Part shown: positions 1 to 44,015 of the stretch, piece after piece
Layout of the letters: every line of letters starts with the position of its first letter
Numbering within the stretch: the stretch's first letter is position 1
Source: Patescibacteria group bacterium
Lineage (GTDB): Bacteria; Patescibacteriota; Patescibacteriia; Patescibacteriales; WJLG01
Direction: 5' to 3'
Assembly: GCA_028716485.1 (NCBI GenBank)
Contig: JAQUPS010000004.1
Coordinates: 37,179-81,193, forward strand
DNA: 44,015 bases
The notes under the pieces: model-generated
The model's database searches: none
What the model saw: the letters and a program-made list of their open reading frames with translations, nothing else
Told to the model about the DNA's origin: nothing
Made by a program: the position numbers and the translations under genes

Positions 1-1209
1 TTATTCGAAGAAAGCTATGGCGCCTTGATCGGCAATAAAGTCAGAACCGCCCTGACGATTCTTGGCATTGTCATCGGTATCGGTTCGGTTATCGCTCTGG
101 TGGCGATCGGCCAAGGCTCGCAGAATTCCATCCAAGCCAGTATCCAATCGATCGGTTCTAATTTACTTATCGTCACTCCGGGAGTCCAGCGCAATTTCGG
201 CGCCGGAGTTTCCGCCGGCCGCGGCAGCGCTCAAACGCTTACCCAGGCCGATGCCGATGCGATCAAGGCGCAAATCACCCAGGCTGTTGGCGTTTCACCC
301 GAACTGTCCCGCCGCTATCAGGTGACGGCCAAAGGCACGAATACCAACACTTCTGTTCTTGGATCAAATGCCGATTACGCGGTGGTACACAATATCAGCA
401 TGGACTCCGGATCTTTTATCAACGATCAGATGATCGCTTCGGATGCCAAAGTGGCGGTGCTCGGCCCGACCGCCAGAGATGATTTATTCGGCGCCGGCGC
501 CAATGCTGTCGGCCAATCAATCAGGATCAATCAGATAATTTTCAAAGTCGTGGGCATCACCGTTGCCAAAGGCGGCACCGGTTTTAATAATCCGGATAAT
601 AATATTTATATTCCCATCTCCACGGATCAGCATTTTTTGGCTGGCGCCAGCTATGTTTCCCAGATCAGCGTCGAGGCGGACAATGCCGATGATATGAGCG
701 CCGTGCAGCAGGAAATTACCAATTTGCTTTTGCAGCGGCACAAGATTTCCGACCCGGCCGCCGCTGATTTCACTGTCTTGAATCAATCGGATATCGTTTC
801 CGCCGCGTCCGGGGTTACCAATACTTTAACCGCGCTGCTGGCTTCGATCGCCGGAATCTCTTTGGTGGTCGGCGGCATCGGCATTATGAATATGATGCTG
901 ACGACAGTGACGGAACGCACTCGGGAAATCGGCCTGCGCAAGGCAATCGGCGCCACAGGAAGCAATATCAATTCTCAATTTTTGACTGAGGCGGTGATGC
1001 TGACTTTTTCCGGCGGGCTGTTGGGAATAATTTTGGGCTGGATTATTTCTTTGCTAGTGACAAAGTTCGCCGGCATTGCTGCGGCCATTTCCTTTTCCTC
1101 GGTTATTCTCGCTTTTGGCGTTTCGGCGGCGATCGGCCTGATTTTCGGCTATTATCCGGCGCGCCGGGCGTCCAAATTAAATCCGATCGAAGCATTGAGA
1201 TTCGAGTAG
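1..1209 (+). CDS. ABC transporter permease, MacB/FtsX-type (5' end outside window)
   Basis: Open frame from base 1 (LFEESYGALIGNKVRTALTILGIVIGIGSVIAL...), C-terminal GGIGIMNMMLTTVTERTREIGLRKAIGAT typical of MacB-like permeases. Confidence 0.93.
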   Translation, partial: LFEESYGALIGNKVRTALTILGIVIGIGSVIALVAIGQGSQNSIQASIQSIGSNLLIVTPGVQRNFGAGVSAGRGSAQTLTQADADAIKAQITQAVGVSPELSRRYQVTAKGTNTNTSVLGSNADYAVVHNISMDSGSFINDQMIASDAKVAVLGPTARDDLFGAGANAVGQSIRINQIIFKVVGITVAKGGTGFNNPDNNIYIPISTDQHFLAGASYVSQISVEADNADDMSAVQQEITNLLLQRHKISDPAAADFTVLNQSDIVSAASGVTNTLTALLASIAGISLVVGGIGIMNMMLTTVTERTREIGLRKAIGATGSNINSQFLTEAVMLTFSGGLLGIILGWIISLLVTKFAGIAAAISFSSVILAFGVSAAIGLIFGYYPARRASKLNPIEALRFE

Positions 1210-1262
1210 TTTTATTTTGCCGGCATTACCCGGCGCATTATTTATTCAACTAAAAATAATCT

Positions 1263-1345
1263 AATTGTTAAATTGCTAAATTGTTACATTGTTAAAGTTA
1301 TTATCATCGTTGCGCAACAATGTGACAGTTTAACAATTTAGCAAT
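1263..1345. repeat. Hairpin with octamer-repeat arms (attgttaa attgctaa attgttac attgttaa / aacaatgt gacagttt aacaattt agcaat)
   Basis: Period-8 units on the left arm, inverted on the right arm, in the intergenic space. Confidence 0.7.
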
Positions 1346-1358
1346 AATAATCAATTTT

Positions 1359-1853
1359 ATGAAAAAACACACTATCATCTTAATCATCGCGATCTTAGTT
1401 GCGGGCGGCGGCGGTTTTTTCGGCGGGATGCAATATCAAAAGCAGACTGCGATAAAATCAGTTGCCAGTTCGGCGGCCGGAACTAATCGCGGAAATTTCG
1501 CTGGCACCCGCACTGGCGGTCGAACCGGCGCCAATGGCGGAGGATTTGCCAACGGCAGCATCCTTTCCAAGTCTGATACGAGCCTGACGATTAAATTGTC
1601 CGCTGGCGGATCGGAAATTGTTTTCTTGGCGCCCAGCACGCAGATTATGAAATCGGCGACAACCACGATTGCCGCTTTGAATGTCGGCGATAACGTGATG
1701 GTTACCGGTACGGCCAATTCCGACGGCAGTCTGACGGCCAAAACCGTGCAGGCGGGAGATTTCCGTTTTGGCGGCGCCCGGTCGGCTGGAACCGGCCAGG
1801 GTCAAGGCGGACAGGGAACTGCAACTCAAACCCCGCCGGCGCAAGGCCAATAA
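1359..1853 (+). CDS. Membrane-anchored Gly-rich protein with DUF5666-like OB domain
   Basis: N-terminal TM segment; DTSLTIKLSAGGSEIVFLAPSTQIMKSATTTIAALNVGDNVMVTGTANSDGSLTAKTV. Confidence 0.6.
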   Translation: MKKHTIILIIAILVAGGGGFFGGMQYQKQTAIKSVASSAAGTNRGNFAGTRTGGRTGANGGGFANGSILSKSDTSLTIKLSAGGSEIVFLAPSTQIMKSATTTIAALNVGDNVMVTGTANSDGSLTAKTVQAGDFRFGGARSAGTGQGQGGQGTATQTPPAQGQ

Positions 1854-1867
1854 AATAAATATTTATT

Positions 1868-1898
1868 AAAGTCCCGCTTTGATTGGCAGGACTTTTTT
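1868..1898 (+). terminator. Rho-independent terminator
   Basis: AAAGTCC...GGACTTTTTT. Confidence 0.65.
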
Positions 1899-1968
1899 GT
1901 TATCAAGCGAAGCGAGCGATGATAATCATTTATTTGAAAATTAATCAGATAAGTGATAAGCTGGGTTT

Positions 1969-2128
1969 GGGATTGTCGCCGAATGCTCTTTCTGGCAGAA
2001 TTTTTATAATTTTGAGGAAATTTATTTCAAAATTTTTCAGGTAATACGGTTGTATCAGCTGAAAAATTTTCAAATAAATTTACCAAAATTTGAGAATTAT
2101 GACGAAAACGGCATTCGGCGACAGTCCC
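1969..2128. repeat. About 160 bp imperfect palindrome upstream of rlmH
   Basis: Outer arms GGGATTGTCGCCGAATGC / GCATTCGGCGACAGTCCC; inner arms AAAATTTTTCAG / CTGAAAAATTTT and AAATTTATTT / AAATAAATTT. Confidence 0.85.
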
Positions 2129-2132
2129 TAAT

Positions 2133-2594
2133 ATGTTGGAAATCATCGTTTTAGCCATCGGCAAAATAAAGAATGAATTTTTCGCCAACGCGATTACCGA
2201 ATATTCAACGCGTCTTAAACCTTATGCGGCGATAAAAATCCAGGAATTGGCCCCCGAGTCTTTTAATGATTCAAGCCGCGATAAAGCCAAGCGCGCGGAA
2301 GGGGAGAGGATTTCGCGCGCCCTGGAAAAATATTCCGGCGCGGAAATATATTTGTTGCATGAGCGCGGCAAAGAGCTGGACTCGCTGAAATTTTCGGAAA
2401 AAATGGCAAGCGCGAACGGAAAGATTATTTTTGTCATTGCCGGCGCTTTGGGCTTTGACGAGGATGTCTTAAAAAAATATAATCAGCTTTCTTTGTCAAA
2501 AATGACCTTTCCGCACGAAATGGCGCGGCTGATTTTATTGGAGCAGATTTACCGCGCCGCGACGATTATCAAAGGCAAAACTTATCATTACTGA
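2133..2594 (+). CDS. rlmH: 23S rRNA (pseudouridine1915-N3)-methyltransferase RlmH
   Basis: LHERGKELDS..., FVIAGALGF, LSLSKMTFPHEMARLILLEQIYRAATIIKGKTYHY. Confidence 0.95.
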   Translation: MLEIIVLAIGKIKNEFFANAITEYSTRLKPYAAIKIQELAPESFNDSSRDKAKRAEGERISRALEKYSGAEIYLLHERGKELDSLKFSEKMASANGKIIFVIAGALGFDEDVLKKYNQLSLSKMTFPHEMARLILLEQIYRAATIIKGKTYHY

Positions 2595-2595
2595 T

Positions 2596-3084
2596 ATGAA
2601 ATTTAAGATTTCCGAGCATAATATCTTTCTCGCGAGCATCCTGCTCAAAGGCTTGAATGGCGTTGCCGAGATAGTCGGCGGCCTGTTGATCATCGCTTTT
2701 CGACCGGCAACCGTCATCAGTTTGGTAGATTTTTTAACCCAAAATGAAATCAGTGAAGACCCCCGCGATATTATTGCCAATTATTTAATCCACTCTTTCC
2801 AAAACTATTCCCCGGGCTTGCAGTTTTTTTGGTCAGCCTATTTTTTAATTCATGGCCTGATAAAAGTTTTTCTGGTGGTTGCGCTGCTCGGCCACCGGCT
2901 CTGGGCATATCCCGCGGCAATTTCTGTCTTTGCTTTGTTTATTGTTTATCAACTCTATCGTTTTTCGTTCGGCCACTCGCCGTTTTTGATTATTTTGTCA
3001 TTGTTTGATATTTTTGTGATAATTATGACTTATTTGGAATATCAAAGAATAAGGAAGCCTCTGTCGGCCACAGAAAATAGTTAA
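2596..3084 (+). CDS. DUF2127-like membrane protein
   Basis: Hydrophobic helices; pattern FLASILLKGLNGVAEIVGGLLI...LIHGLIKVFLVVALL. Confidence 0.7.
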   Translation: MKFKISEHNIFLASILLKGLNGVAEIVGGLLIIAFRPATVISLVDFLTQNEISEDPRDIIANYLIHSFQNYSPGLQFFWSAYFLIHGLIKVFLVVALLGHRLWAYPAAISVFALFIVYQLYRFSFGHSPFLIILSLFDIFVIIMTYLEYQRIRKPLSATENS

Positions 3085-3087
3085 CCA

Positions 3088-3116
3088 TTGACTTTTTTAT
3101 TGGTTTGTGATATATT
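3088..3116 (+). promoter_or_regulatory. Sigma70-like promoter
   Basis: TTGACT - 17 nt - TATATT. Confidence 0.75.
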
Positions 3117-3173
3117 ACTATGATTAGTTGTTATTTGAAATTTATCATATAAACCAACAAAAAAGGAGTTCTT

Positions 3174-3515
3174 GTGCGCCAAGAATCAACTTTTGAGCCT
3201 GGAGTAATGAGACAGCTCGAGATTCAAGGGAAAAGAATCTCTCTCAATACAAGCTGGCAAGAAATTCCGGTTGGCATGGTTGCGGTTTTCTGCCGCAAGA
3301 CATGGGAAAATTGCCAGGGCGTCAGCCTATCGGTTGCATATACGGAAGAAGCCTTTGAAAGCCTTAAAGAAAATAATTCAGAAGCGGTTTACCTTCTTCC
3401 CCGTAAAATTCCTTTGTTTTTTCAAAAAAAGGAAGAAGAGCCGGTGATTGTATCCGAACCTATTCGGAGAAAGAAAAGAGTTCCGGCTTTCCGCAACCTT
3501 TGCGCGATTATTTAA
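3174..3515 (+). CDS. Hypothetical protein, GTG start
   Basis: AAAAGGAG Shine-Dalgarno, upstream promoter, downstream terminator. Confidence 0.75.
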   Translation: MRQESTFEPGVMRQLEIQGKRISLNTSWQEIPVGMVAVFCRKTWENCQGVSLSVAYTEEAFESLKENNSEAVYLLPRKIPLFFQKKEEEPVIVSEPIRRKKRVPAFRNLCAII

Positions 3516-3520
3516 TCATT

Positions 3521-3560
3521 GCCCCTTCTACTGTTTAACGACGGTGGCGGGGCTTTTTTT
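3521..3560 (+). terminator. Rho-independent terminator
   Basis: GCCCC...GGGGCTTTTTTT. Confidence 0.8.
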
Positions 3561-3618
3561 ATTGGGCAAACGCCCTTGAATTTCCATTTTCCCCACTTTT
3601 TGCTAAAATAGAGGTGTT

Positions 3619-4098
3619 ATGCCGGATAAGATATTTCAAGCTTTTTTGGAATCGCCGGTCGGCGTTTTAAAGATTGAAGCGAGCAAGGATAAAATTTTAT
3701 CAGTCCTATTCGCCGATACTAAAAAGAAAAACGGCCGCCAGCCGCCAATACTCAAAAATTGCCTCAAGCAATTGAAAGAATATTTTTATCAGGGAAGAAA
3801 AAAATTCGCCTTAGCTTTGGAATTTAACGGCACGCCTTGGCAGAAGAAAGTCTGGCAGGAACTGTCTGAAATCCCTTTTGGCAAAACTTCCTCTTACGCG
3901 GAACTGGCGGAAAAGCTGGGCGGAAAAAAATTAGCGCGCGCGGTCGCCTCGGCTTGCGCCCAGAATAAAATCCTCTTTATCGTGCCTTGCCACCGGATCA
4001 TCGGTTCCACCGGCGCCCCGACCGGTTATCGCGGCGGCTTGAAACACAAGAAATGGCTATTGGATTTTGAAAATAGTTATAAAGTAATAAAGTCATAA
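3619..4098 (+). CDS. ogt: Methylated-DNA--[protein]-cysteine S-methyltransferase
   Basis: FLIVPCHRII-like motif (LFIVPCHRIIGSTGAPTGYRGGLKHKKWLL). Confidence 0.93.
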   Translation: MPDKIFQAFLESPVGVLKIEASKDKILSVLFADTKKKNGRQPPILKNCLKQLKEYFYQGRKKFALALEFNGTPWQKKVWQELSEIPFGKTSSYAELAEKLGGKKLARAVASACAQNKILFIVPCHRIIGSTGAPTGYRGGLKHKKWLLDFENSYKVIKS

Positions 4099-4187
4099 AG
4101 TTATAAAGTTGAAAGTTATTATTTATAAAGCCGCCTACTCACCGGCTTCATACTTCATAACTTTAAAAACTTTTAACTTTATAACTG
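4080..4187. repeat. Hairpin with octamer-repeat arms (ataaagtN)
   Basis: ataaagta ataaagtc ataaagtt ataaagtt on the left; acttcataactttaaaaacttttaactttataac on the right. Confidence 0.7.
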
Positions 4188-4197
4188 ATGTAAATTT

Positions 4198-4986
4198 ATG
4201 GAACAAGAAAATTGTTCTCATCACGGCAAGTTCAAGATGATTGTCGTCTTGGTACTTGTGCTGGGCGCTGTCGCCCTGGGAGTTTTGGCGATTTTGCGCG
4301 ACAAGATCATGCAGAACGACCAATATCAATTTTCGGTAACGGCGCAGGGCAAAGTTACGGCGCCGCCGGATATCGCCACGACCGATTTTAGCGTGCAATC
4401 CGCCATCAGCAAAAATATCGGCGATATCGTCAAAGACGGCAACACCAAGATGAATGCCATAATCGCCGCCTTAACCGCCTTAAAAATTGATAAAGCGGAC
4501 ATTCAAACGACTCAATACCAGCTTAATCCGATCTATAACTACCCCGTTATTTTTAGCGGCAGCAACGGCAACAACAGTAATCAAACCGTTTTGCAAGGTT
4601 ATCAGCTGACGGAAGGAATTACTGTCAAAATCAGAAACTTAAATATCGTCGGCGACGCGATCCAGGCGGCAATCTCGGCTGGCGCCAACCAAACCGGAGG
4701 CGTGTCGTTTACGATTGATGACCAGGATAAATTAAAAGGCGAGGCTCGCGCCGATGCGATCGCCAAGGCCGTGCAAAAAGCCGATGATATTGCCAAGCAA
4801 TCCGGATTGAAATTGGGCAAGCTGATCAATGTTTCGGAAAACGTCAGCCCGATACCGTATTACGCGAATAGTCTTGATATGAAAGCTTTGGGAGGCGGTA
4901 TAGCTGCCAGCGCGCCGACGCCATCAATCCAGAGCGGTTCGCTGGAAATCACCGACGACGTAATCCTGACTTATAAGGTGAAGTAA
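4198..4986 (+). CDS. SIMPL domain-containing (DUF541) exported protein
   Basis: VTAQGKVTAPPDIATTDFSVQSAISKNIGDIVKDGNTKMNAIIAAL; AIAKAVQKADDIAKQSGLKLGKLINVSE. Confidence 0.88.
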   Translation: MEQENCSHHGKFKMIVVLVLVLGAVALGVLAILRDKIMQNDQYQFSVTAQGKVTAPPDIATTDFSVQSAISKNIGDIVKDGNTKMNAIIAALTALKIDKADIQTTQYQLNPIYNYPVIFSGSNGNNSNQTVLQGYQLTEGITVKIRNLNIVGDAIQAAISAGANQTGGVSFTIDDQDKLKGEARADAIAKAVQKADDIAKQSGLKLGKLINVSENVSPIPYYANSLDMKALGGGIAASAPTPSIQSGSLEITDDVILTYKVK

Positions 4987-5006
4987 AGATTCTCAGCTCA
5001 AATTAA

Positions 5007-5037
5007 AAAGGCCTTTCTTTCGAGAGGCCTTTTTTTA
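5007..5037 (+). terminator. Rho-independent terminator
   Basis: AAAAGGCC...GGCCTTTTTTT. Confidence 0.8.
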
Positions 5038-5066
5038 TTAGATAGTGTAACTTGATACTATATTTT

Positions 5067-5091
5067 GTCACTTTTTTAGAAAAAAGTGGCA
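5067..5091. repeat. Short hairpin (g)tcacttttttagaaaaaagtggc, recurs at 32852 and 37876
   Basis: Near-identical palindromes at three places in the window. Confidence 0.75.
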
Positions 5092-5098
5092 AAAGTTT

Positions 5099-7384
5099 TT
5101 AATCTCGGTAAATTCTCAAACTATTTCCGATGACCGTAATGTCCGAAAGGATCATGGCAAAGGCGGCGACGATCGGATTAGCGATGCCGAGGATGGCCAG
5201 CGGGATAGCGATGACGTTATAGAAAAAAGCCCAGAAAAGATTTTGTCTAATGATGCCGAAAGTTTTGCGCGCCAATCTGATCGCCTCGACGATTTTGATC
5301 GGCTCGTTTTTCATAATAATTATATTGCCGGCTTCTTTAGCTATATCCGCGCCCGCGCCCATGGCGATACCCAAATCGGCCTGCACTAAGGACGGCGCGT
5401 CATTGATGCCGTCGCCGGCAAAGACCACTCTTTTGCCAGTGTCTTGCAGTTCTTTAACTTTTTGCTGTTTTTCCGCCGGCAGAATTTCCGCGAAAAAATT
5501 ATCCACAGATAGAAGCGAAGCGGTGTAATGCACGGCCGCCTCGCGGTCGCCGGAAATGATAATCGATTCGATTTTCATCTTTTTCAGGTTCCAAACCGCT
5601 TCTTCGGCGGTTTTTTTCAATTCATCGCGCAGGACGAATGCGCCGATAACTTGTTCGGCTTGCGCCAGAAATAATAAGCTGCCGCCCTCTTCAGATTTTT
5701 CCTGGCTGATTTTTTCCGCCCAAGCGGCGTTAATTTTATTTTCCGCCAATATTCTCCGGTTGCCCAGGAAATATTTTTGTCCGTCTATTTCGCCGCCAAT
5801 GCCGCGGCCGGGAAATTCAGCAAAGTTTTTAACTGCTGGATTCTGGACGCGGGGAATATCGGTTGGCATTTTATCCAAAGCTGGCAATGGTCCGCCGGCG
5901 CGCAGCGGAAAATCAGAAGCTCCTTCTTTATTAAGAATATAAAGTTGCTGTTCGCCGTTGGCAAAGTCGGCCACGGCGCGAGACAAGGGATGATTCGAGC
6001 CTTGCGCCAGCCGAGCCGCAATCGCCAAGACTTCATCTTGGGAAAAATTTTCCGCCGCGATTATTTCCGCAAGCTTCGGCTCGCCCAAAGTCAATGTGCC
6101 GGTTTTGTCGAACACCACCGTATCGATTCTTTTGGCTTTCTCGAAACTCTCGCCATTCTTGATTAAAATTCCTTTTTTGGCGCCCACCGAGGTGCCGACC
6201 ATCACCGCGATCGGCGTGGCCAAGCCCAGGGCGCAAGGGCAGGCGATAATCAAGACCGTCACCGCGTTGATAATGGCAATGGAAAAATCATGGCTGTAAA
6301 TCAGCCAGCCGATAAAAGTCAGAATGGCCACGCCGATTACCGCCGGCACAAAAATTCCGGAAATCGTGTCGGCTAATTTCTGTACCGGCGCCTTGAAACT
6401 TTGCGCTTCTTCCACTGTTTTGATGATCTTGGCCAAGACCGTATTTTCCCCTGTCTGGGTAATTTTTATTTTCAATTGCCCGTCTTTATTGATAGTTCCG
6501 CCAAAAACATTTTCACCAACGCTTTTAGCAACCGGCAAACCTTCGCCGGTGAGCATTGATTCGTCGATGTCGGATTGGCCTTCAATAATAATTCCATCCA
6601 GCGGAATTTTTTCGCCCGGTCTGACTAAAGCTATCTCGCCGATTTTCACCTCCTCGATATTTTTTTCTATTATTTTTCCTTGATCGTCAATTATCATCGC
6701 TTTCTTTACCCCTAGTTCCATCAATTTTTTCATCGCGTCCGAAGCGCGGCCGGAAGTCTTGGCTTCCAGATATTTCCCCAGCAAAATCAGCGCGGCAATG
6801 GCGGCGGCTGATTCAAAATACATCGGCCGCCCGGCAAAAACCGCCCATAAGCTGTAAAAAAACGCTGTCAGCGTGCCCAAAGAAATCAGCGAGTCCATAT
6901 TGAATTGCCCGCGGATGATCTGCTTGCCGGCGCTCTTATGGAATTGCCAGCCGAAAATAAAAACGACCGAAGCGGCTAAAATAATCTGCGTCCAGTCGGT
7001 ATTGGAAATATTCATCACGCTGCCGCCAATCTGCCATTGCCAAATCATTCGCGCCAGCAAAGGGGCGGTGAAGATGATTGCCAGGACTAATTTAACAGTC
7101 AGCCAGTTGCTGATTTTTACCACATGCTCATGCTCTCCGGCTTCATGTTTCATCTGTCCCTCGTGGCTCATCGGCATTTTGTCTAAAACCTGGTAACCGG
7201 TTTTTTTGACTACTTCTTTTATTTTGTCGAGCCCGATTTTGGCCTCGTCGTATTCGACATAGGCTTTGCCGTTGGCATAATTGACGTCAGCCGAGATAAT
7301 TCCCGCCTGCCGTTTCAAATTTCGGCCAATGTTCATCGCGCAAGAAGCGCAGTCCATCCCGCCGATGTTTAGTGAAACTTTCAT
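5099..7384 (-). CDS. copA: Heavy-metal translocating P-type ATPase, copper type
   Basis: N-terminal [17 protein letters not shown] motif [29 protein letters not shown]. Confidence 0.95.
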
Positions 7385-7422
7385 ATAATTACAAATAATT
7401 TTTAATTTTTCACTTTTAACTT

Positions 7423-8781
7423 TTAATTGATGATGAATTTCCCCCAGACCATCCTCATTCCGCAGGAAAATTTTATTTCGCTGGCGCCGGCGGCCGGAGT
7501 GAAATCGATAATCGTATCGCCGGAAATTAGATTTTTTTGGATTTGCTCCGAGCCGTTATAAAGAATGATCGCGTCGGTGCAGCCGGTTGGGCGGGGATGA
7601 TGGATTATCCAATGCACGGGCGCGCCCTTCTTAATATATATGGCGTTGGGCTGATAACCTGAATAGCCGACGGTCATTTCCGCGGTTTGCGCTGAAGTCG
7701 GCTGGCTGGTTTCTACCGGTGTTGGCGAAGTTTTGGCCGCGGCCGATCCTAGCAAGCCAAAATTGCTTAAGGCGCGGCCGAAAGTGAAGAGACCGAGAAT
7801 TATTACTATTATACCAGAAATTTTTAACAGCTGTTTCATCCGGCTCGCGGTTAACAAAGAAACAAAACTGCCAAAGCCGAACAAGAGGGGAATGGTGCCG
7901 AGCGAATAAACCGCCATTGACAAAGCGCCGGATAGCCAGCTGCCGGTCGATAAAGCGTAAAGCTGCATGGCTTGCAGCGGCCCGCAAGGCATAAAGCCGG
8001 TCAATAGGCCGATGACGAACGGCCCTTTCGGTTCGCGTTCGCGGCGATTTTTGAAAATTATTTTGGCGATGAATTCCGGCGTCTGCAGCTTTATCTTATC
8101 CAGCCATTTGATTTCCGTGGCCAACCCCAGCCCCATCAAAACCATAAAAGTTCCGGCCAGCAGTAACAGCGTTCCGGAAAAATTAGGATTAACCCCGAAG
8201 AATGATCCAAAACCTCCGAGGATGCCGCCAATAATAGTGTAAGAGATAAATCTGCCCAAATTATATTGAATATGCAGCCGATAATTTTTAACTTTCCTGC
8301 CTGCCGGCAGGCAAGGTAATTTTTCATTTTTAATCGCCGTAGTTGAATATGCCATGATGAATCCGCCGCACATCCCGACGCAGTGGAAGCTGGCCAATAA
8401 GCCGATCAGGAAAATTAATCCCAAACTAATATTTTTATCGTTCAAGCCGGCCATTATTTCCCAGCCGCCCAAGATTTGAATGAGAAAATAGCCGGCAACA
8501 AAAATCACCACGAAAATTCCGGCCCAAATCCAGCTTTGATTGAATGGTTTTTTGCCGGTCGCGGTAATATCCAAAAGCTCCGGAGTATAGCCCAGCTCTT
8601 TTATTTTGCTGAAAATTTTATCCAAGTCCGTAACCGTTTCATCATACTTAACTCCGGCTCGATTGGTTTGAAAATCGACAATTATTTTTTTGACTCCGGG
8701 CATGCCGCCTATTTCAGCCTCCACCAGCGTTTTGCAGGACGAGCAATGCAAACCGGAGATATTGAAAGTGACTTTATTCAT
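7423..8781 (-). CDS. HMA domain - TauE/SafE (DsbD-like) membrane domain - C-terminal cupredoxin-like domain fusion
   Basis: [15 protein letters not shown] (HMA); [15 protein letters not shown]...[21 protein letters not shown]-terminal [14 protein letters not shown]...[15 protein letters not shown]. Confidence 0.88.
8295..8314. repeat. cctgcctgccggcaggcaag palindrome inside CDS
   Basis: Same palindrome as 18469-18488; encodes LPCLPAGR in frame. Confidence 0.85.
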
Positions 8782-8792
8782 ATTTTATATTT

Positions 8793-8836
8793 TTGTCATC
8801 CCGAGCCCTGTCGAGGCGCGTTTGGTCGGAATGACA
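8793..8836. repeat. Palindromic repeat ttgtcatcccgagc...tcggaatgacaa
   Basis: Inverted ends TTGTCATCCCGA / TCGGAATGACAA. Confidence 0.8.
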
Positions 8837-8840
8837 AATA

Positions 8841-9113
8841 TTATTTATTCGCCAGTTTGCTTACTCGTAAAATTTCTTCCACCATCTTAGCTTTGACCTT
8901 CTCGTTTTTCGAGGCCATCGCGTTCTTAAAACAAGTATGCAGATGATTTTCCATCAGCGCTTGATGTGCCGCTTTCAACAGTCCAGTGACCGCCAGATTC
9001 TGTTGCATGATATCGATGCAATAATCGCCATGCTCCGTCATCTTGATAACGCGCGTCAAAAGGGAATTGGCCTTTTTTAAGCCGATTAAAATTTTTTCTC
9101 TTTTCTCGTTCAT
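8841..9113 (-). CDS. csoR: CsoR/DUF156-family copper-sensing repressor
   Basis: GDYCIDIMQQNLAVTGLLKAAHQALMENHLHTC: Cys-His-Cys copper-site pattern; next to SafE and CopA. Confidence 0.9.
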   Translation of the reverse strand: MNEKREKILIGLKKANSLLTRVIKMTEHGDYCIDIMQQNLAVTGLLKAAHQALMENHLHTCFKNAMASKNEKVKAKMVEEILRVSKLANK

Positions 9114-9128
9114 AGAATTTATGATAAA

Positions 9129-9163
9129 TAATTTGTAATTTTTAATTCGCAATTCTTTATTTC
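9129..9163. repeat. Heptamer array taatttg taatttt taattcg caattct ttatttc
   Basis: Five consecutive 7-nt units between csoR start and operator. Confidence 0.6.
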
Positions 9164-9167
9164 CGTT

Positions 9168-9186
9168 ATACCTGGGGTGGGGGTAT
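9168..9186. promoter_or_regulatory. Predicted CsoR operator
   Basis: ATACCTGGGGTGGGGGTAT, G-tract flanked by ATACC/GGTAT arms, just downstream of the -10 of the csoR promoter. Confidence 0.65.
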
Positions 9187-9192
9187 GACCTA

Positions 9193-9221
9193 ATCATAAA
9201 CCCGATTAAAAGATTAGTCAA
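9193..9221 (-). promoter_or_regulatory. Sigma70-like promoter for csoR-safE-copA
   Basis: On minus strand TTGACT - 17 nt - TATGAT. Confidence 0.7.
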
Positions 9222-9300
9222 GAGCCTAATTCTATTTTTGCTTGACTTGTAAGATTTTATGTGGTTTAATTAGTGTTTCTAATAAATTAATTAAAATTTT

Positions 9301-9975
9301 ATGGGTAAGTTTAATCGAGAAGGCGGATTCGGCGGCAAGAAATTCGGCGGACGGGACAGAAGTTATGACCGCAACGCGCCGAGAGAAATGCACAAGGCGA
9401 TTTGCGCCGAATGCGGGGAAGAATGCGAAGTGCCGTTCAAGCCGTCCGGTGACCGGCCGGTGCTATGCAGCATTTGTTTCAAGCAATCGGGTCGCGGCAA
9501 TGACCGCAATGAAGGCCGGCGCGAAGAAAGACGCAATTTTGATCGTCCGAGAAATGAAGACAAGAGAATGTTCGACGCGGTTTGCGCCGAATGCGGCCAG
9601 CATTGCCAGGTTCCGTTCCAGCCCAAACCGGGCCGGGATATTTTCTGTTCTGATTGTTTCGGCCGCGAGGACAAGCGCGAAGACAAGCCTTTTACTCTTA
9701 ATCAGGCTCCGCAGAACGTTAATTATAATAAGCAGTTCGATGCGCTAAATTCCAAACTTGACAAGCTTATTTATCTTTTGAGCCCGAAGTCTAAATCAGC
9801 CGCCAAGCCGGTCGAAGTAGCTGTCAAAAAAGAAGCAGTTAAGCCCGCCTTCGCTAAGGCTTCGGCGGACAAGGTTGAAAAGAAAATTGTTAATAAAATT
9901 GATAAAAAAATATCACCTAAGAAAAAACCCACCTCCGCCAAGGCTACGGCGGACAAGACTTCTAAGAAAAAATAA
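9301..9975 (+). CDS. Zinc-ribbon protein with two CxxC-x17-CxxC motifs and Lys-rich tail containing two palindromic-element peptides
   Basis: CAECGEECEVPFKPSGDRPVLCSIC and CAECGQHCQVPFQPKPGRDIFCSDC; tail AFAKASADK and TSAKATADK. Confidence 0.85.
   Translation: MGKFNREGGFGGKKFGGRDRSYDRNAPREMHKAICAECGEECEVPFKPSGDRPVLCSICFKQSGRGNDRNEGRREERRNFDRPRNEDKRMFDAVCAECGQHCQVPFQPKPGRDIFCSDCFGREDKREDKPFTLNQAPQNVNYNKQFDALNSKLDKLIYLLSPKSKSAAKPVEVAVKKEAVKPAFAKASADKVEKKIVNKIDKKISPKKKPTSAKATADKTSKKK
9843..9873. repeat. Element A copy (AKASADK type)
   Basis: gcccgccttcgctaaggcttcggcggacaag. Confidence 0.85.
9931..9957. repeat. Element A copy
   Basis: acctccgccaaggctacggcggacaag. Confidence 0.8.
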
Positions 9976-9986
9976 ATTATTTATTT

Positions 9987-10020
9987 CCGCAGTCTTCCCC
10001 CAGAAGGCTGCGGTTTTTTT
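9987..10020 (+). terminator. Rho-independent terminator
   Basis: CCGCAG...CTGCGGTTTTTTT. Confidence 0.75.
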
Positions 10021-10090
10021 ATAAGTCCCCTCCCGAGGAGGAGACTTAAAGTTTTGCATTAATGCGCCGGCGGCGATATAATAAAGCCTT

Positions 10091-10627
10091 ATGGAGATTG
10101 ATTGTAAAATAAAAAAGAGCCGGCGGGCGAAGAATATTTGTTTGCGCGTCTGCGCTGATGCGACGGCCGTTTTAACGATTCCGTGGTGGGTTTCGCGCGA
10201 AGCGGGGTTGAGATTTTTGCGGTCAAAACAAGGCTGGCTCATCAATCAAATAAAAATTAAAAAAGAAAAAATAAAAAATACGCCGGTAAGGACGAGAACG
10301 GATTATTTGCTTAATAAGAAGGCGGCGGAGAGATTGGTTTGGGGGCGGCTGGAGCATTTTAATTCTTTTTATAATTTTTCCTATAACCGCGTCTGCGTCC
10401 GCGACCAGAAAGGCCGCTGGGGAAGCTGCTCGGCCAAAAAAAATTTGAACTTCGCCTATCGCATTGTTTTTTTGCCGCAGGAATTGGCTGATTATCTGAT
10501 CGTCCACGAACTTTGCCATTTGGGCGAGATGAACCACTCGGCGCGGTTTTGGGCATTAGTTGCGAAAGCAATTCCGGGATATAAGATATTCAGAAGAGAA
10601 TTAAGAAGGAATGGTAATAATTTTTAA
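10091..10627 (+). CDS. YgjP-like (SprT/DUF45) metallopeptidase domain protein
   Basis: RWGSCSAKKNLNFAYRIVFLPQELADYLIVHELCHLGEMNHSARFW. Confidence 0.9.
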   Translation: MEIDCKIKKSRRAKNICLRVCADATAVLTIPWWVSREAGLRFLRSKQGWLINQIKIKKEKIKNTPVRTRTDYLLNKKAAERLVWGRLEHFNSFYNFSYNRVCVRDQKGRWGSCSAKKNLNFAYRIVFLPQELADYLIVHELCHLGEMNHSARFWALVAKAIPGYKIFRRELRRNGNNF

Positions 10628-10718
10628 TTTTATAATTTTTAAAGAATTTTTAAGGCTTAATTTTTAAAAATTAAAAATTAAGATTTATTTAAAAATTATA
10701 AAATTCAAAAATTAATTT

Positions 10719-13217
10719 ATGATATTTAACGATGAACAGCAAAAAATAATTGATAGTATTAACGGAGTGTATATCATCTCCGCGCCGGTGGGCACGGGAA
10801 AGACGACTATTCTGACCGAACGGGTGGCCAAAGCGATCGAAGCCGGTATCAAACCGGAAGAGATTTTGTGTTTGACGTTTACCAATCGCGCCGCCGAAGA
10901 AATGTCGGAGAGAATTAAAGCGCGGATTAATAATAAAAAAATCTACGACGAGATAACCGTCAAGACTTTTCACGGCTGGTGCGCTTATTTTATCAAAGCC
11001 GAGGCCAAACAGATCGGCTTGCCGCGGGATTTCGTTATTTTTGAAGAAGAAGAACAGCGTGAAGTGATGAAAACCATTTTGGAAAAGCATCCGGAAGTCT
11101 TGATCAATGAAGAAAAAGCCAGCCGCGAAATTTCTGATCTGATTGAAAAAGTTTATGATTCCCGCCTGAATAGTTTATTAAGAGAGATTGGCGTTACAAT
11201 CGATGAGTTGAAAACCGATAAATCAATGGAAGCAATCGGCGCGGAATATCGCCAGGCGCTCGCCGAGCAGAACGCGCTGGATTTTAATGAGTTAGTATTG
11301 CTGGCGCTAAGGACTTTGTATCTGGATGAAAAAGTCCGGAATAAATGGGCGGCCAAATATCGCTTTATCCAGCTTGACGAATTTCAGGATACGCATTTGT
11401 CGGAATATTTAGTGGTGAAAGAATTGGCCAAAGTCCGGCAGAACGTTTCTTTCATTGGTGATCTGGATCAGACGATTTATACTTGGCGCGGCTCGCAGCC
11501 GGTTTTCCTTACCAAGCTGATCAAGAAACATTTTCCCGCTGTCCGGGAATTGAGTTTGTCCACCAATTATCGCTTCAATCCGAATATCCTGGCCGCGGTA
11601 AAATCTTTCCTCGGCAGCTTTATGAACCGCTCGACGCAGGAATTGAATACGCTTAAAGAAAATGATACGGCGGAAAAAGCAGTCAATGTTTTTTCGGCGC
11701 ATAATTTCCGCGAAGAAATTTCCTGGGTGATTGAAAAAATAAAAAATTTGCGCGATAAAGAGCCTGAGGCCAAGATTGTGGTGATCGCCCGCACCAATCA
11801 TTTGATTTCCAAGTCGGCGGATATTTTTGCTGAAAAAGGCATCGCCCATATCACCGTGGATAAATACGAATTTTTCCGCCGCCAGGAAGTGAAAGATGCT
11901 TACGCTTACTTGAAAATAATTTTCAACCGTTTTGATTTGGAAGCGGCTTATCGCTTGGTCAAGCGTCCGCCGCGCAATATCGGCTCAGCGACTTTGAAAT
12001 CAATCGTGGACAGAGGCGACAAGATCGGCCTGAAGGTTTCGGATTTTTTGAATTTCAAGAATTATAAATATCCCGAACCGTTTTTTGATCTGATCAACCG
12101 TTTTGATAAAGGCCGCTTGGTGGTTTTGGACACGGAAACGACCGGCACTGATGTTTTGTCCGATGATATCATCCAGATTTTCGCCCGGGAAATCATCAAT
12201 GGCCAGCCCGGCCGCGAGTTCCGCCATTATCTGAAAAATAATATTCCGGTCGGCTTTTCCGAATCAATTCATGGCTTGTCGGATAAATTTTTGCAAGAAA
12301 AAGGCGAAGATCCGAAAAAGATCCTTAAAGAGTTAAAAGAATTCATCGGCGCTGACGCGGCTATCGGCCATAATGTTAATTTTGATTTATCGATGCTCCT
12401 GGAAAACGGCAAGCGCCGCGGCGTCAATTTTGATTTTAAAGAATATTACGATACGCTGGATTTGGCCAAACGAGTTGTCGAAGCTCCGAATTATCGGCTC
12501 TCAACTTTAGCCGAATTGCTCGGTTTGGCCACGGCCACGCACGACGCCGAAGATGATGTTTCCGCGACTGTCGGCCTGCTCGGAGTTTTAGTGGAAAAAT
12601 TCAGGAAGGGGAGTCCGGGGCGCGTTGCTCTCTGGCAGGAATTTTCCGCCAAATTTTTAAAGCTCGCCGGAACAATCGACGGCTGGCAAAAAATGGTGTT
12701 AGCCAACCGGCCGCCGGAAATTTTGGAAAAAATTTGGGAAGAATCCGGCTTAGAGGAATATTACGCGTCCGAGTTGAAACCGACCGCCCCCGCCTACGCC
12801 AAGGCTTCGGCGGGTGATAGACAAAAATCAATTGAAGAACTGGCCAAAGTTTTTGCCGAAAAAGATAATCCCGACAAACGCCCGGAAATTTCGCTGCGCG
12901 AATTGATCCATTACGCCGCTTTGGTCAAGGATATAAACTTTCTCGGTTTGGAAAAAGGAAAGATCCCCATCGTTACGGCGCATCAGGTGAAAGGCTTGGA
13001 ATTCGATTATGTTTTTATCATCGGCATGAATGAATATATCTTTCCTATCAACAAATCCGATATCGAAGAAGAGAAAAGATTATTTTATGTGGCGATGACC
13101 CGCGCCAAGAAAAAGATTTTTATTTCTTACAGCCAATATAATGACAACGGCTACACCGCGACCAAAAGCCGGTTCATCGATTATATCGACGAGAAACATG
13201 TCGATTTCTTTTCCTGA
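10719..13217 (+). CDS. UvrD/PcrA-like superfamily 1 helicase with internal DEDDh (DnaQ-like) exonuclease domain
   Basis: Helicase: SAPVGTGKTTILTERV, LTFTNRAAEEMSERI, QLDEFQDT, VTAHQVKGLEFDYVFI, RLFYVAMTRAKKKIFIS; exonuclease: VVLDTETTGTD, GHNVNFDLSML, HDAEDD. Confidence 0.92.
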   Translation: MIFNDEQQKIIDSINGVYIISAPVGTGKTTILTERVAKAIEAGIKPEEILCLTFTNRAAEEMSERIKARINNKKIYDEITVKTFHGWCAYFIKAEAKQIGLPRDFVIFEEEEQREVMKTILEKHPEVLINEEKASREISDLIEKVYDSRLNSLLREIGVTIDELKTDKSMEAIGAEYRQALAEQNALDFNELVLLALRTLYLDEKVRNKWAAKYRFIQLDEFQDTHLSEYLVVKELAKVRQNVSFIGDLDQTIYTWRGSQPVFLTKLIKKHFPAVRELSLSTNYRFNPNILAAVKSFLGSFMNRSTQELNTLKENDTAEKAVNVFSAHNFREEISWVIEKIKNLRDKEPEAKIVVIARTNHLISKSADIFAEKGIAHITVDKYEFFRRQEVKDAYAYLKIIFNRFDLEAAYRLVKRPPRNIGSATLKSIVDRGDKIGLKVSDFLNFKNYKYPEPFFDLINRFDKGRLVVLDTETTGTDVLSDDIIQIFAREIINGQPGREFRHYLKNNIPVGFSESIHGLSDKFLQEKGEDPKKILKELKEFIGADAAIGHNVNFDLSMLLENGKRRGVNFDFKEYYDTLDLAKRVVEAPNYRLSTLAELLGLATATHDAEDDVSATVGLLGVLVEKFRKGSPGRVALWQEFSAKFLKLAGTIDGWQKMVLANRPPEILEKIWEESGLEEYYASELKPTAPAYAKASAGDRQKSIEELAKVFAEKDNPDKRPEISLRELIHYAALVKDINFLGLEKGKIPIVTAHQVKGLEFDYVFIIGMNEYIFPINKSDIEEEKRLFYVAMTRAKKKIFISYSQYNDNGYTATKSRFIDYIDEKHVDFFS
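12788..12817. repeat. Element A copy inside helicase CDS
   Basis: cccgcctacgccaaggcttcggcgggtgat encodes AYAKASAGD. Confidence 0.8.
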
Positions 13218-13295
13218 TTTTTTATTGCTATAATGGGATGGTAAAAATTGCAACGATTGTTGCGTTTTTTATTTTTAATTTTTAATCGATTCTCT

Positions 13296-13649
13296 ATGAC
13301 CAACATTCAAGAAGTTTTCGACCGCATTCAAAAAACCAAGAAAGAGCAGAAAGAATTAAAGACGATGTACCGCGACGCCTTGAATAATTCCGGCGCCTAT
13401 CAGCGCTCCATGGAAGAATTGAAAAAATTGAAAGAGGAAAAGAAAAAATACGAGGACGGAGTTAAACAGGAATTCGCTTCGGAATTCGACAAGCTGGAAA
13501 TTTTAAAGAACGAATTGATGAACGATAATCAACTGCTTTCCGATATGGTTGTCAGCCAGGTGGCCAAGGGACAGAAGATTGAAATCAAGGACGAGCACGA
13601 AGTCCAATATGAGCCGATTTTTAACGTCAGATTTAAAAAAGTTGGCTAA
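13296..13649 (+). CDS. Small coiled-coil hypothetical protein
   Basis: ATG at 13296; Lys/Glu-rich MTNIQEVFDRIQKTKKEQKELKTMYRDAL... Confidence 0.75.
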   Translation: MTNIQEVFDRIQKTKKEQKELKTMYRDALNNSGAYQRSMEELKKLKEEKKKYEDGVKQEFASEFDKLEILKNELMNDNQLLSDMVVSQVAKGQKIEIKDEHEVQYEPIFNVRFKKVG

Positions 13650-13667
13650 AATAAAGTAAATTTTTTA

Positions 13668-13693
13668 AAAACCGTCTCAAAGGGGCGGTTTTG
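13668..13693 (+). terminator. Probable terminator
   Basis: AAAACCGTCTCAAAGGGGCGGTTTT. Confidence 0.6.
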
Positions 13694-13695
13694 TG

Positions 13696-13724
13696 TTGAC
13701 ATAATCAAAAAAATGTGATATATT
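13696..13724 (+). promoter_or_regulatory. Sigma70-like promoter
   Basis: TTGACA - 17 nt - TATATT. Confidence 0.8.
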
Positions 13725-13789
13725 GGCTTGAAACTTGTACCTTGATAAGATAACCAAAAAAAGGCTCAAATTGGGCCGAAGGAGAAAAA

Positions 13790-14641
13790 ATGAAATTCAT
13801 TTTTCTTATCTGTAAAATTGTCTTTCCGATTTGCTTTATTCTCGGTTTAATATTGATTTTGTTCGGGTCGAGAATCGAAAAAAAAGTCAATCTTGCCAAA
13901 GCTGGCGTGGCGATGGCCAAAAGCTTCGAAGGTTCGATTGGCAGCCGGGTCGAAGCAAGCATCTCGACCAGACCCAGACCCTTTCCCGAATTTGGCGGCG
14001 AGAAGAGCTCGCTCTTTCCGGAACAGTTGGGCGGCAAGATTCTTCCTCCGCCGAATATCGTGGCGCGGAAAGAATTCAAAAAAGCGATTGCCAGCCGGGA
14101 GAGCAAAAGAACGGGGAAGGAGAACAAAAATCTTTCCATCGGTAATATCAAATGGCTGGTTAATCACAAGTGGGGTCATTTCGCCCGGCGAGAGATCGAC
14201 GAGCGTAATCTGCCCGACACGGTTTATAATGCCATCGTCGGGATTATCGTCCAGGAATCAGGCGGAAAACCGCAGATTAAAAATGATCATTCCTCGGCTA
14301 CCGGCTTGATGCAGATGATCGATAGCACAGCCGCTTATACGGCCAGAGCCTTGGCTGAAGAATGCGATTGCGGGATTGATCCGAAATTGATAAATCGGAA
14401 GAACCCCAATGAAAATATCGCCCTGGGAATTTTCCTTTTCAAGAAAAATTGGAAAATTTCTCACGAGTCATTGAAGTGGACGATCCTTTTCCATTACGCC
14501 GGATCCGGCGCGGCCAAAGATACGGCCGATGCTTATGGGGGAATTGAGCATGTTCCCTTTGTTCAGAACGTTCTTAATATAATGAATACTCCCGAAGAGG
14601 AACCTCCTGCCTGGGCAATGGCTCGGTATCGGGATTATTGA
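13790..14641 (+). CDS. Lytic transglycosylase (SLT-like), membrane anchored
   Basis: SD AAGGAG; IVQESGGKPQIKNDHSSATGLMQMIDSTAAY; N-terminal TM. Confidence 0.82.
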   Translation: MKFIFLICKIVFPICFILGLILILFGSRIEKKVNLAKAGVAMAKSFEGSIGSRVEASISTRPRPFPEFGGEKSSLFPEQLGGKILPPPNIVARKEFKKAIASRESKRTGKENKNLSIGNIKWLVNHKWGHFARREIDERNLPDTVYNAIVGIIVQESGGKPQIKNDHSSATGLMQMIDSTAAYTARALAEECDCGIDPKLINRKNPNENIALGIFLFKKNWKISHESLKWTILFHYAGSGAAKDTADAYGGIEHVPFVQNVLNIMNTPEEEPPAWAMARYRDY

Positions 14642-14644
14642 TTC

Positions 14645-14681
14645 AAACCCTTGTTTGTTAAACGCAAACAAGGGTTTTTTA
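14645..14681 (+). terminator. Rho-independent terminator
   Basis: AACCCTTGTTTG ttaaacg CAAACAAGGGTTTTTT. Confidence 0.9.
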
Positions 14682-14687
14682 TAACCA

Positions 14688-14716
14688 TTGACTTTTTTGT
14701 AAAAGTATGCTATTAT
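14688..14716 (+). promoter_or_regulatory. Sigma70-like promoter
   Basis: TTGACT - 17 nt - TATTAT. Confidence 0.72.
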
Positions 14717-14787
14717 TTAGGTATAATAAAGATTGTTCATTACACCAAGATTAGCCACAAAATGGCTAAAAACAAAAGGAAATAACC

Positions 14788-15354
14788 ATGAAAGCATTAA
14801 TGCTTTTTCTCGCATTTTTTCTAGTCATCGTGGTAGCCGTGGTGTCCCATAAGACGCCGCAGGCAAAGAAGTTTGACGCTCAAGAATATCTTGCCAGAAC
14901 AAATAATCAATCGCTCCTGCCGGTGGTAAGAGCGAAATATGGCAAGATGATTCGGGATGTTTGCCGGAAAGAAAAAGTGCCTCTGGCGCTTCGCTCCGGT
15001 GATGTAATTGAAAAAATTATTATCATCGAGTCGAGCGGCAATCCGGAAGCGGAAAAAGCCGGTGATGGCATTGGCTTGATGGGAGTAAAACCGTCTACGG
15101 CGATTGCCTACGGAGTAAACCCGAAGGACTTAAAAAGTCCCCATTGGAATTTACTTGCCGGCATCAGGCACTTAGGCGCTCTCGTCGATTCGCTTGACGG
15201 AAACGTTCCGGCCGCGATAGTGGCGTACAATTGCGGTTTGAAAAATTACCAGAGTAATTATTTAGCCACCGGTGTAAGCCCGTTGAAAGCCAGATATTTC
15301 CTGAAAGTAAAAACTTTGACCGAAGTTGAAAGACAATACGCTTCGGCCGAGTAA
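14788..15354 (+). CDS. Second lytic transglycosylase (SLT-like)
   Basis: IIIIESSGNPEAEKAGDGIGLMGVKPSTAIAYG...AAIVAYNCG. Confidence 0.8.
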   Translation: MKALMLFLAFFLVIVVAVVSHKTPQAKKFDAQEYLARTNNQSLLPVVRAKYGKMIRDVCRKEKVPLALRSGDVIEKIIIIESSGNPEAEKAGDGIGLMGVKPSTAIAYGVNPKDLKSPHWNLLAGIRHLGALVDSLDGNVPAAIVAYNCGLKNYQSNYLATGVSPLKARYFLKVKTLTEVERQYASAE

Positions 15355-15360
15355 AAATTA

Positions 15361-15399
15361 AGCCTCTGTTCACAAAATATCGTGGACAGGGGCTTTTTC
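15361..15399 (+). terminator. Rho-independent terminator
   Basis: GCCTCTGTTCAC...GTGGACAGGGGCTTTTT. Confidence 0.82.
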
Positions 15400-15473
15400 T
15401 TGCCAAAATCGGCAATTCCCGATATTATTATAAATATAATTAAATTTTTTCAAACATTTTTATAAATAAGACT

Positions 15474-15554
15474 ATGATTACCGCCAGCGAGTTGCGCCCC
15501 GCCTTCGCCAAGGCTTCGGACGGGCGAGAGCTGGAAAATTTTAATTCAGATTAA
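15474..15554 (+). other. 26-codon ORF resembling the alaS start joined to element A (MITASELR-PAFAKASDGRELENFNSD)
   Basis: First eight codons parallel MITAAEIR of alaS starting 100 bp downstream, then an element A copy. Confidence 0.6.
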
Positions 15555-15573
15555 ATTTTTTATAAATATTACT

Positions 15574-17382
15574 ATGATCACTGCCGCGGAAATCCGCCAA
15601 AAATATTTTCAATTTTTTCAATCCAAGGGGCATAAATTAATCCCTTCGGCTTCTTTGCTTCCGGAAAACGATCCGACGGTTTTGTTCACCACCGCCGGCA
15701 TGCATCCTTTGATTCCGTATTTGCTGGGCGAGTCGCATCCGGAAGGCCGGCGCTTGGTGGACGCGCAGAAATGCGTCCGCACCCAGGATATTGACGAGGT
15801 GGGCGACGCCACTCATCATACTTTTTTTGAAATGCTCGGCAATTGGTCGCTCGGCGATTATTTCAAAGAAGAGGCGATTGCTTGGAGCTGGGAATTTTTG
15901 ACCGACCCGCAATGGCTGGGGTTGGATAAGAACCGGCTGGCTTGTTCGGTTTTTGCCGGCGATGCCGACGCGACGTTTGACGATGAAGCTTTTTCGATTT
16001 GGCGGAAGATAGGGATGAGTGAAAAAAGAATCGCCCGCTTGCCCAAGAAAAATAATTGGTGGGGGCCGGGAGCCGCCGGGCCATGCGGTCCGGACACGGA
16101 AATGTTTTTTTGGGCGGGCGATCCGGATCAGGTGCCGGAAAGTTTTAATGATGATAACGGGCTTTGGGTGGAAATTTGGAACGATGTCTTTATGCAATAT
16201 AACCGGAAGGCTAACGGGACGTTTGAGCCGCTGGCGCAAAAGAACGTGGACACCGGCATGGGGTTGGAGAGAATTTTGGCTGTGGTCAACGGTTTGGCTG
16301 ATAATTACCGCACTGATCTTTGGCTGCCGATCATTTGCAAAATCGAAGAATTATCCGGAAAAAAATACTTGGAATCGGACACGACCAGGCGGCTGATGAG
16401 GATCATCGCCGATCATATTAAAGCCGCAACGTTTATTATCGGCGATGAAAAAGGCGTTGTTCCCGATAATGTCGGCGCCGGGTATATTGTCCGCCGCCTG
16501 TTGCGCCGCGCTATTATTCACGGTCGGCGCCTGGGGATAAAGAAAGGCCAAGGCTGGGTTTATCAGGTCGCCGAAGAAATTATTAATTTATATCGGGAAG
16601 CTTATCCCGAATTATTCCGCAACCGAGAATTTGTTAGAACGCATATCGAGCGGGAAGAAAGCAAATTTGAAAAGACTTTGGAAAACGGGCTCGCGGAATT
16701 CAATGACCAGTGCGAGACCCTGCTTTGCCAATTGGATGAAAACAGCGAAATAAAAGTGACGATGCCGGGCGCGGTTGTTTTCGAACTTTTCGCCACCTAT
16801 GGTTTCCCGCTTGAATTGATCAGAGAAATTGCCGGGGAGAAAAAAATCGAGATTGATGAAGAAGGGTTTGCCGAAGAGTTTAAAAAGCATCAGGAGCTTT
16901 CCCGCACCGCTTCGGCCGGCATGTTCAAAGGAGGTTTGGCCGATTCGAGCGAGCAGACCAAAAAATTGCATACGGCGGCGCATTTGCTCTTGGCTTCCTT
17001 GCGCCAGGTTTTAGGAAATAATGTTTACCAGAAAGGGAGCAATATCACTCCCGAGCGCTTGCGGTTTGATTTTTCTTATCCGGAGAAAATGACGCCGGAG
17101 CAGATCGCCGAAGTCGAATGGCGCGTCAATGAAGCGATTAAAAAAGATTCTCCGATTATTTGCGAGGAAAAACCTCTCGCCGAGGCGAAAGCCGAAGGAG
17201 CGATGGGCGTGTTCGAATCCAAGTACGGCGAGAAGGTTAAGGTCTATAAAATGGGGGAAGTTTCCCATGAGATTTGCGGCGGTCCGCATGCTTCCCGCAC
17301 CGGCGAACTCGGCCATTTTAAAATCATCAAAGAAGAAAGCTCGTCAGCGGGCGTTCGCCGCATCAAGGCTGTCTTAGAGTAA
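15574..17382 (+). CDS. alaS: Alanine--tRNA ligase, short form ending after the editing domain
   Basis: MITAAEIRQKYFQFFQSKGH, TFFEMLGNWSLGDYFKEEAI, HTAAHLL, CGGPHASRTGELGHFKIIKEESSSAGVRRIKA. Confidence 0.95.
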   Translation: MITAAEIRQKYFQFFQSKGHKLIPSASLLPENDPTVLFTTAGMHPLIPYLLGESHPEGRRLVDAQKCVRTQDIDEVGDATHHTFFEMLGNWSLGDYFKEEAIAWSWEFLTDPQWLGLDKNRLACSVFAGDADATFDDEAFSIWRKIGMSEKRIARLPKKNNWWGPGAAGPCGPDTEMFFWAGDPDQVPESFNDDNGLWVEIWNDVFMQYNRKANGTFEPLAQKNVDTGMGLERILAVVNGLADNYRTDLWLPIICKIEELSGKKYLESDTTRRLMRIIADHIKAATFIIGDEKGVVPDNVGAGYIVRRLLRRAIIHGRRLGIKKGQGWVYQVAEEIINLYREAYPELFRNREFVRTHIEREESKFEKTLENGLAEFNDQCETLLCQLDENSEIKVTMPGAVVFELFATYGFPLELIREIAGEKKIEIDEEGFAEEFKKHQELSRTASAGMFKGGLADSSEQTKKLHTAAHLLLASLRQVLGNNVYQKGSNITPERLRFDFSYPEKMTPEQIAEVEWRVNEAIKKDSPIICEEKPLAEAKAEGAMGVFESKYGEKVKVYKMGEVSHEICGGPHASRTGELGHFKIIKEESSSAGVRRIKAVLE

Positions 17383-17400
17383 AATCAGCTAAAATAACAT

Positions 17401-17436
17401 CTGAAATCCGAAATCCGACTTCTGAAATCCGATATG
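17401..17436. repeat. Heptamer array ctgaaat ccgaaat ccgactt ctgaaat ccgatat
   Basis: Five contiguous 7-nt units. Confidence 0.7.
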
Positions 17437-17437
17437 C

Positions 17438-17466
17438 TTGACATTTTTTGCGTTTGCCTATACAAT
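17438..17466 (+). promoter_or_regulatory. Sigma70-like promoter of ribosomal/rpoA cluster
   Basis: TTGACA - 17 nt - TACAAT. Confidence 0.7.
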
Positions 17467-17525
17467 TTCGTTATAAATCAGTAACAAAGCTTACCAAGTA
17501 TTTTGTTTGGTAATTTTTTTTGTTA

Positions 17526-17765
17526 ATGCCAGAAGAAAAAAATCAAATTATTAATTCCAAAGATTTTCTGGAAATGGACGGGGAGGTGGCGGAGTTAATG
17601 CCGGCGGGAACTTTCCGCGTCGTTTTTCCAAACGGCCACGAAATTTTAGCCCATCTTTCCGGCAAAATGCGGATGAATAAAATCCGTCTGTCGGTAGGCG
17701 ACCGCGTCAAGGTGCAGATGAGTCCGTATGATTTAACCAAGGGTCGCATCACTTTCCGTCTCTAA
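17526..17765 (+). CDS. infA: Translation initiation factor IF-1
   Basis: MDGEVAELMPAGTFRVVFPNGHEILAHLSGKMRMNKIRLSVGDRVKVQMSPYDLTKGRITFR. Confidence 0.96.
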   Translation: MPEEKNQIINSKDFLEMDGEVAELMPAGTFRVVFPNGHEILAHLSGKMRMNKIRLSVGDRVKVQMSPYDLTKGRITFRL

Positions 17766-17795
17766 GCGGTAATACTAACAGTTAATTTTTTAGGG

Positions 17796-17823
17796 CATGC
17801 TACATGTTTCATGCTTTATGAAT
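17796..17823. repeat. Heptamer array catgcta catgttt catgctt tatgaat
   Basis: Same unit family as 25308 and 35833 hairpins. Confidence 0.6.
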
Positions 17824-17827
17824 ATCT

Positions 17828-17941
17828 ATGAAAGTCAGAGCTAGCGTAAAAGTTATTTGTAAGGATTGCAAGGTTGTCCGCCGCAAGGGCAGAGTTTGCG
17901 TTATCTGCAAGAACCCCAAACATAAGCAAAGACAAGGATAA
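17828..17941 (+). CDS. rpmJ: 50S ribosomal protein L36
   Basis: [37 protein letters not shown]. Confidence 0.97.
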
Positions 17942-17951
17942 GATGATTTTC

Positions 17952-17979
17952 GATTTCAGATTTTAGATTTACGATTTAT
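17952..17979. repeat. Heptamer array gatttca gatttta gatttac gatttat
   Basis: Four contiguous 7-nt units. Confidence 0.65.
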
Positions 17980-18059
17980 TTCTTATAAAAAATATATTAA
18001 AATATTCGCGCGATATTCGCGCGATTCGCATCATTCGCGAAATTAGCATTATAATAAAT

Positions 18060-18455
18060 ATGGCTCAAGCCAGAATCGCCGGAGTTAATATTCCCACGGA
18101 AAAAAAGGTAAAAATTTCTTTGACCTATATTTTTGGCATTGGTTATTCCCGCGCGCTCGAAGTGCTGGAAGCGGCCAAAGTCGATCCGGAAGCCAGAGTC
18201 AAGGATTTGACCGAAGCGGAAGTCAACAAGCTCAGAGATATCGTGGAAAAAAAATTCATTGTCGAAGGAGATTTGCGCCGGGAAGTTATCGGCAATATCA
18301 AACGGATGAAAGAAATCGGCTGCTACCGCGGCGTGCGCCATATCAAAGGTTTGCCGGTCCGCGGCCAGACCACCAAGCGGAATAGCCGCACGGTGCGCGG
18401 CAATGTCCGCAAGACTATGGGTTCGGGGCGCAAACCGTCCGCGCAAAAGACCTAA
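18060..18455 (+). CDS. rpsM: 30S ribosomal protein S13
   Basis: [28 protein letters not shown]...[15 protein letters not shown]. Confidence 0.97.
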
Positions 18456-18468
18456 TTCAATCAATTAA

Positions 18469-18488
18469 CCTGCCTGCCGGCAGGCAGG
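18469..18488. repeat. Element B palindrome cctgcctgccggcaggcagg-type
   Basis: Perfect palindrome in rpsM-rpsK spacer. Confidence 0.85.
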
Positions 18489-18523
18489 AAAATAAGAATT
18501 AAGAATTAAGAAATTTTTGATAT

Positions 18524-19222
18524 ATGGAAGAAGATAAAGAAGCAAAGACCGCCAAGGATGAAAAAATTAAAGAAATAAAAAAGGAAGCTGTTGAACCTGA
18601 AAAAAAGGTTGAAGAGCCCGTTTTCGCTAAGGCTTCCTCCTTCGCTAAGGCTTCGGAGGACAAGTCGGAGGACAAGTCGGCGGACAAGCCGGTTTTGGCC
18701 GCGGAAAAAGATTTTATCGACGAAGAAGATAATGAACCGGAAGTTTTGCCTAAAAAAGACGGCGATGTTACCGAAGAGCTTCCTGATGATATCAAGAAAA
18801 AATTGGAAGCGAGAAAAGAAGAAAAGAGCGCCAAAAAACCGATGAAGAAAAAGAAAAAGAGAGCCAAGGTCAGAGTGGAAGTCGGAAAGATTTACGTCAA
18901 AGCCAGCTATAATAATACCATCGTCACCGCCACTGATTTGAACGGCAATGTCATTTCCTGGGCTTCCGCCGGCATGGCCGGATTCAAAGGCCCGAAAAAA
19001 GCGACTTCTTACGCCGCGCAAATCATCACCAAAATAGTTTTAATGAAAGCCAAGGATGAATACGGCATGCGCGAGGCGAGCGTCTTTATCAAAGGCATCG
19101 GCACCGGCCGCGAAGCCGCGGTCCGAGCCGTCAACGCCAACGGCATCAATGTCACTTCTATCAAGGACATAACGCCGATTCCGCATAACGGCTGCCGCCC
19201 GAAGAAACCCAGAAGAGTTTAA
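18524..19222 (+). CDS. rpsK: 30S ribosomal protein S11 with about 110-residue charged N-terminal extension
   Basis: Core VGKIYVKASYNNTIVTATDLNGNVISWASAGMAGFKGPKKATSYAAQ...NGCRPKKPRRV; extension includes FAKASSFAKASEDKSEDKSADK. Confidence 0.95.
   Translation: MEEDKEAKTAKDEKIKEIKKEAVEPEKKVEEPVFAKASSFAKASEDKSEDKSADKPVLAAEKDFIDEEDNEPEVLPKKDGDVTEELPDDIKKKLEARKEEKSAKKPMKKKKKRAKVRVEVGKIYVKASYNNTIVTATDLNGNVISWASAGMAGFKGPKKATSYAAQIITKIVLMKAKDEYGMREASVFIKGIGTGREAAVRAVNANGINVTSIKDITPIPHNGCRPKKPRRV
18618..18690. repeat. Nested/duplicated element A in the rpsK extension
   Basis: ccgttttcgctaaggcttcctccttcgctaaggcttcggaggacaagtcggaggacaagtcggcggacaagcc. Confidence 0.8.
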
Positions 19223-19252
19223 AAGTTATAAAGTGAAAATTTGGAAATAATA

Positions 19253-19287
19253 TTCCAAATTCTAAATTCCATATTCCAAATTCCAAT
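19253..19287. repeat. Heptamer array ccaaatt ctaaatt ccatatt ccaaatt ccaatat
   Basis: Five contiguous 7-nt units immediately before rpsD ATG. Confidence 0.68.
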
Positions 19288-19920
19288 ATGAAAAATACCG
19301 ATCCAAAATGCAAGCAGTGCCGGCGCATCGGAGAAAAATTATTCTTCAAGGGCGAGCGCTGTTCTTCGCCGAAGTGCGCGATAACCAGAAGGAATTATAT
19401 TCCCGGTTTTCATGGCCCCAAAGCCAAAGGCGCTCCGCGCCGCAGCGATTACGGCATGCAGCTGATTGAAAAGCAAAAGGCCAAGAAGCAGTATCTTCTG
19501 AACGAAAAGCAATTCCGGATTTTGTTCGATCATGCCGCCAAAAAAAGAGGCAACACCGAAGAGTTCTTGCTCCAGCTTTTGGAATTGCGTTTGGATAATG
19601 TAGTCTACCGCGCCGCGCTCGGCGCTTCCCGCAACGAAGCTCGCCAGCTGGTTAATCACGGCCATTTTACCGTTAACGGCAAAATGGTGAATATCCCTTC
19701 TTATAAAGTCAAGCAAGGCGACATCGTGGCGCTGAAAGAAAAAAGCAAACGCAGCAAAAAATTCGCCAATATTGAAGCCAGGATCAAGAAAGCGCAAATC
19801 CCCGGCTGGCTGAACGTCACTGCCGAAGATTTAAGCGCGAAAGTTCTCCATGAACCGGCTGCCCGCGATTTGCGCGTAAATTTCAGTCCGCAGGTGATCG
19901 TCGAATTCTATTCCAGATAA
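19288..19920 (+). CDS. rpsD: 30S ribosomal protein S4 (Cys-containing form)
   Basis: KCKQCRRIGEKLFFKGERCSSPKCAITRRNYIPG; LDNVVYRAALGASRNEARQLVNHGHFTVNGKMVNIPSY. Confidence 0.97.
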   Translation: MKNTDPKCKQCRRIGEKLFFKGERCSSPKCAITRRNYIPGFHGPKAKGAPRRSDYGMQLIEKQKAKKQYLLNEKQFRILFDHAAKKRGNTEEFLLQLLELRLDNVVYRAALGASRNEARQLVNHGHFTVNGKMVNIPSYKVKQGDIVALKEKSKRSKKFANIEARIKKAQIPGWLNVTAEDLSAKVLHEPAARDLRVNFSPQVIVEFYSR

Positions 19921-19962
19921 AATTAATTCTCTATAATAAAACAAAAATTAATTTAAATTTTT

Positions 19963-20838
19963 ATGGAATCAATAGCCAAGCCAAACAAAATTGAATTTTT
20001 GCCCGGTGAAAAAATCAACGAAACCATCGCGACCGTCGAGCCTTTTTATCCCGGCTATGGAATGACCATCGGCAATTCTCTGCGCCGCGTCTTGCTCTCT
20101 TCTTTGTTGGGAACCGCTGTTGTGGGCGTAAAAATCAACGGCGCCAGCCATGAATTCACCGTTTTGCCGCACGTCAAGGAAGATATTTTGGAAATCATCA
20201 TGAACTTGAAGCAGCTGAAAGTCACGATGTTTGATGAAGACGAGATAAAATTAGAGCTGGAAGTCCATGGTAAAAAGGAAGTCAAAGCGGGCGACATCAA
20301 GAAAGACAGCCGGGTGGAAATAGCCAACCCGAATTTATTGATCGGCACCATCACCGACATGGCCGGATCAATGTCAATGGAAATTACCGTCGGCAAGGGT
20401 CGCGGCTATCGTTCGGTTGAAGCGATTGAGAAGAAAAACACCGAAGTCGGCTATATCGAAACCGATGCGTTTTTCTCACCTGTCTTGTCAGTCGGCTTGA
20501 AAGTGGAAAATGTCCGCGTCGGCAAAATGACCAATTGGGATAAATTAGTTTTCAATATCGTCACCGACGGAACGATTTCTCCGGAAAAAGCTTTTAACGA
20601 TTCGGTTAAAGTTTTACAGGAGCAAGTCGATTCTTTGGCTCCGGGCGCGATCGAAGTGAAAGACGAAGTCAAGCTGGAAGAAGCGGCGGTTGAAGAAATC
20701 AAGGAAGTCGAAGGGGAGAAAGAGGAAAAGAAACCCAAAAAATCCTCCTCCGCTAAAGCTTCGGAGGACAAGGAAAAGAAAGCTAAGAAATCCTCCTCCG
20801 CTAAAGCTTCGGAGGACAAGGAAAAGAAAGCTAAATAA
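19963..20838 (+). CDS. rpoA: DNA-directed RNA polymerase subunit alpha, N-terminal domain only
   Basis: FYPGYGMTIGNSLRRVLLSSLLGTAVVGVKI...; ends in a Lys/Glu tail with no alpha-CTD motif. Confidence 0.96.
   Translation: MESIAKPNKIEFLPGEKINETIATVEPFYPGYGMTIGNSLRRVLLSSLLGTAVVGVKINGASHEFTVLPHVKEDILEIIMNLKQLKVTMFDEDEIKLELEVHGKKEVKAGDIKKDSRVEIANPNLLIGTITDMAGSMSMEITVGKGRGYRSVEAIEKKNTEVGYIETDAFFSPVLSVGLKVENVRVGKMTNWDKLVFNIVTDGTISPEKAFNDSVKVLQEQVDSLAPGAIEVKDEVKLEEAAVEEIKEVEGEKEEKKPKKSSSAKASEDKEKKAKKSSSAKASEDKEKKAK
20743..20838. repeat. Tandem 48-bp duplication of an element A copy at the rpoA 3' end
   Basis: tcctcctccgctaaagcttcggaggacaaggaaaagaaagctaa(g) repeated at 20743 and 20791. Confidence 0.92.
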
Positions 20839-20901
20839 ATTTTAAAATATTCATAGATTAGCGTTAGAATAAATATCCGTAGATTTTTGAATTAAATTTT
20901 T

Positions 20902-21252
20902 ATGCGGCACCGAAACAAGAATAAAGTATTAGGTAGAAAAAGAGGCCCAAGAATTGCGCTGTTGAAAAATCTGGCGTCCAGCATTTTGATATACGAAAAA
21001 GTGCAGACCACCGAAGCAAAAGCCAAGATTGTCCGAGGTCAAGTGGAAAAGATGATTACGCTGGCTAAGAACAATGATCTGGCTTCCACCAAAAAATTGA
21101 TCGCTTCGCTGCCGCAAAAGATGGCGGTTTTGAAAGCGATTGAGGTTTTGCGCGAAAGATACAAAGGGAGAAATGGCGGCTACACCCGGATAATCAAGCT
21201 CAAAGAGCGCCAGGGCGACGGAGCCAAGATTGTGCAGATAGAATTAGTTTAA
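20902..21252 (+). CDS. rplQ: 50S ribosomal protein L17
   Basis: MRHRNKNKVLGRKRGPRIALLKNLASSILIYEKVQTTEAKAK. Confidence 0.96.
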   Translation: MRHRNKNKVLGRKRGPRIALLKNLASSILIYEKVQTTEAKAKIVRGQVEKMITLAKNNDLASTKKLIASLPQKMAVLKAIEVLRERYKGRNGGYTRIIKLKERQGDGAKIVQIELV

Positions 21253-21377
21253 AAATAAGTTTGGTCATAAAACGCGAATACCACGAATTATAAGCGAATA
21301 CCGCGAACACCAAATTAAATAACCGTTTGTTGTATTCGCTTCTAATTTGCAGTATTCGTGTTATATAATTAGTTTAT

Positions 21378-21725
21378 ATGGAAAGAAAATTGCATACAAT
21401 TGACGCGACCGGCCAGGCGATCGGCAGATTAGCCACTAATATTGCCACGATTTTGCGCGGGAAAAATAAAGTTACTTATCGTCCGCATTTGGACGAAGGC
21501 GATTGCGTGGTGGTAATCAACGCCGACAAGGTGAAAATTACCGGCAAGAAATTACAGCAGAAGAAATATTATCGCGTTTCCCAATATCCGGGCGGCCTTA
21601 AAGAAACCACTTTGGAAGAATTAATGGCCAAGAAACCGGGCGATGCTTTGAAAAAAGCCGTCAAGCAGATGCTGCCCAACACCAAATTGCGCCCGGGCAT
21701 GCTGAAACGTTTAATTATAAAATAA
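21378..21725 (+). CDS. rplM: 50S ribosomal protein L13
   Basis: IDATGQAIGRLATNIATILRGKNKVTYRPHLDEGDCVVVINADKVKITGKK. Confidence 0.96.
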   Translation: MERKLHTIDATGQAIGRLATNIATILRGKNKVTYRPHLDEGDCVVVINADKVKITGKKLQQKKYYRVSQYPGGLKETTLEELMAKKPGDALKKAVKQMLPNTKLRPGMLKRLIIK

Positions 21726-21755
21726 TATATCTTTATCATTTAGCATTGATTGCAT

Positions 21756-22250
21756 ATGCCAACTAAAAAGATAATCAAAAAGACTGAAGCAGCCGCTCCT
21801 CCCAAAGCAGCGCCAAAGGAAAAGGTGGTGGTGGAAGTTAAGGAAGAAATTTCTTCGAGCAAGGGAAAATATATCAAAGCTATCGGCCGCCGCAAGACAG
21901 CCTCGGCTCAGGTTAGGATTTATCTTGCGGGCAAGGGCGAAGTTATCGTCAATGGCAAGCAAGTGGAAAAATATTTTGATGCCGACCGCGCCGCGATCGC
22001 CATTCAGCCGTTAAAGCTTACCGGCGTAGGCAAGGATGTCGATGTTTCAGTTTTGTGCAAAGGCGGCGGAGTAAATTCTCAAGCCGAAGCCACCCGCCAC
22101 GGCCTGGCTCGCGTCCTGATTCTGCTTGATCCGGAATTGGATGGCGCCATCCGCGCCAAAGGCTGGCTCACCCGCGACTCCCGCAAGGTGGAAAGAAAGA
22201 AACCTGGCCTCAAGAAAGCCCGCCGCGCCCCGCAGTGGTCAAAACGTTAA
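21756..22250 (+). CDS. rpsI: 30S ribosomal protein S9 with N-terminal extension
   Basis: AIGRRKTASAQVRIYLAGKGEVIVNGK...RDSRKVERKKPGLKKARRAPQWSKR. Confidence 0.96.
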   Translation: MPTKKIIKKTEAAAPPKAAPKEKVVVEVKEEISSSKGKYIKAIGRRKTASAQVRIYLAGKGEVIVNGKQVEKYFDADRAAIAIQPLKLTGVGKDVDVSVLCKGGGVNSQAEATRHGLARVLILLDPELDGAIRAKGWLTRDSRKVERKKPGLKKARRAPQWSKR

Positions 22251-22255
22251 TTTTA

Positions 22256-22304
22256 TTCCCCTCCTCGGGAGGGGTGGACGCGCCGCGCGGACGGAGTGGG
22301 TTTC
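22256..22304. repeat. Element C copy (forward)
   Basis: ttcccctcctcgggaggggtggacgcgccgcgcggacggagtgggtttc. Confidence 0.8.
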
Positions 22305-22335
22305 AATTCATTTACGTCTATTCGAATCACATATC

Positions 22336-22370
22336 AAAAAACGCATTTCTCTCAAAGGGTGCGTTTTTTT
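22336..22370 (+). terminator. Rho-independent terminator
   Basis: AAAAAACGCA...TGCGTTTTTTT. Confidence 0.75.
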
Positions 22371-22428
22371 TGTTGGCCATGGATTTTTTTTATTTTTTTT
22401 GCTAAGATTATTCTATATTTAGCTATTT

Positions 22429-23523
22429 ATGGAAAATCTGCTGAAAAGAATTGAAAATCTGCAAAAGCGCCTGGCGGATGTCTGGCAGGTTTTGGATTTG
22501 GAAAAAGCTAAGGCCGAGCTGGCGGAAAAGCGGGGGATAATGGAAGAAGAAGGGTTTTGGAACGACCAGGAGCGGGCGGTGAAGATCAGCAAGGAAGCGG
22601 AAGATTTGGATAAGGAAGCGAAGCGCTGGGAAAAGATAAAAAATGAGATTCAGGAGTTTTTTGATCTGATTACCGAGGCCATCAAGGAAAAAGATAATTC
22701 GCTGGAAAAAGATGTTGATAAGAATCTGGCCGATTTGGAAAAGAGATTCGAGGCGATGGAATTTTTCGCTCTGTTTTCCGGCAAGTATGACCGCGATAAC
22801 GCGATTTTGGCGATTCACGCCGGCACGGGCGGAGTGGACGCGCAGGATTGGGCGCAGATTTTGGAACGGATGTATCTGCGCTTTGCCGAAAAGATGGGCT
22901 TCCGCGCGGAAATAATCGACCGCACGGTCGGCAACGAAGCCGGCATCAAGAGCGTCTCGATAAAAATCGACGGCCTTTGGGCGTTCGGCCATCTGAAATC
23001 CGAGGCCGGCGTGCATCGCTTGGTGCGCATTTCGCCTTTCGACGCCGAAAATATGCGCCAAACATCTTTTGCTCTGGTCGATGTGGTGCCGGAATTTCCC
23101 GAAGCCGACGAAATAGAAATCAAAGACGACGAAATAAAACTGGAAACTTATCGCTCTTCCGGCGCGGGCGGGCAGAACGTCAATAAGGTTTCGACCGCCG
23201 TCCGGCTTACCCATATTCCTACCGGCATCACCGTGCAATGCCAGACCCAGCGCTCGCAATATCAGAACCGCGAATTAGCGATGAAGCTTCTGAAATCAAA
23301 ATTACTGCAGCGGCAATTGGAAGAACAAAGCCAAGAGAAGAAAGAAGTCCGCGGCGAAGTCCAGAAAGCGGAGTGGGGGAAGCAGATCCGCTCTTACGTG
23401 ATGCAGCCGTACCAAATGGTCAAAGATCATCGCACCGAATATGAAACCTCGGATATTAAAAGCGTTTTGGACGGCGAGATCGACGGTTTCATCGAAGCGT
23501 ATCTTAAATCAAATAAAAAATAA
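22429..23523 (+). CDS. prfB: Peptide chain release factor 2, continuous frame
   Basis: [62 protein letters not shown]. Confidence 0.95.
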
Positions 23524-23553
23524 AAAATGCAACCGGAAGAACCGATTGCATTG
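23523..23553 (-). terminator. Terminator of the small minus-strand gene
   Basis: Minus strand: TGCAATCGGTTCTTCCGGTTGCATTTTTTA. Confidence 0.75.
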
Positions 23554-23567
23554 CCCGACGAATAGTT

Positions 23568-23696
23568 TTATCTGATGTGATGAGCCAGCCATATGTAGCC
23601 GGCAACAATAGTTAAAACAGTCCATATTCCCAAAATCCAGACATGGGGGCTTACGGACTTCGGCTTATTTACCAAAGGACGATTTTTTTCTGTCAT
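23568..23696 (-). CDS. 42-aa single-TM small protein
   Basis: MTEKNRPLVNKPKSVSPHVWILGIWTVLTIVAGYIWLAHHIR; SD GGAGG, promoter and terminator present. Confidence 0.75.
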   Translation of the reverse strand: MTEKNRPLVNKPKSVSPHVWILGIWTVLTIVAGYIWLAHHIR

Positions 23697-23722
23697 AATA
23701 CCTCCGGTTAAAGTGATTTTTA

Positions 23723-23751
23723 ATATTAGCATAGATTATTAATTTTGTCAA
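23723..23751 (-). promoter_or_regulatory. Sigma70-like promoter of the 42-aa gene
   Basis: Minus strand TTGACA - 17 nt - TAATAT. Confidence 0.72.
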
Positions 23752-25253
23752 TGATAAAAAGGAGGATTGTTATTTTTATCGCCTGCTGGTTTTTTGCCGG
23801 AGGAATCATTTTTGCCTCATTTTTACCGAGAAATATGATGTTTTTCGGCCTTGATTATTTTGTCGCCGGGACAATATTTACGGTTTTGGCAGCTTGGTTT
23901 TGGAAGAAGAAAAACGCCCGCGCCATTTTGATTTGGGCGGCTTTTTTATTTTTCGGCATCTGGCGTTTTGCCGTCAGTTTGCCGGTTGATTCGCCCAATA
24001 TCATCTCGCATTATAACGGGCAAAAATTAGAATTAATCGGCCTGGTTTCCGCCGAACCGGCTATTAAAGGCAAGAGCCAGAAATTGGAAATAGAAAGCTT
24101 GGAATTAAACAGAAGTTTTTTAGTTGAAGGCAAAGTTTTAGTCGTCGTCGCCGCTTACCCGCAATATGATTTCGGCGATGTTTTGAAAATAACCTGCGCG
24201 CTTAAGCGGCCGGACAAATTGGATGATTTTGATTATGAAAAATATCTGGCTGGCAAGGGAATTTACTCGACTTGCGGTTTCCCCAAAATTTCAGTTTTGT
24301 CAGATGATAATTTATCGCCGCCGGTTTTGGCGGAGAAAAAAAGTTTAACCCTTTTCAACTGGCTGTGGGGAGGAATTTTTAAAGTCAGAGAAAGATTAAG
24401 TTCCACGATCGACAACGGTTTGACCGAACCGGAAGCCGGTCTGCTTAAAGCATTTTTATTGAACGATCCGACCGTGCCGGATGATTTGAATCTATCCTTC
24501 CGCCAGAGCGGCTTGTCGCACATCGTGGCGATTTCCGGCTCCCATATCAGCGAATTGATTGGCATCGCCTTTTTCTGCCTATTATTTTTGGGATTGAACC
24601 GGCGCCATGCTTTCTGGTTTTGCGTGCCGATAATTTTTTTCTACGTGGCCATGGTCGGCGCGCCGGCCTCGGCCTTGCGGGCGGGGATTATGGGTTTTTT
24701 GGTGTTGTTGGCTATGTATCTTGGCCGGTTAAGCCGGCTGGATTATATTTTGGCGATCGCCGGCGCCGCGATGCTTTTATTCAATCCGCTGCTCGTTATC
24801 GCCGACGCCGGTTTTCAATTATCTTTTTTGGCCGTGCTGGGGATGGTTTATCTTTTTCCGATTTTTGATAAATGGCTGTCCGTGTTTTATGAAGAAAAAG
24901 AAAATTCAGCGATAACCCACCCCGTCCTCGCGCGGCGCGAGTCCACCCCTCCTAAGAGGGGAATTAAAATTATTTGCCAGACAGTCGCCCTGACGCTGGC
25001 CGCGCAAGTTTTTACCGCGCCGATTTTAATTTTCGGCTTTCACCAGATTTCTCTGGTCGCCCCGCTCGCCAACCTGTTCGCGCTTTGGGCCGCGCCGTTC
25101 ATTATGATTACCGCTTTTATCGCCATGGGTTTATCGGCAGTAATTCCCGCCGGAGCGATTTATTTTTTCTTGCCCGCCGATATTTTGGTAAAATATTTAA
25201 TCGCCATTGCCGAAATTTCCGCCCAATTGCCGTTTGCCTATTGGAAATTTTAA
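23745..25253 (+). CDS. comEC: ComEC/Rec2-type competence membrane protein
   Basis: GLSHIVAISGSHISELIGIAF...; GAPASALRAGIMGFLVLLAMYLGR; DAGFQLSFLAVLGMVYLFP. Confidence 0.9.
   Translation: MSMIKRRIVIFIACWFFAGGIIFASFLPRNMMFFGLDYFVAGTIFTVLAAWFWKKKNARAILIWAAFLFFGIWRFAVSLPVDSPNIISHYNGQKLELIGLVSAEPAIKGKSQKLEIESLELNRSFLVEGKVLVVVAAYPQYDFGDVLKITCALKRPDKLDDFDYEKYLAGKGIYSTCGFPKISVLSDDNLSPPVLAEKKSLTLFNWLWGGIFKVRERLSSTIDNGLTEPEAGLLKAFLLNDPTVPDDLNLSFRQSGLSHIVAISGSHISELIGIAFFCLLFLGLNRRHAFWFCVPIIFFYVAMVGAPASALRAGIMGFLVLLAMYLGRLSRLDYILAIAGAAMLLFNPLLVIADAGFQLSFLAVLGMVYLFPIFDKWLSVFYEEKENSAITHPVLARRESTPPKRGIKIICQTVALTLAAQVFTAPILIFGFHQISLVAPLANLFALWAAPFIMITAFIAMGLSAVIPAGAIYFFLPADILVKYLIAIAEISAQLPFAYWKF
24916..24964. 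repeat. Element C copy (reverse) inside comEC
   Basis: acccaccccgtcctcgcgcggcgcgagtccacccctcctaagaggggaa encodes THPVLARRESTPPKRG. Confidence 0.85.
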
Positions 25254-25307
25254 TTATTTTATGTCAATAGGCAAGTTTAAGCGGAAAAGGTATAATTTTA
25301 GCAACAA

Positions 25308-25367
25308 GTAGTATGTAGTAAGTAGTAAGGTTTTAGACCATGCCACTTACTACTTGCTACATACTAC
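25308..25367. repeat. Hairpin with heptamer arms (gtagtat gtagtaa gtagtaa / ttactac ttgctac atactac)
   Basis: 20 of 21 arm positions complementary; period 7 on both arms. Confidence 0.88.
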
Positions 25368-25370
25368 AAA

Positions 25371-26834
25371 ATGTTTAGCTTCCGCCTAATTTTAAGAATT
25401 TCATGGATAACTGCCTTGCTCGCGGCGGTTTTCGTGTTGGCTTGGCTGGCCGTCGTTCCGAGCGGAAAAATAACTTATTTTTCAAATTTCAAGGGTTATA
25501 ACGATTTTATCGGCCAGCTGACGCCCAAGGAAAGAATAGTCGCTGAATCAGACGGGACGCAGGATATTATCGGCAATCCGGCTTATTTTACTCTGCGCAC
25601 GGCAAGGCCGTTCAACGAAGCGAAAATAACGATAAAGTTTCAGACTGATCCGAATTTGCCGATTGTCGAGGCCGGAGTTTCCAAGGACGGCCGCACTTGG
25701 CAATATGATTTACAGCCGCTTTACAATGCCAAATTGGAAGATCTGATGAAAAATTGGAGCGTGCTCCGGCAAGGCGATTTGGTGCTATTGCAACTAACCC
25801 AAAAATTCGCGACAGTGAATGATTTTTTGAAAAATCCGCCGGCGATGGACAAAGTCGCTTTATATAATTATGATTGGAAAAATAATTACATCCTACCCGA
25901 TTATCAGCCGCAAAATTCAACTTCGACGATGTGTCGGCCGCTGGTCGGCGCTTATCAGTTTTATACTTATCTTAAAAATGAAAATTTGGCCGATGATTTT
26001 GTTTTTCAGGACTTGAATAAAAATCTCGACCCTGATCCGATCGATGTCAATGTTTATTATAATGACAAGCTGATCGACAGCGAGCATCTTGATGACGATG
26101 GAATCACTAATGACAGCGGGGCGCAGAAACCTTGGCGTCATTTGAAATTAAATTTGGCCAACTTGCCCGAGGGCGTTTACAAAATCGACGTTCGCGCCAA
26201 TGGCGATATCGTCACCAGGACAATTACTACCGGCCAAAGCAAAATGGCGTTTATCAATAATCTGCCTCTGGCCGATGCGCCGGAAGTTTCCTGCGGGAGA
26301 AATTTATTCACCGACGGCCGGACGCTTTCGGCGCAGACTTCGCATCCGGCTAAACTCGAGAAAATAAAAATTATCAAGGGTGGCGGAGCGACATCTTCCA
26401 GTGAAGAATTGGATATCAGCCAAACTTATAAAATTTTCACCGTCAATAATCTGCCGGTTTCCGGAAGCCGAATAATTCTGGCCAACGACGGTATCGCGCT
26501 TTCCTCTGACGGGCTTTTTTCTTTTTCCGCCGCGCAAATGATTGACCCGCGCGTCAAGGACGTTGACGCCGATTTTAATGCCGACCTCGAAGGTGTGGAT
26601 TATATCCTGGCGCGCTACGCGCCGCCGGTTAAACAGGGCGATTGGCTTATCGCGCAAGCGGATTTTGATTTGAGCAACGCTTTCCGCAAGTGGAATAAAT
26701 ATTATTTTTTAATTTCCGCGCCCGGACTTTCCACGGATGATGGCATTAACGACAAAACGCGGATAAAAGAAATCAAGATTGATCTGACCGGCACTTCGCT
26801 CTGGGAAAAAATCAGTAAAATATTTAGGAAATAA
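25371..26834 (+). CDS. Membrane-anchored hypothetical protein, large extracytoplasmic region
   Basis: N-terminal TM (ISWITALLAAVFVLAWLAVV), long soluble remainder, tightly followed by next gene. Confidence 0.75.
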   Translation: MFSFRLILRISWITALLAAVFVLAWLAVVPSGKITYFSNFKGYNDFIGQLTPKERIVAESDGTQDIIGNPAYFTLRTARPFNEAKITIKFQTDPNLPIVEAGVSKDGRTWQYDLQPLYNAKLEDLMKNWSVLRQGDLVLLQLTQKFATVNDFLKNPPAMDKVALYNYDWKNNYILPDYQPQNSTSTMCRPLVGAYQFYTYLKNENLADDFVFQDLNKNLDPDPIDVNVYYNDKLIDSEHLDDDGITNDSGAQKPWRHLKLNLANLPEGVYKIDVRANGDIVTRTITTGQSKMAFINNLPLADAPEVSCGRNLFTDGRTLSAQTSHPAKLEKIKIIKGGGATSSSEELDISQTYKIFTVNNLPVSGSRIILANDGIALSSDGLFSFSAAQMIDPRVKDVDADFNADLEGVDYILARYAPPVKQGDWLIAQADFDLSNAFRKWNKYYFLISAPGLSTDDGINDKTRIKEIKIDLTGTSLWEKISKIFRK

Positions 26835-26835
26835 A

Positions 26836-28614
26836 ATGATTAACTGGTTAAAAAAATCCGCCTTCGCCTCGCCAAAGCCCGACCGGGCGGTGGCGGGCTT
26901 CGCCAAGGCTTCCCCCTCCGCCGAAGCTTTGGAGGACAAGATGGCGGACAAGAAAGAAAATTTCGCGCCGCTGGCAATATTTATTCTGGCGGTCTTGCCG
27001 TTTGTTTTCAATCTGCGCGGTTTTTTCGTTTCCGACGATTGGGATTTTCTGACGCAAGTTGCCAATCCGCATCAGCCGCTCTGGCGCTATTTTTTCACTA
27101 ATTATGTCGGCACGCATGCCGGCGGTTCTTATCGCCCGCTGGTAGTTTGGTTCTGGGCGGCTGCTTATCACTTTTTCCAGCTTAATTATTTTTGGTATCA
27201 CCTGGTTCAGATTTTTTTCCACGCGGCTAACGCGGTTTTATTATATTTCATTGTTCTGAATTTTTTCCAGCCGGAGAAAAAACAAGAGCGTTTTATTTTG
27301 GCGGCGATCGCCGCGGTTATTTTTGCGATTTTGCCGAATCATTCCGAGGCCGTGGCCTGGATTGCGGCCGTTAACGATCCGCTTTGCGCCTTTTTTTATC
27401 TGGCAAGCTTATTGTCGCTGCTTCTTTGTTTAAAATTCGCGAAAGCCAAATATTGGCTGTACGCCGCTTCGCTGTTATTTTTTTCCGCCGCCATTTTTAC
27501 CAAAGAAATGGCAATGTCGCTGCCGTTTATTGTTTTAATTTTTGCCGGATATTATTTTTGGCAGCAGCGCGAGAGAGCGGCCAAGATTTTAATCGCCACC
27601 CCGTATTTTATAATTTTGGCCGGATATTTTTGGCTGCGCTATCGCGCCATTGGTTTATTTTTCGGCTATTACGGCGAAACGCATTTACATTTGGGGCTGG
27701 CTAAAATCGCGGCAGATTGCGCTGATATTGTTATTGGTTTTGTGTTAAGCGATAAGGCGCGCGCGGTTTTTTCGCTCTGGCTTAATAATAATTTAGTGAT
27801 TATTTCGGTAATTTTCTCATTGCTTTTAGTTTGGCTGATTTATTTGACTTGGAAAAAGAAATGGGCGGCCTGGCCTTGGCTGATATTTTTATCATTGCTT
27901 GTCAGTTTGGCGCCGGTGGCCAGTCTTGGCGTTAATTTGACGCGAACATATTTTAGCGAAGAAGGCGAGCGCTACGGTTATCTGCCATCGATATTTTTCG
28001 CGACAATCGCCGCCGCGCTGATTATCGCCCGCTGGAAAAAAATTAAGCATAGATTGCCTTGCCGGATTATTTTTCCTATAATTATTTGTCTGCTGGCCGT
28101 TGGTTTGGCCGGACAGTTATTGATAAAAAATTGGCGCTTTGCGGAGGCGGCGGCAGTCGCGCAAAAAACGCTGCAAGGCGCGGTAACGGAAATGCGGCAG
28201 GGCAATTATGCCGGAGTATTATTTTTCGGCTTGCCGGATAATTTTCATGGCGCGCCGATCTTCCGCAACGGCTGGCAGGAAGCCATTGATTTTTATCTGC
28301 CCAAGCCGCCGATAATTCTCGCGCCATTCAATCGCACGGCTTATGAATTGAATCAGAAATTTTTCGTGACAAAGATCAATCATTCCGATTATGATTATTC
28401 CGGCGAGAATAAAGCCAAATCGATTTTGGCTAAGCCGGAATTTATTTCTGCCGATTATTCGACAGTCCTTTCCGACTATGTTTATGAGCCGGCCGGCAGC
28501 GATGATCGTTATTTCGGCGGCAGCTTGGCCGTCTATTTGTCGGATAAGCTGGCGGCTAATCCGCAAGTTGGCCTGTTTTTCTGGAACGGAGAAGAGTGGG
28601 AAATTAGAAATTAG
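26836..28614 (+). CDS. GT-C-like polytopic membrane protein (glycosyltransferase-like)
   Basis: FFVSDDWDFLTQV...GGSYRPLVVWFWAAAYHFFQLNYFWYHLVQIFFHAANAVLLYFIV...PNHSEAVAWIAA. Confidence 0.72.
   Translation: MINWLKKSAFASPKPDRAVAGFAKASPSAEALEDKMADKKENFAPLAIFILAVLPFVFNLRGFFVSDDWDFLTQVANPHQPLWRYFFTNYVGTHAGGSYRPLVVWFWAAAYHFFQLNYFWYHLVQIFFHAANAVLLYFIVLNFFQPEKKQERFILAAIAAVIFAILPNHSEAVAWIAAVNDPLCAFFYLASLLSLLLCLKFAKAKYWLYAASLLFFSAAIFTKEMAMSLPFIVLIFAGYYFWQQRERAAKILIATPYFIILAGYFWLRYRAIGLFFGYYGETHLHLGLAKIAADCADIVIGFVLSDKARAVFSLWLNNNLVIISVIFSLLLVWLIYLTWKKKWAAWPWLIFLSLLVSLAPVASLGVNLTRTYFSEEGERYGYLPSIFFATIAAALIIARWKKIKHRLPCRIIFPIIICLLAVGLAGQLLIKNWRFAEAAAVAQKTLQGAVTEMRQGNYAGVLFFGLPDNFHGAPIFRNGWQEAIDFYLPKPPIILAPFNRTAYELNQKFFVTKINHSDYDYSGENKAKSILAKPEFISADYSTVLSDYVYEPAGSDDRYFGGSLAVYLSDKLAANPQVGLFFWNGEEWEIRN
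26867..26950. repeat. Compound element A at the N-terminus of the GT-C-like protein
   Basis: tccgccttcgcctcgcc...ggcttcgccaaggcttccccctccgccgaagctttggaggacaagatggcggacaag. Confidence 0.75.
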
Positions 28615-28661
28615 ATATTGGAAATTAGAAATAAATATAGAATTTCCAATTTAAAATTTCC
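28600..28661. repeat. Hairpin with heptamer arms (gaaatta gaaatta gatattg gaaatta gaaataa / aatttcc aatttaa aatttcc)
   Basis: Period 7 on both arms; overlaps the stop codon of the preceding CDS. Confidence 0.82.
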
Positions 28662-28668
28662 TGTAATT

Positions 28669-28851
28669 ATGAAATCAAAAATTATCATCGAGGAACTATT
28701 TTATTTTCTTTCCGCGTCACTGGCGGTATTTTTCCCGATGGAATTGTTTTGGCCACGAATCGTTTTGGCTTATCTTAATTTGAATTGGCTGGTTTTGCTT
28801 TGGGTTATAGCCGGCGTTGCTGTCTTAATTTTGCCTCGCGAAGATAAATAA
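28669..28851 (+). CDS. 60-aa membrane protein
   Basis: MKSKIIIEELFYFLSASLAVFFPMELFWPRIVLAYLNLNWLVLLWVIAGVAVLILPREDK. Confidence 0.65.
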   Translation: MKSKIIIEELFYFLSASLAVFFPMELFWPRIVLAYLNLNWLVLLWVIAGVAVLILPREDK

Positions 28852-28911
28852 AAATTATTGCCTCGATGCCTGATAATTGCTATAATTTAAGCAGATTAAC
28901 GGATTTATTTT

Positions 28912-29823
28912 ATGAATAATTGCGAAAAGCCGTTCGGTTATAATACCGCGGAAAAGATGAAGAAAACTCCCGAGGAGCTTCGTTATGATTTGGGCTGCCT
29001 GATGGCCGATATCGCGGAAGGCGTTAATAAGGAGTTCGGCAACGAGAAAGTTTTAAACGATGACGCCAGCGTCAATATGCGCCAATGGCAGAGAAAGTTC
29101 GGCGGCGAATATTCCAAGGAAGATGTTAAGTCCGACGAAGACATGGTGCGCGGAAAAAAGTTTTTGTTCAGCGGTTTGTCGGATTTGCCTGCCGGAGCGG
29201 ACAAAGATGCGAAAGTCGCGGCCTGGGAAAAAAGAAGGGAAGTGAGCAAGCCGGCGTTGCTGGAATTGGCGACTACGGCGATTTTCCATAAAGTTTTGGG
29301 AGAAAAATTTATGGTCGTACGTTCCGCGACTTTTGATGATTATGAAAATGGCGTGGATAATATAATTATCAACAAGCAAACCGGCGATGTGGTTTGCGCC
29401 TTTGACGAGGTTAGAGAAAATGCCGCGGCTAACCGCAAAATCCGCGAGGATGAGATCGAAGAAAGAACCCGCACCGAAGAGAAGGCGGAAAAAATCAAGC
29501 GCAAAGCGAAATCCGGCGGGACAAAAATTAAATACGGTTTTGGCCTGGAAGCGGGAAAATTGATTAAAAAACAGATAACCGGCGTGCCGATGTTTTATCT
29601 TTCCGTCGAAGCCGCGGAACTTGATGAGCTTTTGGAAAAAATGGATTATGATTCCGAACAGCCCAACGCCGCCGAGCTGGAAGTTTTTGACAAGCTGGTC
29701 GCATCGCTTGAGAGCCAAGTCGAGATGTTAAAACAAGAAAAAATTCATCCGGACGTGGCGCGCAACCTGGCTAATTTTGAAAAATCATTAATAGAAATTA
29801 GAGAAACGAGGAATAAATTTTAG
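28912..29823 (+). CDS. Hypothetical soluble protein, 303 aa
   Basis: Long ORF with consistent codon use; MVVRSATFDDYENGVDNIIINKQTGDVVCAFDEV central block. Confidence 0.82.
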   Translation: MNNCEKPFGYNTAEKMKKTPEELRYDLGCLMADIAEGVNKEFGNEKVLNDDASVNMRQWQRKFGGEYSKEDVKSDEDMVRGKKFLFSGLSDLPAGADKDAKVAAWEKRREVSKPALLELATTAIFHKVLGEKFMVVRSATFDDYENGVDNIIINKQTGDVVCAFDEVRENAAANRKIREDEIEERTRTEEKAEKIKRKAKSGGTKIKYGFGLEAGKLIKKQITGVPMFYLSVEAAELDELLEKMDYDSEQPNAAELEVFDKLVASLESQVEMLKQEKIHPDVARNLANFEKSLIEIRETRNKF

Positions 29824-29830
29824 ATAAATA

Positions 29831-30022
29831 TTCCCCTCCTTGGAGGGGTGGATCGCCGCCTCGGCGAGACGGGGTGGGTTTTCCCCTCCTTGGAGGGGTG
29901 GATCGCCGCCTCGGCGAGACGGGGTGGGTTTTCCCCTCCTTGGAGGGGTGGATCGCCGCCTCGGTGAGACGGGGTGGGTTTTCCCCTCCTTGGAGGGGTG
30001 GCCGAAGGCCGGGGTGGGTTTC
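29831..30022. repeat. Element C tandem array, four units of about 50 bp (last unit variant)
   Basis: ttcccctccttggaggggtggatcgccgcctcggcgagacggggtgggtt at 29831, 29881, 29931; variant at 29981. Confidence 0.97.
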
Positions 30023-30053
30023 AATAAATAATAATAACCAATTAAGAGGGAAA

Positions 30054-30476
30054 ATGTTTAAAAGAAAAATATTTCCTTGCAATCCAAAATTAATGGAATT
30101 TGCCAAGAAATTAAGGAAGCAAGGAATTTTATCAGAAGTAATTTTGTGGCATCATTTAAAAGGCGGCAAGAGGCTTGGTTATGATTTTCATCGCCAGAAA
30201 CCGATTTATGATTACATCGTCGATTTTTTCTCGCCTGATTTGATGCTGGCGATTGAAATTGACGGCGTGTCGCATGGATATAAAAATGATCAAGATGAAG
30301 AAAGAGACGGGCGACTTGGCCAGTTAGGCATTAAAGTTTTAAGATTTACCGATAGTAGTGTTAAAAATAATTTGGATGGAGTTTTGGACGAGATAGATTG
30401 TTGGATAAAAGACAATTTTCAAACCCACCCCGTCAGGCCGCGGCGGCCTGCCACCCCTCCCAGGAGGGGAATATAA
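30054..30476 (+). CDS. DUF559 (Vsr/PD-(D/E)XK-like) endonuclease-domain protein
   Basis: AKKLRKQGILSEVILWHHLKGGKRLGYDFHRQKPIYDYIVDFFSPDLMLAIEIDGVSH...GIKVLRFTD. Confidence 0.93.
   Translation: MFKRKIFPCNPKLMEFAKKLRKQGILSEVILWHHLKGGKRLGYDFHRQKPIYDYIVDFFSPDLMLAIEIDGVSHGYKNDQDEERDGRLGQLGIKVLRFTDSSVKNNLDGVLDEIDCWIKDNFQTHPVRPRRPATPPRRGI
30420..30474. repeat. Element C copy (reverse), overlaps end of DUF559 CDS
   Basis: aaacccaccccgtcaggccgcggcggcctgccacccctcccaggaggggaat. Confidence 0.92.
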
Positions 30477-30477
30477 A

Positions 30478-30514
30478 TAAAAAAGCGCCGGGAACTCGAG
30501 GTGAGTTTCGGCGC
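30478..30514 (-). terminator. Terminator for minus-strand small gene
   Basis: Minus strand GCGCCG...CGGCGCTTTTTT. Confidence 0.78.
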
Positions 30515-30527
30515 AATGGCGGTTGGT

Positions 30528-30749
30528 TTAACGATTTTTAAGTAAAACTATACATTCAACAAGAACAACCTTAAGTTGATCGATGATACCAATTAGTATC
30601 AAGGACAATCCAGCAGCGAGGGCTGCTATTTGCAGTATTGTCCAGAATGGGATGAATATAACAAAGGAAATTAAGAAGCGTCCAGCAATCGTTTCTAAGG
30701 TAGAAAAGACTACTGCCTTTTTATACATAGCCGACATTTCATTTTTCAT
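30528..30749 (-). CDS. 73-aa membrane protein
   Basis: SD AGGAGG before ATG; two hydrophobic segments; own promoter and terminator. Confidence 0.78.
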   Translation of the reverse strand: MKNEMSAMYKKAVVFSTLETIAGRFLISFVIFIPFWTILQIAALAAGLSLILIGIIDQLKVVLVECIVLLKNR

Positions 30750-30790
30750 ATAACCTCCTGAAAAATTGTTTAAGGTGCGTTTCTAATAAA

Positions 30791-30819
30791 ATTATTTCAT
30801 ACTTTACTAACTTTGTCAA
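30791..30819 (-). promoter_or_regulatory. Sigma70-like promoter of the 73-aa gene
   Basis: Minus strand TTGACA - 17 nt - AATAAT. Confidence 0.65.
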
Positions 30820-30824
30820 GTGCT

Positions 30825-32762
30825 ATGACCAAAAAAACGCTAAAAAAGGCTAAAAAGGTAGGTGCGGGAGGGGAATTGACCGATGTCCTGCTGGCCAGCA
30901 AAAAGATATATAAGCCGGCGGTGAAAATCACTAAGGAAGCAGTGGTGAAGGATTGGGAAAAGGCGAGAAGCGAAGCGGATAAAGATCCGCTAAAATATTG
31001 GGAAGAAGCGGCCAAGGATTTGGTTTGGTTTAAGCCCTGGACGCAAGTTTTGGATAAATCGCAAAAGCCTTTTTACAAATGGTTCATCGGCGGACAGACC
31101 AATTTGGCTTATAATGCGATTGACCGCTGGTTAAACACGCCTTGCGAAGATAAAATCGCGATAATGTCCGAAGACGAAACCGGTCGGGCGCGAAAATTCA
31201 CTTACAAAGAAGTTGCCCGCGAAGTTAATAAAATCGTCAATGGTTTGAAGGGTTTGGGCGTCAAGAAAGGCGACCGAATCGCGATCTATATGCCGAATAT
31301 TCCGGAAATCGCTTTCGCGATGCTGGCCTGCGCCAAGATCGGGGCGATGCACTCGGTGGTTTATGCAGGTTATTCCGCCACCGCCTTGCAAGACAGAATC
31401 AATGACGCGAGCGCGAAAATAGTTTTCACCGCCGACGGTTCCTGGCGCCGCGGCAAAGCGATAAATTTGAAAACGGTCGTGGATGAAGCGGTAAAAAATT
31501 GCCCGAGCGTGGAAAAAGTAATTGTTGCCAAAAATAATAATCAGGAAGTGCCGTTCAATCCGGCCAAAGATATTTGGCTCGCCGATCTGGTCAAAGACCA
31601 GTCGACCGAATCCCAATGCGCGGCAATGGATGCCGAAGACCCGGCATTTGTTTTATACACTTCTGGCACGACGAGCAAACCGAAAGGCGTGGTGCATGTC
31701 CACGGCGGCTATCCGGTCGGAGTTTTGCGCACGATGAAATGGATTTGGGATATCAAGGATAATGATATTTTTTGGTGCACGGCCGATCCGGGCTGGATCA
31801 CTGGACACTCTTACATTATCTATGGGCCGCTGATGGCCGGTGTGACCACTATAATGTATGAAGGCACACCGGATTTTCCCGAGCAGGATCATATCTGGTC
31901 GATGGTGGAAAAATATAAAGTGACAATTCTTTATACTGCGCCGACTTTGATCCGCGCGATGATGAGCTTGGGCGATGATTTGCCGGACAAGCACGAGATG
32001 CCGAGTTTGCGTCTGCTCGGTTCGGTGGGCGAGCCGATTAATCCCAAAGCTTGGAAATGGTATTATGAGCATATCGGCAAAAGCAAGAGGCCGGTGCTGG
32101 ATACCTGGTGGCAGACGGAAACCGGCTGTAATATGATTTCGCCTCTGCCGGTTACGCCTTTGAAAGCAGGTTCAGCAACTAAACCGTTCCCGGGAATTCA
32201 GGCTGATATTTTAGATATGAAAGGTAAAAAAGTTCCGGCAGGCAGTGGCGGATACTTAGTCATCAAATCGCCCTGGCCGTCGATGATCCGCACGGTTTTC
32301 AACGCGCCGGAAAGATATTTGAAAACTTATTGGCATGAAATCAAAGGCGTATTTTTCACCGGCGATATCGGATTTAAAGACAAAGACGGTTATTTTTTCA
32401 TCCAGGGACGCACTGACGATATGCTGAAAATAGCCGGCCATCGCTTGGGCACGGCCGAAGTGGAATCGGCTTTTGTTTCTCATCCGGCCGTGGCCGAATG
32501 CGGCGTCATCGGCGTGCCTGACGAAATCAAGGGCGAAGTCATCAAAGCGTTCTGCATCTTGAAAAAAGGTTTTGTCGGCGATGATAAATTGAAAGACGAA
32601 TTGAAATTGCACGTGCGCCACACTATCGGCCCGGTCGCCGTTATGAAAGACGTCGCCTTCGTCGATTCTTTGCCTAAGACGCGCTCGGGAAAAATTATGC
32701 GCCGCATCCTTAAAGCCAAAGAACTTGGCTTGCCTCTCGGCGACACCAGCGCTTTGATTTAA
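30825..32762 (+). CDS. acs: Acetyl-CoA synthetase, AMP-forming
   Basis: LYTSGTTSKPKGVVHVHGGYPVG, DTWWQTETGCNMISPLP, KTRSGKIMRRILKAKELG. Confidence 0.93.
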   Translation: MTKKTLKKAKKVGAGGELTDVLLASKKIYKPAVKITKEAVVKDWEKARSEADKDPLKYWEEAAKDLVWFKPWTQVLDKSQKPFYKWFIGGQTNLAYNAIDRWLNTPCEDKIAIMSEDETGRARKFTYKEVAREVNKIVNGLKGLGVKKGDRIAIYMPNIPEIAFAMLACAKIGAMHSVVYAGYSATALQDRINDASAKIVFTADGSWRRGKAINLKTVVDEAVKNCPSVEKVIVAKNNNQEVPFNPAKDIWLADLVKDQSTESQCAAMDAEDPAFVLYTSGTTSKPKGVVHVHGGYPVGVLRTMKWIWDIKDNDIFWCTADPGWITGHSYIIYGPLMAGVTTIMYEGTPDFPEQDHIWSMVEKYKVTILYTAPTLIRAMMSLGDDLPDKHEMPSLRLLGSVGEPINPKAWKWYYEHIGKSKRPVLDTWWQTETGCNMISPLPVTPLKAGSATKPFPGIQADILDMKGKKVPAGSGGYLVIKSPWPSMIRTVFNAPERYLKTYWHEIKGVFFTGDIGFKDKDGYFFIQGRTDDMLKIAGHRLGTAEVESAFVSHPAVAECGVIGVPDEIKGEVIKAFCILKKGFVGDDKLKDELKLHVRHTIGPVAVMKDVAFVDSLPKTRSGKIMRRILKAKELGLPLGDTSALI

Positions 32763-32766
32763 AAAA

Positions 32767-32815
32767 TTCCCCTCTTGGGAGGGGTGGCTCGCGTCGCGCG
32801 AGACGGGGTGGGTTT
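32767..32815. repeat. Element C copy (forward)
   Basis: ttcccctcttgggaggggtggctcgcgtcgcgcgagacggggtgggtt. Confidence 0.88.
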
Positions 32816-32851
32816 ATTCCTAACATTATTAAAAATTTTTCAAACATCTTT

Positions 32852-32874
32852 GCCACTTTTTTAGAAAAAGTGGC
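32852..32874. repeat. Short hairpin gccacttttttagaaaaagtggc
   Basis: Palindrome, same family as 5067 and 37876. Confidence 0.82.
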
Positions 32875-32883
32875 GCAAAAATC

Positions 32884-33024
32884 GCGAGCAGGAAAAATTT
32901 TGGGACGCTCCGCTAAGAAGCCTAGCAAAATTGCTATACTTGCCCGCGAGGCGCGGGCTTCGGACAACGCAATTTTGCACGGCTTCTACGCTGTGCGTCT
33001 TAGCCAAAATTTTTCAATGCTCGC
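32884..33024 (+). repeat. Nested-hairpin element E, copy 1
   Basis: gcgagcaggaaaaattttgggacgc...agaagcctagcaaaattgctatacttgcccgcgaggcgcgggcttcggacaacgcaattttgcacggcttct...ccaaaatttttcaatgctcgc; successive arms pair. Confidence 0.92.
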
Positions 33025-33072
33025 AATAAGGAAATAATTTGTATTTTTTAATTTGTAATTTGTAATTATCTC

Positions 33073-35772
33073 ATGGAGACCGCCTATCCTTTAAGCGAGA
33101 AAAAGTTAGACAAGATTTTCAATCCCGGGACGATTGCCGTCATCGGAGCTTCGGATCGGGAAGGCGGAGTTGGCAATGCCTTAATGAAAAATCTGATTGG
33201 CAATAATTATCACGGCATTGTTTATCCGGTCAATCCCAACCGCGAAAGCGTGGCCGGGATAAAAGCCTATCCGCGGATCGGCGATATTCCCGATAAGATC
33301 GATTTGGCGATTATCGCTACTGCCGCGCCAAGCGTTCCGGCTATCGCCGAAGAATGCGGTAAAGCTGGCGCGGCCGGTTTGATGATTATTTCTTCCGGTT
33401 TTGACGAAATCGGCGCCAAAGGCAAGAAGATGAGCGAAGAAATTTCCGCCACTGCCCGCGAATACGACATGCGCGTTATCGGCCCGAATTGCCTGGGTTT
33501 TATCCGCCCGTCAATAAATCTGAACGCCAGCTTTGCCAACAAGATGGCTTTGCCCGGCCACATCGCTTTTATTTCCCAGTCCGGCGCGCTATGCACCGCC
33601 ATTCTTGATTGGTCGCTGAAGAACAACGTCGGTTTCTCGCACTTTGTTTCCATCGGCGAAACGATTGATATTTCTTATCATGATTTGATCGATTATTTCG
33701 GCGATGATCCGGACACGGACAATATTCTGATTTATATGGAATCGCTCAAAGAAGCGCGGAAATTCATGAGCGCAGCGCGAGCCTTTTCGCGCGCCAAGCC
33801 GATCGTGGTTTTGAAAGTTGGGCGCACCGAAGCCGGGGCGCAGGCGGCTAAATCGCATACCGGCGCCTTGACCGGCAATGACGCGGTTTACGACGCGGCG
33901 TTTGAGCGAGCCGGTATCATCCGCGTCGACGGAGCGCTGGATCTTTTTCATGTGGCCAAGATTTTGGCCATGCAAAAAAGGCCGGCGGATAATCGAGTCG
34001 CGGTCATTACCAATGCCGGCGGGCCGGGCGTCATCGCCGCTGACCGGTTGGCCATGAAGGGCGGGCGCTTGGCCAAATTATCACGTTCAACTGTTTCTGA
34101 ATTAAAAAAGATTTTGCCGTCCGCCGCTTCCGCGGCCAATCCGGTTGATGTTCTGGGCGATGCCGATGCGCATCGTTATCGGCAGGCGGTAGAATTATGT
34201 TTGGCTGATCCGAATGTCGATGCCGCTTTGGTAATCCTGACTCCGCAGGAAATGACCAGTCCGACCGATGTGGCCAGACAGATTGTTTCCATTAAGAATA
34301 AAACCGGAAAAACCATGCTCGCTTCCTGGATGGGCGGCGATGATGTGGCCGAAGGGCGGTCGATTTTGGAAAAAGGCAATATTCCGATCTACCGCACACC
34401 CGAAGAAGCGGTGGATATTTTTATGTATGTGGACAGCTATCGCCGTCGTTTGGAATTTTTGAAAGAAACGCCGGGCTCAATGCCGCACGCTTTCAAGCCT
34501 AAGACGGAAAAAAATCGCGCGCTGGTGGAAAAAGTAATCGCCGACGGCCGGACAGTGATGACTGAAGCCGAGGCCAAGGAAATGATTGCCAATTATGGCA
34601 TACCGGTGGCGAAAAACGGCGTGGCCAATTCCGCGGCGGAGGCGGGCGCGATTGCCGAAAAAATCGGCTTCCCGGTAGTGATGAAAATTTTGTCGCCGGA
34701 TATTTTGCACAAGACTGATATCGGCGGCGTAAAATTGAATATCAATTCCCGCGTCGAGGCGGAACAGGCTTATCAGGGAATTATAGTCGGCGCCAAGAAA
34801 GTTCCTAAGGCGAAAATCGACGGCGTGTTCATTGAAGCGATGACTAAAAAACGCTACGAGCTTTTGATCGGCTGCAAGAAAGACGAAGTTTTCGGGCCGG
34901 CGATCGTTTTTGGCATGGGCGGCGTGGCTGTGGAAGTCTTCCGCGACACAGCCGTGGGTTTGCCGCCGCTGAATATGTCGCTCGCTTTGAAAATGATCCA
35001 GGAAACCAAAGTTTATAAATTACTCGAAGGCTATCGCGGCATGCCGGGCGTCGATATCGAAGCGATTCAATTCTTGCTTTATAAATTCGCTTACTTAGTC
35101 AGCGATTTTCCAGAAATAAAAGAATTGGATATCAATCCTTTCGCGGTTGATGAAAACGGCGGCGTGGTTTTGGACGCCAAAGTAATTCTGGACGAGAAAG
35201 TCTTGGGCGTGAAGCGCGCGCCGTATTCCCATCTGGTCATTTCGCCCTATCCGAAAGAATTCGAGACAACGATGGGGGTCAAATCTTCTTCCGGAAAAAT
35301 TGCTAAAGTTTTTGTCCGGCCGCTTCGCCCGGAAGACGAGGAATTAGTCGCGGGGTTTTTCCACCATCTGTCGCCGGCTTCGCAGAAGGATCGCTACTTG
35401 CAGGTAATCAAGAAAATCGACCATGAATTTCTATTGCGCTTTACCCAAAATGACTATGACCGCGAAATCGGCTTGGAAGCGGAGATTTTGATAGGCAAAA
35501 AACCGCAGATGATCGGCGCCGTAAGATTGATCATCGATCCTTATGGAGAATCGGCCAAGTTGTCAGTAGTGATAATCGATAGCTGGCAAAGCAAAGGTTT
35601 AGGCGGCGAATTGACCGATCACATGCTGGAAATCGCTCGCGGCCGCGGCGTGAAAAAAATCTGGATAGAATTCTTCCCGACCAATAAAAGAATCATAAAA
35701 ATCTTGGAGAAACGCAATTTTACTATCAAAGCACGAGGAAAAATAATGATGGGGGAGTTGGAACTGGAATGA
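33073..35772 (+). CDS. ADP-forming acyl-CoA synthetase (alpha+beta) fused to GNAT acetyltransferase (Pat-like architecture)
   Basis: FNPGTIAVIGASDREGGVGNALMKNL; SHTGALTGNDAVYDAAFERAG; ATP-grasp GFPVVMKILSPDILHKTDIGGVKLN; C-terminal VRPLRPEDEELV...GLGGELTDHMLEIARGRG. Confidence 0.92.
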   Translation: METAYPLSEKKLDKIFNPGTIAVIGASDREGGVGNALMKNLIGNNYHGIVYPVNPNRESVAGIKAYPRIGDIPDKIDLAIIATAAPSVPAIAEECGKAGAAGLMIISSGFDEIGAKGKKMSEEISATAREYDMRVIGPNCLGFIRPSINLNASFANKMALPGHIAFISQSGALCTAILDWSLKNNVGFSHFVSIGETIDISYHDLIDYFGDDPDTDNILIYMESLKEARKFMSAARAFSRAKPIVVLKVGRTEAGAQAAKSHTGALTGNDAVYDAAFERAGIIRVDGALDLFHVAKILAMQKRPADNRVAVITNAGGPGVIAADRLAMKGGRLAKLSRSTVSELKKILPSAASAANPVDVLGDADAHRYRQAVELCLADPNVDAALVILTPQEMTSPTDVARQIVSIKNKTGKTMLASWMGGDDVAEGRSILEKGNIPIYRTPEEAVDIFMYVDSYRRRLEFLKETPGSMPHAFKPKTEKNRALVEKVIADGRTVMTEAEAKEMIANYGIPVAKNGVANSAAEAGAIAEKIGFPVVMKILSPDILHKTDIGGVKLNINSRVEAEQAYQGIIVGAKKVPKAKIDGVFIEAMTKKRYELLIGCKKDEVFGPAIVFGMGGVAVEVFRDTAVGLPPLNMSLALKMIQETKVYKLLEGYRGMPGVDIEAIQFLLYKFAYLVSDFPEIKELDINPFAVDENGGVVLDAKVILDEKVLGVKRAPYSHLVISPYPKEFETTMGVKSSSGKIAKVFVRPLRPEDEELVAGFFHHLSPASQKDRYLQVIKKIDHEFLLRFTQNDYDREIGLEAEILIGKKPQMIGAVRLIIDPYGESAKLSVVIIDSWQSKGLGGELTDHMLEIARGRGVKKIWIEFFPTNKRIIKILEKRNFTIKARGKIMMGELELE

Positions 35773-35832
35773 ATTTAAAATGAAGAAGCAGAGGGGGAGG
35801 GGAATAATCGCTCGAAGCATTAAATAGAATTT

Positions 35833-35905
35833 GTAGTATGTAGCATGTAGTATGCAGTATGGTTTAAAATTATTTCCATACTACATGCTTCATACCGCAT
35901 GCTAC
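35833..35905. repeat. Hairpin with heptamer arms (gtagtat gtagcat gtagtat gcagtat / catacta catgctt cataccg catgcta)
   Basis: Period 7 on both arms, directly upstream of murJ. Confidence 0.85.
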
Positions 35906-35911
35906 TGAAAT

Positions 35912-37561
35912 ATGATAAAGAGATTGTTCAACAAAGAAATCAATAGCATCACCGTGGCGGCGATTTTGGTCGCGCTGTCTTCGCTGGTCAGCCGCTTGCT
36001 CGGCGTTTTGCGCGACCGGATTTTGGCCGGACAATTCGGCGCCGGGGCGACGCTTGATGCTTATTACGCCGCTTTCCGCGTGCCGGATTTGATTTTTAAT
36101 CTGTTGGTTTTGGGCGCGCTGTCGGCCGGCTTGATTCCCGTTTTCACTTATTTGATCAAAGATTTTAAAGGTACGATTACCAATTTATTCGGTTTGGAAA
36201 ATACCGAGGCTTGGCGGCTGATCAATAATACTTTGAATCTGATGCTGATTTCACTGGGGCTGCTTTCTCTGCTGGGAATAATTTTTGCCGAACCGCTGAT
36301 CAAGACGATCATCGCCCCGGGATTCTCGCCGGAATTGCAGGCGCGCACGGCCGCTTTGAGCCGGATAATGTTTTTGTCGCCGATACTTCTGGCCGTGTCC
36401 AGTATTTTCAGCGGCGTTTTGCAATCATTCAAAAGATTTTTTGTTTATTCCCTGGCGCCGATAATGTATAACATCGGCATTATCATCGGCGCGTTATTTT
36501 TAGTGCCGCTTTGGGGAATCTACGGTTTGGCATGGGGCGTGGTGGCCGGAGCGCTGTTGCATATGCTCATCCAGATGCCGACCGTTTTTGCTTTGGGCTA
36601 CAAATACGCGCCGATTTTGGATTTGGCTGACAAAAATTTGCGGAAAATTATCACAATGATGGTGCCGCGCACTTTAAGCTTGGCGGTTTCACAATTGAAT
36701 TTAGTGGTGATTACGGCAATCGCTTCGGGCTTGACTGTCGGCTCGCTCACGGTTTTCAATCTGGCGAATAACCTGCAATATTTTCCTATCGGAATCTTCG
36801 GCATTTCTTTCGCCATCGCCGCTTTTCCCGCTTTGTCGGCCGCGGCCAATGATAATAAAAAAATGGTGCGGGATTTTTCCTGGACCTTCCGGCAGATTTT
36901 GTTTTTCATCGTGCCTTCGACGATTCTGCTTCTGGTTTTGCGGGCGCAAATCGTCCGCGTCATTTTGGGTTCCGGTCAATTCAGCTGGGATGCCACGACC
37001 TTGACTTTCAATACTTTGGGATATTTTTCCATCAGCCTTTTTGCCCAAGCCACCATTCCCTTGTTGATCAGGGTTTTTTACGCCCGCGAGGATTCGAAAA
37101 CGCCATTTATCATCGGTTTGATTTCCGTGGCGGCTAACGTTTTTTTGGCTTTTTATTTTTCCGCCCGTCTGGGCGTCGGCGGTCTGGCCTTGTCTTTTTC
37201 CCTGGCCAATATTATCAATTTCGTTCTCTTGTGGCTTTTGCTCCACTTTACGCTGGGCGATCTGAATGAAGGGAAAATTTTTATTTCCGTCATTAAGTTT
37301 TCTTTGGCCGGATTGGTCTGCGGTTTTGTCGCCCAGGAAATGAAAGGGATTATCTGGCCGCTGATTGATATGACCAAATTTTGGGGAGTTTTGGTTCAGG
37401 GCGCGGTCGCGGGATTTTCCGGCTTGATCGCTTATGCCATCCTTTGCGCTCTGCTAAGAAGCGAAGAAATGGCCAGCTTCATCGCCTCGGCCAAAAGCCG
37501 CCTATTGCGAATTATGGCGAAAAATCCGCCGACATCGATCGAGTCAATCGAAGAGCCGTAA
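35912..37561 (+). CDS. murJ: Lipid II flippase MurJ
   Basis: LVSRLLGVLRDRILAGQFGAGATLDAYYAAFRVPDLIFNLLVLGALSAGLIPVFTYL. Confidence 0.95.
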   Translation: MIKRLFNKEINSITVAAILVALSSLVSRLLGVLRDRILAGQFGAGATLDAYYAAFRVPDLIFNLLVLGALSAGLIPVFTYLIKDFKGTITNLFGLENTEAWRLINNTLNLMLISLGLLSLLGIIFAEPLIKTIIAPGFSPELQARTAALSRIMFLSPILLAVSSIFSGVLQSFKRFFVYSLAPIMYNIGIIIGALFLVPLWGIYGLAWGVVAGALLHMLIQMPTVFALGYKYAPILDLADKNLRKIITMMVPRTLSLAVSQLNLVVITAIASGLTVGSLTVFNLANNLQYFPIGIFGISFAIAAFPALSAAANDNKKMVRDFSWTFRQILFFIVPSTILLLVLRAQIVRVILGSGQFSWDATTLTFNTLGYFSISLFAQATIPLLIRVFYAREDSKTPFIIGLISVAANVFLAFYFSARLGVGGLALSFSLANIINFVLLWLLLHFTLGDLNEGKIFISVIKFSLAGLVCGFVAQEMKGIIWPLIDMTKFWGVLVQGAVAGFSGLIAYAILCALLRSEEMASFIASAKSRLLRIMAKNPPTSIESIEEP

Positions 37562-37565
37562 AATT

Positions 37566-37593
37566 ATGATAAATGATAGATGATGAATGGTAA
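37566..37593. repeat. Heptamer array tgataaa tgataga tgatgaa tggtaaa
   Basis: Four contiguous 7-nt units. Confidence 0.6.
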
Positions 37594-37655
37594 ATTGTTG
37601 GCATTATTAAGAAGAATGCCACTTTTTTATTTAGAAGTTCTAAAAATTAATTATC

Positions 37656-37818
37656 GCGAGCATTGAAAAATTTTGGAATAAGCACGAGCGTAGAAGCCGT
37701 GCAAAATCCCGTTGTCCGAAGCCCCGCTTCATTATTATATTTTTATTAATAAAAGCGGGGCAAGTATAGGGATTTTGCTAGGCTTCATAGCGAGTGCGCC
37801 AAAATTTTTCCTGTGAGC
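37656..37818 (-). repeat. Nested-hairpin element E, copy 2 (inverted relative to copy 1)
   Basis: Reverse complement aligns to 32884-33024 with conserved tagcaaaatNNNtatacttgcc and ggcttcggacaacgNNattttgcacggcttctacgct. Confidence 0.92.
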
Positions 37819-37821
37819 AAG

Positions 37822-37872
37822 TCCCCTCTAAAAAGAGGGGTGGCAGGCCGCCTCGGCCTGACGGGGTGTGTT
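37822..37872. repeat. Element C copy
   Basis: tcccctctaaaaagaggggtggcaggccgcctcggcctgacggggtgtgtt. Confidence 0.85.
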
Positions 37873-37875
37873 GTT

Positions 37876-37900
37876 TTCGCCACTTTTTTCGAAAAAAGTG
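37876..37900. repeat. Short hairpin gccacttttttcgaaaaaagtggc
   Basis: Perfect palindrome, third copy in window. Confidence 0.85.
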
Positions 37901-38028
37901 GCAAAAGAAGTTGGTTGAACAATTTTAGCAAAAAAACATTCTTCATTTGACCAAACCCTTGATAAAAGATACTATATTCATAGTAAAGAGGTTGATTTTT
38001 CACCCATTTTTATTGTTTAGAGTGTATC

Positions 38029-39891
38029 ATGAAGAACATCCGCAATTTTTGCATTATCGCCCATATCGACCACGGCAAATCCACTTTTTCTGACCGGCTT
38101 TTAGAGCTGACCGGCACCATCGAAAAACGGAAAATGCGCGAGCAGTTTCTGGATAAATTGGATTTGGAGCGCGAACGCGGCATCACCATCAAATTAAAAC
38201 CTGTCACCATGCATTGGGAAGGGTATATTTTGAATTTGATAGACACGCCCGGACACGTGGATTTTTCTTATGAAGTTTCCCGTTCGCTCGCGGCAGTGGA
38301 AGGAGCGATTTTATTGATTGATGCCACGCAAGGAATCCAGGCGCAGACGCTGGCTAATTTATATTTGGCGCTGAAAGAAGATTTAACCGTCATCCCGGTC
38401 ATCAATAAGATCGATTTGCCGGCGGCTGATGTGCCGAAAGTGAAGCGGGAAATAATCAATTTGATCGGCTGCAAAGATGAAGATATTTTTTTAGCGTCGG
38501 GAAAAACCGGCGAGGGCGTGGAAAAAGTTCTGCGCGAAGTGATCGCCAAAGTTCCGTCACCAGATAAATTTGTTAGATGCTCTGATTTGCCGCGAGGAAA
38601 ATCCGGCGCTGACCCACCCCGTCAGGCCGACGCGGCCTGCCACCCCTCCCGAGAGGGGAATCCGGCGCGCGCTTTGATTTTTGATTCTAATTATGACGAA
38701 TATAAAGGAGTGGTCGCGCACGTGCGGGTGATGGACGGCGCCTTTAAGAAGGGCGACAAGATAAAATTATACAATACGAAAATTGTCAGCGAGGCTTTGG
38801 ACATCGGTATTTTTAATCCCGAATATCAGCCGACCGGAGAATTAAGCACCGGCGAGGTCGGCTATATAGTCACTAGTTTTAAAAATGTTTCCGAGTGCGC
38901 CGTCGGAGATACGGTTACGACCGTGGCCGATTTTGATAAGATTGAGCCGTTGAAAGGCTATGAACAGGTTAAGCCGATGGTTTTTGCCGGAATTTTTCCC
39001 CGCGAAGGCGACGATTTCCAGACTTTGCGCGAAGCGATGGATCGCCTGAAATTGAATGACGCTTCTTTCTCTTATGAGCCGGAACATTCCGAGGCGCTGG
39101 GATTCGGTTTTCGTTGCGGATTTCTGGGGCTGCTGCATCTGGAAATTTTTCAGGAAAGATTAAGCCGCGAGTTCAATCTGGATCTGATCGTTACCGTGCC
39201 GAGCGTGGCTTATAAAGTTTTCAAAAGAAACGGCGAAGAAATAATCATCCGTACGCCGCAAAAATTGCCCGGGCCGACCGAGGTTGCTAAAATCGAAGAG
39301 CCGTGGGTAACTTTGGATGTGATCGTACCCAAGGATTATATCGGCAAGGTGATGGAATTGGCCGTTGATAAAAAAGGGATTTATAAAAACACCGAATACC
39401 TGGACGAATCGTGCGTCATTCTGCATTATGACTTGCCGATGGCTTCGATCCTGACGGATTTTTATGATAAGATAAAAAGCGCCAGCTCCGGCTTCGCCTC
39501 GATAAATTATGAATTTTTGGATTATCGGCCGGCCAAAGTCGTCCGCCTGGATATTCTGGTGGCCGAAGAGCCGATCGAGGCTTTGTCCACTATCGTTTAT
39601 GAAGATGACGCTTTCCGGCAAGGCCGGGCGGTGGTGGAAATTTTGAAAGACACTTTGCCGCGGCAGATGTTCGTGGTGAAATTGCAGGCTTCGGTCCAGG
39701 GGAAAATAATTGCCGCCGAAAGATTATCGGCTTTGCGCAAAGACGTGACGGCCAAATTATATGGCGGAGATGTTTCTAGAAAACGCAAGCTTTTGGAAAA
39801 ACAGAAAAAAGGCAAGAAGAAAATGATGGCCGCCGGACGAGGCTCGGTTGAGATACCGCCAGAGACTTTCGTGAAGATACTTAAGAAATAA
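38029..39891 (+). CDS. lepA: Elongation factor 4 (LepA)
   Basis: NIRNFCIIAHIDHGKSTFSDRLLELTG; LIDTPGHVDFSYEVSRSLAAVEGAILLIDATQGIQAQTLAN. Confidence 0.96.
   Translation: MKNIRNFCIIAHIDHGKSTFSDRLLELTGTIEKRKMREQFLDKLDLERERGITIKLKPVTMHWEGYILNLIDTPGHVDFSYEVSRSLAAVEGAILLIDATQGIQAQTLANLYLALKEDLTVIPVINKIDLPAADVPKVKREIINLIGCKDEDIFLASGKTGEGVEKVLREVIAKVPSPDKFVRCSDLPRGKSGADPPRQADAACHPSREGNPARALIFDSNYDEYKGVVAHVRVMDGAFKKGDKIKLYNTKIVSEALDIGIFNPEYQPTGELSTGEVGYIVTSFKNVSECAVGDTVTTVADFDKIEPLKGYEQVKPMVFAGIFPREGDDFQTLREAMDRLKLNDASFSYEPEHSEALGFGFRCGFLGLLHLEIFQERLSREFNLDLIVTVPSVAYKVFKRNGEEIIIRTPQKLPGPTEVAKIEEPWVTLDVIVPKDYIGKVMELAVDKKGIYKNTEYLDESCVILHYDLPMASILTDFYDKIKSASSGFASINYEFLDYRPAKVVRLDILVAEEPIEALSTIVYEDDAFRQGRAVVEILKDTLPRQMFVVKLQASVQGKIIAAERLSALRKDVTAKLYGGDVSRKRKLLEKQKKGKKKMMAAGRGSVEIPPETFVKILKK
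38610..38660. repeat. Element C copy (reverse) inside lepA
   Basis: tgacccaccccgtcaggccgacgcggcctgccacccctcccgagaggggaa encodes DPPRQADAACHPSREG. Confidence 0.92.
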
Positions 39892-40014
39892 TTTTAAAAT
39901 CACAAATCTAAATTTTAAAATAAATCAAAAATATTAAATTTATATTTTAGATTCATTAAATTTTTATCGGGCGAAAATGAATCATTTGAATTTAAAATTA
40001 TTTATAATATCGAT

Positions 40015-40113
40015 ATGATTAAAAGAAAAGTCATCGTCAAAATCGTCTGGATCTTTATTTCCTTCATGGTTATTTTTTCCATGGTCGCCTGGACGGTCGG
40101 CACGTCATGGTGA
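40015..40113 (+). CDS. 32-aa single-TM small protein
   Basis: MIKRKVIVKIVWIFISFMVIFSMVAWTVGTSW. Confidence 0.5.
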   Translation: MIKRKVIVKIVWIFISFMVIFSMVAWTVGTSW

Positions 40114-40159
40114 AATCTGAAATTCGAAATCCTAAACAAAGTTCGCGGTATTCGGATAT
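40111..40159. repeat. Heptamer array tgaaatc tgaaatt cgaaatc ctaaaca aagttcg cggtatt cggatat
   Basis: Seven contiguous 7-nt units. Confidence 0.6.
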
Positions 40160-40162
40160 TTC

Positions 40163-40189
40163 GCCTGCCTGCCGGTAGACAGGTAGGTT
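40163..40189. repeat. Degenerate element B (cgcctgcctgccggtagacaggtaggttcg)
   Basis: Imperfect copy of cctgcctgccggcaggcagg. Confidence 0.7.
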
Positions 40190-40197
40190 CGGATTAT

Positions 40198-42030
40198 ATG
40201 TTTTTTATGAACAAAATCTGGCAAATTGCGCCTAAGGCTCGCGAAGAATTTTTCAAGAAATTTCCCGAATACGACCGGGTGATTTTGCAATTGCTGCATA
40301 ACCGCGGCTTGCGGGAAAGCGAAGAGATCGATTTGTTCCTGCATGGCCATTTTGAAAATAATCATAATCCGTTTTTATTCAATAAAATGGCAGAGGCGAT
40401 CGCCCTAACTATCGAATATATCAAGCGCGGCGACAAGATTTGCATTTACGGCGATTACGATGCCGATGGCATGACGGCCTCGGCTTTATTGAATGAAGTT
40501 TTGTCCACTTTGCGCGCTGATTGTTTCGTTTATATTCCCGATCGATCCAGCGAGGGGTATGGCTTGCATCAAGAAGCGATTGATAAGGCGATAAAAAAAG
40601 GCGCAAAGCTTTTAATTACCGTTGATGGCGGTATCCGCAATAATAAAGAAGTCGATTATGCCATCGAGCGGGGATTGGCGGTAATCATCACCGATCATCA
40701 CACGCCGCCGGAAGATGCGGCCGATTTGCCGGCCTGTCTGACAATTAATCCGCATCTGCAAGGCGAAAAATATCCCTTTAAATTCTTGGCCGGCGTGGGC
40801 GTGGCTTTCAAATTTTGTCAGGCCTTGGTGGAAAAATCAAAATTGAACGCCGAGCAGAAAAAAAAGATTCTGGAAAAGATTTTGGATCTGGTGGCCATCG
40901 GCACGGTCGCTGATTGCGTTACGCTGTTCGGCGAAAACCGGCTGCTCTTGAAAAAAGGCTTGGAAGTTTTGAACGCGACCAAGAGAATCGGATTGAAAGA
41001 ATTATTCAAGGCGGCTAAAATCGAGGGAAGAGAATTGGAAGCCTGGAATATCGGTTTCCAAATCGGGCCGCGCCTTAACGCTTCCAGCCGGATGGGTTCG
41101 GCCGGCAATGCTTACAATTTGCTTTCAACTCGCGATAAAGCCGAGGCGGAAAAAGAAGCTGAATTGCTCAATGACCGCAATCAGCGCCGGCAGAAAGAAA
41201 CGGAAGAATTGGTTTTGGAAGTCGAGGAGCAGATAAAAAAGCAGTTAGACGAAAAAATAATCATCGGCATCTGTCCGGAAAAGTCTAAGCCGTGGAACGA
41301 AGGAATCATCGGTCTGGTAGCGGGAAAAATTTCGGAAAAATATTATCGCCCGACTTTAATTATCACTAAATCAGAAAAGCCCGCCTCCGCCAAGGCTGCG
41401 GCGGACAAGGGCTACAAAGGTTCGGGGCGCAGCATTGAAGAATTTAATTTATTCAAAGCGATTGAGGAGGCCGGCGATTTATTAGGCAATCACGGCGGAC
41501 ATCCGATGGCCTGCGGTTTTAATCTGACCGGAGCCAATCTTCATTTATTCGCCGATAAAATCAGAAAAATCGCCAAACGCGACCTTGGCCATCTTGAACT
41601 AGAGCCAAAATTAAAAATTGATTGTGAAATTCCGCTGGCCGATGCCAGCCGGACGCTTTATCGGGAAATCCAGAAAATCGCGCCGTTCGGCCAGCACAAT
41701 CCCGAACCTAAATTTTTAAGCGAAAATATCCAGATCAAAGATATAATGAAAATGGGCGTTAACAGCCAGCATATCAAGTTTCGTTTTACTTCGTCCGCCG
41801 AAGCCTTGGCAAGGGCGGGATCGTCGGCTATTTGGGGGGTCGGCTTTAATCATGCCGGGGAATGGGGAGATTTCAAGATCGGCGATTTAGTCGATGCTGT
41901 TTATACTTTGGACGAAAACGAATTCAACGGCAATACCACTTTGCAATTTAAATTGATTGATCTTAAGTTGCACGGCAGCGAATTGATCAAAAAAGGACAC
42001 TGGACGACGGAGACGGTGTATGTTGATTGA
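40198..42030 (+). CDS. recJ: Single-stranded-DNA-specific exonuclease RecJ
   Basis: IYGDYDADGMTASALLNEVL; VITDHHTPPE; GPRLNASSRMGSAGNAYNLL; GGHPMACGFNL. Confidence 0.95.
   Translation: MFFMNKIWQIAPKAREEFFKKFPEYDRVILQLLHNRGLRESEEIDLFLHGHFENNHNPFLFNKMAEAIALTIEYIKRGDKICIYGDYDADGMTASALLNEVLSTLRADCFVYIPDRSSEGYGLHQEAIDKAIKKGAKLLITVDGGIRNNKEVDYAIERGLAVIITDHHTPPEDAADLPACLTINPHLQGEKYPFKFLAGVGVAFKFCQALVEKSKLNAEQKKKILEKILDLVAIGTVADCVTLFGENRLLLKKGLEVLNATKRIGLKELFKAAKIEGRELEAWNIGFQIGPRLNASSRMGSAGNAYNLLSTRDKAEAEKEAELLNDRNQRRQKETEELVLEVEEQIKKQLDEKIIIGICPEKSKPWNEGIIGLVAGKISEKYYRPTLIITKSEKPASAKAAADKGYKGSGRSIEEFNLFKAIEEAGDLLGNHGGHPMACGFNLTGANLHLFADKIRKIAKRDLGHLELEPKLKIDCEIPLADASRTLYREIQKIAPFGQHNPEPKFLSENIQIKDIMKMGVNSQHIKFRFTSSAEALARAGSSAIWGVGFNHAGEWGDFKIGDLVDAVYTLDENEFNGNTTLQFKLIDLKLHGSELIKKGHWTTETVYVD
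41379..41409. repeat. Element A copy inside recJ (forward)
   Basis: gcccgcctccgccaaggctgcggcggacaag encodes PASAKAAADK. Confidence 0.88.
41791..41828. repeat. Element A copy inside recJ (reverse)
   Basis: cttcgtccgccgaagccttggcaagggcgggatcgtcg; encodes SSAEALARAGSS. Confidence 0.82.
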
Positions 42031-42077
42031 TAATAGACTGTAAAACTATTTTATAATTTATAGAAAATTTTAAATAG

Positions 42078-42246
42078 AAATTCGAAGCTCTAAACCCTAA
42101 ATCCTAAACAAATTCGAAATCCTAAATATAAAATTCGAAACGTCAAAAGAGTAGAATTAAAGATTTTTTTGGGATTTATTTTGAATTTCGTGCTTAAAAA
42201 TTTCGGATTTGTTTCGGGTTTAGTATTTAGGATTTCGGATTTTAGG
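42078..42246. repeat. Hairpin with heptamer arms upstream of rnhA
   Basis: Left: aaattcg aagctct aaaccct aaatcct (aaac) aaattcg aaatcct aaatata aaattcg aaacgtc; right: tttcgga tttgttt cgggttt agtattt aggattt cggattt. Confidence 0.82.
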
Positions 42247-42282
42247 AAGATAGTATTTTATTAAAAATTGTGATTTTAAGTT

Positions 42283-42714
42283 ATGAAAACAAACGTCACT
42301 AAATTGATTATTTACACTGACGGCGGCGCTCGTGGCAATCCGGGGCCGGCCGGAATCGGCGCGGTTTTGAAAAACGAAAAAGGGGAGTTGGTCGGGGAAG
42401 TTTCCGAATACATCGGCGAGACGACCAACAACCAGGCAGAATACCGGGCGGTGATTGCGGCGATGGATAAAGCTAAGAAGTTTGGCGCGTCTGAACTGGA
42501 TTTTTTTCTCGACAGCGAACTGGTGGTTAAACAATTAAAACGCGAATATAAAGTCCGTGATAAGGATTTGGCGCCGCTGTTTATGAAAATTTATAACTCG
42601 TCAATGGGTTTCAAAAAAGTCACCTTTAAGCATATCCGCCGCGAGCTGAACGCGGAAGCGGATAAGCTGGTGAATGAAGCGCTGGACAAAGAAGAATTAA
42701 GAATTAAGAATTAA
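42283..42714 (+). CDS. rnhA: Ribonuclease HI
   Basis: IYTDGGARGNPGPAGIGAVL; TTNNQAEYRAVIAAM; DSELVVKQL; HIRRELNAEADKLVNEALD. Confidence 0.94.
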   Translation: MKTNVTKLIIYTDGGARGNPGPAGIGAVLKNEKGELVGEVSEYIGETTNNQAEYRAVIAAMDKAKKFGASELDFFLDSELVVKQLKREYKVRDKDLAPLFMKIYNSSMGFKKVTFKHIRRELNAEADKLVNEALDKEELRIKN

Positions 42715-42781
42715 GAATTAAGAATTAAGAATTAAGAATTAAGAATTAAGAATTAAGAATTAAGAATTAAGAATTAAGAAT
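42694..42781. repeat. Perfect heptamer array (gaattaa)x12.5
   Basis: Uninterrupted 7-nt period overlapping the end of rnhA. Confidence 0.98.
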
Positions 42782-42911
42782 ATTTTCTCTTTACTTGTCA
42801 TCCTGAGCCCCTGGCGAAGGATCTATTTAGTATAACCTTCTAATTCTTACCGCCAAATTTTTTGATATAAGCAAATAACTTCTCACTGGATTGTAATTCA
42901 GGCAGATATTT

Positions 42912-43280
42912 TCAATTAAACGGTTTGCCGTTAGGACAGAAGCTCAAGCCGAAATTTATTCCGGCATTATTGGCATTGACGCTAAAATCAAGTATATCCC
43001 GTTTATGAGCAAGTAAACGCCAGTCAGATAAAGCGCATAAATAAGAATCCTTGCAATCATATGAATTTATCCAAAATTTTTTTATATTCTCGAAAACCAA
43101 ATCTTCGTCGCGATTCGCATCAACGATGTGCCAGTGAAGCGCATGAGAGATTTTTTTATAAAACTTGCTCGCTTTATTCAGATATTTTAAATCGACGATT
43201 TTTAATCCTTTGTCTTTGAGTTTTTTTTCTCTAAAAACATATCTTGAAAAAGCTATTGCTATTGGGCTATTACGTGGCCC
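42912..43280 (-). pseudogene. Start-less ORF remnant, possibly the C-terminal part of a thymidylate-kinase-like protein
   Basis: Open frame ...SRYVFREKKLKDKGLKIVDLKYLNKASKFYKKISHALHWHIVDANRDEDLVFENIKKFW... with no ATG/GTG/TTG near its 5' end. Confidence 0.45.
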
Positions 43281-43310
43281 TTGACATTTTTTAAAATTTA
43301 TGTATATAAT
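43281..43310 (+). promoter_or_regulatory. Sigma70-like promoter
   Basis: TTGACA - 18 nt - TATAAT. Confidence 0.78.
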
Positions 43311-43357
43311 TACTTAGTTTCTAAAATCATAATTACACCAACTAATAAGGAGGGGTT

Positions 43358-43858
43358 ATGAATAGGTTGTTGACAGCTCTTTTGATCATTATCGGCTGTA
43401 CCGGTTGCGGTCGTGATAGTATTATTAATCAAAATGGTAACGAGCAACTGTCCGCGGCGGGTATTGCTAAAATTTACGACTCAATGCCCACGATAAAATG
43501 GGACACGGTCAAAAACAATAGCGACACCTTGCTTTTGTCTTCGGGAAGCTTGAAAAATCTCTGGCGTAACCGGGTTAGTGAGTATGGAGCAAGTTGGCTT
43601 CAGAATGTTGATGTGTTTTGCGGCGACAAAAAAATAGACTCCGGAAGTTCGAATGGATCATCCTCTTTTGCGAACAAATATGACGGGCAAAAGATAGTGA
43701 TTAAAAAAATGACATATCCTTTCGTTAGGGGGCGAGGAGAAATTTTTCAGGTGGATGAGAGGTTTGTCCTTTATAAAATCTCGGATGCTTCAATTGTCGA
43801 ACGTGATTCTTTATATTGTTTGAGGAGCTCTGACCTGACTGTTGTTCAGTGTCAGTAA
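43358..43858 (+). CDS. Predicted small lipoprotein
   Basis: SD AAGGAGGGG; signal peptide MNRLLTALLIIIGC with lipobox-like IIGC. Confidence 0.75.
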   Translation: MNRLLTALLIIIGCTGCGRDSIINQNGNEQLSAAGIAKIYDSMPTIKWDTVKNNSDTLLLSSGSLKNLWRNRVSEYGASWLQNVDVFCGDKKIDSGSSNGSSSFANKYDGQKIVIKKMTYPFVRGRGEIFQVDERFVLYKISDASIVERDSLYCLRSSDLTVVQCQ

Positions 43859-43875
43859 ATATTCGGTAAATTTTT

Positions 43876-43913
43876 AAGCTGCAATTTCTGGAAATGGTAT
43901 TGCAGCTTTTTAT
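43876..43913 (+). terminator. Rho-independent terminator
   Basis: AAGCTGCAAT...ATTGCAGCTTTTT. Confidence 0.85.
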
Positions 43914-44015
43914 TTTTCACTATTTAGCAGTCTGCACTGATTCTGCGGCGGAACCGAAAGTAAAGCAACGATTTAGTAATGTACCAATACTAAATTCAAT
44001 AAGTAAGTTAAGCCA

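Follow-up and report, generated by a model that had tools for sequence, protein, structure and literature searches.

Integron attC sites are imperfect palindromes whose terminal structure varies, while unpaired positions in them are conserved. REPINs are doublets of REP sequences that form hairpins and are associated with RAYTs (PMC3116915, PMC2817692). MITEs and the ERIC, BOX, RUP and SPRITE repeats are small, palindromic and intergenic, and BOX, RUP and SPRITE elements have been reported to insert into one another (PMC10969869). IS1397, IS621 and ISKpn1 are autonomous insertion sequences with a transposase, which insert into REP palindromes (PMC1525189).

The element described here was noticed in a 44,015-nucleotide stretch of a Patescibacteria genome (the window), and it resembles REPINs as a non-autonomous hairpin that is short and intergenic, keeps its ends while changing in a compensatory way between them, and shows inverted arrangements and many lineage-specific sites. 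Unlike REPINs, it has no GTAG or GTGG head, occurs in tens rather than hundreds of copies, and has no link to a Y1 transposase. Further differences are its length of about 140-230 bp, the nesting of its helices, a hairpin that stands apart (hairpin B), and the conservation of a loop close to the tip. It shares small size, palindromic form, and intergenic position with MITEs and with ERIC, BOX, RUP, and SPRITE; however, its stems covary across the whole class around a constant apical loop, and neither a parent transposon nor a target duplication was identified for it. As with IS1397, IS621 and ISKpn1, there are copies in palindromic DNA, located at hairpin apices, but the element is gene-less and is itself a hairpin. 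Like attC, it is an imperfect palindrome in which the tip varies and unpaired positions are kept, but it comes without IntI, R and L boxes, or arrays. Its nearest counterparts are REPINs and MITEs, although the tests applied do not place it among RAYT-linked REPs. Overall, it is probably a small non-autonomous, REPIN/MITE-like mobile DNA hairpin of Patescibacteria.

Both copies in the window are intergenic, copy 1 between two synthetase-like genes and copy 2 between murJ and lepA (Table 1). The four flanking genes are all on the plus strand, and the two copies are in opposite orientations. The preliminary description had drawn nested helices in both copies (e.g. GACGC..GCGTC in copy 1 and GCAC..GTGC in copy 2), with stems changed on both sides between the copies and with a TA/AC bulge and a TATACTT/TTCGGACAAC internal loop common to both; every one of these helices and loops was found at its place. 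Pairing extends outwards past them (GCGAGCA..TGCTCGC and AAAAATTTTGG..CCAAAATTTTT), and hairpin B is located 9 nt to the left of the core of copy 1. When folded as single-stranded DNA, copy 1 reaches -50 kcal/mol, as compared with -23.7 +/- 3.0 kcal/mol in dinucleotide shuffles (z -8.7; 0 of 200 shuffles as good), and the z-score is -10.1 when the adjacent hairpin B is included. Copy 2 reaches -37.6 kcal/mol (z -6.5), with no shuffle as good.

Table 1. Features of the window that belong to or flank the two copies of the element.
Feature	Position in window	Strand	Remarks
Core nested hairpin, copy 1	32884..33024	+	G000:C4:70062-70202; matched by model R2, which was not trained on copy 1
Core nested hairpin, copy 2	37656..37818	-	G000:C4:74831-74996 by model search; model R2 match
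Hairpin B of copy 1, GCCACTTTTTTAGAAAAAGTGGC	32852..32874	+	Followed by GCAAAAATC, then the core
Variable tip hairpin of copy 1, GCCCGCGAGGCGCGGGC	32942..32958	+	3-nt loop
Hairpin B of copy 2	37879..37902	-	Repeat A between hairpin B and core
Repeat A (CCCCTCT..AGAGGGGTGGC..GACGGGGTGTG)	37823..37870	.	Separates hairpin B of copy 2 from the core
Repeat A	32769..32814	.	Immediately left of copy 1
Acetyl-CoA synthetase-like gene (AMP-binding)	30813..32762	+	Flanks copy 1
ADP-forming acyl-CoA synthetase-like gene (ATP-grasp, Succ_CoA_lig)	33073..35772	+	Flanks copy 1
Lipid II flippase MurJ gene	35912..37561	+	Flanks copy 2
Elongation factor 4 (LepA) gene	38029..39891	+	Flanks copy 2

The repeat A within copy 2 is a nested insertion. 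Repeat A is also present to the left of many element copies in a congener, G001; it is a neighbour of the element and probably a separate repeat. In the window, repeat A (CCCCTCC..GGAGGGGTGG..GACGGGGTGGGT) also occurs at 24920, 29830-29990, 30428, and 38617 besides the two places in Table 1, with three tandem units at 29.8-30.0 kb, and G001 holds many copies of it. Hairpin B can likewise be found standing alone without a core, at 5067-5090 of the window (GTCACTTTTTTAGAAAAAAGTGGC) and at one site in G001 (L199).

The two copies known to the preliminary description have many relatives. The window's own assembly (G000; 1.15 Mb, 28 contigs) has the element at 11 distinct places according to a DNA search, and the same 11 were returned by a covariance model; about 25 places were found in G001, the one congener compared, some of them broken at contig ends. 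The repeat is 140-230 bp long and is situated in non-coding gaps between genes. The best G000 match to copy 1 by DNA search is 89% identical, and therefore no G000 copy is demonstrably recent. Aligned copies of G000 and G001 have a constant order, which starts with hairpin B (GCCACTTTTTT..AAAAAAGTGGC), the spacer GCAAAAAATC, and GC[G/T]CGC, continues with an A/T-rich stem and a swappable stem (GACGC/GCGTC, ATCAC/GTGAT or GCAC/GTGC), and ends with CGCTAnGAA[A/G]CC, the TA/AC bulge, GCAAAATnGC, the internal loop, and the tip. The tips are unrelated in sequence and can be as small as a 3-nt loop or as long as about 95 nt, so that the difference in terminal-loop size first seen between the two window copies extends to the family. 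Among the G001 copies, L036 and L081 are without the inner modules, and in L030, L034, L035, and L037 other hairpins replace them. One G001 copy (L017, G001:C37:885-1053) has a hybrid core, in which the left outer stem TTTTGGGACGC and the right outer stem GTGATTTAACGGAAA are of different stem types and are not fully paired, a sign of copy-to-copy exchange.

Outside the genus, the element was searched for with two covariance models. Model R1, built from 20 G000/G001 copies, was run on 111 genomes of the order and found the element in at least 15. Model R2, for which 29 matches, mostly order-level ones, were used and the window copies excluded, found it in at least 16 genomes from 8 families outside the order; both counts are lower bounds, as few candidates were scored per genome and the filters were strict. 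Model R2, which is independent of the window copies, matched copy 1 at E 5.7e-21 and copy 2 at E 2.2e-17, the E-values of both models being rough. Of three matches in a wider contig scan, only L084, from Patescibacteria and identical in sequence to L088, shows the element; L083 and L085 have no such fold around the match and were taken as chance. A scan of IMG/VR with two exact patterns gave no match. Rfam gave no match at the element at either gathering or relaxed thresholds, and no matching description was found for Patescibacteria or the Candidate Phyla Radiation in the open full-text literature, a scope outside which most subscription papers and all preprints fall. The element family is real and class-wide in Patescibacteria, and apparently new to description.

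In the order-level alignment A3, 93.6% of the cells are paired, as compared with 75.5% in shuffles, a percentage that is raised by fitting A3 to the structure of R1. Twenty-nine of the 38 pairs are altered on both sides. These double-sided changes amount to 193 cells, against 52 in shuffles and 18-49 with the partner slid, the two serving as controls, and RNAalifold alone predicts nearly identical helices from A3. The covariation proposed earlier from two copies is strong across the order. The apical internal loop is AACTC/TCAAACA in most relatives and TATACTT/TTCGGACAAC in the genus of G000. The AACTC/TCAAACA loop in its strict form is present in 30 of 40 distant copies and in 1% of shuffled cores, a count which is partly raised by selection with R2; however, the order-level copies were found by R1, whose training copies mostly have a different apex. 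Hairpin B with a CAAAA spacer is found in 32 of the 40. The ends are conserved (GC[G/T]CGC..AAAAATTT / AAATTTTT..ATGCTCGC), and the alignments show imperfect terminal inverted repeats, with GCKMGCANNGAAAAATTT at both ends. Overall, constancy is confined to terminal or unpaired parts, namely hairpin B, the ends, and the apical loop, and the intervening stems keep little beyond complementarity. A kink-turn-like apical loop was also considered, and pairing gave no support for it.

RNA helices normally accept G-U much better than A-C, and an RNA selected for pairing is expected to show an excess of G-U on its own strand. At the consensus pairs of A3, G-T occupies 28 cells and A-C 24 (14 and 20 in the inner helices); in alignment A1, the counts are 19 and 9 (9 and 8 in the inner helices). 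Wobble pairs being no commoner than A-C mismatches, pairing at the DNA level is favoured over pairing at the RNA level. Free folding gave 44 G-U on the plus strand and 82 on the minus strand, with one G-T and 14 A-C among 1x1 mismatches; folding of the minus strand was first suspected from this asymmetry, an idea that was abandoned, as the asymmetry is gone when counted on consensus pairs. The G-T/A-C symmetry fits pairing that is kept in DNA, via either hairpin recognition or template-switch correction.

Template switching during replication, a documented process that perfects imperfect palindromes (PMC7202029), could produce such covariation by mutation, with no selection on the fold. It would account for the symmetric G-T and A-C rates, and for tip and flank stems that diverge fast yet stay well paired. 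However, it leaves unexplained why hairpin B, the ends, and the unpaired apical loop are conserved class-wide, and how the element dispersed to new sites, so that as a full explanation it is a real possibility but a rather unlikely one. Template switching may explain how the stems stay paired, and in that role it is compatible with a mobile DNA element.

The preliminary description had left a choice between a non-coding RNA and a hairpin recognised by a transposase acting in trans. An RNA role, as a structured multi-copy transcript, a cis-regulatory RNA or an element at the 3' end of mRNAs, would agree with conserved loops and strongly covarying stems throughout the class, and one gene pair carries the element in three genomes. 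Outside the genus, moreover, the gene on the left is directed at the element in 20 of 23 order-level loci, as compared with about half of the G000/G001 loci, by a longest-ORF rule that is heuristic. This bias is the clearest hint of a link with gene ends, and it provides most of the support that an RNA role still has. Nevertheless, an RNA appears unlikely: Rfam has no family for it even when the threshold is relaxed, G-U is not commoner than A-C at paired positions, copies in G000 and G001 are randomly oriented relative to genes, with the window copies opposed, and the flanking genes change between copies. Of the two options, mobile DNA is favoured because of the lineage-specific sites, the filled and empty sites, the nesting, the inverted pairs, the random orientation in the genus, and the missing G-U excess; no transposase could be linked to the element.

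The copies occupy different intergenic sites in different lineages. Outside repeats, the flanks of G000 copies have no sequence in common with those of the G001 copies compared. Five G000 sites could be found in G001 (both window sites, L004, L006, and L010), and all of them are without the core, a hairpin B remnant being present at the L010 site (the solitary L199 mentioned above). At L052 (G001:C8), several extra genes (about 2.7 kb) lie between the two genes that flank copy 1. A gene pair of family f4 has the element between its genes in G008, G010, and G012, whereas G007, G006, and G013 have no core there. The cleanest comparison is that of the empty G013, in which GAATAG directly precedes CGGTGATTC, with the filled G012, in which about 215 bp stand between GAGTAG and CGGTGATTC; the prefix, hairpin B, the core, and a 32-nt suffix come or go as a single block. 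In this one clean pair (L115/L114), no target duplication is obvious, or at most a TA. A single filled and empty pair fits either insertion or deletion, but the comparison of all sites together speaks for gain, and it suggests that the element moves by insertion. Some copies persist, since three genomes from two genera have the element at one and the same locus.

Existing hairpins appear to be preferred as sites. The f4 copies without hairpin B are placed between the arms of locus-specific inverted repeats. When the left flank was scored against the reverse-complemented right flank, 11 copies without hairpin B, including L225 from another family, scored 13-25, as compared with a mean of 6.7 and a maximum of 17 for mismatched flanks; G000 copies, which have hairpin B, scored 4-8, as in their cross pairs. 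Several of the arms resemble gene-end hairpins, being preceded by A-runs and followed by T-runs (L139 and L140). At the spot equivalent to the L137 site, a short hairpin, AAAAAAGCCCGATCGGGCTTAATT, is present in the relative G010; in relatives at 70-85% identity, the places of the inverted repeats hold either different hairpins or no hairpin. In G008 and G010 (L110 and L111), the core is at the apex of a palindrome from another family, P, and L136 is a core within a core. G027 has inverted pairs of two different cores in three places (L087, L099, and L106), each about 450 bp long, with a short palindromic linker between the cores and hairpin B at both outer ends. Together, these arrangements support a preference of the element for existing hairpins, although insertion itself could also make the arms. 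Family P (TTTTCRCTTAGACRAAATTTG..CGTATGCGCTCAAAA; L143, L145, L146, L184, L185, L186, and L187) likewise has copies that are enclosed by inverted repeats of about 14-24 bp particular to each locus.

No mobilising enzyme was found, and no autonomous version with the same ends was seen among the compared copies. The element could be a REP or REPIN moved by a RAYT, i.e. a Y1 tyrosine transposase, as conserved ends, compensatory changes, and inverted pairs are found in REPINs (PMC3116915), and of the 15 genomes in the order that bear copies, 11 have Y1 genes, as compared with 46 of 96 others. However, the search gave no Y1 match in the copy-rich G001 or in the copy-bearing G007, G010, G027, and G068, and no GTAG or GTGG tag is present at the base of the palindrome in alignments A1 and A3. 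When 41 Y1 loci were scanned, a clear element turned up close to a single locus (G004:C28) and to one side of it, which is about chance level, and none of the loci is flanked by the element on both sides. G000 itself carries a single IS200-type transposase gene (L012, G000:C18:18652-19008), which has its own ends, with CCACCGGCGAAGCCGGT hairpins on both sides; derivation of the element from IS200/IS605 was rejected because these end hairpins differ from those of the element. Mobilisation by IS200 or RAYT enzymes was likewise rejected as a general explanation, given the copy-bearing genomes without Y1 and the 1 in 41 Y1 loci near an element, and a RAYT-driven REPIN is quite improbable here. Hardly any weight can be given to an integron attC-like site, used by IntI as a folded single strand: a tip that varies and unpaired positions that are kept recall attC, but no integron integrase scored above the TIGR02249 curated cut-off in any of the 111 genomes (weaker matches occur in all control genomes too), the ends (GC[G/T]CGC..GCTCGC) are without RYYYAAC/GTTRRRY boxes, and cassette arrays are absent, on which grounds it was rejected.

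One possible scheme for a mobile DNA hairpin can be described as follows. The DNA of the element would fold once it is single-stranded or extruded, and a hypothetical trans-acting recombinase or nuclease would recognise the ends and the apical loop and move the element. New copies would tend to land in or beside existing hairpins, such as gene-end hairpins and other palindromic repeats, which would produce a Russian-doll nesting. More tentatively, and on balance doubtfully, the element may be a gene-less, class-wide one that spreads by recognising DNA hairpins and entering their loops, its conserved apical loop serving as the code, in which case its mobiliser would be of a type for which no action on hairpins is known so far, and palindromes would nest at gene ends throughout Patescibacteria.

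For the discovery of RNAs, these results are a caution, as strong covariation without a preference for G-U need not mean RNA. The conserved loop, together with stems that are free to change, defines a family that can be searched for, and the filled and empty sites are a starting point for finding what moves the element. The genomes of Patescibacteria are small and regarded as streamlined, but many copies of this repeat have been kept in genomes scattered across the class.
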